Shown piece by piece: positions 1 to 64,000 of a stretch of 64,000 nt of DNA (positions are counted from its first letter, which is position 1; every line of letters starts with the position of its first letter). Source of the stretch: Sulfurimonas sp. HSL3-2. Its GTDB lineage: Bacteria > Campylobacterota > Campylobacteria > Campylobacterales > Sulfurimonadaceae. A model generated the notes under the pieces. That model searched no databases. It was not told the DNA's origin and worked only from the letters and a program-made list of their open reading frames with translations. The translations under genes were made by a program, and so were the position numbers. The stretch is taken from assembly GCF_039645965.1 (NCBI RefSeq), contig NZ_CP147917.1:2170001-2234000 (forward strand). The letters are read 5' to 3'.

Positions 1-375
1 GCACAGACAAAACTTGTTCGTGTTATCCAAGGCCGTGTTTTAGATGTGGCAGTTGACATACGAGAGGGTTCTGCAACATTTGGACAGCATGTCGCAGTCG
101 AACTAAGTGGCGAAAACAAAAGACAACTTTTAGTACCTCGCGGTTTTGCACACGGATTTGTCGTGCTTGAAGATGAAACCGTATTTGCATATAAAGTAGA
201 CAGTTATTACAGTCCTGAATGTGACCGAGGCATAGCTTTTGATGATAAGGATCTCAATATTGACTGGCAGATACCGCATAATGAACTCAATCTATCGGCA
301 AAAGACAAAGTACAGCCTCTGCTAAAAGAGACAAAAGACCTGTTTAGATTTGGAGTAAACTATTATCATGCTTAA
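1..375 (+). CDS. rmlC: dTDP-4-dehydrorhamnose 3,5-epimerase, 5'-truncated by the window
   Basis: RmlC epimerises C3 and C5 of dTDP-4-keto-6-deoxyglucose, the third step of dTDP-L-rhamnose synthesis in the cytoplasm. The frame is open from base 1 (AQTKLVRVIQGRVLDV...), so the start lies upstream; the GTG at position 46 is internal. Family hallmarks are the cupin stretch VIQGRVLDV, then VDIREGS, then the PRGFAHGF segment carrying a conserved His, and a C-terminal half with DIDW-like spacing (LNIDWQIP). The stop overlaps the rmlD start by 8 nt, indicating translational coupling. rmlA is probably just upstream, outside the window. Confidence 0.95.
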   Translation, partial: AQTKLVRVIQGRVLDVAVDIREGSATFGQHVAVELSGENKRQLLVPRGFAHGFVVLEDETVFAYKVDSYYSPECDRGIAFDDKDLNIDWQIPHNELNLSAKDKVQPLLKETKDLFRFGVNYYHA

Positions 376-1234
376 TATTTTAGTAACCGGTTCAAACGGT
401 CAAGTCGGCAGCGAGATAAAAGCTCTACACGGTGATTATCCCTATAACTTTTTTTTCACTGATAAAGATGCTTTAGATATAACTGCCTATGAAGATGTAG
501 AACAGTTTTGCCAAGAGAAGAACATCCAAACGATTATAAACTGCGCAGCCTATACGGCGGTAGATAAGGCCGAAACTGATAAAGAAAGTGCGGACAGTAT
601 CAACCACTTAGCAGTCAAAAACCTCACAGAGATCTCAAAAAAGCACGATATACAGCTTATCCATATCTCTACAGACTATGTTTTTGACGGTAAAAACTAT
701 AAACCGTATAGTGAAGATGACACACCAAATCCAAATGGTATCTACGGAAGAACAAAGCTTGAAGGTGAAAAAGCGATGCTGCAGATCAACCCTAAAGACT
801 CAGTCATCATTAGAACATCGTGGGTGTACAGCTCTTATGGTGCTAACTTCGTCAAAACGATGCTTCGTCTAGGCAAAGAGAAAGAGGTTCTCGGCGTTAT
901 ATTTGACCAAGTCGGAACTCCGACTTACGCCAGAGATCTGGCAAGAACGATACTCGAGATATTGCCGAATATCAAAAACGAAAAAGTAGAAATATACAAC
1001 TACTCGAACGAAGGAGTTCTTAGCTGGTATGACTTTGCAAAAGAGATCATGCGTATGGCAAAACTCGATTGCAAGATCAATCCGATTGAAACAAAAGACT
1101 ACCCGACTCCGGCTGAACGTCCGCATTATTCTTTGCTTAACAAATCAAAGATAAAAAACGAATTCGGCATCACGATACCTTTTTGGAAAGACAGTTTGGA
1201 TAAATGTTTAAAAATGATGGGAGAGAGAAAATAA
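368..1234 (+). CDS. rmlD: dTDP-4-dehydrorhamnose reductase
   Basis: Final step of dTDP-L-rhamnose synthesis: NAD(P)H-dependent reduction of the 4-keto sugar. This is a 288-aa short-chain dehydrogenase/reductase with an N-terminal Rossmann glycine motif G8xxG11xxG14 (TGSNGQVG), the STDYVFDG segment around residue 101 that is typical of RmlD, and the catalytic pair Y126xxxK130 (YGRTK). Length is normal for the family. It overlaps rmlC by 8 nt and its stop shares one base with the start of rmlB (TAATG), so rmlC-rmlD-rmlB is a tightly coupled operon. The product dTDP-rhamnose feeds the glycosyltransferases further on. Confidence 0.95.
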   Translation: MLNILVTGSNGQVGSEIKALHGDYPYNFFFTDKDALDITAYEDVEQFCQEKNIQTIINCAAYTAVDKAETDKESADSINHLAVKNLTEISKKHDIQLIHISTDYVFDGKNYKPYSEDDTPNPNGIYGRTKLEGEKAMLQINPKDSVIIRTSWVYSSYGANFVKTMLRLGKEKEVLGVIFDQVGTPTYARDLARTILEILPNIKNEKVEIYNYSNEGVLSWYDFAKEIMRMAKLDCKINPIETKDYPTPAERPHYSLLNKSKIKNEFGITIPFWKDSLDKCLKMMGERK

Positions 1235-2244
1235 TGAAATCGATTTTATTAACAGGAACAGCAGGATTTATTGGAAGTAACTTTGTACCCTATTTTTTAG
1301 AGAAATACCCAGAGTACCATTTAGTCAACTTGGACCTCTTAACATATGCAGGAAACCTTGAAAATCTCAAAGAGTGTGAAAACGATCCAAGATATAAATT
1401 TATCAAGGGAGATATCTGCAACCGTGAGCTAGTCGAATTCATCTTTAATGAATACGATATCCAAGGTGTTATCCATTTTGCAGCAGAATCACATGTCGAT
1501 AACTCCATAAAAAATCCCGGTATCTTTGTACAGACAAATGTAAACGGAACTTTTACACTGCTTGATGTCGCTTACAAATACTGGATGGATAAACCCTTTA
1601 CATGTAAAGAAAAATACAAAGACGCAAGATTCCATCACATATCGACAGATGAAGTCTATGGAACACTTGGCGAGACTGGACTATTTACAGAGACTACTCC
1701 TTATGCTCCGAACTCTCCTTACTCGGCAAGTAAAGCAGGCAGTGATATGATAGTGCGCAGCTATCAGGAGACTTACGGGCTCAACTCGGTCATCACGAAC
1801 TGCTCGAATAACTACGGTCCTAAACAACATGATGAAAAACTGATCCCGACCATCATTAGACGTGCACTGGCAAATGAACCTATCCCGATCTACGGTGACG
1901 GTAAGAATATCCGCGACTGGCTTTATGTACTTGATCACTGTAAAGGGATCGATCTTGTCTATCATACGGGCAAAACAGGTGAGGTCTATAACATAGGCGG
2001 AAGAAACGAAAGAACAAACCTTCAGATAGTCGACAGGATCTGTACTATCTTAGATGAAAAAGTTCCTTCAAGTAAAAGCTATAAAGAGTTGATAACATTC
2101 GTAGAAGACAGAGCAGGACACGACAGACGCTATGCTATCGATGCGACAAAACTAGAAAGCGAACTTGGATGGAAAGCCGATGAAAACTTCGACAGCGGTA
2201 TCATTAAGACTGTTGCATGGTATTTAGGAAAATATATCAATTAA
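1234..2244 (+). CDS. rmlB: dTDP-glucose 4,6-dehydratase
   Basis: NAD+-dependent dehydration of dTDP-glucose to the 4-keto-6-deoxy sugar, the second step of the rhamnose pathway. The ATG at 1234 is chosen over an in-frame ATG at 1204: it has a GGGAGAGAG ribosome-binding site and starts directly on MKSILLTGTAGFIG with the Rossmann G8xxG11xxG14. The 336-aa protein shows the T138-D139-E140 catalytic triplet (HISTDEVYG) and Y163xxxK167 (YSASK) of RmlB. One exact TTACATGTAA palindrome lies inside the gene at 1598-1607. Confidence 0.96.
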   Translation: MKSILLTGTAGFIGSNFVPYFLEKYPEYHLVNLDLLTYAGNLENLKECENDPRYKFIKGDICNRELVEFIFNEYDIQGVIHFAAESHVDNSIKNPGIFVQTNVNGTFTLLDVAYKYWMDKPFTCKEKYKDARFHHISTDEVYGTLGETGLFTETTPYAPNSPYSASKAGSDMIVRSYQETYGLNSVITNCSNNYGPKQHDEKLIPTIIRRALANEPIPIYGDGKNIRDWLYVLDHCKGIDLVYHTGKTGEVYNIGGRNERTNLQIVDRICTILDEKVPSSKSYKELITFVEDRAGHDRRYAIDATKLESELGWKADENFDSGIIKTVAWYLGKYIN

Positions 2245-3534
2245 ATGAAAATTATTACTATATTGCAAAAAAACATCTTAATTTTAAGAGAAAAAATCAA
2301 TTTTCTCTTTAGCTACTTAATTATACTATATGCATTTATTATGCCTATTCGAATCTCTAAATCAGAATATTTGATGTATCTCTTAATCCTCCTTTGGATT
2401 ATAAGCTTAGACTACAAAAAACTTTTTATATTCATCAAAGAAAGTAAATTATTTCAAAGTATCTTAATGTTAACACTTTTGATTTTACTATCCTATACTT
2501 GGAGTACAAGTCAATCTACTATTCCAACTCATTTCTATTATTCCGATATGGCTGGTTACTTCTATAGATATAGCATGTTTTTTTTATTTCCAATGATCAT
2601 AATATTTACAAAACTTAAAAAAGAATTCATTCCCATGGTTATTGGTAGTTTTATACTAGCTATGATTGTTAATGAACTTATATCCTATGGTGTCTTTTTT
2701 GGATTATGGACAACCTTAAGAGGAACCCCTGAGAATCCTATTCCTTTTCACAAAAACCATATAACTTACAGTGCATATTTAGCATTTACCATATTACTGT
2801 CATTGTATAAATTTATTCATATTCAAAATAAATACAAAAAGCTATTCCTTTTATTGTTTCTTACTACAATGAGTATAAATCTTTTTATGTCTGCTGGGAG
2901 AACAGGTCAATTTTCCTTGTTTATCACCGCTATCTTTCTTAGTTTTATTTATATCAAAAACATAAAAACTTTATTGATGACTTTTATAACATTAGTAACT
3001 GTTTTTATCTTGGCATTTAGTGTTATGCCTACATTCAAACATCGAATTACCCAAGCAGAACAGAGCATAAAAAATATTTTAGAAAATAAGAATAAGGACA
3101 CTAGTCTCGGTACAAGGATTATGGCTTTCGACACGATTCCATATCTAGTAAATAAAGACAACCTTCTCTTTGGAGTAGGGATGGGAGATAAACCGTACTA
3201 TGTTAGCACAACATTAAAAAAAGATTATCCGTATAGATTAGTTAACTTTGATAAACACGGATTTTTACATAACTCTCATATAGAGATATTAATTTCCAAT
3301 GGAATAATAGGTTTATTACTATACTGTTCCATATTCTACTTTTTGTTCACAATCAATGTGAAAGATAAATTAATTAAATACATATCTTACACACTGGGTA
3401 TATCTTTTTTATGTTTTGGGATGGTCGCTGATATTTTCTTTTTTCGTGCAATAATGTCATTATTTTCACTGTTTTTAGGAATTATAATATTGCAAAAATA
3501 TGAAGAACAAAAATTAATTAAGAATGAAAATTAA
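2245..3534 (+). CDS. O-antigen ligase / polymerase family membrane protein (WaaL/Wzy type)
   Basis: A 429-aa, strongly hydrophobic protein with about ten predicted membrane segments and a large periplasmic loop (about residues 255-345), the layout of the Wzy_C / O-antigen ligase family. Such proteins either polymerise glycan repeats or ligate them to lipid A-core in the periplasm. The long loop carries the family's FGVGMG and HNSHIEIL segments, the latter holding a conserved His. It begins directly after the rmlB stop. Base composition drops to clearly more A+T here, with many poly-T/poly-A runs, suggesting a separately acquired block. Ligase versus polymerase cannot be decided from sequence alone. 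Confidence 0.85.
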   Translation: MKIITILQKNILILREKINFLFSYLIILYAFIMPIRISKSEYLMYLLILLWIISLDYKKLFIFIKESKLFQSILMLTLLILLSYTWSTSQSTIPTHFYYSDMAGYFYRYSMFFLFPMIIIFTKLKKEFIPMVIGSFILAMIVNELISYGVFFGLWTTLRGTPENPIPFHKNHITYSAYLAFTILLSLYKFIHIQNKYKKLFLLLFLTTMSINLFMSAGRTGQFSLFITAIFLSFIYIKNIKTLLMTFITLVTVFILAFSVMPTFKHRITQAEQSIKNILENKNKDTSLGTRIMAFDTIPYLVNKDNLLFGVGMGDKPYYVSTTLKKDYPYRLVNFDKHGFLHNSHIEILISNGIIGLLLYCSIFYFLFTINVKDKLIKYISYTLGISFLCFGMVADIFFFRAIMSLFSLFLGIIILQKYEEQKLIKNEN

Positions 3535-3536
3535 AT

Positions 3537-4997
3537 ATGTTATTTAACTCATATGAATTTATTTTTGCATTTTTACCATTAACATTTTTTATCTATTTTT
3601 TTCTCTTAAATAAAAGACTGTTAACTGGAGCAAAAGGGTTTTTAGTTTTTGCTTCACTATTTTTTTATAGTTGGTGGAACATTGCATATTTGCCTCTCAT
3701 TCTAGTATCTATGCTTTTTAATTATGTATTAGGAAATTCATTAAACTCTAACTTTAAAAAAATAAAAGTACATAAGCGATCATTGCTTATTTTTGGAATC
3801 TTCGCTAATCTTGCATTACTAGGTTATTTTAAATATGCTGATTTTTTCATTTCAAATGTCAATAACCTATTGATAACAAATATCCAGCTACTTCATTTGG
3901 CCCTACCTTTAGGTATAAGTTTTTTCACTTTTCAACAAATAGCATACTTAGTTGACAGCTATAGACAAGAGACAGAAGAATATGATTTTTTAAACTATGG
4001 CTTATTTGTAACTTTTTTCCCTCAGCTTATTGCTGGACCTATTGTTCATCATAAAGAGATGATGCCACAGTTCTCATCAAAATGGAACTTGGCTAAAAAT
4101 TACAAAAATATAGCCCTTGGCATATTTATTTTTTCTATCGGTCTGTTTAAAAAAGTTGTTATCGCAGATACCTTTGCGGTATGGGCGACAACCGGATTTG
4201 ATCATGCTGAATCCTTAAATATGTTTGCAGCTTGGGCCGCTTCCCTTAGCTATACATTTCAGCTTTACTTTGACTTTAGCGGATATACAGATATGGCCAT
4301 TGGGGCTGCTTTATTATTTAATATAAAATTACCTATCAATTTCGACTCTCCATATAAAGCAAAGAACATTCAAGATTTTTGGAGAAGATGGCATATAACT
4401 TTGAGTAGATTCTTAAAAGACTATATATACATTCCATTAGGAGGAAATAGAGTTTCAGAATATAGAGTTTTCACAAATTTACTACTTACTTTTATTCTTG
4501 GCGGCTTATGGCATGGAGCTGGATGGACATTCGTCTTCTGGGGTTTTTTACACGGTTTTGCATTGGTGATACATAGAATATGGAAGCACTTTAATTTAAC
4601 TATGAATTCCATTCTTGCTTGGTTTATTACTTTTAACTTTATAAATATATCTTGGGTTTTTTTTAGAGCTAAAACATGGGATGATGCGATCAAGGTTCTT
4701 TCCGGTATGCTTGGGTTTAATGGAGTAATGCTTCCTGAGAAATGGATGTCTTCACTCTCTTATTTACCAATAAATAATATTCAATTCGGAACTGTATTCC
4801 AAAGTATTTCAGGTAAAGATAATACTACTACTTTTATACTCGCGGCATTTATCTTAGTACTTTATTTTAAAAATACTATGCAATTAAGTAATAGTTTTAA
4901 ACCTGATTATAAAAACTTGATCTTAACACTTGCTATACTTCTTATATCATTATCGATGTTTTCTCAAGTATCTGAATTTTTATATTTTAATTTTTAA
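3537..4997 (+). CDS. MBOAT-family membrane O-acyltransferase (AlgI/DltB-like)
   Basis: A 486-aa polytopic protein of the MBOAT family. AlgI and DltB homologues move acyl groups (usually acetyl) across the inner membrane for transfer to a surface glycan. The diagnostic region RRWHITLSRFLKDYIYIPLG lies at residues 283-302 and is followed by the putative catalytic H326 in GGLWHGAGW. FDFSGYTDMAIG (about 246-257) is another AlgI signature. It starts 2 nt after the O-antigen ligase and lies 9 nt before an AlgX-like gene, the usual partner. Likely role: acetylating the polysaccharide made by this locus. Confidence 0.93.
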   Translation: MLFNSYEFIFAFLPLTFFIYFFLLNKRLLTGAKGFLVFASLFFYSWWNIAYLPLILVSMLFNYVLGNSLNSNFKKIKVHKRSLLIFGIFANLALLGYFKYADFFISNVNNLLITNIQLLHLALPLGISFFTFQQIAYLVDSYRQETEEYDFLNYGLFVTFFPQLIAGPIVHHKEMMPQFSSKWNLAKNYKNIALGIFIFSIGLFKKVVIADTFAVWATTGFDHAESLNMFAAWAASLSYTFQLYFDFSGYTDMAIGAALLFNIKLPINFDSPYKAKNIQDFWRRWHITLSRFLKDYIYIPLGGNRVSEYRVFTNLLLTFILGGLWHGAGWTFVFWGFLHGFALVIHRIWKHFNLTMNSILAWFITFNFINISWVFFRAKTWDDAIKVLSGMLGFNGVMLPEKWMSSLSYLPINNIQFGTVFQSISGKDNTTTFILAAFILVLYFKNTMQLSNSFKPDYKNLILTLAILLISLSMFSQVSEFLYFNF

Positions 4998-5006
4998 GTA
5001 GGGCAA

Positions 5007-6071
5007 ATGACTTCAAAAAAATATGTTAAGTACATCATTATCGTTTGTATTGCTTTTGTAAGTTACCATTTTGTTGTATGGAACTTATTTACTTCACAAA
5101 TTTTCAAACTAAAAGAAGGTACATCAGTTGGTGATTTAGGTAGAATGTCTTATCAAATAGACATGTTAGACCATAAAACATTAAAATATAACTTGCCTAA
5201 ACAACATATCAATAATACAAATTTTAAAGATAAAAAAATTGACATGATCACAATTGGCGACTCTTTTTCTAACGGTGAAGCTTTTGGTCCAAATCCCTAC
5301 TACCAAGACTTTTTAGCAAATAGATTCGATATAAACATCTTAAACCTATCAAAGTATAAGAGATACAATGCTTTTGAAACGATAGTTGGATTATATAATA
5401 GTGGATATTTAGCTAAAGTAAAACCAAAATGGATAGTAATAGAATCTGTAGAAAGACTAATCCCAGATAGATATGCTAAAGATATCGATTTTAATATTAA
5501 GGATGTAAAAGCTATTCCTGCTATAAAAATTACCAAGGTACCTACTATTTCTGTTGGTATGATAAATACAGCCAACTACAAGCTCCCATATTACACTGTA
5601 AAATATTATCTTGATGATCATGCCCAAAAATATGTCTACAAACTTAACTTAAACAAAAAATTATTCTCGACTGACAATGGAAACAAAATATTGGTATATT
5701 GCGATGATATTTCTCATATTCCTAAATTTACAACTAAAAATATTCAAAAGATCAATAATAATTTTAATAAATTAGCTCATCTCTTAAAAAACCTAAATAT
5801 CAAGCTTTATTTTATGCCGGCACCAGATAAGTATGATCTATATTATGACTTTATCACAAACAACAAGTATCCAAAAAATCATTTTTTTGATCAAATCAGA
5901 CCTTTAAAAAAAGATTACTATTTTATCGACACAAAGCAGATCTTATTACCATTGCTCCAAAGTGGGGTCAAAGATATTTACTGGATCGATGATACGCACT
6001 GGACACAAAAAGCAAGCTATGCTATTGCTAATAGTAAAACGTTTACGAACGATTCATTATTTCATAAATGA
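5007..6071 (+). CDS. AlgX/AlgJ-like SGNH-hydrolase O-acetyltransferase
   Basis: A 354-aa protein with one N-terminal membrane anchor (about residues 8-28) and a periplasmic SGNH-like domain. The expected catalytic elements are visible: ITIGDSFSNG with G84-D85-S86 as nucleophile motif, and a late D328xxH331 (IDDTHWT). AlgX/AlgJ proteins take acyl groups from an MBOAT partner and place them on glycan hydroxyls. The partner is the preceding gene, so the pair forms a plausible acetylation module. A TAGGGC ribosome-binding site precedes the ATG. No carbohydrate-binding module is obvious at the C-terminus, as in AlgJ rather than AlgX. Confidence 0.85.
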   Translation: MTSKKYVKYIIIVCIAFVSYHFVVWNLFTSQIFKLKEGTSVGDLGRMSYQIDMLDHKTLKYNLPKQHINNTNFKDKKIDMITIGDSFSNGEAFGPNPYYQDFLANRFDINILNLSKYKRYNAFETIVGLYNSGYLAKVKPKWIVIESVERLIPDRYAKDIDFNIKDVKAIPAIKITKVPTISVGMINTANYKLPYYTVKYYLDDHAQKYVYKLNLNKKLFSTDNGNKILVYCDDISHIPKFTTKNIQKINNNFNKLAHLLKNLNIKLYFMPAPDKYDLYYDFITNNKYPKNHFFDQIRPLKKDYYFIDTKQILLPLLQSGVKDIYWIDDTHWTQKASYAIANSKTFTNDSLFHK

Positions 6072-6112
6072 AAATTTGATAAAATGTTTTATTATTTCAC
6101 AAAGAAGTTAAC

Positions 6113-7192
6113 TTGACCAAAAAACAACCAACAGCAGTAATATGTCTTTCTCCAAATAAAGGTGGTATGGAGTTGGCATCTTTAAAACTAGCAAAAATAT
6201 TATCAAATTATGTCGACATTACGTTAATCATTCAAAAAGATCACTTTATACACGAACAATGCTTAACAAACAAAGACTATGCTACTTTAAAATTTGAGAC
6301 GATCTCTTTTCGATCTACCCTAAGCCCATCTATTATATATCATGCCAGGCATATAGTACAAAACAATTATATTAAGAATGTTATATTTGTTGGGGCATCA
6401 GAATTAAAATCTTTGTATTTTTCTTTTTTAGGATTAGACATAAACCTCATAGTAAGACATGGAACCACAAAATCAACACCGAAAAAAGATTGGTTTCATA
6501 AACTTATATATTCTGATGTTAACTATCATGTAGCAATATCAAAACATCTCTCAAAAAATGTACAAAAAATCGTTCCTTTTGGAAAAAATACAAAATTAGT
6601 CACTATCTATCCGTCAATGCCAAAAGAATGTTCGAATCAAGAAAGAACTTATAATAATTCAGAACTAAAGCTTTTACATGTCGGTAGAGTGACTCCTGGT
6701 AAAGGCTTAAAAGAAGCCCTTGAAGCATGTAGTATTTTATATGAAAACAATATAAACTTTACTCTAGATAGCTACGGCGGGGTATCATCAAAATATGAAG
6801 AAGAATTTACATCGTTTATAGAAACACTGATATATAAAGATGCTTTTCATTTATGTGGTTTTACAAATAACATCTATGATGAATACCAAAAACATGATAT
6901 ATTTATTTTTCCTACTAAAGGTGAAGGGTTTGGCAATGTGATGATGGAAGCAATTTCTCATGGAATCATTATTTTATCTTTTGATAATACAGCTATATCA
7001 AACTTTAAAGAGATGGGGTTTCACATTCATCTAGTTAAAGATGGAAGTATAAAAGCCCTTAAAGAAAAACTATTTTACATTGCAAATAATATTGAAGAAG
7101 AACGACAATTTGCCTTAGAGAATATAAGTTTATCAAGAAAATTATTTGCACCAGAACGGGAAGCAAATGATTATCTTAAACTATTACTATAA
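6113..7192 (+). CDS. Glycosyltransferase, GT4 (GT-B fold)
   Basis: A 359-aa GT4-type transferase that would add a sugar from a nucleotide donor to a lipid-linked acceptor on the cytoplasmic face. The N-terminal half has a SPNKGGMELASLKLAK start typical of GT-B enzymes. The C-terminal half has LLHVGRVTPGKGLKEALEA and the donor-site motif EGFGNVMMEA, an E-x7-E arrangement. The start is TTG with a weak AAAGAAG site. A GATAAAAT element about 30 nt upstream may give it its own promoter. Sugar specificity is not readable. Confidence 0.85.
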   Translation: MTKKQPTAVICLSPNKGGMELASLKLAKILSNYVDITLIIQKDHFIHEQCLTNKDYATLKFETISFRSTLSPSIIYHARHIVQNNYIKNVIFVGASELKSLYFSFLGLDINLIVRHGTTKSTPKKDWFHKLIYSDVNYHVAISKHLSKNVQKIVPFGKNTKLVTIYPSMPKECSNQERTYNNSELKLLHVGRVTPGKGLKEALEACSILYENNINFTLDSYGGVSSKYEEEFTSFIETLIYKDAFHLCGFTNNIYDEYQKHDIFIFPTKGEGFGNVMMEAISHGIIILSFDNTAISNFKEMGFHIHLVKDGSIKALKEKLFYIANNIEEERQFALENISLSRKLFAPEREANDYLKLLL

Positions 7193-7208
7193 ATGGAGTG
7201 AACTGTAA

Positions 7209-7979
7209 ATGAATATAACTGAATTAGATGAGAATATTACAGATTCAAAGACATTTTCCATTTGTACTCTTGTAACAGATTTATCTGAATACCACCAAAT
7301 GTGTGAATCTTTTCGTAATGCCGGTTTTTCAAATGAAAATTCAGACTTTATATATATCAATAATACGAATGGTAATAAATATGATGCCTATGAAGGTATT
7401 AGAAAATTTTTGAACTTTTCAAAAAACAAATATATAATTATCTGTCATCAAGACATCTTACTTAAATTTGATAACTATGATACACTTTTAAAACGTATTG
7501 AAGAGGTAAATAATCTTGATAAAAACTGGGCGATACTAGGAAATGCAGGACATTGCAGTTTTAATGATTTTAGACTTAGAATAACAGATCCTTATGGAGA
7601 AAATCGTTACCAAGGTCCTCTACCGGCACAAGTTTACGATCTAGATGAAAACTTTATCCTAATCAAAAACAGTGCTCAACTTAGTCTTTCCAATAATATA
7701 AGCGGCTTTCATTTTTATGCAACTGATTTATGTATCATTGCGGATATTCTCGGTTTTAGTACGTATGTAATAGATTTTCATCTTTATCATAAAAGCGGTG
7801 GAAGCTGTAATCCAAGTTTTTTTCAAGCGAAAAAAAAATTAATTCAAAAATACACATATGCTTTTAGACCAAGATATATGAAAACAACATGCACTAAATT
7901 TTTTATTTCTGGACACTCAATTTTAAATAAATTGATGATGAACAAATATATGTATAGCATCCGAAAACGGCTAAAATAA
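7209..7979 (+). CDS. Putative GT-A-type glycosyltransferase (Glyco_tranf_2_5-like)
   Basis: A 256-aa protein with a GGAGTG ribosome-binding site before its ATG. It starts like the small GT2-related family whose members carry HQD in place of the usual DxD: here IIICHQDILLKF at about residues 76-87. Further conserved-looking points are WAILGNAG, GFHFYATDLC and FHLYHKSGG. It sits directly after the GT4 gene within the AT-rich block, which supports a polysaccharide role. The usual DxD is not evident, so catalytic competence is uncertain. A nine-A run at 7830-7838 could permit slippage, but the frame is intact. Confidence 0.6.
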   Translation: MNITELDENITDSKTFSICTLVTDLSEYHQMCESFRNAGFSNENSDFIYINNTNGNKYDAYEGIRKFLNFSKNKYIIICHQDILLKFDNYDTLLKRIEEVNNLDKNWAILGNAGHCSFNDFRLRITDPYGENRYQGPLPAQVYDLDENFILIKNSAQLSLSNNISGFHFYATDLCIIADILGFSTYVIDFHLYHKSGGSCNPSFFQAKKKLIQKYTYAFRPRYMKTTCTKFFISGHSILNKLMMNKYMYSIRKRLK

Positions 7980-8002
7980 CATAAACATTAAAGCTTTTTA
8001 GG

Positions 8003-8008
8003 TATAAT
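8003..8008 (+). promoter_or_regulatory. -10 element of the nucleotide-sugar dehydrogenase gene
   Basis: A perfect TATAAT stands 34 nt upstream of the ATG at 8043 in the 63-bp gap after the preceding glycosyltransferase. No good -35 is visible, as is usual in Campylobacterota. It suggests that the dehydrogenase can be transcribed independently of the upstream genes. Confidence 0.55.
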
Positions 8009-8042
8009 CTCATAACAAACACCGCTCTGATGGGAATAATAT

Positions 8043-9302
8043 ATGATCAAAAATAAAATAGCAATCATTGGCTTAGGTTATGTTGGATTACCACTTGCTC
8101 ATGCTTTTAGTAAATTTTATAGTGTAATTGGCTTTGACATATCTAAGCAAAGAATAGATGAGTTAAATAATGGTCATGACAGAACTATGGAATTATCTGA
8201 TGTACAGGTTCAAGAAGCTCTCAAAAACGGCATGTTATTTAGCTTGAACCTTGATGATATCTCATCTTGTAATATTTATATCATAACTGTCCCAACACCA
8301 ATAGATAAAAACAAAAGACCTGATTTAACACCTCTTATTAAAGCAAGTGAAACCGTTGGAAAAGTACTTAAAAAGGATGACATAGTAATATATGAATCAA
8401 CGGTATATCCAGGTGCAACTGAGGAAGATTGTGTTCCAGTTTTAGAAAAAGTATCGGGACTGAAATTTAATAACGATTTTTATTGCGGATACTCACCTGA
8501 AAGAATTAATCCAGGAGATAAAACTCATACTGTTACAAATATTTTAAAGGTCACATCAGGTTCAACCTCGGAAATAGCAAAAAAAGTCGATGATCTATAT
8601 AAAAGTATCATAACTGCTGGAACGCACTTAGCCCCATCCATAAAAGTTGCTGAAGCTGCTAAAGTTATTGAAAATTCTCAACGTGACATTAATGTTGCAT
8701 TTGTCAATGAACTTGCAATTATTTTTAACAAACTAGGAATAGATACAAATGCTGTTTTAGATGCAGCTAGTACAAAATGGAATTTTCTACCTTTCCGTCC
8801 TGGTTTAGTTGGAGGACACTGTATTGGAGTTGATCCATACTACTTAACACATAAAGCTCAGGAAGTCGGATATAATCCAGAAATAATTTTAGCAGGGCGT
8901 AGACTAAATGACAATATGGGGATTTATGTAGCGAACCAGGTTATAAAGCTAATGATCAAAAAAGGTCATAAGATCGAAGGTTCAAATATCCTCATTTTAG
9001 GTATTACATTTAAAGAAAATTGTACAGATATACGAAATACAAGAGTTGTTGATGTAATAACGGAACTTAAAGAATTTGGTTGTAATGTAGATATATATGA
9101 TCCATGGGTTAACAATAAAGAACTTGAAGAAGAGTATAATCTTTCCACTATTGACTTTGATAAAATAAACTTAGGGACTTATGATGCTGTTGTTTTGGCA
9201 GTTGCTCATAAAGAGTTCCAAGAACTAAACCTAGATGGGACTACTAACTGTGTTATTTATGATATAAAATCAACTTTAAAATATAGTGATGCTACTCTAT
9301 AG
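8043..9302 (+). CDS. UDP-N-acetylhexosamine 6-dehydrogenase (TviB/WbpO-like)
   Basis: A 419-aa member of the UDP-glucose/GDP-mannose dehydrogenase family, oxidising C6 of a UDP-sugar to a uronic acid with two NAD+. It has an N-terminal Rossmann motif [12 protein letters not shown], a catalytic cysteine C260 in [17 protein letters not shown], a central dimerisation helix region, and a C-terminal NAD-like domain ([19 protein letters not shown]). The sequence type, with FWNLP-like [16 protein letters not shown], is closest in memory to TviB/WbpO, which act on UDP-GlcNAc or UDP-GalNAc. It ends one base before the convergent gene at 9304, with no room for a terminator. Confidence 0.9.
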
Positions 9303-9303
9303 T

Positions 9304-10197
9304 TTATTTTAATAGTAATTTTAATCCAAATCTACATGTGTCATATGAGTATTTAACTGAATATCTAGCCAGTTTTAAATAATACTTCGCACGTGTATAA
9401 TTTTTCTTTTTATAATGTTCTCTCACTCTTGCAAGGTATAAAATACTTTTGCCTTTTCTAATCGCATACTCTGAAGCACCTTGAAGATTTTTTGCGTAGT
9501 CAACAGTGTAAAGTTGAGCTTTAAATAACTTGTATGCTGATGCACTCTTAAAAATAGACTCCGAATAGACACGGTAGTTCCCAAGATACTCCTTTATAAC
9601 GCATACGTTTCCGTATTGTGCTTTAATCATATGAGCAAGTTTATCATGTAGCATCAATGTATGTGGTATATTATAAAAATGTTCGTCCAAACAAGAACGT
9701 CTAAACATATTTGAACTGTTGATAATATGGTTTTGCATAATTATATTGTTAATTGTTCCGACAGTCGCATTTTTTCCTTTTGTCTTGCCGATTATTTTTC
9801 CTGATTTATCTACAAAATTAACTAGGTGATGTACCATACTGCATTCTGGATGCTTATCTAAAAAATCGACTTGTTTTTGTAGTTTTCCCGGTAACATTAA
9901 ATCATCTCCATCTAAATGCGCTATATACTCTCCTACAGCCATCTTAGTTGTTTCTATATAATTACCGGTATGTCCTAAGTTTTTCGTTCTATAAATTGGC
10001 TTAACTATATTTGGATACTTTTTTTCATAACGTTGTATAATTTCACAGGTTCTATCACTTGAAGCATCATCACCGATAACAAGCTCATACGGCACATTGA
10101 TCTCTTGATTTAAAATACTTTCTAATGTTTCCTCTATAAAATTTTCTTGGTTATATGTAATAACAGTTATACTTAATTTTATATTATCAGTTTTCAT
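9304..10197 (-). CDS. Glycosyltransferase family 2
   Basis: A 297-aa inverting GT-A transferase. The N-terminus (LSITVITYNQENFIEETLES) is the standard GT2 opening, followed by GDDASSDRTCEII and the metal/nucleotide-binding HLDGDDLMLPGK (DGDD). Length is usual for single-domain GT2 enzymes of surface-glycan loci. It is the last gene of a four-gene minus-strand operon and overlaps the previous gene by 11 nt. It converges with the UDP-sugar dehydrogenase with a single-base gap. Donor and acceptor are unknown. Confidence 0.9.
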   Translation of the reverse strand: MKTDNIKLSITVITYNQENFIEETLESILNQEINVPYELVIGDDASSDRTCEIIQRYEKKYPNIVKPIYRTKNLGHTGNYIETTKMAVGEYIAHLDGDDLMLPGKLQKQVDFLDKHPECSMVHHLVNFVDKSGKIIGKTKGKNATVGTINNIIMQNHIINSSNMFRRSCLDEHFYNIPHTLMLHDKLAHMIKAQYGNVCVIKEYLGNYRVYSESIFKSASAYKLFKAQLYTVDYAKNLQGASEYAIRKGKSILYLARVREHYKKKNYTRAKYYLKLARYSVKYSYDTCRFGLKLLLK

Positions 10198-11011
10198 GCT
10201 GCTTTAATCCCTGCTCACAAATATATTTTTTTTCCTCTTTATTTTTATTGAATCTTGCCCACTGTTCTTTTGTTGTCGGATTATTCTGTTTTTTGTGATA
10301 CAGATGGAATGCGTTTGCTACATTTTTACAAGAGTACAGTGTAAGCCCGTATGCACGGAATCTCCAGTCCAGATCCATATCATCAGGCAATGATGACTCC
10401 CCGTAACTTTCATCAAATCCGTTAATAGCGACCATATCGTCTCTAAAACAGGAGAAGTTACAGCCGATGAGGCTTGTGTTTCTTTTTCTGTTTGCCATAA
10501 AAGTTTTATATATAAACGAATCCGGATCAACATGAATGCCCTGCTCGAACCTTGCATTTCTATCAAACATAAGTTTAAAACCCAAAATAAAATAGTATTT
10601 TTCCAAAGTATACGGTTTTAGACTTCCATCTCTAAATTTTTTTGTCAACTCGGCATTTAAGTTCACGCGTCTGCCTGCCAAAACTCTTCCTCTTTGTGCA
10701 AGGGCGACATGTCCTTCGACAAAAGTAGAATAAGGAATAATATCACCGTCTAAAAATATAAGGTATTCACCTGAGCTTTTTAGTATCCCGTTGTTTTGCG
10801 ATCTTGATTTTCTGACACCCGCATCTTCTTGAAACGTATGCTTAACATCCAGCCCTTCAATTGAGTTCACATACTCTTTCATCTCCTGCGCTTCATTATC
10901 CTCTGCAACGACCACCTCAAAGTTTTTGTATGTCTGAGTCTTTAATGCCTCGATAATGAGATTTAAAGACTCTATATCTTTGTAAACTGCGATTATTATA
11001 CTTACTTTCAT
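10187..11011 (-). CDS. Glycosyltransferase family 2 with galactosyltransferase-like C-terminal region
   Basis: A 274-aa GT-A enzyme. It starts VSIIIAVYKDIESLNLIIEA, has VVVAEDNEAQEMK in place of the commoner DDGS, and carries the DxD as FLDGDIIPYS. The later segment GCNFSCFRDDMVAINGFDE followed by DDMDLDWRFRAYG matches the Glyco_transf_7C module (acceptor-binding and catalytic-base region). It is third in the minus-strand operon, overlapping both neighbours (4 nt with the GT4 gene upstream, 11 nt with the GT2 gene downstream). Confidence 0.9.
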   Translation of the reverse strand: MKVSIIIAVYKDIESLNLIIEALKTQTYKNFEVVVAEDNEAQEMKEYVNSIEGLDVKHTFQEDAGVRKSRSQNNGILKSSGEYLIFLDGDIIPYSTFVEGHVALAQRGRVLAGRRVNLNAELTKKFRDGSLKPYTLEKYYFILGFKLMFDRNARFEQGIHVDPDSFIYKTFMANRKRNTSLIGCNFSCFRDDMVAINGFDESYGESSLPDDMDLDWRFRAYGLTLYSCKNVANAFHLYHKKQNNPTTKEQWARFNKNKEEKKYICEQGLKQHEN

Positions 11012-12120
11012 ACCATCTCTTCTAAAATATTTTTCAACTGTATAAACTGCTTCTCATTTGAAAACATCTTTTGACATTTTTCCTGTCCCGCATGTGCTAT
11101 GTTCTTTTTCAGTTCTTCATTATTTATAAGGCTCTCAATCTTCTGTGCCAGACTCTCATAGTCTTGGTTCTCAAAGAGCAGACCAGTTTTCTCATCATCT
11201 ATGATCTCCACGACTCCACCGCTGTTTGAACCGATGACTGCCGTACCTACTTGCATCGCTTCGATAAGTACAAGTCCGAAGGTCTCTCGCTTGGATGCCA
11301 AGACTACCGCATCACACACTTGATAAAAATGGTGCGGATTTTTCATAAAACCTAAAAAGTGGATATTTTGTTCGATGCCTCTGTTGTTCACGTCACGCTT
11401 CAGCTCCTCTAAGTAAGACTCTTTCATCGGATGTCCTACAAAATACGCGTTTACATGTAAGCCTTTTTTGACAAGTACTTCGACCGCTTTAATGAGCAGA
11501 TGCTGCCCCTTTGCTTCGTTGATACGTCCTACCATACCGACATTAAAACTTTGAGAATCAAATCCGAGTCGTTCTTTTAATTCCACAGCTTCTTTATCAT
11601 CAAGAAGTTCAGGTTTATCCGATCCCATATAGAGAACCTCTATCTTTGGACGTACGGATTCGGGTATAAAGCGCTCAAGCTGTTCTTTTACCTGATGGGT
11701 CACAGGCAGCATCAAAGAGATATTTTTGTAAAGCCATCTATGGTACATATCGTCTTTAAATCTTGTCATCGTCATGTTTCTTGTCTGTACGATGCGAGGT
11801 TTACATGTAGAAAGGTTTTTTGCCAGTACCGCGACCAAAAGATCTTTCGTCCAGTGAGCATGAATGATATCTATCTTGTTCTTATCTATGATGTGAGCGA
11901 GTTTTTTTGCCGTCATGTAAGTCATCAGTCCGGATTTTCTTTTAACAGCTTCGTATCTGTACGGGGTATCTTTATAGTACTGTTCAAGCTTTCCGTCTAC
12001 GTTGATAACACTGATGACGTTCATATCATCATCGAGAGCTTTTGCGCTTCTTACCATATAAAGTTCCAAACCGCCAAGATCGGGAGAGAGACAGAGCTCA
12101 AGAAGGTTTTTCTTACTCAT
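11008..12120 (-). CDS. Glycosyltransferase, GT4 (GT-B fold)
   Basis: A 370-aa GT4 transferase with an N-terminal acceptor domain (LCLSPDLGGLELYMVRSAKA) and a C-terminal donor domain: VGMVGRINEAKGQHLLIKA, then KRETFGLVLIEAMQVG, the E-x7-E motif. Members of this type build lipid A-core or O-unit chains on the cytoplasmic side. It is second in the operon and overlaps its neighbours by 8 and 4 nt. It contains one exact TTACATGTAA palindrome (11451-11460) and one single-mismatch copy (11801-11810), read in different frames of the protein (LHV and STCK). Confidence 0.92.
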   Translation of the reverse strand: MSKKNLLELCLSPDLGGLELYMVRSAKALDDDMNVISVINVDGKLEQYYKDTPYRYEAVKRKSGLMTYMTAKKLAHIIDKNKIDIIHAHWTKDLLVAVLAKNLSTCKPRIVQTRNMTMTRFKDDMYHRWLYKNISLMLPVTHQVKEQLERFIPESVRPKIEVLYMGSDKPELLDDKEAVELKERLGFDSQSFNVGMVGRINEAKGQHLLIKAVEVLVKKGLHVNAYFVGHPMKESYLEELKRDVNNRGIEQNIHFLGFMKNPHHFYQVCDAVVLASKRETFGLVLIEAMQVGTAVIGSNSGGVVEIIDDEKTGLLFENQDYESLAQKIESLINNEELKKNIAHAGQEKCQKMFSNEKQFIQLKNILEEMV

Positions 12121-12853
12121 CTTCTTGCATCTCCAGCATCAATGCATATTTCATATAAGAACTAAAAGCAGATATGACCGCCACATTCCATCCATGAATG
12201 CCGTGAAACGCTCCGCCTTTTAATACAAGTGCTTTAAACAGCGCACCCATACCGTGTAAAAATGGATCGAACACACCGACACGCTTGCCCTCTTCATGTG
12301 ATATTTTAGCCCCTCTGGTTATAAACTTATGCGTGGTCTTTATCATCTGGGAATAATCCTCGTATGAGTAGTGGAGCATGTCCGCATCAAGGTCTTTGAC
12401 ATTTTTTGTCTGCACTCTTGCATGTCCGCCGGCAGTAGAAAAGGCACATTTTTTGCGGTTATAAAGCCGCGTCACACGATCCGGATACCAAAGTTTTATA
12501 AAATGTTTTCCGACAAACGTTTTTCTTGCAAATGAAAACGCATCATACGGCGTATTTTCAAGGTCAAGATTTTTAATCGCTTCTATGGCGTTCTTATCGA
12601 GTCTTTCATCTGCATCGATGCTGAGTATCCAATCGTTCTTTGCTAAAGGTGCACCGAATGCTTTCTGCGGTCCGTCACCTAAATATGCTTGCTTGACTAC
12701 TTTCGCACCTAAAGATTCTGCGATCTCGCAAGTCCTGTCACTGCTAAGAGAGTCGACAACAAGGACTTCGTCGCACACTTCTTGAACTGATTTTATGACA
12801 TCTGTAATATTTTTTTCTTCATTCAAAGTAATTATATTTGCTGTTATTTTCAT
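12113..12853 (-). CDS. Glycosyltransferase family 2, WaaE/KdtX-like
   Basis: A 246-aa GT2 enzyme of the lipopolysaccharide-core beta-glucosyltransferase type. It starts ITANIITLNEEKNI, then VVDSLSSDRTCEIAES, LGDGPQKAFG and the DxD segment ILSIDADERLD. The LWYPDRVTRLYNRKK stretch is characteristic of WaaE-like proteins, and the C-terminal GGAFHGIHGW region is membrane-associated in relatives. It is the first gene of the four-gene minus-strand operon and is transcribed from the short divergent region at 12854-12906. Acceptor is likely an inner-core heptose, by family analogy. Confidence 0.88.
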   Translation of the reverse strand: MKITANIITLNEEKNITDVIKSVQEVCDEVLVVDSLSSDRTCEIAESLGAKVVKQAYLGDGPQKAFGAPLAKNDWILSIDADERLDKNAIEAIKNLDLENTPYDAFSFARKTFVGKHFIKLWYPDRVTRLYNRKKCAFSTAGGHARVQTKNVKDLDADMLHYSYEDYSQMIKTTHKFITRGAKISHEEGKRVGVFDPFLHGMGALFKALVLKGGAFHGIHGWNVAVISAFSSYMKYALMLEMQEDE

Positions 12854-12906
12854 AAGTGATATTCTATCACAGTAACTATTTGATATAATTGTATTTAGGA
12901 GATTTT
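12854..12906. promoter_or_regulatory. Divergent promoter region with inverted repeat
   Basis: This 53-bp gap separates the minus-strand glycosyltransferase operon from the plus-strand deacetylase gene. On the plus strand, TATAAT at 12885-12890 lies 17 nt before the AGGAG/ATG of the deacetylase. On the minus strand, TAGAAT (12862-12867) would serve the glycosyltransferases with a very short leader. A perfect inverted repeat GTGATA-TTC-TATCAC (12856-12870) covers that minus-strand -10, so a bound protein could block the operon. Confidence 0.5.
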
Positions 12907-14202
12907 ATGCTTTTTTACCTGATTATCATCTTTATATCCCTCTATCTCTTTATCGTCCTTAAACGTGCACAAAAATACAAATACGACACTTCAAAAGATT
13001 ATCTCTATAATTTAAAGACAGCCGAACAAGAAGAGATAAAGATCCATAACAGTTCCATAGATATTTCAAATAAGTATAAACAATACGATACACTTTTTTT
13101 AAAAATAGACCTTGCATTCCATCCTATCTCATATCTTTTAAAGCCATTCATCGAAATAGAGGGTCAAAAACACTACTTTGAATACGGTGCGCAAGGGATC
13201 AGATATATCAACCTGTCACATATCAAAGATCAGCATCTCCGTCTGGAGCAAAGAAATCTAAGGTTAAAAAACGACTATGTAACACTGTATGGATATACAA
13301 ACAACATAGATCTGTCCAAAAAAATACTTATCTTGGCTCCGCATGCAGATGATGCAGAAATAGCTGCATTTGGAGTTTACAAAAGTGCAAAGGATGTGAC
13401 TATCGTCACGACAACGATAGGTGAACACGGAGTCTGCAACTACTGTGATATTTATGACGATAAAAGAGAAGCATCTCTCAAAAAAGCCGAACTGCGAACA
13501 TTTGATGCCTTAAATGTTCCTCTTCTTGGCGATGTCGAGCAGGCAAATTCTTTAACACTCGGTTATTACGGCGGAAGCTTAAAATGGATGCAAGAGCATC
13601 CGAATGAAAAGGCCGTTTCACTTGTAAAAGAGTTCGGCGATATGAACCATTTTAGAAAAGTATCTCATTCTCATATACAACTGCCGGAGCATGTCCAACC
13701 AAGACACGATTCATTCTTAAATGACCTGGAGATGATACTCTCACAGGTAAAACCCGACTATATCGTCACACCCCATCCTGCCATAGACTCTCATCCCGAT
13801 CATAAATACACGACATATGCTCTTATTGCTGCCGTTAAAAAAACAGAACTGCCATGCAAGCTACTCACCTATACGAACCACTTAAGTCTAAGCGAGACAT
13901 ACCCCGTTGGACCTATGCATGCAGCCGTAACCCTGCCGCCAAATCTCAGCGACTTCTATTTTGACGGTTTGTACTCGTTTGAGTTAGATACAGATCTGCA
14001 AAAAGACAAGTTTTTTGCTCTAGAAGCGATACATGATCTAAGAGATTCACTTGTGTCCATCTCTATAAAAAAAGCCTATAAACAGCTGAATAGAATGATA
14101 AAAAGGGCAGTAAGCGGAAAAGACAAAAGCTACTTTAAAAGAGCGGTAAGAGCTAATGAGCTCTTTTTTGTCGTGGAAAGTGAGAACATAGACAGATTAT
14201 AG
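12907..14202 (+). CDS. PIG-L family deacetylase, membrane-anchored
   Basis: The ATG at 12907 has an AGGAG site 6 nt upstream and is preferred over an in-frame TTG at 12889. The 431-aa product has an N-terminal membrane helix (about residues 2-18), about 120 residues of unknown function, then a PIG-L/LmbE domain. The zinc motif is H146-A-D-D-A-E151, a variant of the usual HPDDE, and a later HPAIDSHPDHK supplies more ligands. PIG-L enzymes remove N-acetyl groups from GlcNAc-type sugars, so it may deacetylate an LPS or capsule hexosamine. It converges with the next gene; their stop codons share the hexamer TTATAG. Confidence 0.85.
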   Translation: MLFYLIIIFISLYLFIVLKRAQKYKYDTSKDYLYNLKTAEQEEIKIHNSSIDISNKYKQYDTLFLKIDLAFHPISYLLKPFIEIEGQKHYFEYGAQGIRYINLSHIKDQHLRLEQRNLRLKNDYVTLYGYTNNIDLSKKILILAPHADDAEIAAFGVYKSAKDVTIVTTTIGEHGVCNYCDIYDDKREASLKKAELRTFDALNVPLLGDVEQANSLTLGYYGGSLKWMQEHPNEKAVSLVKEFGDMNHFRKVSHSHIQLPEHVQPRHDSFLNDLEMILSQVKPDYIVTPHPAIDSHPDHKYTTYALIAAVKKTELPCKLLTYTNHLSLSETYPVGPMHAAVTLPPNLSDFYFDGLYSFELDTDLQKDKFFALEAIHDLRDSLVSISIKKAYKQLNRMIKRAVSGKDKSYFKRAVRANELFFVVESENIDRL

Positions 14203-15342
14203 ATACAGCTCTTTATATCTGTTCACGATCGCCTCTGCTCTAAACTTTTGCGTGTAGCTGTCAAAATCCCATACTTGCTCTTCCGCTATCGTCTCGACTA
14301 TTTTTTTGGCAAACTCATCTACATTAAAATCGATCATGTATTTTTCAAGATCATCTGTCATAATATCTTTTACTCCGCCTTTTGATCTTGTAGTAACGAC
14401 CTTTGTGTCACAGGCAAGTGCTTCTATAAGCACCATGCCAAAACCTTCTGCAAACGAAGTCGATGTCAAAAGCGATGCATTTTTAATCCATGGATACGGA
14501 TTACTCAGCAGCCCTAGAAGCTTTACATGTAAGCCAAGATCAAACTCTTGCAACTTACTTTTGATGTTTTGCATATCGTGTCCGTCACCTACGATGACCA
14601 ATGGAAGAGTTAGACCATAGTGATCTCTTGCGTATCGGTACGATTCAAGTAAAAAAGAAAGATTTTTATTTGGTGTCACCCTGCCCACACTGATGATATA
14701 GTCTCCCTCTATCTCAGGTTTGTATGCATCTGCTTTTTTTCTTATCTCATCGATATCAAGCGGATTGTTCACTACATTTACAGATTTTGCTTTGACCGAT
14801 GTTATCGCCAACACCTCTTCTATCTTCTCTTTAACACCGCTGGACACACCGGCTAAGTTCTTACCGCTATAGACACATTTGATATAAAAATTGTCCAGCT
14901 TCGAACCGTGTTTTATAAATACACTCTCGACCATCTGTACAACACGGTCGTCTTTTATCGGCCAGATGAGTTCAAAAGTACCGTGACCGCGCATGATAAT
15001 AAGGTCAAACTTCCCAAACTTTTTTTCCAGTTTTTTCAGTTTATATCGAAATACCGGAGCAAAAAGAAGTCCGCTGTATATAAAATACGTGTTTCTAAAC
15101 ACACCGTTTAAGAGCTTTGCAAGAACGCCTAAAACAGCACCGATAACGGTCATATTGAGTGCTTTATCGAGATTGAAATGATGAAAATGCACACTTTGTT
15201 TTGGAGTAAATGCTCTTTTTTTGTCTTTAAAATATATAAGATGTGATTCATCTCCGGCATCTGCAAAAGCTTCTGAAAGATTGACAGCCACTCTTTCCAT
15301 CCCGCCGATCTTTAAACTTCTTACAACAACAGCTACTCGCAT
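14197..15342 (-). CDS. Glycosyltransferase, GT4 (GT-B fold)
   Basis: A 381-aa GT4 enzyme. It begins MRVAVVVRSLKIGGMERVAV, as in many LPS core and N-glycan (Pgl-type) transferases. The donor domain has ISVGRVTPNKNLSFLLES and SFAEGFGMVLIEALACDTKV with the E-x7-E motif. It is transcribed alone, away from the LPS-kinase-like gene, from a 58-bp divergent region. An exact TTACATGTAA palindrome lies at 14523-14532. Confidence 0.92.
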   Translation of the reverse strand: MRVAVVVRSLKIGGMERVAVNLSEAFADAGDESHLIYFKDKKRAFTPKQSVHFHHFNLDKALNMTVIGAVLGVLAKLLNGVFRNTYFIYSGLLFAPVFRYKLKKLEKKFGKFDLIIMRGHGTFELIWPIKDDRVVQMVESVFIKHGSKLDNFYIKCVYSGKNLAGVSSGVKEKIEEVLAITSVKAKSVNVVNNPLDIDEIRKKADAYKPEIEGDYIISVGRVTPNKNLSFLLESYRYARDHYGLTLPLVIVGDGHDMQNIKSKLQEFDLGLHVKLLGLLSNPYPWIKNASLLTSTSFAEGFGMVLIEALACDTKVVTTRSKGGVKDIMTDDLEKYMIDFNVDEFAKKIVETIAEEQVWDFDSYTQKFRAEAIVNRYKELYL

Positions 15343-15400
15343 AAAAACTCTCCATATTAAAATGTTATAATATCAAATCAACTAAACAAAGCAGGTTAAT

Positions 15401-16147
15401 TTGTCATATAAACTACAACTAAATCCAAAATACCCAGACTTTCAAGAGCATCTGCTAAACATTAAAAATATTTTTAAGAGCTCCGACGAGAGTATCCATA
15501 AAGCAAGAAATGAACTCAAGATCATAGAACTAGGCGGGATAAAATGCGTAGTAAAATCTTTTAAAGTACCGCATATCATCAACCGCATCGCTTACACATT
15601 TTTTAGAGACGGGAAAGCTAAGAAGTCCTATCTTAACGCTCTTAAACTAAATAACTTACATGTAAACACTCCCGACCCCATAGGCATCATAGAGTTCTTT
15701 GAATCTGGACTGCTCAGTGAAAGCTATTTTATATCGGTTTACGAACCATACGATTTTACCATCCGTGAAGTGTTTCACCACAAAGTTGAGAACACGGAGC
15801 AGATACTCAAAGAGTTCGCACACTTTAGCTACGACCTGCACCAAAAAGGTGTATGGCACGTAGACTACTCTCTTGGGAACATTCTAATAACAAAAGAAGA
15901 AAGTGGCTATAAATTTTCACTTGTCGATATAAACAGAATGGAGTTTAAGAGCATTGCAGGCTACGAAGGGCTAAAGAACTTCAATAAATTCTGGGCAAAA
16001 GACAGAAATGACCTTCTTATCATCGCAAAAGAGTATGCAAGACTTGCATCACTGGATGAAGAAAAAGCTATTGCGACAGTTCTTGATGAAGCGACGAAAC
16101 TTGAAGGCAGAGTCAACTTAAAACGCAAGATCAAAGGTAAAAGCTAA
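15401..16147 (+). CDS. Lipopolysaccharide kinase-like protein (WaaP/InaA/KdkA family)
   Basis: A 248-aa protein kinase-like fold. K52 in CVVKSF is the candidate ATP-anchoring lysine, the catalytic loop is H153-V-D155-YSLGN160, and VDINR (D176) replaces DFG. WaaP/KdkA relatives phosphorylate heptose or Kdo of the LPS inner core in the cytoplasm. The start is TTG after GCAGG, with TATAAT at 15366-15371. It overlaps the convergent GT9 gene by 4 nt (CTAA serves both stops). The context of heptosyltransferases supports inner-core phosphorylation; which sugar is unknown. Confidence 0.82.
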   Translation: MSYKLQLNPKYPDFQEHLLNIKNIFKSSDESIHKARNELKIIELGGIKCVVKSFKVPHIINRIAYTFFRDGKAKKSYLNALKLNNLHVNTPDPIGIIEFFESGLLSESYFISVYEPYDFTIREVFHHKVENTEQILKEFAHFSYDLHQKGVWHVDYSLGNILITKEESGYKFSLVDINRMEFKSIAGYEGLKNFNKFWAKDRNDLLIIAKEYARLASLDEEKAIATVLDEATKLEGRVNLKRKIKGKS

Positions 16148-17109
16148 AGTGCTTTTATCGCTCTTTTCACATCTTCAAACATCTCTGCTCTTTTTACCTC
16201 ATCGTGAGGTATCATATAATGTTTCTGTATCGATTCGTCACTGACACTTTTCCATCTCTTTGAACTTGCAAAAAGAGTATCTGCAAAAAAAGTCACCGTA
16301 GGAGTTCCGACAAGTGCCGCTAAATGGTATGTCCCTGTCGAGGTAGAGACAAAAAGTTTAAAACCGCTGGTGAGTTTTGCAAAGTTCACCAAACCTTCTG
16401 TTGAGATATAAAAAACCACATCTTCACCGTCTAGTCTCTCTTTGCAGTATTGATAGAGTTTTTGTTCATCGGGACCGAAAGTCATTACTACCTGAATACT
16501 CTTTACTTCTAAAGCACTCTTCACTAGCTCGATATATTCATCGACACTCCAATTTGCATCAGACGAGCCTCCAAAGCCCGGATGAAAGGCAATAGTTTCT
16601 TTTAATATACCATTAATCTTACAAAACTTTTTATACACTTCGTCTGCATCATCAAACTGCAGAAGCGGTTTTTCAAATTGCAGATCTATATTTGGAAATA
16701 ATACGCGTGCGAGCTCTAAATTATATTCGAACTCAGCCATTTTCACTTCACTTCTTCGCTGTTTTACACGCTTTGTATAAAAGATCTGCGCTATCTTTGT
16801 CGCAGGAGCGATCCGCCTTGGAATACGTGCTAAGAATTGGGCAAGTGCTACACGTGTATTTGAAAAAAGGGTTATGGAAACATCTATCTTTGCAGCATGA
16901 AGTTTTTGAGAAAGATCAAATACGGAAGATCTGCCATCATCGACGATCACCTCATCGATAAAATCACATGCACGGGCCAATGGCTCATTTAAAGGTGCTA
17001 CACAGACTACGACCCTATTCTTGGGATCATACTGTTTTAACACCTTACATGTAGGAAGTGCGGTAATAAAATCACCGAGCTTATCCGTGCGTACAACCAG
17101 TATATTCAA
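16144..17109 (-). CDS. Glycosyltransferase family 9 (heptosyltransferase-like)
   Basis: A 321-aa GT9 protein. It starts MNILVVRTDKLGDFITALP, the standard heptosyltransferase opening, has a mid-protein FHPGFGGSSDANW in place of the usual GxxxxxKxW donor loop, and ends with TSTGTYHLAALVGTPTVTFF, the typical D/TSGxxHLAA-type donor motif. It would transfer heptose, or another sugar, from an ADP or nucleotide donor to the LPS core. It follows ugd on the minus strand with a 3-nt gap. The WaaC/WaaF/WaaQ sub-type cannot be told. Confidence 0.88.
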   Translation of the reverse strand: MNILVVRTDKLGDFITALPTCKVLKQYDPKNRVVVCVAPLNEPLARACDFIDEVIVDDGRSSVFDLSQKLHAAKIDVSITLFSNTRVALAQFLARIPRRIAPATKIAQIFYTKRVKQRRSEVKMAEFEYNLELARVLFPNIDLQFEKPLLQFDDADEVYKKFCKINGILKETIAFHPGFGGSSDANWSVDEYIELVKSALEVKSIQVVMTFGPDEQKLYQYCKERLDGEDVVFYISTEGLVNFAKLTSGFKLFVSTSTGTYHLAALVGTPTVTFFADTLFASSKRWKSVSDESIQKHYMIPHDEVKRAEMFEDVKRAIKAL

Positions 17110-17112
17110 GGA

Positions 17113-18438
17113 TCAGTTTACTCCGATCTGGAAGTATTCAAACCCTTCTTTGTTCATCTTCTCTTTATTGAACTGATTACGTCCATCGAAAAAGACAGGA
17201 TTTTTAAGAAGTCTTTTCATCTCATCGAAGTCAGGGCTTCTAAACTCCTGCCATTCAGTTACAAGGATCATAGCATCGGCATCTTTTAAAGCATCATACT
17301 TCGCATCTACGTAAGAAACATTTTCATTGCCTTTAAGATAGAAACTCTCAGCTTCATGACGTGCTTTTGGATCATATGCCACGATCTTTGCACCTCTGCG
17401 CGTAAGCTCGTTAATGATAGTAATAGAACTAGCTTCACGCATATCATCGGTCTCAGGTTTAAAACTAAGTCCCCATACTGCGAAAATCTTTCCGTCAAGG
17501 TTCTCACCGAATCTTTTTATTACTTTATCCGAGATCACTTTTTTCTGTGCGTAGTTCACCTCTTCTACTGCATCGAGGATGCGAGGCGTATAACCGTTGT
17601 CTTTTGCCGTTTTTGCCAAAGCCTGGACATCTTTTGGAAAACAGCTTCCGCCGTATCCGCAACCCGGATAGATAAAACTGTAACCGATACGACTGTCGCT
17701 TCCTATACCATTACGTACTTTATTTATGTCTGCACCGACACGTTCACAGATCTGACTCATCTCGTTCATAAAAGAGATCTTTGTCGCAAGCATCGCATTT
17801 GCCGCATATTTTGTCATCTCAGCAGATTTGATATCCATAGAGATAAACCTGTCGTGGTGCTTCATAAACGGTGCATAGAGTTCACGCATGATATCTAACG
17901 CTTTTTCGCTGTCTGAACCTATTACAACACGATCAGGATGCATAAAGTCATTAATAGCCGCACCCTCTTTTAAAAATTCAGGATTTGAAACTACGTCAAA
18001 TGGAATATTTACGCCGCGCTTATCCAGTTCGGCTTGTATCGCTGCTCTTACTTTATCTGCCGTTCCCACCGGAACAGTCGATTTATCGACTACCACGATA
18101 TAGTCCTGCATGCTCTCACCTATCTTTTTAGCCACTGCCAAAACATATTGTAGATCGGCACTGCCGTCTTGTCCCATCGGTGTTCCAACCGCGATAAAAG
18201 AGATAAGTGAATTTGCTATTGCATCACCTGCATCCGTCGTAAACTTTAAAGTGCCTTTTTCATAGTTCTCTAAAGTCATATCTTCTAAACCGGGTTCATA
18301 AATAGGAATGATTCCTTGGCGAAGTTTTTCTATTTTCTTTTCATCTATATCAACACAAGTAACCTTATTTCCCATCTGTGCAAAACACACACCGCTTACT
18401 AAGCCTACATAGCCTGTACCGATAACTGATATCTTCAT
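17113..18438 (-). CDS. ugd: UDP-glucose 6-dehydrogenase
   Basis: Oxidises UDP-glucose to UDP-glucuronate. The ATG at 18438 is chosen because GGGAAG precedes it and the protein then begins [20 protein letters not shown], the classic Ugd N-terminus; a longer in-frame reading to 18474 has no support. The 441-aa protein carries the [12 protein letters not shown] segment, the E-x-L-x-EG motif ([11 protein letters not shown]), and the catalytic cysteine C266 in [16 protein letters not shown]. It is the first gene of a two-gene minus-strand operon with the GT9 gene. It is clearly a different subfamily from the dehydrogenase at 8043. Confidence 0.95.
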
Positions 18439-18521
18439 TAACTTCCCTATTTTATAATTGAGATATTTTAACAAACAATTGTTATAATTTCACTTATATG
18501 TAAGCAAAAGGAACTGCGCAA

Positions 18522-20435
18522 TTGAAATTTCAAAACAGGTATACTCAACTTTTTACTGCTATAGCTCTTAGTTTTTCACTTTTTTTTGCAACTAGGGTCT
18601 TCTTATATACCTCATATTTTGATTATTTCTCAAACCTGGACTTGAGCGAGACTATTCGTTCATTCATAATGGGTTTTCGTGTAGATGCAGCTATTATCTT
18701 CACTTTCACTTCTCTGCTTTGGATCGCCCATCTCCTGCCGTTTAAGTTCACCCTTCATAAGCTTTACAGACAATCCGTCGGTATCATCTGGGGAGTCATA
18801 GTCGCAGGGATCATCTTTTTCAATATCGGTGACTCACTCTACTTTGGATTTGTCAACCGCCATATCAGCAACGAATTAAGTGTTATCGGCAATGATGTAG
18901 GTATTCTTGTAAATATGGCAAAGGACTATTTTCCGCTTCAGACTATTTTTTCCGTGATCATATTTTTTATCGTCATCTATCTTTTTTATAAGATCTTTAC
19001 AGGAAAATTGAAAAATACTCATATAAGACAGAGCGAATGGTTTGTCCTTCCTGTCGTTGTCATTATAGCTTTCATCGGCATACGCGGAAAAGTCGACGGC
19101 ATCTCTTTTAGCACCTCAGACGCATTTGCAGTAAACAAAGTCTCATCCGGAAATCTTGCACTTAACGGATTTTTCTGTTTTTACCGTGGAGGCAACAGAC
19201 AAAATATCTGCCATGCATCTATGTCGACAACAAAAGCAATCGATACCGTAAAACAAAATCTTAACTCTGACAAAACAGTATATGACAACGCAGGATACCC
19301 TTTAATGAGGCATTATAAAGAGCCCGTAAAACAAAAATATAACGTTGTTATAGTCTTGATAGAAAGCTTTAGTGCAAAGTATCTTGATGCACTTTCACAC
19401 AATGGATACAAAGCAACGCCCTATCTGGATGAGCTTGCAAAAAATGGGATCTTATATACAAACTTCTTTGCAAACGGTCAAAGATCGCTTGAAGGAATCA
19501 CCTCAATATATACAGGTTTGACACAGATCGTAGGATTTGAAAACTTAGGAGAGGGTCTGGAGCTTTACAACCCGAGCTTTCTAGGAAAACTAGCTCATAA
19601 AAACGGCTATACGACAATAGCCATGCAAAGTTCTGACAGAGGATCATTTCGTGTAGACAAGCTAAGTAAACTCGCAGGATTTGAAGATTATTATGGAGCA
19701 GAGGACATCCCTCGTACCGGCATCGAAGAGGGAAATCCACATTTTGGTGCATGGGACGGGAATATGTTTCGTTTTCTCTCTTCAAAACTTCATACGATAA
19801 AACAACCTTTTATCAGTTTCTGTTTTACTGCATCAACTCACGCACCTTACTATCTGCCGGGCAAGAAATGGGAGATATATCCGCATTCCGCTAACAGTGA
19901 ACAGGGATTTTTAAACAGCATGTATTATGTTGATTCACAGATCAAAGAGTTTATGCAAAGATCAAAAAAAGAACCTTGGTTCGATAATACGATCTTTATT
20001 TTTACAGCCGATCATGTAGGTCATGCCGTTCTAGATAAAAAAGTACAACCAGACTCGAAAGCCAAAGAGAGCCTGCTTCCAGATTTTCATATCCCGCTTA
20101 TTATCTATGCACCGAAGATCTTTAAACCCCACACCTCATCGATCGTTGCTTCACATGATGATATTTTTCCTTCGATCGTCGACATACTTGGCTGGCAATC
20201 TGACTTTACCAGTATGAGCCAATCTCTGTTTGATGCAAGTGCCAAAACAAGATTTGCCTTTGTAAAAAGAGGAAGTACCATTGCCATAACTGACGGAAAC
20301 GGTTCTGTCGGGTACAACTATAAAGACTTTATTGATGAAAAAGGAAATGTGAGTAAAAACCTTAAAGACCTGCTGCTAGGACTTGATACGGCTGGAGCGA
20401 ATCTATTGAAAAACTCTAAATGGATGAAACCGTGA
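18522..20435 (+). CDS. LtaS-like sulfatase-family phosphotransferase (paralogue 1)
   Basis: A 637-aa inner-membrane enzyme: five membrane helices in about residues 10-190, then a periplasmic sulfatase/alkaline-phosphatase fold. Expected metal and catalytic residues are E281 (VLIESFS), S322 in GQRSLEGITS at the nucleophile position (Thr in LtaS) and D497-H498 (FTADHVGH). Relatives transfer phosphoglycerol or phosphoethanolamine from phospholipid to glycans or LPS. The start is TTG after AAAAGGAA; TATAAT at 18484-18489 is the likely -10. It heads a five-gene operon and has a close paralogue three genes downstream. Confidence 0.88.
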   Translation: MKFQNRYTQLFTAIALSFSLFFATRVFLYTSYFDYFSNLDLSETIRSFIMGFRVDAAIIFTFTSLLWIAHLLPFKFTLHKLYRQSVGIIWGVIVAGIIFFNIGDSLYFGFVNRHISNELSVIGNDVGILVNMAKDYFPLQTIFSVIIFFIVIYLFYKIFTGKLKNTHIRQSEWFVLPVVVIIAFIGIRGKVDGISFSTSDAFAVNKVSSGNLALNGFFCFYRGGNRQNICHASMSTTKAIDTVKQNLNSDKTVYDNAGYPLMRHYKEPVKQKYNVVIVLIESFSAKYLDALSHNGYKATPYLDELAKNGILYTNFFANGQRSLEGITSIYTGLTQIVGFENLGEGLELYNPSFLGKLAHKNGYTTIAMQSSDRGSFRVDKLSKLAGFEDYYGAEDIPRTGIEEGNPHFGAWDGNMFRFLSSKLHTIKQPFISFCFTASTHAPYYLPGKKWEIYPHSANSEQGFLNSMYYVDSQIKEFMQRSKKEPWFDNTIFIFTADHVGHAVLDKKVQPDSKAKESLLPDFHIPLIIYAPKIFKPHTSSIVASHDDIFPSIVDILGWQSDFTSMSQSLFDASAKTRFAFVKRGSTIAITDGNGSVGYNYKDFIDEKGNVSKNLKDLLLGLDTAGANLLKNSKWMKP

Positions 20436-21679
20436 GAGAACCGTTTCTTTGGGATGAATACTCAGACCAGCCATACCAGTTAAAAGACAGAAGCTTTAAA
20501 AAGATGATGAGAAAGCGTGAGCTTCTCTCACTGATAAAAACTTTTTTAATATCGATTATCGTTTTGCCTGTCTCACTCTTTCTGATGCCCTTTGTAAGAC
20601 GAAAGACAATCGATACCGATAACTTTTTTGCCATAAGCGTCAATCTGGACAAAGAACCTTCTCTCACGCCGGAGCTTTTAAAGGAGCTTGAAGTAGGACA
20701 TATCCTTGTACGCTGTAAACTCTGGGAGATGGATAAGCTACAAGAGCTAAACGATTTCATTCTTGCATGCAAGGCTCAAGAAGTCACCGTAAACATTCTT
20801 CAAGACCGTGAACACATAGATGACCTCAAACTTCTAGAAGAAGATCTTCGTAAAATATTCAGCAGCTTACCTGCAAAAAGGTTCCAGATAGGCTCGACTA
20901 TAAATCGTGCTAAATGGGGATTTTTCAGTGTCGATGAATACAACCGTTTTTATAAGATCGCTTACAGACTACAGCAAAACGAGTTTCCAAAGATCAAACT
21001 TATCGGAAGCGGAGTCATCGACTTTGAATACCACTTTACGGCACATACTCTCTTTAACTTTGATAACTACAAATATGACGGTGTCGCTTCACTGCTATAC
21101 GTAGACAGACGCGGTGCACCTGAAAATACACAGATGGGCTTTAATCTTCTTGATAAGATAGCACTGCTGAGCACTATGATCTGGCTCAGTCCAAAAAGTA
21201 AAAACCGTCTTTATCTCACCGAGACGAACTGGCCGCTTAAAGGCACTGCACCATACGCACCGACAAGTGAATATGAGTGTGTTGACGAGGAGAGTTATGC
21301 GGACTATCTGGTTCGCTACTATCTCTTGGCTTTTGCTTCACAACAAGTAGATGCCGTGTGCTGGCATCAGCTTATTGCTCCAGGATACGGGCTCATCGAC
21401 AATCGCGAAGGAATAAGAAAAAGAAAGGCTTTTTATGCTTTTAAGACACTTCTTTCATTCATAAAAGGCTCGCAGTTTCTCCGTCTGGATATAAAAAGAG
21501 GCTATCATATCCTTCAATGTCTAAAAGATGACAAACTGATCCAGATCCATTGGTCTTTAGAGAAAAAAGTTATAAAGAATGAGGATTACTTTGATGCTTA
21601 CTCCCGTAACGGTCTAAAAATCACAGATGACGAGATAACTGTATTTACTAATCCTATATATTTACAAATAAAGGATTAG
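20432..21679 (+). CDS. Membrane-anchored glycoside-hydrolase-like (TIM-barrel) protein
   Basis: About 415 aa. The GTG at 20432 overlaps the previous stop as GTGA and has GGATG 5 nt upstream; an in-frame ATG at 20420 is the alternative. A single hydrophobic anchor (about residues 40-60) follows a basic N-terminus. The rest resembles a clan GH-A barrel: QIGSTINRAKWGFFS sits where hydrolases have xGNEPNxxxW, so the acid/base Glu appears to be missing, while LYLTETNWPL retains a Glu where the nucleophile would be. C-terminal QQVDAVCWHQLIAPGYGL fits the barrel end. Function is unknown; position between two LtaS-like genes suggests a role in glycan decoration. Confidence 0.65.
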   Translation: MREPFLWDEYSDQPYQLKDRSFKKMMRKRELLSLIKTFLISIIVLPVSLFLMPFVRRKTIDTDNFFAISVNLDKEPSLTPELLKELEVGHILVRCKLWEMDKLQELNDFILACKAQEVTVNILQDREHIDDLKLLEEDLRKIFSSLPAKRFQIGSTINRAKWGFFSVDEYNRFYKIAYRLQQNEFPKIKLIGSGVIDFEYHFTAHTLFNFDNYKYDGVASLLYVDRRGAPENTQMGFNLLDKIALLSTMIWLSPKSKNRLYLTETNWPLKGTAPYAPTSEYECVDEESYADYLVRYYLLAFASQQVDAVCWHQLIAPGYGLIDNREGIRKRKAFYAFKTLLSFIKGSQFLRLDIKRGYHILQCLKDDKLIQIHWSLEKKVIKNEDYFDAYSRNGLKITDDEITVFTNPIYLQIKD

Positions 21680-21693
21680 ATATAATTTTGCCT

Positions 21694-22368
21694 ATGAACA
21701 AGAACTTTTTACATGTACCTGTTTTTATATGGGCAGCATTCATCATATCATCACTAATATTTGTTTTTTTTCCTCAAATAGACATATATATCAGCAACCT
21801 TTTATATGATCCAAAATATGGCTTTACCGCAAACGGCACATGGTATGAAAGCATACTTTATAACTCCGTCAAACCTATTGTATTTATAGCTATTGCACTG
21901 CCTATTTTGATATGGATATACAATATACTTGTAAAAAAGAATATCCTGAGTATTAATGGAAAAGTCATTGGATATATTCTTTTAGTTATTGCTATCGGAC
22001 CCGGTCTTATTGTAAACGATATCTTCAAAGAGCATTGGGGGCGTGCCCGTCCTGCACAGACAATTGTATTTGGTGGCCAAAAAGAGTTCACTCCCGCGTA
22101 TGTCATAAGTGATCAAGGTGGATATTCTTTTAGCAGCGGACACACAGCAGGAGCATTTTTTCTTGTAGCATTAGCTCTTCTTGCAAGAAAAAACAGAGCT
22201 TTTTGGATGAGTCTTGCATTTGTTTACGGGATACTTGTCAGCTATGTAAGGATCGCTGCAGGAGGACATTTCTTTAGCGACACGGTCGTCTCGTTTTTTA
22301 TTGTCTATATCACCTCCTTGATGCTATACGGCATCATCTTTAAAGGAAAAAGCCATACAGTTTCGTAA
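21694..22368 (+). CDS. PAP2-family membrane phosphatase
   Basis: A 224-aa protein with about six membrane helices and the full acid-phosphatase signature: KEHWGRARP, then SSGHT, then VRIAAGGHFFSD. PAP2 enzymes of this size dephosphorylate undecaprenyl diphosphate, phosphatidate-type lipids or lipid A (LpxE-like) on the periplasmic side. An in-frame TTG at 21688 is an alternative start. TATAAT at 21681-21686 lies so close to the ATG that any transcript from it would be nearly leaderless. Next to LtaS-like transferases, a role in recycling their lipid product or in trimming lipid A is plausible. Confidence 0.85.
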   Translation: MNKNFLHVPVFIWAAFIISSLIFVFFPQIDIYISNLLYDPKYGFTANGTWYESILYNSVKPIVFIAIALPILIWIYNILVKKNILSINGKVIGYILLVIAIGPGLIVNDIFKEHWGRARPAQTIVFGGQKEFTPAYVISDQGGYSFSSGHTAGAFFLVALALLARKNRAFWMSLAFVYGILVSYVRIAAGGHFFSDTVVSFFIVYITSLMLYGIIFKGKSHTVS

Positions 22369-24271
22369 TCAATTAACACAGATCGTCTCTCTTATCTTTT
22401 TTAGTTTTATGGTCATGATGGCTATCAGACTTTCACTATACGGCTTTTATACAACAGACTTTGCCGACTTGACTACAGCTGAATTTTTTGCATCATTGTT
22501 TATGGGTTTTCGCGTAGATATGATCACGATATTTACCTTTTCTTCGCTTTTTGTCCTGCTTCTTCTTTTTATTAAACAGCCAAAGATCAGAGGGGCAGTC
22601 GCACTTCTTTGGGCACTTATATTAAATACAATCTTTGTCATCAGTTTTAGCGATGTACTCTACTACTACTACATCCATAGACACATGTCAAACGAGATAT
22701 TCAATCTCGGTAACGACACGGATATCATCTACGATATGGCATTTGGCTCTATGCTTCCATACACACTCGGTGCGATTATTCTCTCGATTGTCTTTCTTTA
22801 CGCGGTCTACAAGATCTTTACAACCAAAACAAAGAACTTTATCACGGGAAAAAAACTTTTTATTACTACTCTTCTTGTCATTCTAGTCGCATTTATCGGT
22901 ATCAGAAATAACTTTGCTGGAAAAAGTTTCGGCAGCAGCGATGCGTATGCAGTAAATAAAGTCAGCAGCGGGAATCTAGCCCTTAACGGCTTTTTCACAA
23001 TGTACAGAACTGCTAAATCTCCGGCAAAACACAATCTGATGGATCTGGATGAAGCCGTAAAGATAACTAGAGAGGAACTGCGTTCGCCAAATACTCCGTT
23101 TATTGACGACAACTATCCGCTTGAACGTCATTACAGTAAAAAAGAGAGACCAAAATACAATGTAGTCATAGTCCTACTGGAATCTTTCGGTGCAGAACAT
23201 CTTGACGGATTTACTCACTATAAAGAGCTAAACATCACACCTTACTTTAAGAAGTTAAGCCAAGAGGGACTGAAATTTACAAATTTCTACTCTAACGGTT
23301 ACCGATCCATATTTGGTATCACCTCTATCTTCACGGGTGTGACTATCCCTCTTGGGTTTGAGTATCTTGGACACGGTTTAGAACTTTCAAAACTCAGTTA
23401 TCTTGGTAAAGTCGCAAAAGAGAACGGTTACTCAACCGTAGCGATGCAGGCTGCAAACCGTCGTTCATACAGAGTCGATGCCGTCAGCCATGTTGCCGGA
23501 TTTGACAACTATTACGGTGCACAGGATATGCCTAATGTCGAAACGGTAGACCCGGGCCGTGCACCGCTTACAGGAACATATGATTATAATATGTTCGCTT
23601 TTTACCACAAAAAACTAAACGAGATGAAAGAGCCGTTTTTAGGTTTTGCTTTTACGGACACGACGCACTCTGATTACTACCTTCCGAGTAAAAAGTTTGA
23701 AAGGTATCCGCATGACCTTAAAAACTATAACGGCTCACTCAATGCCCATATCTATACTGATGATGCCATCAGACGCTTTATGGAAAGTGTCAAAAAAGAG
23801 CCTTGGTTTGATCGTACGATCTTTATCTTCACCTCTGATCATGGAAACGGCGATGCGCTCAATCCTATCGCAAGGCAGTACCGTCCGGATGACAAACCGC
23901 TGCCAAGCATCGAACACTTTAGAATACCGCTAATCATCTATGCACCAAAAATATTCAAACCTGAAGTGATAACGACATTGGGGTCGCATAATGATATCTT
24001 CCCTACAATCGTCGATATGCTTGGATGGGATACCAATATAACGACTATGGGAAGTTCACTGCTAGATAAGGGCATAAAAAACAGATTTGCTTACTTTTTT
24101 GCCGGAAACCTTATCGGTCTAGTTACAAACGACGGTTATATAAAATATAATTTTAAACATATCGTCGAAACATCGGCTGATGAGAACAAGACACAAGCGA
24201 TGAAAAAGATCCTGTTTGCCGTAGATTCAGCAGAAGCAAATCTACTGACAAAGAACAGATGGGTAAAATGA
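22355..24271 (+). CDS. LtaS-like sulfatase-family phosphotransferase (paralogue 2)
   Basis: Paralogue of the gene at 18522, with the same layout: membrane helices, then a sulfatase domain with VVIVLLESFG, YRSIFGITS (Ser nucleophile position) and FTSDHGNGD. The first ATG in frame (22409) falls inside the first helix and lacks a ribosome-binding site. The frame stays open upstream. Reading from an ATA codon at 22355, just after AAAGGAAAAA, gives (M)QFRNQLTQIVSLIFFS, which aligns without gaps to the paralogue's MKFQNRYTQLFTAIALS, and a total of 638 aa against 637. No ATG, GTG or TTG exists in between. It overlaps the PAP2 gene by 14 nt. Confidence 0.82.
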   Translation: MQFRNQLTQIVSLIFFSFMVMMAIRLSLYGFYTTDFADLTTAEFFASLFMGFRVDMITIFTFSSLFVLLLLFIKQPKIRGAVALLWALILNTIFVISFSDVLYYYYIHRHMSNEIFNLGNDTDIIYDMAFGSMLPYTLGAIILSIVFLYAVYKIFTTKTKNFITGKKLFITTLLVILVAFIGIRNNFAGKSFGSSDAYAVNKVSSGNLALNGFFTMYRTAKSPAKHNLMDLDEAVKITREELRSPNTPFIDDNYPLERHYSKKERPKYNVVIVLLESFGAEHLDGFTHYKELNITPYFKKLSQEGLKFTNFYSNGYRSIFGITSIFTGVTIPLGFEYLGHGLELSKLSYLGKVAKENGYSTVAMQAANRRSYRVDAVSHVAGFDNYYGAQDMPNVETVDPGRAPLTGTYDYNMFAFYHKKLNEMKEPFLGFAFTDTTHSDYYLPSKKFERYPHDLKNYNGSLNAHIYTDDAIRRFMESVKKEPWFDRTIFIFTSDHGNGDALNPIARQYRPDDKPLPSIEHFRIPLIIYAPKIFKPEVITTLGSHNDIFPTIVDMLGWDTNITTMGSSLLDKGIKNRFAYFFAGNLIGLVTNDGYIKYNFKHIVETSADENKTQAMKKILFAVDSAEANLLTKNRWVK

Positions 24272-25239
24272 GAATCCTTGTAATCCTTCCAAACTGGCTC
24301 GGCGATGCACTCATGGCAACACCTGCTATCGAGTATCTTAGTACTTACTATCCGGATGCTCAGTTTACTTTTGTCGGCAGTTTTGTCTCGATCGAAGCAC
24401 TCAAATACCATCCAAAATGTGAAAGATATTATGTTGACAAGACAAAAGAGGATGGAAACAGATTTATCAACACCTACAAATTTGCAAAAGAGTTAGGGCA
24501 GTTTGATCTGGCTGTGAGTTTTAGAAACCAGCTTCATGCATCCCTTCTGCTTCGATGGACAGGCACCGTCATCTGCTGTGCAAGAAAGTCTTGGCACTCG
24601 CAGCTGCTTCTCAGCCACACACCTCCTATATCGACAGAGCAGCACCTGGTACTTCAATACCTCCGTATCGCGACATGCAACATCGACGAAAAACCGACAG
24701 ATGCGCAGCCGCTTCAGCTCTACATCCAAAAACACCAATTTGAAAAACCGACTCTCGGTATCAATGCGGGAGCGACTTACGGAAGTGCAAAAAGATGGTA
24801 CCCTGAACGTTTTGCAAAAGTAGCAGCAGAGTTTAACGATAGATTTAATATCGTGATCTTCGGCGGACCCAACGAAGTGGAGATGGCAAAAGATATCGAA
24901 AATGAACTCATCCGTTTACATGTAAGTAACTACACAAACCTTGCAGGCAAAACATCCATACAAGAGCTTTGTGCCTACATAGGAGGATGTTCACTCTTTA
25001 TCACCAATGACAGCGGTCCTATGCATGTAGCTGCTGCATATCAAGTATCGACCGTAGCCATATTCGGACCGACAAGATACAAAGAGACTTCACAATGGAA
25101 AAATGAGAAAAGTCTCATCGTCAGACATGAGATGGATTGCTCTCCTTGTATGAAAAGAGAGTGCCCTCTGGGACATCATAACTGTATGAAAGAGATCACG
25201 GCAGATGAAGTCATCGATGCCGTAAAATCTATATTATAA
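24268..25239 (+). CDS. waaF: Lipopolysaccharide heptosyltransferase II-like, GT9
   Basis: A 323-aa GT9 enzyme adding the second L,D-heptose to the LPS inner core from ADP-heptose. The start at 24268 overlaps the previous stop as ATGA and gives MRILVILPNWLGDALMATPA, the canonical WaaF N-terminus; an ATG at 24259 is less likely. The donor loop is INAGATYGSAKRWYPERFAK, followed by FITNDSGPMHVAAAYQVSTV. It is the last gene of the plus-strand operon and converges with the MBL nuclease, sharing the stop hexamer TTATAA. An exact TTACATGTAA lies at 24916-24925. ADP-heptose would come from the hld/gmh genes at 30.7-38.2 kb. Confidence 0.93.
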   Translation: MRILVILPNWLGDALMATPAIEYLSTYYPDAQFTFVGSFVSIEALKYHPKCERYYVDKTKEDGNRFINTYKFAKELGQFDLAVSFRNQLHASLLLRWTGTVICCARKSWHSQLLLSHTPPISTEQHLVLQYLRIATCNIDEKPTDAQPLQLYIQKHQFEKPTLGINAGATYGSAKRWYPERFAKVAAEFNDRFNIVIFGGPNEVEMAKDIENELIRLHVSNYTNLAGKTSIQELCAYIGGCSLFITNDSGPMHVAAAYQVSTVAIFGPTRYKETSQWKNEKSLIVRHEMDCSPCMKRECPLGHHNCMKEITADEVIDAVKSIL

Positions 25240-26631
25240 ATACACGACCTCTTCGGGTTTTACAATGTGAACTTTTTTCTCCAAAGCGTTTTCAAGCACG
25301 CTTCTGAGTATCACCTGCTTGTCCTCTTCACCGTGGATCAAGAACACAAGTTTCAGATCATCCATTTTCGATATCCATTCCAGTATCCCGCTTTGATCGG
25401 CATGAGCGGAGAAACCGTTGATCGTATGGATATTTGCACGTATTAGTATATCCTCGCCATAGATCTTCACCCATCTTGCACCGTCGACTATATGACGTCC
25501 CAGACTCCCGACAGCCTGATAGCCGACAAAGATAACAGAGTTTTTCGGATTCCAAAGTCTATGTTTGAAGTGGTGTAAGATCCGTCCGCCTGTACACATA
25601 CCGCTTCCGGCAATTATGATAGCACGGCGTTCAATATCGTTTATCGCTCTAGAATCTTCTGCATCAGGCGTATACTGTAAAAGTGCAAAATCAAAGACAC
25701 TTCCGTTTTCCTCTTTGTTTTTCTGACACTGCAGACTAAGATGATCGACATACTTTCTATAAACATCCGTAGCACGTGTCGCCATCGGAGAGTCTACAAA
25801 TATCTTACATTCCGGAAGCTCTTTTTTGTCATACATCTCTCTTAAGAGGCAAAGTATCTCCTGCGTACGTTCGACTGCAAAAGAGGGAATGATCACATTC
25901 CCCCAATCTTGCAAAGTACTTATGATGACCTTTTTAAACTCGACGATACTGTCATCGATATTTTTATGATCCCTGTCTCCGTAAGTAGACTCCACATATA
26001 AAAAGTCGGCATGTGTGCATTTTTGCAGGTTCGGCATCACCATATCGTTGTCGTTTCCGATATCTCCGGAAAAGACTATAGAGTACTCGACACCGTGTTC
26101 CATATATTTTATCTCGATGAATGCCGATCCCAAGATATGTCCAGCATCCCTGTATATCACCTTCACGCCTTCGCAAAGAGCTATCTCTTGATCATACTCG
26201 ACATATCTCCAAGGAAGTTCAAAAGCATTCTTTACATCCTCTTCCAGATAAAGAGGTCCTGTGACAGTATCCTCTTTCCCGCGACGAAGTGCTTTTTTGA
26301 GCTGAGTCTGATAATCTTGATACATGATCTTCGCGCTGTCAAGCAAAATGACTTCTGCCAGATCCCGAGTAGGCATCGTAGCGACAATATTCCTCTCAAA
26401 CCCCTCTTTAACAAGTTTCGGTATACGCCCGACATGATCAAGATGTGCATGAGTGACAAGCAGATACTCTACACTACTAGGCTCAAAGCCAAACGGCTCT
26501 CTGTTTTTATCCTCTTCACGACCCTGAAACATACCACAGTCTATAAGGATGTTAGGTCCGCCCTCAATACTTAAAAGATGACATGAACCGGTAACTACTT
26601 CTGCAGCTCCGTAAGATGTAACTGTTGCCAT
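25234..26631 (-). CDS. Metallo-beta-lactamase / beta-CASP nuclease
   Basis: A 465-aa MBL-fold protein with the zinc motif THAHLDHVGRIPKL near residue 60, MPTRDL and GDIGNDND further on, and a beta-CASP region ending in the conserved GFSAHADQSGILEW and HGEEDK motifs. This is the bacterial homologue group of the mRNA 3'-end nuclease CPSF73, acting on RNA. It is distinct from the RNase J at 56990. It is third in an operon LOG-ppsA-nuclease, starting 1 nt after ppsA ends. The physiological substrate is unknown. Confidence 0.9.
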   Translation of the reverse strand: MATVTSYGAAEVVTGSCHLLSIEGGPNILIDCGMFQGREEDKNREPFGFEPSSVEYLLVTHAHLDHVGRIPKLVKEGFERNIVATMPTRDLAEVILLDSAKIMYQDYQTQLKKALRRGKEDTVTGPLYLEEDVKNAFELPWRYVEYDQEIALCEGVKVIYRDAGHILGSAFIEIKYMEHGVEYSIVFSGDIGNDNDMVMPNLQKCTHADFLYVESTYGDRDHKNIDDSIVEFKKVIISTLQDWGNVIIPSFAVERTQEILCLLREMYDKKELPECKIFVDSPMATRATDVYRKYVDHLSLQCQKNKEENGSVFDFALLQYTPDAEDSRAINDIERRAIIIAGSGMCTGGRILHHFKHRLWNPKNSVIFVGYQAVGSLGRHIVDGARWVKIYGEDILIRANIHTINGFSAHADQSGILEWISKMDDLKLVFLIHGEEDKQVILRSVLENALEKKVHIVKPEEVVYL

Positions 26632-26632
26632 T

Positions 26633-29050
26633 TTATCCCTTTTGTTTTTTTTCTACTGCTACGATATTTTGGATCGTTTTTATAACGCTGTCAGGATTAA
26701 GACTCATCGAGTCTATACCGAGATTTACTAAAAACTCCGCGACCTCAGGGTAGTCAGAAGGGGCTTGTCCGCAGATACCGCTGTGACGCCCGTTTCTCTT
26801 CGCTCCGCTTACAGCCATCTCTATCATCTTCATAACCCCTTCGTCTCGCTCTTCATAGTCAAACGCGACTATCTCAGAGTCTCTGTCAACACCGAGTGTA
26901 AGTTGAGTCAAGTCGTTACTTCCTATACTGAATCCGTCAAATATCTTACTAAACTCATCTATGAGTATCACATTGTTTGGGATCTCACACATCACATATA
27001 CCTCAAGTCCGTTTTCACCGCGCACAAGACCGTACTTCGCCATAGTATTTAGTACGTCTTGTCCCTCTTTGACGCGTCTGCAAAACGGTATCATCAATAT
27101 AACGTTTGTGAAGCCCATCTCGTCACGGACCCTCTTCATCGCCGTACATTCAAGTCCGAAGCCCTCTTCATATGCCGGATGTGCATAACGGGACGCTCCT
27201 CTAAAACCGATCATAGGATTTGCCTCTTTAGGCTCAAAGATCTCTCCGCCTAAAAGTGCTGCATACTCGTTACTCTTAAAATCACTCATACGAACGACAC
27301 AGGGGTTCGGATATACAGAAGATGCGATCGTCGCAACTCCTTCACTGAGTTTTTGTATAAAATACTCTTTATAATCCATATCATTCCCCACAAGAGCCGC
27401 GACCTCTTTTTTTGTAGCGTCATCAAGCTTTTGGGGATGAATAAGTGCCATAGGATGTACTTTTATGTATTCGTTAATGATAAACTCCATGCGTGCGAGT
27501 CCTACGCCGTCTACCGGCAATGAAGAGAGTGAAAAAGCAAGATCGGGATTTCCTAAGTTCATCATGATCTTTGTTTTTGTCTTTTCTAAAGTCCCAAGAT
27601 CGGTTCTTTGGATCTCATATTCCAAGGCGCCGTCATATACATAGCCGTTTTCACCCTCGACACAGCTGACCGTGACCTCATCATCGTTATTCAGAACCTC
27701 CGTAGCATTGTCCGCACCTACGATTGCGGGGATTCCTAGCTCACGGGAGATAATTGCCGCATGACAAGTCCTGCCGCCTTTGTTGGTGATGATAGCTGAG
27801 GCTATCTTCATGATCGGCTCCCAGTCAGGCGTTGTCGTATCCGCAACTAAGACTTCCCCCGCTTTAAACTCATTGAGCTTACTGGTATCTTCTATCTTAT
27901 GAACTTTCCCCGTAGCGAGTTTTCTTCCGACTGCTCTGCCTTCGACTAAGACCTGTGACCTGCTTTTTAAACTGTATGTCTCGTAAAAAAGTCCTTTATT
28001 TTTTGATTCTACGGTCTCAGGACGGGCTTGGACTATATATATCTCTCCGTCATCACCGTCTTTTGCCCACTCCATATCCATAGGCTTGCGGTAAGATGCT
28101 TTTTTAGAGTAGTGATCCTCTATCTTTATCGCGTAATCAGCCAAGACCATCACATCCTCATCGCTGATACAAAACTGCTTTCTTTGATTCTCATCAACTT
28201 CGATGTTCTTGGTATATTCAACAGCGATATTATTGATATTGATCTCATCGTTAAAGACCATCTTCAGCTGTTTTCTTCCTATCCTTCTATTTAGAACTGC
28301 ACGGTATCCGGCATTGAAAGTCGGCTTATGAACATAAAAACTATCCGGGTCTATCGTTCCCTGTACGACGTTTTCGCCCAGACCGTAAGCACCGTTTATA
28401 AATACGACATCACTAAATCCGCTTTCAGTATCGATACTGAACATAACACCGCTTGATGCTTTGTCACTTCGGATCATCTTCATAACTGTGACACTGAGAT
28501 ACACTTTTAGATAATCAAACCCGTTATCAAACTTGTAGTGGATAGAGCGGTCGGTAAAATTAGAAGAGAGACAACGCTTATACGCATCTAGTAGTTCTTC
28601 ATCGTTTGAGATGTTGAGATAAGTGTCATTTTGACCTGCGAATGAAGCTTCAGGAGAGTCTTCGGCTGTTGCTGAAGAGCGCACGGCAAGTGAGATATGT
28701 TCGCCGTATTCATCGCGGAGCAGTTTGAAGCCTTGCAGTATTTCAGATTTAAGGTCATCGGGAAGAGTACAGTTATATACTATCTCACGACATCTTTTCC
28801 CGCGTTTTTGCAGTTCATCTACATCATCGGGATCTATATCGTCAAGCAGTTCATGAAGATCTTTATTGATATCGTTATAATCAAATATATAGGTATATGC
28901 TTCGGCCGTAACGGCAAATCCATTTGGGACTTTAACTCCCTCTGCCGTAAGGTTTTGGTACATCTCTCCGAGTGAAGCGTTCTTACCGCCGACTAAAGCT
29001 ACATCTTCTATACCCAATTCATTGAAAAATTTGACATACTTAAAAGACAT
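26633..29050 (-). CDS. ppsA: Phosphoenolpyruvate synthase
   Basis: Converts pyruvate, ATP and water to PEP, AMP and phosphate, the entry to gluconeogenesis in organisms fixing CO2 or living on C3 acids. The 805 aa match the family. The N-terminal ATP-binding domain has GGKNASLGEM and AVRSSATAEDSPEASFAGQ; the phosphohistidine domain has GGRTCHAAIISRELGIPAIV; the C-terminal PEP-binding domain has GLARMEF and, near the end, GICGQAPSDYPEVAEFL. It is the middle gene of the operon, 3 nt after the LOG gene. Confidence 0.96.
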   Translation of the reverse strand: MSFKYVKFFNELGIEDVALVGGKNASLGEMYQNLTAEGVKVPNGFAVTAEAYTYIFDYNDINKDLHELLDDIDPDDVDELQKRGKRCREIVYNCTLPDDLKSEILQGFKLLRDEYGEHISLAVRSSATAEDSPEASFAGQNDTYLNISNDEELLDAYKRCLSSNFTDRSIHYKFDNGFDYLKVYLSVTVMKMIRSDKASSGVMFSIDTESGFSDVVFINGAYGLGENVVQGTIDPDSFYVHKPTFNAGYRAVLNRRIGRKQLKMVFNDEININNIAVEYTKNIEVDENQRKQFCISDEDVMVLADYAIKIEDHYSKKASYRKPMDMEWAKDGDDGEIYIVQARPETVESKNKGLFYETYSLKSRSQVLVEGRAVGRKLATGKVHKIEDTSKLNEFKAGEVLVADTTTPDWEPIMKIASAIITNKGGRTCHAAIISRELGIPAIVGADNATEVLNNDDEVTVSCVEGENGYVYDGALEYEIQRTDLGTLEKTKTKIMMNLGNPDLAFSLSSLPVDGVGLARMEFIINEYIKVHPMALIHPQKLDDATKKEVAALVGNDMDYKEYFIQKLSEGVATIASSVYPNPCVVRMSDFKSNEYAALLGGEIFEPKEANPMIGFRGASRYAHPAYEEGFGLECTAMKRVRDEMGFTNVILMIPFCRRVKEGQDVLNTMAKYGLVRGENGLEVYVMCEIPNNVILIDEFSKIFDGFSIGSNDLTQLTLGVDRDSEIVAFDYEERDEGVMKMIEMAVSGAKRNGRHSGICGQAPSDYPEVAEFLVNLGIDSMSLNPDSVIKTIQNIVAVEKKQKG

Positions 29051-29053
29051 GAT

Positions 29054-29986
29054 CTACTCCTTTTTATGATTAAATAACGGTTCCCCTTTTTTCTCATACC
29101 ACTTGGTTATATATGCCCATGCTTCTTCCGCGTTGTCCACGATATGAAAGATATCTATATCACTATAGGAGATGACACCCTCTTCACGTAAGAACTCAAG
29201 ATTAACAGCTCTGTTCCAAAAATATTTTGATACCAAAACGATGGGAATAGCTATAGACTTTTCTGTCTGAACAAGTGTTAATATCTCAAAAAGCTCATCG
29301 AACGTTCCAAATCCGCCGGGATAAACGACCAGTGCTTTTGCACGGTTAAGAAAATGGAGCTTTCTAATGGCAAAATAGTGAAACTGAAAACAGAGTTCGG
29401 GAGTTATATAGGGGTTTGGAAACTGTTCGTGAGGAAGATTGATATTAAGACCTATCGATTTTGCACCGACATCAAATGCACCGCGGTTTGCAGCTTCCAT
29501 GATCCCGGGTCCGCCTCCGGTCATAATAGTGACACGGCAATCATCGGCACCTTTGCCACTGCTGCCGACAAGTGAACCAAACTTTCTCGCATCATCATAA
29601 TAGACACTTTTTTCAAGCATTCTTTGAGCTGTGTTCATCTTTGAACGAACCTCTTGGCTTGAAGGATTTTTATCAAGCTCTTTTTGAAGCTGATTCAACT
29701 TTTTCTTTGCTGTTTTATATTCTACCGCTCTAGAACTTCCAAAAACACCTATCGTATGTTCTATACCCAGTCTGTGCATAACAAGCTCTGCTTTTAGATA
29801 ATCAAGCTCAAGACGTATCCCTCTTGCTTCATAGGAGTTCATGAACCCCATATCTTCAAGTGCTATTTTATAGCTGTCACTTTCTACCAGCTTTTTAACC
29901 AGCTCTTCTGCATGAGGATCCTCTTTTACAGATTTAGGATGCCGCCACGGCATAGTCTCGTTGATATGATTATTTTTATCACTCAA
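29054..29986 (-). CDS. LOG-family protein (nucleotide 5'-monophosphate phosphoribohydrolase type)
   Basis: 310 aa. The core has the LOG motifs GGGPGIMEAANRGAFDVG and PGGFGTFDELFE, which define the family that hydrolyses N6-modified or plain NMPs to base and ribose 5-phosphate. The first ~85 residues form a hydrophilic extension not seen in the ~180-200 aa forms. It is first in the operon with ppsA and the MBL nuclease. It is often annotated as a lysine decarboxylase, which is a misnomer. Confidence 0.88.
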   Translation of the reverse strand: MSDKNNHINETMPWRHPKSVKEDPHAEELVKKLVESDSYKIALEDMGFMNSYEARGIRLELDYLKAELVMHRLGIEHTIGVFGSSRAVEYKTAKKKLNQLQKELDKNPSSQEVRSKMNTAQRMLEKSVYYDDARKFGSLVGSSGKGADDCRVTIMTGGGPGIMEAANRGAFDVGAKSIGLNINLPHEQFPNPYITPELCFQFHYFAIRKLHFLNRAKALVVYPGGFGTFDELFEILTLVQTEKSIAIPIVLVSKYFWNRAVNLEFLREEGVISYSDIDIFHIVDNAEEAWAYITKWYEKKGEPLFNHKKE

Positions 29987-30115
29987 TACAAACTCCTACA
30001 AATGAATGTAAAGTCATTATACTATGAAATTTGTTTATAATCTTTGAAAATTAAGGGATGGATAAAGAGAGAAAGAATCAGTGTCTCATTTATAGAGACA
30101 ATGATCTAAAAGTTA

Positions 30116-30730
30116 TTAGAATTGAAATTTAAAACCTACATATGCAGAACGGTTATAGTTCTTGTCGACTGTCGTTCCCGAGATATCATAATTTGTATCA
30201 AGAGATCTGTATCCAAGAGTAATACGACCATTTTGTATAATCTCGACATCAAAATTAACACGATACTCTAAAAAGTTTTTTGCATCGTTCATACATAAGA
30301 CTTCAGGAGCATAGTAAACGCTACCGCCTAAATAAAGAGGTACTGTAGTATCAATAGGAAGTCTATATCCCGCTTCGACACCTAAAGGGATCGATGTGAA
30401 ATCACGTGTACTTGTACCGATTTTCGCTTGAGTATAGTTTGCTTTTACACCAAGACCAAGTGATAATCCGCTGTTTGAGACCTCTTTTTTCATTAAAAAG
30501 TTCAGTTCATAGTAAGCATGATCATTTTTAGTGAAATCACCATGATCTTCATTCCCTTTTAAATATCTAGCACCTAAAAAGACGGTATTCGGCTCAACCG
30601 TATCATTGAACTGACCCATATCTAAATGAGCACCAACCTCTAAGTCTTTGTCATTTATATTGATATCAACGCCATGCATAGCAAATGCAGCAGCTACACT
30701 CACACTGAGTAATCCAAGTTTTTTTAACAT
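30116..30730 (-). CDS. YfaZ-like outer-membrane beta-barrel protein
   Basis: A 204-aa protein with a signal peptide (basic MLKK, hydrophobic GLLSVSVAAAFA, likely cleavage after MHG/VDI). Alternating-residue strands follow and the chain ends in Phe (GFKFQF), the outer-membrane insertion signal. Segments VFLGARYLKG and LGLGVKANY resemble the YfaZ family of small porin-like proteins of unknown role. It overlaps the 3' end of hldE by 7 nt, so it is translated with the heptose genes. The 129 bp downstream hold no gene. Confidence 0.8.
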   Translation of the reverse strand: MLKKLGLLSVSVAAAFAMHGVDININDKDLEVGAHLDMGQFNDTVEPNTVFLGARYLKGNEDHGDFTKNDHAYYELNFLMKKEVSNSGLSLGLGVKANYTQAKIGTSTRDFTSIPLGVEAGYRLPIDTTVPLYLGGSVYYAPEVLCMNDAKNFLEYRVNFDVEIIQNGRITLGYRSLDTNYDISGTTVDKNYNRSAYVGFKFQF

Positions 30731-32154
30731 AATTTGCCTTGTATCTTTTGAATTGTCTTTGTCGTACTTTTGCCATCGACAAAATCGACTAATCTCAGTT
30801 CACCAGCAAATTCAGTTCCAACTACATCTTTTCCTTCGTAATCTCCACCCTTTACCAAGACATCAGGAGATATCATCTTTATAAGCTCATACGGAGTGTC
30901 TTCAGTAAAAGGAACTACATAATCAACTGCCTCAAGTGCTGCCAATATATAAGCTCTGTCTTCAGCCATATTTACAGGACGACTTTCACCTTTTAGACGA
31001 CGGACCGATTCATCTGAATTGAGTCCGACTATAAGTACATCTCCAAAACTTTTTGCGACCTGCAGATACTTCACGTGTCCTACATGTAAGATATCAAAAC
31101 AGCCGTTTGTAAAAACGATCTTTTTACCGTTCATCTTACAGCGTGAGACAATCTTGTCTATATCTTCAAAACTTTTTATATGTGCATCAGAACTACTTTT
31201 ATGCAGAGCCGCCTCATACTCCTCTATCTCATCAAGAGTGACCGTAGCAGAACCGATCTTTCCTACTACTACTCCCGCTGCCAGGTTTGCAAACTTACAG
31301 CTTTCACCTATAGTTTTACCCGCACTTAGCGAATATGCGATAGACGCTATTACAGTATCACCCGCACCGGTGACATCATAGACCTCTTTTGCGACAGTAG
31401 GAAATTTTTTTACACTGTCATCAAATATCGCTATACCGTCTTCACTCAAAGTGATCATCGAAATATTGAGTTCACACTCGTTTTTAAGTTTTAAAAGTGC
31501 ATCTTTTAAAGCTTCATCACTGTTTATATCTATCTTTGTAGCAAGAGCTGCCTCTTTTTTATTTGGGGTTAAAAGGTATGCACCTTTATACTTTGCGTAA
31601 TCGCTCCCTTTCGGATCGACTAAAACTTTTTTACCCATTTCCCTAGCTATTTTGATCACACCCTGACAAAGAGACGAAGTCAACACTCCCTTCCCGTAAT
31701 CAGAAAGTATTATCGCATCATATAAAGAGATAGATTTTTCTAAAGAAGCGAGTATCTTGCTTGTAGATCTCTCATCGATCGCATCTTTACTCTCTTTGTC
31801 ATAACGGAGGACTTGCTGCGACACTGCTATAACACGACTCTTCTTACTCGTTTTACGTCCTGTTTGTAAAACTAGGTCATCTGTTTTCACACCGATGCTT
31901 TGAAGCATTGCAGTAAGCTCTTTTCCGTTGCTGTCATCTCCGATAACACTGCTAACACTTACGTTAGCACCAAGTGTAACAAGGTTATTGATAACATTAC
32001 CGGCCCCACCCAAAACTGTCGTCTCTTTTGCGATATCGACGACCTGTACAGGTGCTTCAGGAGAGATACGTTCACAGCTTCCCCACAGATAGTGGTCAAG
32101 CATCAGATCACCGATGACTAAGATATTCGGTTTTGCACTTTTTAAAATTTCCAT
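30724..32154 (-). CDS. hldE: Bifunctional heptose 7-phosphate kinase / heptose 1-phosphate adenylyltransferase
   Basis: Catalyses two steps of ADP-heptose synthesis. The N-terminal PfkB-type kinase (about residues 1-320) has GGAGNVINNL and VTGAGDTVIASIAY with the catalytic Asp. The C-terminal nucleotidyltransferase (about 340-476) has FTNGCFDILHVGHVKYLQ with HxGH. The 476-aa length is typical of the fused enzyme. It is directly downstream of hldD with no gap. A one-mismatch copy of the TTACATGTAA motif (31080-31089) encodes part of the HxGH segment. Confidence 0.96.
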   Translation of the reverse strand: MEILKSAKPNILVIGDLMLDHYLWGSCERISPEAPVQVVDIAKETTVLGGAGNVINNLVTLGANVSVSSVIGDDSNGKELTAMLQSIGVKTDDLVLQTGRKTSKKSRVIAVSQQVLRYDKESKDAIDERSTSKILASLEKSISLYDAIILSDYGKGVLTSSLCQGVIKIAREMGKKVLVDPKGSDYAKYKGAYLLTPNKKEAALATKIDINSDEALKDALLKLKNECELNISMITLSEDGIAIFDDSVKKFPTVAKEVYDVTGAGDTVIASIAYSLSAGKTIGESCKFANLAAGVVVGKIGSATVTLDEIEEYEAALHKSSSDAHIKSFEDIDKIVSRCKMNGKKIVFTNGCFDILHVGHVKYLQVAKSFGDVLIVGLNSDESVRRLKGESRPVNMAEDRAYILAALEAVDYVVPFTEDTPYELIKMISPDVLVKGGDYEGKDVVGTEFAGELRLVDFVDGKSTTKTIQKIQGKLC

Positions 32155-33165
32155 CTATTTTTTCACTTCCGTTTGATATAAACGTTCGATCTCTGAGATA
32201 TACGCTTTTATCCCGTCTTCCATCTCGTAAGCCGGCTCGTAGCCCAAGCCTTCTCTTGTCTCTTCGATATCCGCTTCCGTATGGAACTGGTATCTTCCCA
32301 CAAACGGATTAGGAATATATTCACACTCCAATGCAGTTCCCAGTTCTCGCTGCAGGATATCCACGATATCCTGAAAACTTCTTGCTTTTCCCGTACCGAC
32401 ATTGTAGATTCCGCTTTTTTTAGGCTGCATCGCTTTTATATTCGCCTGAATGATATCTTCGATGAAGATAAAGTCGCGAAGTATCTTGTCGCTTCCTTCA
32501 AAAAGACGCGGATTTTTTCCTGCAAGTATCTGATGACCGAACTGCAGTACCATAGAAGCCGTCGTATTTTTAAAATACTCTCTCGGACCGTAGACATTGA
32601 AATATCTCAGTCCCACAATAGAAATATTTGTTTTAGCCATATACTCACGGCTTAGATAATCCATACTGAGCTTAGAAAATCCATATACATTCTGAGGTGC
32701 TTCGCGTCCTACGCGCTGAGGAGAAGCAGCATCACCGTAAGTCGCTGCAGATGAAGCATAGATCATATTTGCATTATGAGCGACAGCAAGATCAAGCAGG
32801 TCTTTATATGCATTTACATTGGTTTTTATCATAAGATCTTGTTCTAACGCGGTCGTATCAGATATAGCAGCTTCGTGAAATATATAATCAAATTTGTAAT
32901 TTTTTTCTAGGTCTTTTAAAAGCTCTTTATCGTTAATGTCTCCGCTGATCACCTCACCCGTAAAACCTATCAAATTTTTAAAATGTCCAAAACTTTTTAG
33001 GTTTCCGTTTGAAAGAGTCTCTCCGCTTCTGAAACTGTCCAGAACTACGACTTTCGCATCCGGATGATTATTTTGAAAGTAAAATGCCAAGTTAGAGCCG
33101 ATAAATCCTGCCCCGCCTGTAATTAAAATAGTTTTATTTGTTAATTCATCGTCAATGTATCGCAT
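32155..33165 (-). CDS. hldD: ADP-L-glycero-D-manno-heptose-6-epimerase
   Basis: Last step of ADP-L,D-heptose synthesis. The ATG at 33165 is chosen (MRYIDDELTNKTILITGG), since the longer frame to 33225 encodes an unlikely N-terminus. The 336-aa NADP-dependent SDR has GGAGFIGSN, a catalytic YGFSK (YxxxK) and DFIFIEDI as in RfaD/HldD. It is the first gene of hldD-hldE-yfaZ-like on the minus strand and is divergent from the cytochrome c gene. Confidence 0.95.
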   Translation of the reverse strand: MRYIDDELTNKTILITGGAGFIGSNLAFYFQNNHPDAKVVVLDSFRSGETLSNGNLKSFGHFKNLIGFTGEVISGDINDKELLKDLEKNYKFDYIFHEAAISDTTALEQDLMIKTNVNAYKDLLDLAVAHNANMIYASSAATYGDAASPQRVGREAPQNVYGFSKLSMDYLSREYMAKTNISIVGLRYFNVYGPREYFKNTTASMVLQFGHQILAGKNPRLFEGSDKILRDFIFIEDIIQANIKAMQPKKSGIYNVGTGKARSFQDIVDILQRELGTALECEYIPNPFVGRYQFHTEADIEETREGLGYEPAYEMEDGIKAYISEIERLYQTEVKK

Positions 33166-33241
33166 CTTCACACTCTTTATAATAAATTTAAGACAAATGA
33201 TACCAAATCCCTCATTAACAGTCATTTAAGAGTTAAAATAT

Positions 33242-33247
33242 TATAAT
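33242..33247 (+). promoter_or_regulatory. -10 element of the first cytochrome c gene
   Basis: Perfect TATAAT 35 nt upstream of the ATG at 33282, in the short divergent region between hldD and the cytochrome gene; a GGAG ribosome-binding site follows at 33270-33273. Confidence 0.55.
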
Positions 33248-33281
33248 AGGTGTGAAAATTTTAATCTTTGGAGAAAAGAAT

Positions 33282-33578
33282 ATGAAAAAAATCGTTACTG
33301 CTTCTGTAATAGCTGCTGCTGTTGCTTCAACTTTAATGGCTGCTGCTGTTGATCCAGCTAAATGTGCTGGTTGTCATGGTGCAAGCTTTGAGAAAAAAGC
33401 TCTAGGTCAATCTAAAATCGTTAAAGATATGACTCATGCTGAGATTACAAAAGCTCTTAAAGGTTATAGAGATGTTCCAGGTTTCGGACACTCTCCAGCA
33501 AAAGGTGCAATGGCTGGTCAAGCTAAAGCATACACTGACGCTGAGCTAGAAGCATTCGCAAAAACTATCGGTAAATAA
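33282..33578 (+). CDS. Periplasmic monohaem cytochrome c (c553-like)
   Basis: 98 aa from the ATG at 33282 (GGAG site 9 nt upstream; the in-frame ATG at 33252 precedes it and is rejected). It has a signal peptide MKKIVTASVIAAAVASTLMAA, one haem site CAGCH and a candidate Met axial ligand in KGAMAGQ. Class I cytochromes of this size carry electrons from the bc1 complex or periplasmic oxidoreductases to the cbb3 oxidase, whose assembly genes are nearby. Codon usage (many GCT/GGT) suggests strong expression. Confidence 0.93.
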   Translation: MKKIVTASVIAAAVASTLMAAAVDPAKCAGCHGASFEKKALGQSKIVKDMTHAEITKALKGYRDVPGFGHSPAKGAMAGQAKAYTDAELEAFAKTIGK

Positions 33579-33590
33579 TTTTTTACTACC

Positions 33591-33617
33591 TTCTACCTAA
33601 GGTCTTCTTAGGTAGAA
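33591..33617 (+). terminator. Hairpin terminator after the first cytochrome c gene
   Basis: Perfect 11-bp stem TTCTACCTAAG / CTTAGGTAGAA with a 5-nt loop, 13 nt after the stop codon. The following tract (AACTTCTTTCT) is only moderately U-rich, so termination strength is uncertain; mRNA 3'-end protection is an alternative. Confidence 0.65.
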
Positions 33618-33696
33618 AACTTCTTTCTATAAACTTCATCACTTTACTTTTCATCACAAACTGATTATAATCGTTAAAAAAGATTAGGAGTGTGAT

Positions 33697-33996
33697 ATGA
33701 ACAAAGCTATTTTTTTACTTGTAAGCGTATCGATATCAATGTTTGCAGAAGACGGAGCGTCTATTTATGCACAAAACTGCCAAAACTGTCATGGTGATGA
33801 TGGCAAAAAAGCGGCTCTCAACAAAGCAGCACCCATAGCAGGATGGGATAAAGCAAAGACTATTGAAGCGCTTAACGGCTATAAAGACGGTTCAAGGAAT
33901 ACAACAGGTCTTGGGAAGATCATGACTCCAAAGGTCAAGACATTAACGGATGAGCAGATAAGTGCTGTATCTGAATATATAGCTACTCTAAAGTAA
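33697..33996 (+). CDS. Periplasmic monohaem cytochrome c
   Basis: 99 aa with an AGGAG site before the ATG, a signal peptide (MNKAIFLLVSVSISMFA), haem motif CQNCH and a likely Met ligand in GKIMTPKVK. It is a second small class I cytochrome, only distantly similar to its upstream neighbour (KALNGYKDGSRNTTG versus KALKGYRDVPGF), so the two are probably an old duplication. It converges with ccoS, with a 4-nt gap. Confidence 0.92.
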   Translation: MNKAIFLLVSVSISMFAEDGASIYAQNCQNCHGDDGKKAALNKAAPIAGWDKAKTIEALNGYKDGSRNTTGLGKIMTPKVKTLTDEQISAVSEYIATLK

Positions 33997-34000
33997 TATA

Positions 34001-34219
34001 TCACTCAGGCGTGTAGTGCTTCTTTTTTAGCTCGTCACGCTTTTTTTGCTGTGATACAGCGTCGTTAAGTTCCTCTTCTCCGTCGAACTTGACGGCATTT
34101 AAAAACTTCTCTTCATCATCGAACTGTCCACTTTTTATGCCCCATAAAAAAGCTACGAGTGCAATACCGCCTAAAAATATTGAAACGCCGAGCATCATTG
34201 CTATTACCCAAGAATCCAT
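34001..34219 (-). CDS. ccoS: cbb3-type cytochrome oxidase assembly protein CcoS
   Basis: A 72-aa inner-membrane protein with one helix (about residues 5-27) followed by the family signature WGIKSGQFDDEEK. CcoS is needed for cofactor insertion into cbb3 oxidase. It sits 12 nt downstream of ccoI, its usual neighbour. The C-terminal tail is highly charged. Confidence 0.92.
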   Translation of the reverse strand: MDSWVIAMMLGVSIFLGGIALVAFLWGIKSGQFDDEEKFLNAVKFDGEEELNDAVSQQKKRDELKKKHYTPE

Positions 34220-34231
34220 CCATTCTCCTTT

Positions 34232-36634
34232 TTATTTATCTCGAAAACCAAAACGTATTCTCATGGAATTACCCACGACAAGCAGTGAACTAAACGACAT
34301 AGAGATAGCGGCTATTAATGGTATGATATAGCCGGCCATTGCAAGCGGAATAGTTATCGCATTATATAAAAGAGAGATAGCCAAGTTTTGTTTTATCATA
34401 AAATATGTCTTTTTAGATACTTTAAATGCATCGTTAAGACTTTTCAATGAATCATTAAGCAGTACGACATCACTCACATCTATTGCAATATCACTGCCAT
34501 TGCCCATTGCAATACCGATATCAGAAGTCGCAAGTGCGAGTATGTCATTCACACCGTCCCCTGCCATAACAACGACTTTTCCATTTTTGTGCAGAGCATC
34601 GATATATGATGATTTTCCCTCTGGAGTCAGTTCCGATTCTACTGTGTCTATACCTACATCTTCTGCGATCTTTAGTGCGCTTCTCTTATGATCACCCGTC
34701 AGCATGATCACTTCTATACCTTGAGCTTTTATGGCTTTAATGCTTTCTTTCGCATCATCTCTTGGAACATCGAAGAGTTCATACTTGGCGACGACAACTC
34801 CGTCATATGCAAAGTAAAACTCACTGTATTCACCTTTTGCATCCACTTCTAAGCCTTCCCTTTGCATCAACTTTGCATTACCGCCTATTACTTTTTTGCC
34901 GTTCAATATAGCACTTATTCCAAGTGCCGGAATCTGTTTGACACTATCAAGTTCTATATGATCTATATTCTCTTCATATATAAACTCGCTGACACCTTTA
35001 GCTACAGGGTGTTTAGAGTTTTGAACTAAAGAGTAAAGAAAAGACTTCTCAAACTCACTATGGACATGTTCTTTAACGACTTTGGGTCTGCCTTGAGTGA
35101 TCGTTCCCGTCTTATCTAAAACAAGCGTGGTAGCTTTTGCCATGGTCTCCAACTGTGCAGCCTGTTTAAAAAGAATCCCTCGTTTTGACGCTATCCCTAG
35201 TCCGACCAATGTAGCTACCGGAGTTGCCAGTGCCAGTGCACACGGACAAGCTATGATGACCACTGAGATACCGACCATAAAAGATGTTTCAAAACTATGT
35301 GGCCAAAACCACCAGACAATAAATGTGACAAATGCCAGTATCAAGATTATCGCCGAAAAATATTCGGACAGAGTATTTGCCAGCTGTTGAATGCGAGGCT
35401 TTTTACTCATCGCCCCTTCTAAAAGAGAGACAAGGTTAGATAATGTAGAATGGGCAAAGTCTTTCGTCGCTTTGTACTTGATATCTGCATCTATACTGAT
35501 AGTTCCGCTTATTATCTTATCGCCGCTTTGTTTATAGATCGGCTCACTTTCACCTGTCAGATTCGACTCGTCAAAGTTACCCTCTCCGCTTACTACTTCA
35601 CCATCAAGTGCAACTCTCTCACCTGAACCGACTACGATGATATCAGCGACTTGAACATCGTTAATATTTTTTGATACGATCTTACCCTCTTCAATCACTT
35701 TTATACTGCTAGGGATATGATTGCTCATAATATCTAAAGTATCTGCAACACTTTTCTTGCTAAGGATCTCTAAGAACTTTCCTATCAAGACAAAGGTAAT
35801 GATCATAGTTACAGAGTCAAAATATGCTTCACCACGCTCAAATATCGTGATATAAATTGAGTATAGATATGTTAAAGTCGCACCTGTAGCGACTAAGATA
35901 TCCATATTTACAGCTTTTGTCTTGATCCCGAAGTATGCACCCCTGAAAAAGATCCATCCACTGTAAAAAAGGACAGGAGTAGCAAGGAAACCCTCTGCAA
36001 TATTTAAAATCGTTTTTATATCCTGCGTTATGCCGGTAAAATATCCTGCATACTGAGCAACCGCAATCCACATAACGTTCATCGTAGCAAATATTGCAAC
36101 TGCCATGCGCAGGTAATAATCCTGTCGTTCTTTATTTGCTCTAACTTCCTGTAGGGTTGCATCATAAGGGAAAGCGTTATAACCAATGGCACGTATCATG
36201 TCTATGATAGAGGAGAGCTTCAAGACATCATCTGCCCAAACTATCTTAGCTTTATTGTTTGTATAATTGATATCAGCACTGATCACACCCTCCATCTTAT
36301 GCAGGGCTTTTTCATTCAACCAGACACATGCAGCACAGTGTATTCCCTCTATGATCAAAGAGACTTCACTAAAACCGTCATCATTGACAGTTACAAACTT
36401 ATCATAAAAGGCGGGGGAGTTGAAATTTGCTGAATCTTCATACTGCTTAGTAGGCGGAGTCAGTGCAGTATTACCGACCTTGTCATAAAAATTTTCAAGT
36501 CCTTGGTCTTTAAGCAGATGATAGACACCCTGGCATCCCTTACAGCAAAAATATTTCTCACCGTCGACTATCATCACATCTTTGTTGAATTCAAGATGAC
36601 AGTGCGTACAACCTACTTTATCAGACAATTTCAA
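34232..36634 (-). CDS. ccoI: Cu+-exporting P-type ATPase for cbb3 oxidase assembly (CcoI/FixI)
   Basis: 800 aa. The Cys-rich N-terminus (CTHCHLEFN..., CCKGC) characteristic of CcoI is followed by a heavy-metal-associated domain with CAAC (IEGIHCAACVW), eight membrane helices, the CPC copper site in helix 6 (IIACPCALALATP), the phosphorylation motif DKTGTITQG and the hinge GDGVNDILALA. It delivers copper to the periplasm for CuB of cbb3 oxidase. It overlaps the preceding asparaginase-domain gene by 14 nt. Confidence 0.94.
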   Translation of the reverse strand: MKLSDKVGCTHCHLEFNKDVMIVDGEKYFCCKGCQGVYHLLKDQGLENFYDKVGNTALTPPTKQYEDSANFNSPAFYDKFVTVNDDGFSEVSLIIEGIHCAACVWLNEKALHKMEGVISADINYTNNKAKIVWADDVLKLSSIIDMIRAIGYNAFPYDATLQEVRANKERQDYYLRMAVAIFATMNVMWIAVAQYAGYFTGITQDIKTILNIAEGFLATPVLFYSGWIFFRGAYFGIKTKAVNMDILVATGATLTYLYSIYITIFERGEAYFDSVTMIITFVLIGKFLEILSKKSVADTLDIMSNHIPSSIKVIEEGKIVSKNINDVQVADIIVVGSGERVALDGEVVSGEGNFDESNLTGESEPIYKQSGDKIISGTISIDADIKYKATKDFAHSTLSNLVSLLEGAMSKKPRIQQLANTLSEYFSAIILILAFVTFIVWWFWPHSFETSFMVGISVVIIACPCALALATPVATLVGLGIASKRGILFKQAAQLETMAKATTLVLDKTGTITQGRPKVVKEHVHSEFEKSFLYSLVQNSKHPVAKGVSEFIYEENIDHIELDSVKQIPALGISAILNGKKVIGGNAKLMQREGLEVDAKGEYSEFYFAYDGVVVAKYELFDVPRDDAKESIKAIKAQGIEVIMLTGDHKRSALKIAEDVGIDTVESELTPEGKSSYIDALHKNGKVVVMAGDGVNDILALATSDIGIAMGNGSDIAIDVSDVVLLNDSLKSLNDAFKVSKKTYFMIKQNLAISLLYNAITIPLAMAGYIIPLIAAISMSFSSLLVVGNSMRIRFGFRDK

Positions 36635-37103
36635 ACTTTCCGAGAGATCTGTTTTTCGATAACTCTTTATATGGGAGTATCTCTCCGTTCATGCAGATAT
36701 AGACACCGTTTTGTTTACAGCACTTCGCATATCCCACAGCCATACCGAAATTCACACTCGCTTCTACCTTATCTATCTCAAACGGTTTCATCGCTCCTGT
36801 CAATATGATGATCCTGTCGTCAAATACTGTTTCTAAGAATTCGGCAGTAAGCTCCATCGTATCTGTCCCATGAATAATTATAAAGACTTTCTCTTCATCT
36901 GCATGGATGATATTTGCAAGCATCTTTCTATCTTCCGTGGTAAATTCCAGACTATCTTTATAAAGTACTCCGGCCATATCGATAGACTCTATAAAACTGC
37001 TCATCATCACATCTAGAGCATCATTATCAAACGGTACTTCCATATGTCCGTTTAACTCATTATAACGCTTGTTAAATGTACCACCGGTGTTTAGTATCTT
37101 CAT
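36621..37103 (-). CDS. Asparaginase N-terminal-domain-only protein
   Basis: 160 aa, about half a normal L-asparaginase (~330 aa). It retains the first catalytic threonine motif (NTGGTFNKRYNE) and the second (IIHGTDTMELTAEFL), plus LTGAMKPF, but ends before the C-terminal domain that completes the intimate-dimer active site. The frame is clean and overlaps both neighbours (4 nt with gmhB, 14 nt with ccoI), so it is a maintained small gene, not a decaying fragment. Substrate and activity are unknown. Confidence 0.8.
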   Translation of the reverse strand: MKILNTGGTFNKRYNELNGHMEVPFDNDALDVMMSSFIESIDMAGVLYKDSLEFTTEDRKMLANIIHADEEKVFIIIHGTDTMELTAEFLETVFDDRIIILTGAMKPFEIDKVEASVNFGMAVGYAKCCKQNGVYICMNGEILPYKELSKNRSLGKFEIV

Positions 37104-37615
37104 CTGTATATCTCTTCCAATTTATGAACTATTTTTACAGCTTTTGAATCTGTGACTTCGTTATATTCATCAAAAAAGTATGTACTCTCTACTCCAGCTT
37201 TTAAAGCAGCTTCGATGTCCCTTTCGTTATCTCCGACCATTATAGAGTTTTTCAAATCGATATCAAACTCTTTTTGCGCCTCAATAAACATCCCTATATC
37301 CGGTTTTCTGCATTCACACACACCACTTATATCTGGATGATGAGGACAATAATAAACTTTATCTACTATTATATTATTTTTTGCAAACTCTGCTGTCATC
37401 CATGATGTCAGAATATCAAACTGTTCATGTGAATAATAACCTCTAGCGATTCCTGATTGATTAGTAACGACTATAATCAGATAACCTTTCTCTTGAAAAT
37501 AACGGCAAAGATCAAATATCCCCTCTATAAACTCAAAATCCTCTATCTTGTGCAGATAATTAATCTCTTTGTTTATAACTCCATCACGATCAAGAAAAAG
37601 TGCTTTATTAGCCAT
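37100..37615 (-). CDS. gmhB: D-glycero-beta-D-manno-heptose 1,7-bisphosphate 7-phosphatase
   Basis: A 171-aa HAD-superfamily phosphatase with DRDGVINKEINYLH (nucleophile D at residue 9, DxD motif), VVTNQSGIARGYY (motif II Thr) and VGDNERDIEAALKAG (motif IV). The conserved cysteine/histidine zinc loop (CPHHPDISGVCECRKP) is present. It removes the 7-phosphate between the two HldE steps. It follows gmhA by 3 nt. Confidence 0.95.
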   Translation of the reverse strand: MANKALFLDRDGVINKEINYLHKIEDFEFIEGIFDLCRYFQEKGYLIIVVTNQSGIARGYYSHEQFDILTSWMTAEFAKNNIIVDKVYYCPHHPDISGVCECRKPDIGMFIEAQKEFDIDLKNSIMVGDNERDIEAALKAGVESTYFFDEYNEVTDSKAVKIVHKLEEIYR

Positions 37616-37618
37616 AGA

Positions 37619-38206
37619 TTACTTTACACCATCCGAAAAGATCTCTTTTTCAATAATATCACATAGAATATGACCGATTAAGATGTGTGATTCTTGAATA
37701 CGCGGAGTGTCATTTGACGGCACCACTATAGCTATGTCAGCCATCTGGGCCATTTTTCCTCCATCACGACCTGTTAATGCAACAGTCATGATCCCTTTCT
37801 CTTTTGCACTCTCAAATGCATTAATAATATTTACAGAGTTCCCAGATGTAGAGATACCGATAAAAATATCACCCTCTTGTCCCATACCTTCTAACTGACG
37901 AGAAAAGACTTTATCATACCCGTAATCATTACCGATCGCCGTAAGGTTAGATGTATCGGTAGTAAGTGCAAGCGATGGCAAAGAAGGCCTGTCAAAACCG
38001 TAACGTCCAACAAGTTCTGCTGCAATATGCTGAGCATCTGCAGCACTTCCACCGTTACCGGCGATGATAGTCTTTTTACCGTTTTTATAGATCTCCACAC
38101 ACTTAGAAGCGACTTTTTCAATTATATCTATAAGTGCTTCGTTCTCATATATTTTCTGCTTTGTCTCATATGAAGATCTGATCTGATTTTTTATATATTC
38201 TTTCAT
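37619..38206 (-). CDS. gmhA: Sedoheptulose-7-phosphate isomerase
   Basis: First committed step of ADP-heptose synthesis. The 195-aa SIS-domain protein has AGNGGSAADAQHIAAELVGRY and FIGISTSGNSVNIINAF, both near-invariant in GmhA. It is the first gene of a minus-strand operon gmhA-gmhB-(half asparaginase)-ccoI-ccoS. A TACAAT -10 lies at 38234-38239 on the minus strand, with GGAATAACG as ribosome-binding site. Confidence 0.96.
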   Translation of the reverse strand: MKEYIKNQIRSSYETKQKIYENEALIDIIEKVASKCVEIYKNGKKTIIAGNGGSAADAQHIAAELVGRYGFDRPSLPSLALTTDTSNLTAIGNDYGYDKVFSRQLEGMGQEGDIFIGISTSGNSVNIINAFESAKEKGIMTVALTGRDGGKMAQMADIAIVVPSNDTPRIQESHILIGHILCDIIEKEIFSDGVK

Positions 38207-38371
38207 CGTTATTCCATAAGTTTTAATAACTGTATTGTATCAAATCCACAGTTAATTAAATGGTATTCATTAGAAATAAGTATAAAAAAATAAAATAATA
38301 ATGTATTTAAGATTTATATTGTTAATTATAAGATTTAAAAGTGATTGAAATATGAAGTAGTAAATCCGATA

Positions 38372-38489
38372 ACTAGGCGGCGACCTACGTTTCCACACCT
38401 GAAAGGTGCAGTATTATCAGCGATGGGAGGCTTAGCTTCTGGGTTCGGAATGGGGCCAGGCGTTTCCCTCTCTCTATAGCCACCTAGAC
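38372..38489 (-). rRNA. rrf: 5S rRNA
   Basis: About 118 nt. The minus strand reads GTCTAGGTGGC at the 5' end pairing with GCCGCCTAG at the 3' end, and contains the conserved CCGAACCCAGAAG loop. ATCGGAT and ATCCGAT just outside both ends extend the stem as a processing helix. Downstream (lower coordinates) only an A/T-rich stretch with a T-run on the transcript strand (about 38283-38300) is seen; no clear hairpin terminator. Ends are estimates within a few bases. Confidence 0.93.
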
Positions 38490-38554
38490 AATCGGATATA
38501 AAAGCACCTAGATGCGCTTATATCCAATTGCTATGGATTTACAGGGGGTTTAGT

Positions 38555-38623
38555 ATTGTTAAAGTCAACAGGTCGTATTACAACAACAGACCACTTTGCT
38601 TACACTAAGTAAGGCAGTGAGCT
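38555..38623 (-). repeat. 3' arm of the 23S pre-rRNA processing stem
   Basis: Two blocks here, ATTGTTAAAGTCAAC (38555-38569) and CTAAGTAAGGCAGTGAGCT (38605-38623), are reverse complements of blocks on the other side of the 23S gene (41650-41664 and about 41565-41583). They would form the long helix cut by RNase III to release pre-23S. Confidence 0.85.
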
Positions 38624-38624
38624 A

Positions 38625-41540
<2,916 letters not shown>

Positions 41541-41565
41541 AAGTTGATCTATTTCTAGATCGTGC

Positions 41566-41664
41566 GCTCACTGCCTTACTTAACATAAGACAGTGATCTG
41601 TTGTAGTTGTAATTTCAATCCATAGAATCGCTTCTATTTCTTTACTTTAGTTGACTTTAACAAT
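41566..41664 (-). repeat. 5' arm of the 23S pre-rRNA processing stem
   Basis: GCTCACTGCCTTACTT (from 41566) and GTTGACTTTAACAAT (41650-41664), in the spacer between tRNA-Ala and 23S, are complementary to the arm downstream of 23S. A third match (TCTGTTGTAGTTGTAAT against ATTACAACAACAGA) lies between them. Confidence 0.85.
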
Positions 41665-41747
41665 AATAATTTAATGAACTTCTTAGACTTAAAAGTCTAA
41701 CACTAAACCTACATCTAGGTCTGGTGTTAAACTTCATAATGAAAAGA

Positions 41748-41823
41748 TGGTGGAGAATAGCGGGATCGAACCGCTGACCTACTGCGTGCAAGGCAGTCGC
41801 TCTCCCAGCTGAGCTAATTCCCC
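41748..41823 (-). tRNA. tRNA-Ala (anticodon TGC)
   Basis: 76 nt including an encoded CCA. The minus strand begins GGGGAATTAGCTCAGCTGGG; the anticodon loop CTTGCAC holds TGC; the T-arm is GGTTCGATCC. The acceptor stem GGGGAAT/ATTCTCC has one G-U pair. It is the only tRNA in the 16S-23S spacer; no tRNA-Ile is present between it and 23S. Confidence 0.96.
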
Positions 41824-41947
41824 ATCAAGTAATCATAATATAGCCTGATCACTCAGGACTAAGCAAGTAAACAACTTAATAACTAACATCTCGTGTGAGA
41901 TTTTCTTTGTATTGCATCTAAGAAACGAATCTTAATGCTTACTCTAG

Positions 41948-43466
<1,519 letters not shown>

Positions 43467-43700
43467 TGGTTTGTCTAATCTTTGCCCAAGATTGAAAAAT
43501 CATTGGCTTCGCCACTATCCGAAGATAATGGTCTTTTATGTATGTATCTAAACATATATATAATATATGAATAGACGGTTGTGTTATTAGTTATTTAAGT
43601 AAACTCAAAAACTGCTAACTTTCGTTAGTTATCTTGTCATTTACTTGCTTAGTTTTCAATGATCTCAAACTAGAAAAACTTTCGTCTCTCAAGGCCTAAA

Positions 43701-43824
43701 CTTTAGGTCTCATCGTTTGTGGACGGGAATTATAGGGGAAAATAAAATGAATGTCAAGAGCTTTTTGAAAGAATTTTCATTTTTTTTCAAATTTTTTGAA
43801 ATTTGTATATTATGAGACCTAAAG
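43701..43824. repeat. 13-bp inverted repeat enclosing the rRNA promoter
   Basis: CTTTAGGTCTCAT (43701-43713) and its exact reverse complement ATGAGACCTAAAG (43812-43824) flank the rRNA core promoter symmetrically, one arm inside the transcribed leader and one upstream of the UP-like A/T tracts. The inner arm also overlaps a local hairpin (CCTAAA-C-TTTAGG, 43695-43707). Confidence 0.8.
43729..43757 (-). promoter_or_regulatory. rRNA operon core promoter
   Basis: The minus strand has a perfect TTGACA (43752-43757), a 17-nt spacer and a perfect TATAAT (43729-43734). The discriminator is TCCCGTCC, G/C-rich as expected for a stringently controlled promoter. A/T tracts upstream (43765-43805) resemble an UP element. 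The transcript would carry a leader of about 255 nt before 16S (43467-43722), in which no gene is seen. Confidence 0.9.
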
Positions 43825-43875
43825 CCATATCTATTTTCGTTAACTTTTTGTTCATTTATTTAGTATATATTCACA

Positions 43876-43910
43876 TTGTTAATTATGTGTACAAAAAACT
43901 ATAATATAAT
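43876..43910 (+). promoter_or_regulatory. Promoter of the Bax inhibitor-1-like gene
   Basis: TTGTTA (43876-43881), an 18-nt gap and TATAAT (43900-43905), with a second overlapping TATAAT at 43905-43910, lie upstream of an AGGAG site and the ATG at 43938. The region 43758-43875 between this and the rRNA promoter is A/T-rich and codes for nothing visible. Confidence 0.6.
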
Positions 43911-43937
43911 ACAGCACATAATATATAGGAGAAAAAT

Positions 43938-44645
43938 ATGGGATTATATGATAGAGATTATGCAAGATCTACTTCATTTGGATTTGAAACTGCGCGTCGT
44001 ACTGAAGCACAGACTGTCTCTTTTGTAAAAGAAACGTACAAACTGTTTGCGGCATCTATGCTTGCAGCAGCGGTCGGAGCGTATGTAGGTATTCCATTTG
44101 CAGGTGCAGTTGCAGCTAACTATTGGTTTATAGCTATCCCTTGGATGCTATTTGGAATGTTTGGTTTAAATATGGTTAAAAATAAACCGGGTATCAATAT
44201 GATCGCACTTTTTGCGTTTACGTTTGCCAGCGGTGTTATCATAACCCCACTTTTAAGTCATATACTTGGAATGAACGGCGGCGGAACTTTAGTCGCAAAT
44301 GCATTTTTAATGACATCTGCTCTTTTTGGAGCACTGAGCTTTTTTGCAGTTAAAACTACAAAAGACTTTACTACATATAGTAAGCCGTTGATCATAGCGT
44401 TCTTTGTTATTCTTGCATTTTCATTGATAAATGTATTTTTTATACACAGTCCGGCTATATTCTTGTTTATCCAAGCTGCGTTCCTGCTTGTTATCAGTGT
44501 AATGGTCATCCATGATACGCAAAACGTAATCAACGGTGCCTATGAAACACCTATGGACGGTGCGATCGCTTTATACTTGGATTTCTTTAATCTATTTATA
44601 ACGCTTTTACAACTTTTTGGCATCTTCGGTTCAAGCGATGACTAA
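43938..44645 (+). CDS. Bax inhibitor-1 / YccA family membrane protein
   Basis: 235 aa with seven predicted membrane helices after a hydrophilic 30-residue N-terminus. The C-terminal LYLDFFNLFITLLQLFGIF is the family signature (LYLDxINLFxxLLxLxG). Bacterial members are proposed pH-sensitive calcium channels or partners of FtsH/HflKC. It has a strong AGGAG site and its own promoter. It overlaps the next gene by 8 nt. Confidence 0.93.
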   Translation: MGLYDRDYARSTSFGFETARRTEAQTVSFVKETYKLFAASMLAAAVGAYVGIPFAGAVAANYWFIAIPWMLFGMFGLNMVKNKPGINMIALFAFTFASGVIITPLLSHILGMNGGGTLVANAFLMTSALFGALSFFAVKTTKDFTTYSKPLIIAFFVILAFSLINVFFIHSPAIFLFIQAAFLLVISVMVIHDTQNVINGAYETPMDGAIALYLDFFNLFITLLQLFGIFGSSDD

Positions 44646-45033
44646 TGAACTTACACCCGATCTTTTTCGGGTGTGTGATGCAAATCTCAACCGTTTAAAA
44701 GAGGGAATACGTGTCGTCGAAGATATCGCAAGATACAGAGACAACAACAAAGAGCTCTCTTTAAAACTAAAAGAGCTACGCCATCTGGCCAGAGTAGATG
44801 ATCTTAAACCGTTACTAAACGGAAGAGACAGCGTAAACGATGTCCTGCGTCCCTCGACCTCATCAGAGATGAACAGAGAGACTTTGCAAAACATAATAAC
44901 TGCAAACTTTAAAAGAGCACAGGAATCGTCCCGCGTCTTAGAAGAGATCTATAAACTGGTAGATGCAGATCTTTCAGAAAACTTCAAACATATAAGATAT
45001 ACTCTTTACGCTTTAGAGAAAGAGTTTATATAA
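44638..45033 (+). CDS. ThiD2-like domain protein (thiamine-phosphate pathway-related)
   Basis: 131 aa from the ATG at 44638 (a TTG at 44617 is in frame, but lies inside the preceding gene). It matches the helical ThiD2 module seen at the N-terminus of some ThiE proteins: VCDANLNRLKEGIRVVEDIARY, then LKELRHLAR, RDSVNDV and ANFKRAQESSRVLEEI. No ThiE barrel follows, so the domain stands alone. Any thiamine role is by family name only. The 3' end overlaps the convergent methyltransferase gene by 28 nt. Confidence 0.75.
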   Translation: MTNELTPDLFRVCDANLNRLKEGIRVVEDIARYRDNNKELSLKLKELRHLARVDDLKPLLNGRDSVNDVLRPSTSSEMNRETLQNIITANFKRAQESSRVLEEIYKLVDADLSENFKHIRYTLYALEKEFI

Positions 45034-45719
45034 ACGACTTCAAACTCTAGATAATTTAACGGATATTCATCCATAAGTTTTTTAGTCTGTTTGTAGTCAA
45101 GCACATTGCGCCCTGCACTGACCCCGCTTTTTTTAATATACCTGAACATATCACGGACACTTTCAAACTCTAGCGAGTAGTTCACTACCTCTATATCAGC
45201 GGGCAGGTATTGTTTTGCCAGTTCTATGACTTTCTCTTTTGAAGGCGTTATCGGATCTATCTTTGCCGTCTTGTTTATAGCAGCGAATGTCCCTGATGTA
45301 AAGATAGCCAGTGAGAATGGAAGATCAAATCTTGCGATGTTTTTAAACACCTCCTCTAAATCCTCTGCCCACTGTAATGCAGAAGCCGATACTATATAGT
45401 CAAAATCCTCTTTTAAAAGACTCTCAAAAAGGGCTGTATCGTTAAAGTCTCCAAGGATACAGCTGACGTTTGCAGCTTTTGGATGAAGTTCTAACATCTT
45501 GTGAGAGAAATCGACGCCGATAAACTTTTCCAGTTCCCAGTCGATAAGATTATAGACCGCCCCGCTTCCGCATCCAAGATCCAAAATCTTTTTAGGCTTA
45601 CATGCGAAGTGCCCTGTGGGTGTAAGGGATGTTATAAGCTTTTTTGCGACTTCCTCTTGTATCTGGTTGAACTTAGGATACTCTCGCGCGTACTTTGAAA
45701 ACTCTTGACTAACTTTCAT
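45006..45719 (-). CDS. SAM-dependent methyltransferase, BioC-like
   Basis: A 237-aa class I methyltransferase with ILDLGCGSGAVYNLI (SAM motif I), GVDFSHKML and the SASALQWAEDLEEVF segment typical of malonyl-ACP O-methyltransferase BioC, which starts pimelate synthesis for biotin. No other biotin genes are in the window, so BioC remains a suggestion. It is the last gene of the znuA-znuC-znuB operon, overlapping znuB by 4 nt. Confidence 0.72.
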   Translation of the reverse strand: MKVSQEFSKYAREYPKFNQIQEEVAKKLITSLTPTGHFACKPKKILDLGCGSGAVYNLIDWELEKFIGVDFSHKMLELHPKAANVSCILGDFNDTALFESLLKEDFDYIVSASALQWAEDLEEVFKNIARFDLPFSLAIFTSGTFAAINKTAKIDPITPSKEKVIELAKQYLPADIEVVNYSLEFESVRDMFRYIKKSGVSAGRNVLDYKQTKKLMDEYPLNYLEFEVVYINSFSKA

Positions 45720-46504
45720 CTCTTATTTACGACCAACGATATAACAAAAAATAGGATCACACACATGACTATGGTAGCACCTGACGGAAGTGAATAATAG
45801 TATGAAAGCGTCATACCGATCACTACTGAAAGAAGTGCAAAAGCTAAAGAGATCAAAACCGTCTTTAAAAATCCCTGTCTGTACTGAAGTGCGGCAATAC
45901 TTGGGATCACCATAAGTGCACCGATAAGAAGTGTACCGACGACTCTGATAGAGAGTGCGATGATCACTGCGACTATGGTGACAAGCAGATAGTTCAGCAT
46001 CTTTACTTTTATGCCGCTTGTTTGTGCGACCTCTTCATCATAGGATATAAAGAAAAGCTCTTTGGAAAATCCTAACAACAAAACAAGCGCGATGGAACCG
46101 AATATCGCCATAGTGACCAGATCCTCGTCACTCACAGCCAGAATCGAACCAAAGAGATAGCTAAAGAGCGAGTTGTTAAACGCTCCGCCGAGCGACACTA
46201 TAATGATAGCAAGTGCCAGTCCGCCTGAAAGAAAGATCGCAAGTATCGCGTCTGAATAAAGATGAAACGTACTTCTTAGATACTCTATCAGCCATGCACT
46301 GAATATCGCCATCACGACAGCCATCCAAAGTGGAGAAAGCCCTGCAAAAAGTCCTACGGCTACACCGACAAGTGCAGAGTGCGCTAACGTCTCGGTCATC
46401 ATAGAATAGCGTTTGAGTACGACAAACGAACCGCTGATGGACGCAAGTGTCGCAATAATAAAGCCGGCTATAAACGCTCTTTGCATAAAATCGTATTCAA
46501 ACAT
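45716..46504 (-). CDS. znuB: Zinc/manganese ABC transporter permease
   Basis: A 262-aa inner-membrane protein of the ABC-3 family with about eight helices. Typical segments are LVGVAVGLFAGLSPLWMA, DEEVAQTSGIK and VVGTLLIGALMVIPSIAAL. It forms the channel for the ion delivered by the binding protein. It starts 12 nt after znuC. Metal preference (Zn rather than Mn) is inferred from the His-rich partner proteins. Confidence 0.92.
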   Translation of the reverse strand: MFEYDFMQRAFIAGFIIATLASISGSFVVLKRYSMMTETLAHSALVGVAVGLFAGLSPLWMAVVMAIFSAWLIEYLRSTFHLYSDAILAIFLSGGLALAIIIVSLGGAFNNSLFSYLFGSILAVSDEDLVTMAIFGSIALVLLLGFSKELFFISYDEEVAQTSGIKVKMLNYLLVTIVAVIIALSIRVVGTLLIGALMVIPSIAALQYRQGFLKTVLISLAFALLSVVIGMTLSYYYSLPSGATIVMCVILFFVISLVVNKR

Positions 46505-46516
46505 TACTTGTAAACC

Positions 46517-47287
46517 TTAATGATGGTGGTGATGGTGATAAAGAAGATGTGCATCCACGCCGTAGAGCTTACTCATATCTTCACAGCTTATCGCTTCTTT
46601 AGGATCGTTACATGTAAGCAGTCTTCTGTTTACCGTAAAAAGTCTTTTGATGTCGTCTGCGATCACTCCGACATCGTGAGTGATAAAGATAATAGTTATC
46701 TTTTCCTCTTTATTCAGGTTTCTAAGAAGTTCGTAAAACCTCTGCTGAGATTTTACATCGACTCCGGTGTTCGGTTCATCGAGGATCAGTACTTCTGGTT
46801 TTGAAGCAAGCGCACGTGCTATCATCACTCTTTGTCTTTGTCCGCCTGAAAGCGTACCTATCATCTTGTCTTTTATATCAAGGACATCCATCTTCTTCAT
46901 GGCATCTTCCACGCAAGCGGCATCCTCTTTAGAGTATCTTGTAAAAAAACCTCTTTTTGCCGTTCTCCCCATCTTGACGACGTCAAGCACTGTGGCAGGA
47001 AAACTGATATCCACATGTGAAGCGCGCTGCGGAACATAACCTATCTTGTCCCAGTTTTTAAAATCTTCTATTCTTTTGCCGAATATCTTGATAGTTCCGC
47101 TTGTCGGTTTTTCAAGACCTAAAAGCAGACGGATAAGAGTAGTCTTTCCGCCGCCGTTTGGCCCGATGATAGCATCATATTCGCCGGAAAAGATCTTCAA
47201 TGAAAGCGACTCCAGTATATTCTGCGAGTTCACCCTAAACCCAACTGATGAGACATCAAAGATGGGTACTTCAAACTTCATCGGCAC
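46517..47287 (-). CDS. znuC: Zinc ABC transporter ATP-binding protein with His6 tail
   Basis: 256 aa. Walker A is GPNGGGKTTLIR, the signature motif is LSGGQRQRVMIARAL and Walker B is VLILDEPNTGVD, followed by the switch FITHDV. The protein ends in YHHHHHH directly before the stop, encoded by mixed CAC/CAT codons. This is a natural polyhistidine tail that could bind zinc or sense cytoplasmic metal. It overlaps znuA by 10 nt. One exact TTACATGTAA lies at 46608-46617. Confidence 0.94.
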   Translation of the reverse strand: MPMKFEVPIFDVSSVGFRVNSQNILESLSLKIFSGEYDAIIGPNGGGKTTLIRLLLGLEKPTSGTIKIFGKRIEDFKNWDKIGYVPQRASHVDISFPATVLDVVKMGRTAKRGFFTRYSKEDAACVEDAMKKMDVLDIKDKMIGTLSGGQRQRVMIARALASKPEVLILDEPNTGVDVKSQQRFYELLRNLNKEEKITIIFITHDVGVIADDIKRLFTVNRRLLTCNDPKEAISCEDMSKLYGVDAHLLYHHHHHH

Positions 47288-48234
47288 TCTCTCGCCTTTG
47301 ATATCTTCTCCAGGTTTTGCATCATCAATGAATAGTAGGTACTGCCGTTTTGTAGTTCATCTTTTGTTATGTTGGCAATAGGTTGAAGAAAATCTACCTT
47401 TACTTTTGCGTCTGTCGCTATAGCATTTATGACTTTGTCACTTGCAAACGACTCAAAAAATATCGTAGTGATATTGTTTTCTTTTACTTTATCGATGATA
47501 CTTCCCATCACTTTTGCACTCGGTTCTGCATCAGGAGAAAGCCCGCTGATAGACTCGACATGAAAACCGTATTTTTGAGCCAGATAGGAAAATGCGTTAT
47601 GATCGACCACTATCGTGTCTATCTTACATGTAAGCATCTTTTGTCTGTACTGAGTATCTATCGTTTTTAGTTTTGCGATGTATGCCTCTGCGTTTGCACT
47701 GTACAGCTCTTTGTTCGCCGGCAATAACTTTGTAAACTTCTCTTTTAGAACATTGACGGCTGCTATCATATTGTCCGTGTCAAGCCAGTAATGAGGATCG
47801 AACTGCGACTCATGCTGATGACCTGCTTCTTCCTCGTCATCATCATGGTGTGCAGCATCTAAAAGTTTCATGTACTCGCTCATATCCAGCCCATTTTTCT
47901 CATCTTCAAAAGTATGAGTCCAAGGCTGAAGTCCTGCACCGCTGAAAACGACAAGGTCCGCGTCATGAAGTCTTGCCATGATCTTTGGAGTAGGTTCGAA
48001 ATCATGAACCTCTACGCCATATGGTAGAACGCAGAAACACTCTATACTCTCACCTGCAATATTTTTCGCAGCATCGTAAAGAGCGTAAGTACTAAGAGCT
48101 ACCAGCGGTCTTGATTTAGACTCATCTGCAGCAACTGCCTTCTCATCTGTTTCTGGGCTTACATGTAAGCTGTAATATACAAAAGCCGCTAAAAGCAATA
48201 CCAATAGAATCGATACAGTTTTGATACTTTTCAT
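47278..48234 (-). CDS. znuA: Zinc ABC transporter substrate-binding protein
   Basis: 318 aa from the ATG at 48234 (AAGAGA upstream); the longer frame to 48273 is rejected. It has an N-terminal membrane/signal helix (KTVSILLVLLLAAFVYYS) and lacks the usual lipobox. The cluster A-1 fold carries the metal ligand region EVHDFEPTPK, a His/Asp/Glu-rich loop (DAAHHDDDEEEAGHQHE) that favours zinc, then FDPHYWLD. It is the first gene of znuA-C-B-methyltransferase. The minus-strand TATAAT at 48263-48268 is a likely -10; no obvious Zur box is seen. Confidence 0.93.
   Translation of the reverse strand: MKSIKTVSILLVLLLAAFVYYSLHVSPETDEKAVAADESKSRPLVALSTYALYDAAKNIAGESIECFCVLPYGVEVHDFEPTPKIMARLHDADLVVFSGAGLQPWTHTFEDEKNGLDMSEYMKLLDAAHHDDDEEEAGHQHESQFDPHYWLDTDNMIAAVNVLKEKFTKLLPANKELYSANAEAYIAKLKTIDTQYRQKMLTCKIDTIVVDHNAFSYLAQKYGFHVESISGLSPDAEPSAKVMGSIIDKVKENNITTIFFESFASDKVINAIATDAKVKVDFLQPIANITKDELQNGSTYYSLMMQNLEKISKARECR
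47624..48168. repeat. Dispersed palindrome TTACATGTAA: two copies within znuA
   Basis: Exact copies at 47624-47633 and 48159-48168 have the extended form (C/G)CTTACATGTAAGC. Other exact copies: 1598, 11451, 14523, 15656, 24916, 46608, 54409, 54658 and 63717. One-mismatch copies start at 11801, 17045, 21709, 31080 and 61191. All fall inside coding sequences. In one copy the znuA frame reads LHV and in the other LTCK, so the constraint is on DNA, not protein. Confidence 0.85.
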
Positions 48235-48239
48235 ACATT

Positions 48240-48377
48240 CTCTTTTAATTAAAATTACGTGAATTATAGCCAATTAGAACTTTATATTTTGCATCTTTAA
48301 TATATTTGGATATAATTCGCAACTTTTATATATTCTATCAATGCTTTTAATAAGCCAAAGATAGCAGAGGAATTTAT
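48240..48377. promoter_or_regulatory. Divergent promoter region of znuA and secG
   Basis: On the plus strand TATAAT at 48311-48316 precedes secG; GAGG at about 48366-48369 is its ribosome-binding site. On the minus strand TATAAT at 48263-48268 precedes znuA. The sequence between is A/T-rich without a clear operator. Confidence 0.6.
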
Positions 48378-48701
48378 ATGACTACAAGCTTTTTGCTTAT
48401 TGTTCAGATTGTACTCGTGGTTGCAATCGTGATCGTTGTACTTTTACAAAAAAGTTCTAGTATTGGACTAGGTGCATACAGCGGCTCAAACGAGTCTGTT
48501 TTTGGAGCTAAAGGACCGGGTAGCTTTTTAGCTAAAGCTACTTTTGTCATCGGTTTTCTATTTTTAGTAAACACTATCGCTCTTGGGTATTTTTACTCTC
48601 AAGCTAAAAGCGAATCGGTAGTCGATACGGTAAAAGAAAGCAATGTTATCGAAGCTCCTGTTGCGCCTGCTGCAGTAAAAGAAACAAACTCTACAAAATA
48701 A
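48378..48701 (+). CDS. secG: Preprotein translocase subunit SecG
   Basis: A 107-aa inner-membrane protein with two helices (about residues 4-22 and 53-72) and the SecG hallmark between them: VVLLQKSSSIGLGAYSGSNESVFGAKG. It assists SecYE in protein export. The C-terminal tail is Ala/Val/Lys-rich and hydrophilic. A strong terminator follows at once, so it is probably monocistronic. Confidence 0.95.
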   Translation: MTTSFLLIVQIVLVVAIVIVVLLQKSSSIGLGAYSGSNESVFGAKGPGSFLAKATFVIGFLFLVNTIALGYFYSQAKSESVVDTVKESNVIEAPVAPAAVKETNSTK

Positions 48702-48736
48702 AGTGCAAGATATCTCTTGCACTCAACTCTTTTTTA
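48702..48736 (+). terminator. Rho-independent terminator of secG
   Basis: A perfect 9-bp stem AGTGCAAGA / TCTTGCACT with loop TATC starts right at the secG stop and is followed by a six-T run at 48731-48736. Confidence 0.9.
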
Positions 48737-48787
48737 AAACCATTTCGATACAATTTTATCAATACAATCATCTTCTAAAGGGAACCT

Positions 48788-49345
48788 ATGTTAAACGAAA
48801 TATTTAATGAATGTGAAACTAAAATGAAAAAAAGCATCGAACACATGATGCATGATTTCAAAACACTTCGTACTGGTAAAGTAACTGTTCAAGTTCTAGA
48901 TAACGTTAAAATAGATTACTACGGCACAATGACTTCTCTTGACCAAGTCGGTTCTGTTTTAGCTACTGATGCTACTACTATCGTTATCAATCCTTGGGAA
49001 AAGAACCTTTTAGGAGCAATAGACAGCGCTATCGCAAAAGCAAACATCGGTGTAAATCCGAACAATGACGGTGATACTATCAAACTGTTTTTCCCGCCTA
49101 TGACAGTTGAACAACGTCAAGAGAGCGCAAAACAGATGAAAGTTATGGGTGAAAATGCAAAAGTTGCTGTTAGAAATGACAGACGTAATGCAAACGATAA
49201 GATCAAAAAACTTGAAAAAGATAAAGAGATCACAGTTGATGAATCAAAATCTGCTCAAGACAATGTTCAAAAACTTACAGATAAATATATCGCTGAAATA
49301 GACTCGATTCTGAAAAACAAAGAAGCGGAGATCCTTAAAGTTTAA
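48788..49345 (+). CDS. frr: Ribosome recycling factor
   Basis: 185 aa, full length. It splits post-termination ribosomes together with EF-G. Signatures are [34 protein letters not shown], then [17 protein letters not shown]-like text and the C-terminal [11 protein letters not shown] helix pair. It has its own AAAGGG site and is separated from secG by a terminator. Confidence 0.97.
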
Positions 49346-49359
49346 CGCCAAAGCAACAA

Positions 49360-49444
49360 AGTCACTTTGACTGCGCTAACGCTGAGTTCCACCCCTTAAA
49401 AGGGTACCGAGGTCCTCGGCAGAGAGCCTACGCACCGTTGGTGC
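49360..49444. repeat. Series of short hairpins between frr and pyrE
   Basis: In 85 bp there are AGTCA-CTT-TGACT (49360-49372), CCCTT-AA-AAGGG (49393-49404), CCGAG-GTC-CTCGG (49407-49419) and GCACC-GTT-GGTGC (49432-49444). No T-run follows, so this is not a classic terminator. A similar set lies on the other side of pyrE. Confidence 0.6.
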
Positions 49445-49477
49445 TTATTTTCACAAATTAATTATTAGGAACTTCAA

Positions 49478-50086
49478 ATGGATGTCAAAAAAATCTATAT
49501 GGACGCAAATGCTCTTTTAGAGGGCCACTTCAAACTAAGCTCTGGAAATCACTCCCAGTTTTATTTACAATCAGCAAAGGTCTTAGAAGACCCTAAGACT
49601 GCAAATCTTTTAGCTACAGCACTGGCTAAACAGATAAAAGAGAGCGGTTTAGAGATAGATACGGTCTGTGCACCTGCACTTGGCGGACTGATCGCAGGAT
49701 ACGCTCTTGCTCAGGCACTTGACTGCAGATACATCTTTGCTGAACGCGTTAACGGAGAGATGAGCATCCGCCGCGGTTTTGAAGTAAGCGAAGGTGAAAA
49801 AGTCCTTATGTGTGAAGATATCATAACAACAGGCGGTTCAGCGATGGAAGCTGCAGCAGTGGTTGAATCTCTCGGCGGGAAGATCGTAGGTGTCGCAGCA
49901 CTGGCGAACCGCGGTTTTTGTAAACGTGAGCACAGCGATGTTGTGACAAAACCAAACTGTAAACTGCCTCAAGATATCCCGTTCTTCGCACTTGCAGACT
50001 TTACATTCGAGATGTATGCACCTGATGCATGTCCTCTTTGTAAAGATGGAAGCGAAGCTATAAAACCGGGTTCACGCGGGAACTAA
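49478..50086 (+). CDS. pyrE: Orotate phosphoribosyltransferase
   Basis: Joins orotate and PRPP to OMP in pyrimidine synthesis. 202 aa with [17 protein letters not shown] near the N-terminus and the PRPP-binding motif [16 protein letters not shown]; the [13 protein letters not shown] segment is the flexible catalytic loop. It is bracketed by hairpin-rich spacers on both sides, and no other pyrimidine gene except pyrG is close. Confidence 0.96.
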
Positions 50087-50097
50087 TCAACTATAAC

Positions 50098-50164
50098 GCT
50101 AAAAGAAGTTAATTCTTTTAGCTACGCTAGCCGCTATGGCACTAAAGCTTGACACTTTGTGTCA
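50098..50164. repeat. Hairpin series between pyrE and the antiporter gene
   Basis: GCTAAAAGAA-GTTAA-TTCTTTTAGC (50098-50122, 10-bp stem) could act as a terminator for the convergent genes. It is followed by GCTA-CGC-TAGC (50121-50131), GCC-GCTAT-GGC (50130-50140) and TGACAC-TTT-GTGTCA (50150-50164). Confidence 0.6.
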
Positions 50165-50184
50165 GAGATCAGCTCTTTTGTCCC

Positions 50185-51804
50185 CTATATTTTTAACTGG
50201 CAGGTCATCGTCTTTTCTACAAGCACTCTTGCGACCTCCTGTTTTCCATCTACCATCATAGATATATCCAGATCTTTTAATCTTTCCTTCTCTTGAAGAG
50301 AGACTACTTTGACGATCAGATTTATGTTTCTGCTCTCCTTTAAGACAGCCTCGCAGATCAAACGTTTTTTCTCCATATTATCAAGCGTGACGATAACTGC
50401 AGAAGAGTCTTTAACACTTAGAGCATCCAGTATGGGACGTTTTGACATATCTCCAAGATATGCTTCTTTCCCGTCTCTAAGAGCTTTTAGTACATATTTC
50501 GGATTGTTGTCTATGATGATATACGGGACATTGTAACCATCTAGATACTTCGCGACAAACTTTCCGACGATACTGTACCCACACACTATGATGTGATCTA
50601 CTTTTTTATCCATCGCTATAACTTCGGGAACCTGTGACTTCTCTTTTATGATAAACGACGCGATAGTCTTGACCTGAGCGATAAAGAAGGGTGTAATGAT
50701 CATAGATAGAATGACTATCAAAACCAGAAGCTGTGTCAGGTGCTTATCCAGTATGCCGTTCATACTTGCAATGGCAAAGATAACAAACGAGAACTCCCCC
50801 ACTTGAGAAAGTGCAAGAGCCGTTTTAAGTGCATTTGAACTGTCACTCGTAAATCTCAGTACGATAAATGCCACTAAAGTCTTTATGACCAGTATTGCAG
50901 AGAATATCCCCAGTATCAAACCGACATTATCTAGGAAAAACCCTATATCTACTTTCATACCAACGACCACAAAAAAGATACCGAGCAGTATATCTTTAAA
51001 CGGTGCGATGTCCGACTCGACCTTATGATGGTATCTTGTCTCGGCGATGACCATACCTGCAACAAATGCACCCAGTGAATAGGTAAATCCCATAAAATTT
51101 GCAAGCAGAGATGCACTGATGACGATAAACAGGACTGACGCCATAAACAGTTCATCGACCTCCGATGAAGCCGAGAAATGAAGCAGCCAAGCCATAAAAC
51201 GCTTACCGATGACGAACATAAATCCAAGGACGATGAAAGCACTCACAACTGTATGAAGAATGATCGTTGAGAGCTCTTTATCGCTTTCGTTTGAGAGTAT
51301 CCCGATCAAGATCAGTATCGGGATCACTGCGATATCTTGGAATATCAGTATTCCCGTTGATTTACGTCCATAGATACTGTAGATATCTTTCGAGCTTTTT
51401 AGATAACTTAACACTATTGCCGTAGATGAAAGAGAAACGGCAAGGGCAATGATCAACGAAGACTTTAGATCCTGATGAAGAAGGTAGTGGAGTATCATAT
51501 ATGCTGTAAATGCCGTAAATAAAACTTGCAAAGGCCCGTTAACAAAGATAAGCTGCTTCATCGTGTTCATCTTTGCCAGCGATATCTCCAGCCCTATGGT
51601 AAACATCAAAAAAACAATACCGAACTCGCCGATATGTTCGAGCATATTGGAATCGAGTATATCTTTGAGGTCAAAAAGATAAACTACTATAGTCCCTGTC
51701 ATAATATAACCGATAATCTGCGATACGCCTATACGTTTTAACACTAAATTTAAGACCGTAGAGACACCTAAAATAAAAACTATATAAAATAATACCGATT
51801 CCAT
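50185..51804 (-). CDS. CPA2-type monovalent cation:proton antiporter with RCK domain (KefB/C-like)
   Basis: 539 aa. About 12 membrane helices fill residues 1-385 with GYIMTGTIV, FLMFTIGLEISL and LALSQVGEFSFVIFA. A cytoplasmic TrkA-N/RCK domain follows (HIIVCGYSIVGKFVAKYL, then IIIDNNPK). Kef-type proteins exchange K+ (or Na+) for H+ under nucleotide or thiol control. It stands alone, divergent from pyrG. Confidence 0.9.
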   Translation of the reverse strand: MESVLFYIVFILGVSTVLNLVLKRIGVSQIIGYIMTGTIVVYLFDLKDILDSNMLEHIGEFGIVFLMFTIGLEISLAKMNTMKQLIFVNGPLQVLFTAFTAYMILHYLLHQDLKSSLIIALAVSLSSTAIVLSYLKSSKDIYSIYGRKSTGILIFQDIAVIPILILIGILSNESDKELSTIILHTVVSAFIVLGFMFVIGKRFMAWLLHFSASSEVDELFMASVLFIVISASLLANFMGFTYSLGAFVAGMVIAETRYHHKVESDIAPFKDILLGIFFVVVGMKVDIGFFLDNVGLILGIFSAILVIKTLVAFIVLRFTSDSSNALKTALALSQVGEFSFVIFAIASMNGILDKHLTQLLVLIVILSMIITPFFIAQVKTIASFIIKEKSQVPEVIAMDKKVDHIIVCGYSIVGKFVAKYLDGYNVPYIIIDNNPKYVLKALRDGKEAYLGDMSKRPILDALSVKDSSAVIVTLDNMEKKRLICEAVLKESRNINLIVKVVSLQEKERLKDLDISMMVDGKQEVARVLVEKTMTCQLKI

Positions 51805-51878
51805 AAAACTCTTTTCTGATTTTCTAAGCCATAATAGTATATAATTTCATCTAAATAACAGATTATGGAGATATTTTG

Positions 51879-53501
51879 ATGACTAAGTACATTTTTGTGA
51901 CCGGAGGGGTTTTAAGCTCACTAGGTAAAGGTATTACTGCGGCTAGTATCGGAACGCTGCTTAAACACTCCGGCATAAATGTAGGGATGTTGAAGATAGA
52001 TCCATACATTAACGTCGATCCGGGGACTATGAGTCCACTGGAGCACGGTGAGGTCTTCGTTACCAGAGACGGTGCAGAGACCGACCTTGATATCGGTAAC
52101 TATGAAAGATTTCTAGATACATCATTCCTTAAAACAAGTAACTTTACGACCGGGCAGGTCTATCTTTCTGTAATCGAACGTGAAAGAAGCGGCGGATATT
52201 TAGGTCAGACTATCCAGGTCGTTCCTCATATCGTAGGCGAGATAGTAAACCGTATCAAAAAAGCGGGAGAAGGTCGTGATGTCCTTATCGTAGAGCTTGG
52301 AGGGACTGTCGGAGATATCGAAGGTCTTCCGTTTATGGAAGCGATCCGTCAGATGAAACATGATGAAGAGGTCGAAGGTACTTTCTTTGCGCATGTCGCA
52401 CTTATCCCTTTCATCAAAGCGGCAGGCGAGCTCAAAAGTAAACCGACTCAGCACTCTGTCCAAGAACTTCGCCGTATCGGTATCACTCCGCATATGATCA
52501 TCGCAAGAAGTGAAAACGCTCTTCCTAAGACGTTCAAGAAAAAACTTGCAATGAGCTGTGACGTCAGTCAAGACAGTGTCGTTGAAGCACTTGATGCTGC
52601 GACTATCTATGATGTTCCGATGTCGTTTTTAAGACAAAACATCCTAAACCCTATAGCAAAAGAACTAGGTCTAGGCGAACTGAACCCAGATATGGAAAAA
52701 TGGGACGATCTTGTTAAGAAGATCGTACAGCCTAAAAACCGTATCGTTCTTGGTTTTGTAGGGAAATACCTCCAGTTAAAAGAGTCGTATAAATCTCTTA
52801 CAGAATCACTGATCCACTCAGGTGCTCATCTTGATACTCGCGTTGACATTTTATGGGTCGACAGTGAAGAGATAGAAGAAAAAGGTGCTGAAGCACTGTT
52901 AGCAGAGTGTGATTCTATTCTTGTTGCGGGCGGTTTCGGTAACCGTGGTGTAGAGGGTAAAATTCAAGCCATCAACTATGCACGTACTAACAAGATACCG
53001 TATCTTGGTATCTGTCTTGGTATGCAGCTGACACTTGTAGAGTATGCTAGAAACGTACTTGGCTATGAGGGTGCGAACTCTACAGAGTTTGATGAGAACA
53101 CACCATATCCGATGATCTATCTGATAGACAACTTTTTAGATCAAAGCGGAAGCCAGCAGCTGCGTACTCATACATCTCCGATGGGCGGAACACTTCGTCT
53201 TGGAGAGTATCCGTGTGAAACAAAAGAGGGATCGATCCTTCGTGATGCATACAACGGTGAAAAGATCATATTCGAGCGTCACCGCCACCGTTATGAAGCA
53301 AACCCTACATACCGTAAAGCACTTGAAGATGCTGGTATGATAGTCACAGGTGAATCAAACGGTCTGATAGAGACGGTAGAGGTAAAAGACCATCCATGGT
53401 TCTTAGGCGTACAGTTCCACCCTGAGTTCACATCACGTCTACAGACTCCAAACCCTACTATCTTAGCATTTGTAAAAGCGACTCTTGAACATATTTCCTG
53501 A
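51879..53501 (+). CDS. pyrG: CTP synthase
   Basis: 540 aa from the ATG at 51879 (GGAG 8 nt upstream; an in-frame TTG at 51876 is adjacent). The N-terminal synthetase domain starts [20 protein letters not shown]. The C-terminal glutamine amidotransferase has the nucleophile in [10 protein letters not shown] and the His/Glu pair in GVQFHPEF. It makes CTP from UTP and glutamine. The 3' end overlaps recJ by 17 nt. Confidence 0.97.
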
Positions 53502-55080
53502 TATCCCCCTGCTAACAGCCGATAAACTCTATCAGCTGCTGGCAAGTCGTTTTTCTGATCATAAAAAATTAAAAGACATTCCCTCTCCTGCACTTTTAAA
53601 AAACTCCAAAAAAGCTGCACAGCGAATTGCACATGCCATCAAAAACAAAGAACGTATTACGCTTGTAGGCGACTATGATGTCGACGGTGTCACCTCTACA
53701 TCTATAATGGTGCTTTTTTTCAGAGAGATAAACTACCCGCTGACAGCCATCATACCAAACAGATTTCGCGACGGATACGGCGTAAATGCGAATGTCCTCC
53801 AAAGAGTCGATGCTGATCTTGTTATAACCGTGGATAACGGTATAACAGCCGTAGAGGCGGCAGATATCTGTAAAGAGAGAGAGATCGACCTTATCATCAC
53901 AGACCATCATACACCTTCTGACGAGCTTCCTGACGCCTATGCAATAGTCAATCCAAAGCTTGACGAGTGTGTCTACCCGTTTAAAGAGATCTGCGGTGCA
54001 GAAGTAGCCTGGCTGCTTTTAGGGCTTGTAAAAAAAGAGCTTGAGGTAGATGTGGACATGAGACAGTATCTAGACCTTGTCGCCCTTGCCGTGATAGCTG
54101 ACGTTATGCCGCTTTATGACATAAACCGCGCGATCGTAAAAGAGGGGCTCAAGCAGATGGCATTTTCTTCTCGCCCCTCATCCGTCATAATCAGAGAGTT
54201 TTTAAACAAAAGCTCCCTCTCCTCCGAAGATATCGCTTTTAGCATTGCACCGCGCATCAACTCGGCAGGAAGGCTTGAAGACGCATCCATAGCTTTAGAG
54301 TTTTTAACGGCAGAGACTCTTGAAACAGCTGCTAAGCAGTTTGAGATACTCAACAATCTAAACAACATACGAAAAGCAACGGAAGCAGATACCACAGAGA
54401 TCGCATGCTTACATGTAAACAGCGAAGACAAAGTCATCGTAGTAGCAGGTGAAAACTGGCATGAGGGAGTCGTGGGTATCGTCGCATCAAGACTGGTAAA
54501 TAGATTTAAAAAACCTGCAATCGTATTAAATATCCATGCCGACACCGCAAAAGGGAGTGCAAGAAGCATAGGAGATGTAGATATCTTCTCGCTTATAAAC
54601 TCTCAAAAAGGGCTTTTGACAAAGTTTGGCGGTCATAAAATGGCAGCCGGGCTTAGCTTACATGTAAGCAATATAGATGAGTTTAAAGCCGCTATAAACA
54701 GAGAAGCTCAAAATATAGATCCAAATGATTTTATACCAAAAGAGGATATCCTAGGCGAGCTTGCAAGTGAAGCGATCAACTTTGAGCTGCTTGATATCCT
54801 AGAGAAGTTCGAACCTTACGGCGAGGGAAATCCACGTCCAAGATTTCTTATCAAAGATGCAGAACTTCTACAGGTAAGGCTTTTCGGTGCAGACAGATCT
54901 CACAGCAGATTAAATGTCAGGGTAAAACCCTACGACAGACAAACCATAGAGATCGTGGCGTTTAGACAAGTCTTAGAGGTTCCCGAAGATAAAAAGATAA
55001 CATGCAGCTACACAGTCAACAAAAATGTTTTTAACGGAAGGACATCCGTTCAGCTGATGCTGGACAATATCTACTTATAA
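53485..55080 (+). CDS. recJ: Single-stranded-DNA-specific exonuclease RecJ
   Basis: 531 aa, starting at a TTG inside the end of pyrG. The DHH phosphoesterase motifs are [11 protein letters not shown] (motif I), [20 protein letters not shown] (DHH) and, in the DHHA1 part, [13 protein letters not shown]. It degrades ssDNA 5'-to-3' in recombination and mismatch repair and can process incoming transforming DNA in relatives. Two exact TTACATGTAA palindromes lie inside it (54409-54418 and 54658-54667). Confidence 0.94.
54409..54667. repeat. Dispersed palindrome TTACATGTAA: two copies within recJ
   Basis: Copies at 54409-54418 (context GCTTACATGTAAAC) and 54658-54667 (GCTTACATGTAAGC) are 249 bp apart; both encode LHV here. 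Confidence 0.85.
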
Positions 55081-55084
55081 TCCA

Positions 55085-56389
55085 TTACTTCATCAGTTCA
55101 ATAAGCTCTTGGACACTCGCGTTAAAATCACTTTGGTTAGAAGCTTTTTGACTCATAAAGGCTTCCATAGCCTCTTTTTTATTGATAGCCTCATCCAACT
55201 CTTTATCACTTCCCTTTGTATAAGCACCGATGCGTATCAGCGTCTCATTTTCACGAAGAAGCGTATAAAGACGTCTGAACTTGATAGCCGCTTTAAAATG
55301 TTCTTCATCTATGATATCCGTCATAACCCTCGAGGCAGAATTCAGGATGTTTATAGGAGGATAGATACCAAAGTCTGTCAGTTCACGGGAAAGTACGATA
55401 TGCCCGTCAAGAATAGAACGTGACTGATCGGCGATCGGATCACTCATATCATCCCCCTCTATCAAAACTGTAAAAAAAGCAGTAATCGAACCCTTGCCTT
55501 CCTCTTTTCCAGCTCTTTCCATCAGCTGCGGCAGCAGCGTTAAAGATGACGGCGGATAACCCTTTGACGTTGGAGGCTCGCCAAGGGCTAGTCCTATCTC
55601 ACGCTGAGCCATTGCAAAACGTGTGACGGAATCCATGATAAAAAGTACATCATGTCCCATCTCTTTAAAGTACTCGGCAACACTCATCGCCGAAAATGCC
55701 CCGTACTTACGCATCAGGGGAGAATCATCCGAAGTCGCTACGACGATCACCGTGTTTTCCAAGTTTCCACCGAGGTTTTTCTCTATAAATTCAGGGACCT
55801 CACGTCCACGCTCACCGATAAGGGCTACGACTTTTATAGGCGCCTGACTTCCTCTAACGATCATCCCCATCAATGTCGACTTACCGACACCGCTTCCTGC
55901 GAAGATACCGAGCTTCTGACCTTTTCCGCATGTCAAAAAGCTATCTATAGTCTTTACGCCGACGCCGAACACCTCATTTATCATCCCGCGCTTCATCGCT
56001 TCTATTGGTGCTTTGATAATTGGGTTTAATCTGTCTGACTGTATGTGCCCCTTGCCGTCTATGGGCTTCATAAAAGGGTCGACGACACGCCCTAGTAATG
56101 CTTCACTCACAGGGATATTCATTCCGTTTGAGTTTTGATACACTTTGTCTTGTGAACAAAATCCCTCGACAAAACTAAAAGGAGTTATGTAAAAAACAGT
56201 ATCGTCTATCTCCGTGACCATTCCCGTAGTATGCAGATCTGAACTGCTTGAGACTATTTTTACCATATCTCCGATGCTTACTTGCAAGCCTCTTGCCGTG
56301 ATGACATTAGCATTTATCTTAATGACCTCTCCAAAAGAGGTCGAGAAAGTTTTTGAAGCAAGTTTTGATTTGAGTGATTTAAAAGGCAT
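55085..56389 (-). CDS. fliI: Flagellar export ATPase FliI
   Basis: 434 aa, homologous to the F1 beta subunit. Walker A is GIFAGSGVGKSTLMGM, Walker B is VLFIMDSVTRFAMAQREIGLA, and ALGEPPTSKGYPPS is the flagellar/type III-specific segment. It energises export of flagellar components. It is isolated here from other flagellar genes, as is common in Campylobacterota. It follows folE by 12 nt on the minus strand. Confidence 0.95.
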   Translation of the reverse strand: MPFKSLKSKLASKTFSTSFGEVIKINANVITARGLQVSIGDMVKIVSSSSDLHTTGMVTEIDDTVFYITPFSFVEGFCSQDKVYQNSNGMNIPVSEALLGRVVDPFMKPIDGKGHIQSDRLNPIIKAPIEAMKRGMINEVFGVGVKTIDSFLTCGKGQKLGIFAGSGVGKSTLMGMIVRGSQAPIKVVALIGERGREVPEFIEKNLGGNLENTVIVVATSDDSPLMRKYGAFSAMSVAEYFKEMGHDVLFIMDSVTRFAMAQREIGLALGEPPTSKGYPPSSLTLLPQLMERAGKEEGKGSITAFFTVLIEGDDMSDPIADQSRSILDGHIVLSRELTDFGIYPPINILNSASRVMTDIIDEEHFKAAIKFRRLYTLLRENETLIRIGAYTKGSDKELDEAINKKEAMEAFMSQKASNQSDFNASVQELIELMK

Positions 56390-56401
56390 GAGTCAGCACT
56401 T

Positions 56402-56980
56402 TTAGTAGCGATTTCCAACCGGTGCGTTGATAAGAGAAAAGAACTCCGCACGAGTTTTTTCATCGCTTTTGAAAAGTCCGCGCAAAGCGCTTGAAGTCGT
56501 CGTCGAGTTTATCTTCTCGACTCCGCGCATCTCCATACACATATGGCGTGCCTGGATAACGACTGCCACGCCTTTAGGCTTGATAGTCTGCATGATCGCA
56601 TCCGCTATCTGCTCTGTGAGCTGCTCTTGGATCTGCATACGACGTGCGAACACATTGACAACGCGAGGGATCTTAGAAAGTCCTACGACCTTCCCATCAG
56701 GTATATAAGCCACATGAGCACGCCCGATGATAGGAAGAAGATGGTGTTCACATGTAGAGTAAAGCTCTATATCTTTTATGACCACCATCTCATCATTTGA
56801 ACTTGTAAAAAGAGCCGAGTTAAGTATCTCGTTTGCATCCTCTTTATATCCGCCGTACATAAACTCATATGCTTTGCGAACACGCTCAGGTGTCTTTAGA
56901 AGGCCCTCTCTTGAAGGGTCTTCACCTACACTTTGAATGATCAGTCTTACAGCTTCTTCAAACTCTTTTTCACTTGCCAT
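56402..56980 (-). CDS. folE: GTP cyclohydrolase I
   Basis: A 192-aa enzyme converting GTP to dihydroneopterin triphosphate for folate. Zinc ligands are in [12 protein letters not shown] (Cys and His) and [10 protein letters not shown] (second Cys). [18 protein letters not shown] is the family signature. It lies in the minus-strand group rsmA-rnj-folE-fliI with gaps of 9 to 12 nt. Confidence 0.96.
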
Positions 56981-56989
56981 TTTTTACCC

Positions 56990-58942
56990 TTACATTATAA
57001 ATACAGTAGGAACGATCAATGGATATTTTTTCATTTTACGGTAAATATGCTTTCTAACAACTTGGCGTAAGTCGTTTTCTAAAGCTCTCGGATTTTGAAT
57101 CAAGCCCTCTTTCATGTTGATAAGGAAATGCTCTAAAACATCTTCCATCTCAAGTGCAAAAGCTTTATCCTGTTTGTCTGCTACCAGACCAAAAGTCGTG
57201 ACTCTCGGTTTTGCTATCATCTTCGAATTGCTCTCGTTTACCTGAGCGATTATCATTACGATACCCTCTTGAGCAAGTTTTTGACGATCCATAACGATAT
57301 CGTCTTCGATCTGATGGTTGTTTTGGTTATCGATATATGTTTTTCCCGTTTTAACAGTTTTTGCTTTACGCATAAACTTCGGACCGACCTCTATACAGTC
57401 ACCGTCATTCATAAGAAGGATATTACGCTCAGGAACGCCACACATAATAGCAGTCTCTTTATGTTTCATGATGTGATTGTACTCACCGTGAACCGGTAAA
57501 AAGAACTTAGGATTCACAAGACGAAGCATAAGTTTTTGCTCTTCCATACTCGCGTGACCTGAAACGTGGATGTCTCTATCAGCTGCCACTTTAGCACCTG
57601 CGCGCTGCAGGTGGTTAAGCATAGCAGAGATAGATCCTTCGTTACCAGGGATAGCACGAGCAGAAAGTACGATAAGATCTGTCGGTTTTATCTTGATATG
57701 TCTGTGCTCACCGATAGACATTCTAAAAAGCGCACTGCTCGGCTCACCTTGAGAACCTGTAGTCACGATAAGAACATCTTTATCGTTCATACGAGTTACT
57801 TCATCCGCATCGACGAAGATATTTTTTGGAAGTTTGATGTAATCGTACTGCATACAAACTTCTAAGTTTCTCTCCATAGAACGACCGATGACACATACTT
57901 TACGTCCATGCTTGATACCGTACTGGATAGCTTGATAAACACGGTGAATGTTCGAGCTGAACGTTGACATGATGATACGTCCCTCTGCCTTAGCGAAGAT
58001 ACGGTCAAAACCAGGTGCTACTGTAAGTTCACTCGGTGTCGGTGTCGTATTATACGAGTTCGTAGAATCACTTAACAGACATAAAACACCCTTCTCGCCG
58101 TAAGATGCAAGACGGTGCAGGTCCGCCGTGTAGCCGTCAACTGGAGTATGATCTATCTTAAAGTCACCCGTATGAATGATCGTCCCGGCATCTGTAGTGA
58201 TCGCTAAAGATGATGAATCGATAATAGAGTGAGTCATGTGCATCCACTCAATCTTGAAATCGTTTCCTATCTCGTAGACTTTACGCTTTTCAACAGGATT
58301 GAAATATCTTCTGAACTCTTTTAAGTGATGCTCGTCAAATTTGTTTCCTATCATCGCAAGAGGAAGCGGAGTCCCGTAGATAGGAAATTGCATCTCTTTA
58401 AACAGGTACGGAACCGCACCGATATGATCTTCATGGGCGTGCGTTATGATAACAGCAACGATCTTGTTTCTTATCTCTCTTATGTATGAAAAATCAGGAA
58501 CTAAGATATCCACACCATGCATATCTTCATCAGGGAAACTCATCCCTACATCGATAAGGATCGCCTCTTTTTCCGTTTCAAATACAGTGATGTTTCCACC
58601 GATCTCACCCAGACCTCCAAGTGGAGTAATACGAACTTTATCTGTACTGTTAAGATTTAGTTTATAGTGAGGATTTAAACGCTGCTTATGAATATCTTGA
58701 TTTTTTGTGACAAACTCTTTTAAAGTCGTGTCTATCGGGGCAGGTGCGTTACGACGGCGGTTGCGGTTATTATTGCTGTTAGCGCCACTATTTGCGTTAT
58801 TGCGGCTTTGAGGAGCATTTGGATTGCTCTTAGCATTTCTATTACGGTTTTGATTATTTGGTCTTCTGTTTTGATTATTGTTTGGTTTTTTATTGTTTTG
58901 CTCAGGCATTACTGCCTGTGCACCTTCACTGGCTTCACTCAT
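56990..58942 (-). CDS. rnj: Ribonuclease J
   Basis: 650 aa. The first ~95 residues are a low-complexity Asn/Arg-rich tail (repeated NNQNRNRN-like text), as known in Helicobacter RNase J, where it aids RNA binding. Next come the MBL motif THAHEDHIGAVPYL, GDFKIDHTPVDG, a beta-CASP domain with SDSTNSYN and HVSGHASMEEQ, and a C-terminal domain. It is the main 5'-to-3' exo/endoribonuclease of these bacteria. It follows rsmA by 9 nt, a conserved pairing. Confidence 0.95.
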   Translation of the reverse strand: MSEASEGAQAVMPEQNNKKPNNNQNRRPNNQNRNRNAKSNPNAPQSRNNANSGANSNNNRNRRRNAPAPIDTTLKEFVTKNQDIHKQRLNPHYKLNLNSTDKVRITPLGGLGEIGGNITVFETEKEAILIDVGMSFPDEDMHGVDILVPDFSYIREIRNKIVAVIITHAHEDHIGAVPYLFKEMQFPIYGTPLPLAMIGNKFDEHHLKEFRRYFNPVEKRKVYEIGNDFKIEWMHMTHSIIDSSSLAITTDAGTIIHTGDFKIDHTPVDGYTADLHRLASYGEKGVLCLLSDSTNSYNTTPTPSELTVAPGFDRIFAKAEGRIIMSTFSSNIHRVYQAIQYGIKHGRKVCVIGRSMERNLEVCMQYDYIKLPKNIFVDADEVTRMNDKDVLIVTTGSQGEPSSALFRMSIGEHRHIKIKPTDLIVLSARAIPGNEGSISAMLNHLQRAGAKVAADRDIHVSGHASMEEQKLMLRLVNPKFFLPVHGEYNHIMKHKETAIMCGVPERNILLMNDGDCIEVGPKFMRKAKTVKTGKTYIDNQNNHQIEDDIVMDRQKLAQEGIVMIIAQVNESNSKMIAKPRVTTFGLVADKQDKAFALEMEDVLEHFLINMKEGLIQNPRALENDLRQVVRKHIYRKMKKYPLIVPTVFIM

Positions 58943-58951
58943 CCAAACTCC

Positions 58952-59725
58952 TTATATTTTTTTATAGAGTTGGTGATAGTCGGTAGTGCTGAGCTGATGG
59001 GGTCGAATTGTTACTGAGAGATTCATTTCTTCAAAAATCTCTAAAAGTCTTTGCTTGTCATAGCGTGATGAAAGATTTTTAAGAAGTGTCTTTCTAGGCT
59101 GCGCAAAGGCAACTTTTAACATATCTTCAAAATCTTTATCGCTTCTGTCTGCGTGCTTTTCTATAAGCATAACAGCAGAATCCACTTTTGGCATAGGGTC
59201 AAAGGCAGAAGGGGGTACATCGATGACGATGGAAGCAGTCCCCACACTCTGAGTTATCACACTAAGTCCGCTAAAAACTTTATCTCCAACGTTAGCCGCA
59301 AATTTCAATGCGACTTCACGCTGGACCATAACAAGAAGAGACTTACACATAGGATCTGCGAGTGCTTTAAGTATGATGTTCGTTGCTATATAATATGGTA
59401 GGTTTGCTACCAGATCATACGGCTCATCAACAAGCGTGCTCTGCCAAGCTTCTAAAACATCCCCACAATTAATGTGGAGTCGCTTGGTAGCGATCTCATC
59501 TTTAAACGTGCGTTCAAGTCTCTTACATAAATCGGTATCGACCTCAAAAGCTTCTACACTTTTGACATTAACTAAAAATTTAGTCAAATCACCTAAGCCA
59601 GGCCCAATCTCTACGATCTTTCGATCATTTTTGGGCATCGCTTCGACAATTTTTCTAAGAACGCTTTCATCTTTTAAAAAATTCTGACCAAACTTCTTTT
59701 TGGCTTCAATGCGTTCGTTATTCAT
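58952..59725 (-). CDS. rsmA: 16S rRNA (A1518/A1519-N6,N6)-dimethyltransferase
   Basis: 257 aa. It opens KKFGQNFLKDESVLRKIVEA, has the SAM motif EIGPGLGDLTKFLV and the adenine-methylation motif NLPYYIATNI. It dimethylates two adenines near the 3' end of 16S rRNA late in 30S assembly. It is the first gene of the minus-strand group. The 209 bp upstream, towards hisF, are A/T-rich and hold only promoters. Confidence 0.96.
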   Translation of the reverse strand: MNNERIEAKKKFGQNFLKDESVLRKIVEAMPKNDRKIVEIGPGLGDLTKFLVNVKSVEAFEVDTDLCKRLERTFKDEIATKRLHINCGDVLEAWQSTLVDEPYDLVANLPYYIATNIILKALADPMCKSLLVMVQREVALKFAANVGDKVFSGLSVITQSVGTASIVIDVPPSAFDPMPKVDSAVMLIEKHADRSDKDFEDMLKVAFAQPRKTLLKNLSSRYDKQRLLEIFEEMNLSVTIRPHQLSTTDYHQLYKKI

Positions 59726-59934
59726 AACGATAGTCTATCTCATTTAGACTTATAAATAGATAATAACCTGTTACGTCTAGCGATATTTTAAATAATTATA
59801 CCTATATAGTATCTATTCATTCCTTAATATTTATCATTATACATAATGCAAATCGGTAAATCATAAGTTATATATACTCATAAGAATAATATGGATAAAA
59901 TGTCAGACTTATAAAAATATAGAGAAAGCTTTCA

Positions 59935-60693
59935 ATGGACTACTTTGCAAAACGTATCATTCCATGTCTAGATGTTAAAGACGGCCGCGTCGTAAAAGGC
60001 GTGAATTTCGTCGGTTTAAAAGATGCAGGAGACCCCGTCGAAGTAGCACGCCGCTACAATGAAGAGGGTGCGGACGAATTGACATTTTTAGATATAACAG
60101 CATCAAGCGACAACCGCGATACTATCGTGGATATCGTTGCGCAGGTAGCACGTGAGATATTTATCCCTCTGACTGTAGGCGGCGGAATCAGAAAGCTTGA
60201 CGACATCTATAAACTTTTAAACGTCGGATGTGACAAAGTCAGCGTAAACTCTGCAGCTGTAAAACGTCCCGAACTCATAGACGAGGGCGCTAAAAGATTT
60301 GGTTCACAATGTATCGTAACTGCGATCGACGTTAAAAAAACGGGTGATAAATACCACGTTTATCTAAACGGCGGACGTGTAGACACGGGCATAGACGCTG
60401 TAGAATGGGCGAAAGAGGTCGTAGACCGCGGAAGCGGAGAGATACTTCTCACCTCGATGGATACAGACGGTACAAAAGCGGGATTTGAGCTTAACATCAC
60501 TGAGCAGATTAGTAAAGCGGTTAACGTACCTGTTATCGCAAGCGGCGGAGCAGGGACGATGGAACATATCAAAGAGGCATTTGAACACGGTGCAGACGCT
60601 GCACTTGCCGCAAGTATCTTTCACTATAAAGAGATAGATATTATGGAGCTTAAACACTATCTTCATAAAAACGGTATTCCGGTTCGCCTATGA
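59935..60693 (+). CDS. hisF: Imidazole glycerol phosphate synthase cyclase subunit
   Basis: A 252-aa TIM barrel. [17 protein letters not shown] carries the catalytic Asp at strand 1, VTAIDVKK the second Asp at strand 5, and LTVGGGIR and ASGGAG the phosphate-binding loops. It closes the imidazole ring in histidine synthesis with HisH (not in the window). The stop overlaps the next gene by 4 nt (ATGA). Confidence 0.96.
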
Positions 60694-61232
60694 TCATCTG
60701 CGCAGGGAACAACGAGAACTTTGATTTTGCGACTCCTATGGGAGTAGGACTGATAGAAACGGCCATGAACATAACCAGGCTCTGTCTTTTTGACAAGCCT
60801 GAGTTTCTGCTTTTTGTAGGAACTGCAGGAAGTTACGGAGATGCAAATATCTTCGACATCATAGAATCAAAAACAGCAGCTAACGTAGAGTTAGCATTTT
60901 TAAATGATGACGTATATACGCCGCTAGACAATGTGATCTCGACTAACACTACTAACAAAAAAGATGTTATCGTCAACTCGTCAAACTATATAAGTACCAA
61001 TGCCGAACTAGCAAAAAAGTTTTTAAAACTGGGCATAGGCATTGAGAACATGGAGTTCTTCTCTGTCTTAAAAGTTGCACAAGAGTTTAATATTCCTGCA
61101 GGCGGAGTGTTTTGTGTCACTAACTATACGGATAAAAATGCTCACGAAGAGTTTGTAAAAAATCATGAAAAAGCAAAAGAGCTACTTGCTATACATGTAA
61201 AAAATCGAATCAAAGAACTAACACAAAAATGA
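60690..61232 (+). CDS. Nucleoside phosphorylase superfamily protein (PNP_UDP_1)
   Basis: 180 aa, shorter than classical purine nucleoside phosphorylases (~235-270 aa). [19 protein letters not shown] holds the phosphate/ribose-site GTAGS, and [20 protein letters not shown] the conserved ME ribose-binding motif. It would cleave purine nucleosides or MTA/SAH-type thionucleosides. It is coupled to hisF and rlmN by 4-nt overlaps on both sides. A one-mismatch TTACATGTAA motif lies at 61191-61200. Confidence 0.8.
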
Positions 61233-62293
61233 AACCGTCACTACTAGATTTTACTAAAGAAGAGTTGGCACAAAAGATAAAACCTGCTTTTCGTGCAAAG
61301 CAGATATTTGGCTGGATATACCATAACTATGTGGACAGTTTTGATGAGATGCAAAACATCCCAAAAGCACTTCGTGAAGAACTGGCGCAAAACTATGTGA
61401 TCAATCCTTTGAAGATCGTAAAAAAAGAGATCTCTACAGACGGAACTATCAAGTATCTTTTTGAACTACAAGACGGTAAAACGGTAGAGACCGTATGGCT
61501 GAAGATGAAAGACGACATCTATGAAGATGGAAAACTCGTCCAAGAGGCAAAATACACGGTTTGTGTCTCAAGTCAGGTAGGCTGTAAAGTAGGGTGCAGT
61601 TTTTGTCTTACTGCAAAAGGCGGATTTACAAGAGATCTTACAGCGGGTGAGATAGTAGCACAGGTCTTAGCTGTTAAAAAAGACAACAATCATGCACACA
61701 ACAGAAGAGTCAACATCGTCTATATGGGTATGGGTGAACCTCTTGATAATCTTGATAACCTTACAAAAGCCATCAAGATCTTTCAAGACGAAGAGGGTCT
61801 TGCTATCTCAGGTAAACGCCAGACAGTCTCTACAAGCGGTCTAAGCAGTAAAATAGACAAACTAGGTGAGATGGATCTAGGCGTCCATATAGCCATATCT
61901 CTTCATGCTGTCGATGATGAGCTTAGAACTGAACTGATACCGATGAATAAAGCCAATAATATCTCTTCTATAATAGAAGCGGTCAAACGCTTTCCTATCG
62001 ATACAAGAAAAAGAGTCATGTTCGAGTATCTCGTCATAAAAGATAAAAACGACGATATAGCATCTGCAAAAAAACTTGTAAAGCTTCTTAGCGGTATAAA
62101 AGCAAAAGTAAACCTTATCTACTTCAATCCATATCCGGGGACTGACTATAAACGTCCTAGCAGAGAAGACATGGTCAAATTCCAAGAGTATCTTGTAAAC
62201 CACGGCCTGTTATGTACCATCCGTGACTCTAAAGGTATAGACATCAGTGCAGCCTGCGGACAGCTTAAAGAAAAACAGCTGGATCAAGCATAA
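61229..62293 (+). CDS. rlmN: Dual-specificity 23S rRNA A2503 / tRNA A37 C2-methyltransferase
   Basis: 354 aa, radical-SAM. The iron-sulfur cluster motif is [15 protein letters not shown] (CxxxCxxC). The conserved Cys pair for methyl transfer is CVSSQVG (near residue 112) and SAACGQL at the C-terminus (around 345). [13 protein letters not shown] is the GxxxE-type SAM segment. It is third in the hisF-pnp-rlmN operon. Confidence 0.96.
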
Positions 62294-62361
62294 TAATCAT
62301 ATAAGTAAATAGCATTTTGTATATACTTCTTTCAGGAGTGTTTAATTATAAAGGATATTGT

Positions 62362-62475
62362 ATGGTGAAAGAAGGATTGACTGTTGCCGATATCGGGCAG
62401 GTAATATTCTTGATTCTCGTAGTAGGCATTGGTGTCGGCGGATTTATCTACGCAGCGTTAAAAGAGGAAAAATAA
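62362..62475 (+). CDS. 37-aa single-helix membrane protein, unknown
   Basis: A short frame not expected from length alone: ATG at 62362 with AAAGGA six bases upstream, 37 codons, then TAA. The protein has a charged start (MVKEG), a glycine-rich helix (VIFLILVVGIGVGGFIYAAL, about residues 14-33) and a charged end (KEEK), so N-in or N-out topology is open. Size and layout recall small subunits of respiratory or transport complexes, but I do not recognise it. It lies between rlmN and the next small gene. Confidence 0.6.
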   Translation: MVKEGLTVADIGQVIFLILVVGIGVGGFIYAALKEEK

Positions 62476-62579
62476 GTTCAACTGCTTAAATCTTCAACAA
62501 AAAAGTAATCAAACCGATATAATCTTTTCATATAATTTTATTTGGGTGGTAAACGCCTAAATACTATAAAGGAAAAGAT

Positions 62580-62828
62580 TTGTCACAAAAACAATCAAAA
62601 AAGACAACGTCAGATCGTATTAAACAGATATATGATCTTTGTAAAGAACATTTTGGCGATGTTCGTTTTGTCGGTATAAAATACCATGATAAAATAGGGT
62701 GGATAGCAAAAGCTCAATTTAACGGCGACTTTGAAAATCTGACTGCAGAAGGTAAAGATATAACTGACGCTCTTCGTAATCTCAAAAACAGAATCAAAAA
62801 GATTATAAAACGCTACAATGAAGTTTGA
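62580..62828 (+). CDS. 82-aa basic protein of unknown function
   Basis: Starts at TTG with AAAGGAAAAG just upstream; a TATAAT at 62531-62536 is a likely -10. The 82-aa product is lysine-rich at both ends (SQKQSKKTTSDRIKQIYDLC, and NLKNRIKKIIKRYNEV) with a central strand-like stretch DVRFVGIKYHDKIGWIAKAQF. It is predicted soluble and possibly nucleic-acid binding from charge alone; no family is recognised. A hairpin (AAACGGTC/GACCGTTT, 62837-62865) follows the stop. Confidence 0.7.
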   Translation: MSQKQSKKTTSDRIKQIYDLCKEHFGDVRFVGIKYHDKIGWIAKAQFNGDFENLTAEGKDITDALRNLKNRIKKIIKRYNEV

Positions 62829-63292
62829 TCGGAGTAAAACGGTCAACACTCCAGGGAGACCGTTTATGGTTGTAATATTATCATAGTAATCTTATACTAA
62901 ACAAAAAAACTTCATAGCATATTCACTGACTTAAATAAAATTAATTTTGTAAAATTCTTCTACTTTTTTACCAATGTGTGTAGAATTCACACTGTGTTCT
63001 AAAATGTGAAAAAACTATGTCCCAAAGATAGGGATCTCTTATAATTTACACCTTTTATAAGCATCGTTTTATATAAAATTATTCTTAAAGATGAGAATAT
63101 TCACACTAGCTAGAAAGCCCTATTTTGGGAGATTCAAGAGAACTTAAGAATAATAACGGCGGCTGTTATTTTCACAACCTTAAACTCTTTGAAAAGTTAT
63201 TCACATAGATTTTATTCTGCATGGACTTTTTGGAATGTTTCACATGAAACATTGTCAATTTTCATAAAACTACAATAATGTAGATAGTGCTT
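62829..63292. other. Gene-free A/T-rich region with DnaA-box cluster: candidate oriC part
   Basis: 464 bp between two convergent genes, with no ORF. TTCAC cores occur at 62922, 62986, 63100, 63171, 63200 and 63239, and once inverted (GTGAA at 63006); the best box is TTATTCACA at 63197-63205. TTCAC is the reported core of epsilonproteobacterial DnaA boxes. A near-parS palindrome closes the cluster. Most genes to the left, including rRNA, point leftwards, as expected for replication leaving this site. dnaA itself is not in the window, so this may be an ori half-site or a DnaA-binding locus. Confidence 0.5.
63236..63251. promoter_or_regulatory. parS-like site (one mismatch)
   Basis: TGTTTCACATGAAACA differs from the canonical 16-bp ParB site only at one central base (CACATG for CACGTG). 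It lies in the DnaA-box region, 283 bp from a perfect parS. Confidence 0.65.
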
Positions 63293-64000
63293 TTAAATCT
63301 CTTTTTTTAAGATAGATTCCAAGCACTCTTTTGCAAAATCAACATTGCTTTTAATTTTATACTCTTTACCTTTATATATAAACGAAAGTTCATATGCATG
63401 TAAAAGTAATCTTGATGCTCCTGTTGATATTATGCGCTCTTTACCTTTTAGTTCTCTATCGAGATACTTCGTCGTGATCTCTTCTTCTACACCATAAAGT
63501 GGATCACCGACAATCGGATGTTTCACGTGAAACAGATGAACTCTGATCTGATGTTGTCTTCCTGTGTGTGGATAGCACTCGACAAGCGTCATATCTAGAT
63601 CTTCAAAATATTCAATAGGCTTAAAAAATGTCTCTGAACTTTTACCGGATAGATCTACTTTGACTATAGAACGAAGAACACCGGATGTTGCATCTTTATT
63701 TACTTTCAAAGGCTCTTTACATGTAAGCTCCTTTTCAAACCTTCCATATACTAAAGCAAGATATCTTTTTTGCATGTCTCTCTCTTGAAACATCATCTTG
63801 ATATCTCTTTCGCTTTCTTTATTCTTTGCACATAAAACCAGACCACTTGTCTCCATATCGATACGGTGAGTTATGTTAGCATCCATCCCATACTGATACT
63901 TTACTTCATCTATTAATGAGTATGGCGTATATCTGTTTTGAGGATGGATAAGCATTCCGCTCGGTTTATCAAAAAGAACAAACTCTTCTGTTTCAAATGT
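63293..64000 (-). CDS. RluA-family pseudouridine synthase, 5'-truncated by the window
   Basis: The frame is open to the window edge: upstream of the ATG at 63955 it reads TFETEEFVLFDKPSG, continuing into MLIHP, which is the RluA-family DKPxGxxxHP motif, so the true start lies beyond 64000. ITHRIDMETSGLVL is motif II with the catalytic Asp (HRxD). HTGRQHQIRVHLFH and DPLYG are the C-terminal family motifs. It isomerises uridines in rRNA or tRNA; the exact target is not readable. A perfect parS and a TTACATGTAA copy (63717-63726) lie inside it. Confidence 0.92.
   Translation of the reverse strand, partial: TFETEEFVLFDKPSGMLIHPQNRYTPYSLIDEVKYQYGMDANITHRIDMETSGLVLCAKNKESERDIKMMFQERDMQKRYLALVYGRFEKELTCKEPLKVNKDATSGVLRSIVKVDLSGKSSETFFKPIEYFEDLDMTLVECYPHTGRQHQIRVHLFHVKHPIVGDPLYGVEEEITTKYLDRELKGKERIISTGASRLLLHAYELSFIYKGKEYKIKSNVDFAKECLESILKKEI
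63519..63534. promoter_or_regulatory. parS site (perfect consensus)
   Basis: TGTTTCACGTGAAACA, a full 16-bp palindrome identical to the bacterial ParB-binding consensus, embedded in the pseudouridine synthase coding sequence (encoding LFHVKHP on the minus strand). ParB sites cluster near replication origins. Confidence 0.85.

Follow-up and report, generated by a model that had tools for sequence, protein, structure and literature searches.

A conserved module of DnaA-type boxes and a 32-bp dyad beside parS in the Sulfurimonas/Sulfuricurvum family, possibly an accessory DnaA-binding element of the origin-centromere region

Results

DnaA-type boxes and parS sites in an intergenic gap

The window, that is, the whole 64,000-nucleotide stretch analysed here, covers positions 2,170,001-2,234,000 of the single-contig chromosome of Sulfurimonas sp. 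HSL3-2 (2,240,048 bp). Near its right end, a gap at 62829-63292 with a GC content of 29% separates two convergent ORFs, 62580-62828 (+) and 63293-64216 (-), and contains tracts with as little as 10% GC, a level also reached in oriC2. The features in and around the gap are listed in Table 1.

Table 1. Positions of the features in and around the gap, in window coordinates
Feature	Position	Strand	Remarks
82-aa ORF	62580..62828	+	Left convergent neighbour; kept here in many relatives
Stem-loop AAACGGTC-AACACTCCAGGGA-GACCGTTT	62837..62865	+	Stem covaries, loop nearly invariant
Weak DnaA-type box, TTCAC core 62922	62919..62927	+	Without conservation
Inverted DnaA-box pair TTCACACTGTGTTCTAAAATGTGAA	62986..63010	.	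Core of the conserved module
32-bp dyad ATAAGCATCGTTTTATATAAAATTATTCTTAA	63057..63088	.	Consensus TTMAG-N6-TTTATMTAAA-N6-CTKAA; essentially single-copy per genome
DnaA-type box ATATTCACA	63097..63105	+	Present in this genome, variable among relatives
GCCCTATTTTGGG block	63117..63129	.	Hairpin AAAGCCCTATTTTAGGGCTTT in relatives (by inspection), probably a bidirectional terminator
DnaA-type box ATTTTCACA	63168..63176	+	From the core count
Conserved third box AAAAGTTATTCACATA, core 63200	63193..63208	+	From the alignment of relatives
parS 1, TGTTTCACATGAAACA	63236..63251	.	Palindrome; exact core 63237-63250
RluD-like pseudouridine synthase gene	63293..64000	-	Runs on to 64216, past the window
parS 2, TGTTTCACGTGAAACA	63519..63534	.	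Within the rluD-like coding region; exact core 63520-63533

The gap contains TTCAC/GTGAA cores at 62922+, 62986+, 63006-, 63100+, 63171+, 63200+, and 63239+. The first-pass annotation had described seven cores in about 330 bp, six of them co-oriented, in an A/T-rich gap between convergent genes beside parS, and our recount agreed with this description: the seven cores span 322 bp, 6/7 share one orientation, and both parS sites are perfect. These two sites are the only exact GTTTCANNTGAAAC palindromes in the genome and both lie near the origin, as expected of chromosomal parS. DnaA-type boxes are located 30-320 bp from parS 1, placing boxes within the parS locus as in a Caulobacter-type centromere. 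Core 63239 is part of the parS palindrome and was dropped from the tally of DnaA boxes, so that six cores are independent.

Chance clustering of the cores was ruled out by dinucleotide shuffles of the gap (n = 20,000), which gave a mean of 1.1 cores, reached six in 0.04%, and never yielded at least seven. Moreover, oriC1, oriC2, and this gap were the only places in a genome-wide scan with at least three ATTCACA words within 400 bp. The clustering of the DnaA-type sites is genuine. Genome-wide, ATTCACA is depleted (194 copies vs 343 for the reversed word).

Several further features of the gap were observed. In the stem-loop at 62837-62865, the loop reads ACACWCCAGG, and seven of the eight stem pairs had changed on both sides among 19 distinct chosen copies. 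The element is mostly single-copy, next to the module described below, and its usual place is 74-186 bp to the left of the box pair; in G037, it is parted from the module and stays by ruvC/dnaA. It may act as an RNA or as a hairpin of single-strand DNA. In the present genome, CCCAAAGATAGGG (63021-63033) and CCCTATTTTGGG (63118-63129) could pair across ~85 bp. In most genomes of the family, a parS site lies in the rluD-like coding region, its distance to the stop codon downstream being about 219-267 bp, and the rluD-like gene is tandemly duplicated in many Sulfuricurvum-type genomes (L096, L097, L100, and others).

Location of the replication origin

The first-pass annotation had proposed the gap as a candidate replication origin without dnaA next to it, leaving open whether dnaA lay beyond the 64 kb or the gap was a separate DnaA-box locus. 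Both of these options turned out to be true. The dnaA gene (510 bits) was found at 124-1413 on the plus strand of the same contig which, taken as a closed circle, places it 6.9 kb from the end of the gap and outside the window. Based on reading of the translations, the genes between the gap and oriC1 are those for the RluD-like protein, PurB, NrdA, a small ORF, a low-molecular-weight phosphatase-like protein, a PhnA-like protein, and RuvC, followed by the canonical order ruvC-oriC1-dnaA-oriC2-dnaN and then gyrB. As in relatives, oriC2 ends in boxes, the DnaA-trio run CTACTACTA (at 1575), and an AT-rich tract.

Campylobacterota origins are recognised by clusters of TTCAC-core boxes, which the gap has, and by a position flanking dnaA (ruvC-dnaA or dnaA-dnaN), from which the gap is 6.9 kb away; no DnaA-trio run of three triplets was found in the gap. 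An origin in the gap was therefore rejected: the canonical bipartite oriC sits at dnaA and the gap is without a trio, so that the gap belongs to the origin region but is not the origin. The dnaA-dnaN region, at a distance of 7 kb, is where replication begins. In S. denitrificans, Jaworski et al. (PMC5043019) mapped the boxes and DnaA-dependent unwinding to this region.

The cumulative GC skew, which had been suggested as a check, supported the origin region as a whole. The skew, computed from separate stretches of the chromosome, had its minimum over 134 kb at genome position 2,788, just past dnaN, where it was only slightly lower than at the gap; its resolution is insufficient to discriminate between places 7 kb apart. 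Stretches sampled round the chromosome revealed two changes of skew sign, one close to the origin and the other at about 1.1-1.4 Mb, and a query with the S. denitrificans dif sequence (PMC2731167) found a dif-like site with one mismatch at 1,127,627. The GC skew and the dif-like site at 1.13 Mb place the origin and terminus as expected.

A module conserved in the Sulfurimonas/Sulfuricurvum family

To compare the gap among relatives, we collected the rluD-like gene from 101 genomes of the family, dnaA from the same genomes, and the DNA around both. The alignment pointed to a module, previously unnoticed and conserved in the Sulfurimonas/Sulfuricurvum family as judged from these sequences, that consists of an inverted box pair (TTCACA-N13-TGTGAA in the gap), the 32-bp dyad 70-71 bp on, and an GTTATTCACA box about 200-214 bp on. 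Among 133 distinct module copies, which were collected by pair plus dyad and thus contain both by selection, the distance from pair start to dyad start was 70 or 71 bp in 115. The GTTATTCACA box was found at 197-201 bp in 23 and at 206-214 bp in 78 of 108 copies. We do not claim helical phasing of these spacings, as the resultant was only 0.46-0.58 at 10.5-11 bp and, for the third box over all copies, nearly as high at 12-13 bp.

Conservation within the pair was assessed in 41 copies anchored on TTCAC-N15-GTGAA, in which the TTCAC and GTGAA cores are invariant by selection. The sixth base (TTCACA) and a central TG were also invariant, and the other central bases were 85-98% conserved. The pair usually follows TGTGTA and mostly has TTCTAA at its centre, and conservation of the flanks decays within ~10 bp. 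Sulfuricurvum-type genomes carry the module with a 24-bp pair. The dyad was detected in 78/101 genomes of the family, nearly always once, and gave scattered or coding-type matches only elsewhere in the phylum. When 84,980 species were scanned for pair plus dyad, 99 stretches were obtained. Among the 80 stretches listed, 78 carried titles of Sulfurimonas, Sulfuricurvum, related Campylobacterota, or unnamed bacteria; the remaining two, from Ruminococcus and Flavobacterium, are probably chance matches. In G081, which we took as S. denitrificans DSM 1251, the pair (2,188,237) and dyad (2,188,308) are located about 13 kb from dnaA.

Genomic position of the module

On the third-box side, the nearest recognised gene was rluD in all 122 copies that had a recognised gene there, whereas the pair side was occupied by the 82-aa ORF or rlmN in 88 and by ruvC in 33. 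The rluD-like gene usually bears parS. In the 54 genomes with dyad, rluD, and dnaA on one contig, the dyad lay 0.57-3.7 kb from rluD and 1.4-47 kb from dnaA. The longest separation was found in G037, in which the module stays with rluD 47 kb from dnaA. Since the module remains near rluD when parted from dnaA, these data favour a link of its position to the parS-bearing side. In most Sulfuricurvum-type genomes, dnaA is closer to the module than rluD is (medians 1.5 and 2.6 kb), and the link to parS therefore rests on few independent rearrangements. One genus (L122) has the order rluD-parS-module-ruvC-dnaA. The ancestral module site would have been between rluD and ruvC, with a rearrangement moving the module beside rlmN in the genus of the window and in Sulfurimonas.

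Box pairs of the same 25-bp geometry were found between ruvC and dnaA in families f2, f3, f4, f10, and f11, most of them enclosing a third box (TTCACANNTTTNTTCACANTGTGAA). The three-box block TTCACANNTTTNTTCACANTGTGAA recurs in the oriC1 of other Campylobacterota families (L172, L181, L182, and similar loci, near 5001-5025). The 2016 study (PMC5043019) reported no box pattern common to the origins. Within the same family, G051 of g11 has such a pair in oriC1, and other g11 genomes, e.g. G010, have a gap-type pair between rlmN and rluD.

Candidate protein for the dyad

Each dyad half reads TTMAG-N6-TTTAT. The HP1043/HsrA motif is a direct repeat, TTTAAG-N5-TTTAAG, 11 bp apart (PMC5253667), of which the first repeat fits the dyad half and the second is degenerate. 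The genome encodes an HP1043/HsrA ortholog of 224 aa (4.6e-107 to PDB 8uvx and 8.3e-88 to 2hqr). An HsrA/CosR-type response regulator as the dyad protein would be a guess from this motif likeness, and we regard it as a lead only because some halves carry TTCAG and the match to the second repeat is poor. A dif/difH identity of the dyad was rejected, as it lies near the origin rather than the terminus and its sequence is unlike dif/difH. A known noncoding RNA was likewise rejected: comparison with Rfam gave no credible match, and alifold of 71 copies predicted nothing beyond the 6-bp pair arms (-3.1 kcal/mol).

Discussion

We tentatively interpret the module as a conserved accessory DnaA-binding element of the origin-centromere region that is specific to the Sulfurimonas/Sulfuricurvum family; this is the explanation we prefer, although its probability falls somewhat short of even. 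DnaA would bind the inverted pair and the GTTATTCACA box, and the dyad between the pair and the third box would be occupied by a dimer of a second protein. Together, they would form a compact complex beside ParB-parS that would couple DnaA activity to centromere handling, as in Caulobacter, with replication itself starting at dnaA-dnaN. The conserved sequence, the constant spacing of pair and dyad, the single copy, the location near parS, and a canonical oriC elsewhere were observed, and from these the binding of DnaA, the second protein, and the part played in segregation are inferred. Recognition by DnaA is supported by the match of the box cores to the S. denitrificans DnaA-box consensus HHATTCACA, which was mapped by footprinting (Jaworski et al., PMC5043019), and by the occurrence of the same 25-bp pair geometry in oriC1 of other Campylobacterota families. 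The role at the centromere is supported by the Caulobacter precedent of DnaA at a centromere. A more specific version, in which an essential Campylobacterota response regulator of the HsrA/CosR type on the dyad would join DnaA on the pair in one centromere complex that times replication or segregation of the origin region, is quite improbable.

The nearest rival to the centromere interpretation, possible but with appreciably less than an even chance, is a locus of the datA, DARS, or titration type that controls DnaA and thereby the timing of initiation, in which the boxes flank a second-protein site and the complex alters the nucleotide state of DnaA or sequesters it near the origin. The layout of boxes, putative second-protein site, and box resembles datA (PMC5835720), and an origin-proximal enrichment of boxes fits titration (PMC12371093). 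One copy lies near the origin, and ATTCACA is otherwise scarce in the genome. However, the boxes are few for simple titration, and the module keeps to rluD/parS when separated from dnaA. To our knowledge, datA and DARS of E. coli have no tie to a centromere. It is also conceivable, but unlikely, that the main protein to recognise the sites is not DnaA but another one, e.g. a dyad protein with its own operators, with the likeness to TTCACA being secondary. The pair block is indeed conserved beyond the two boxes, with TGTGTA flanking it on the left and TG plus TTCTAA at its centre, and the dyad halves resemble the motif of a regulator whose ortholog is encoded in the genome. Furthermore, DnaA binding to the in-silico 'oriC3' of S. 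denitrificans was negative by EMSA (PMC5043019); PCR products served as fragments in that assay, and binding of some H. pylori boxes is restricted to supercoiled DNA. Against such a protein, the third box GTTATTCACA is a near-perfect DnaA box, the pair geometry recurs in oriC1 of other families, and the gap is without a known promoter-bearing gene.

Strand opening in the gap, as an origin or third sub-origin, is very improbable. The DnaA boxes, the tracts with as little as 10% GC, and the location at the skew sign change would fit this reading, but an intact oriC1-dnaA-oriC2 lies 7 kb off with the trio run in oriC2 rather than the gap, oriC2 is also where unwinding was mapped in S. denitrificans (PMC5043019), and the distance of the module from dnaA reaches 47 kb. 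We give hardly any credence to the idea that the conservation stems from a gene for a small RNA or from signals for transcription (a dyad promoter and a terminator hairpin): TATATAAA in the dyad is promoter-like, and hairpins occur at 62837-62865, which covaries, and 63117-63129, but the Rfam and alifold results argue against an RNA, and neither a promoter nor an RNA explains the conserved inverted boxes.

DnaA control and the coupling of replication to segregation are poorly known in Campylobacterota. As a compact and essentially single-copy element, the module offers a defined target whose 25-bp pair, 32-bp dyad, and third box are separately deletable in a Sulfurimonas amenable to genetics. 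The locus also serves as a warning that a DnaA-box cluster near the skew minimum need not be an origin.

The accessory element that we favour shares properties with several known systems. Like the bipartite oriC of Campylobacterota (PMC5043019), it has TTCAC-core boxes and the 25-bp pair geometry seen in oriC1 of other families, whereas it does not flank dnaA, is without a DnaA-trio, and coexists with a separate canonical oriC. The in-silico 'oriC3' of S. denitrificans (PMC5043019) was similarly predicted as a third region of DnaA boxes within this family. It may be identical to the module, in which case the negative EMSA could apply and would speak against the interpretation we prefer. E. coli datA requires boxes 2, 7, and 3, with an IHF site between them (PMC5835720); the module resembles datA/DARS as a single-copy locus with DnaA boxes flanking a putative second-protein site (pair, 70/71 bp, dyad, third box), and differs in lineage, spacing, sequence, and its place beside parS. 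Vibrio cholerae rctA/parS2 (PMC6399470) likewise has its initiator sites at the same locus as a centromere, but with RctB sites instead of DnaA boxes and on a secondary chromosome. In Caulobacter, DnaA binds the parS locus (Mera 2014, as cited in the review PMC6399470). Unlike that locus, the region described here carries a rigid module with a family-specific dyad; in both, the centromere has DnaA-type boxes and lies 7-8 kb from the origin.
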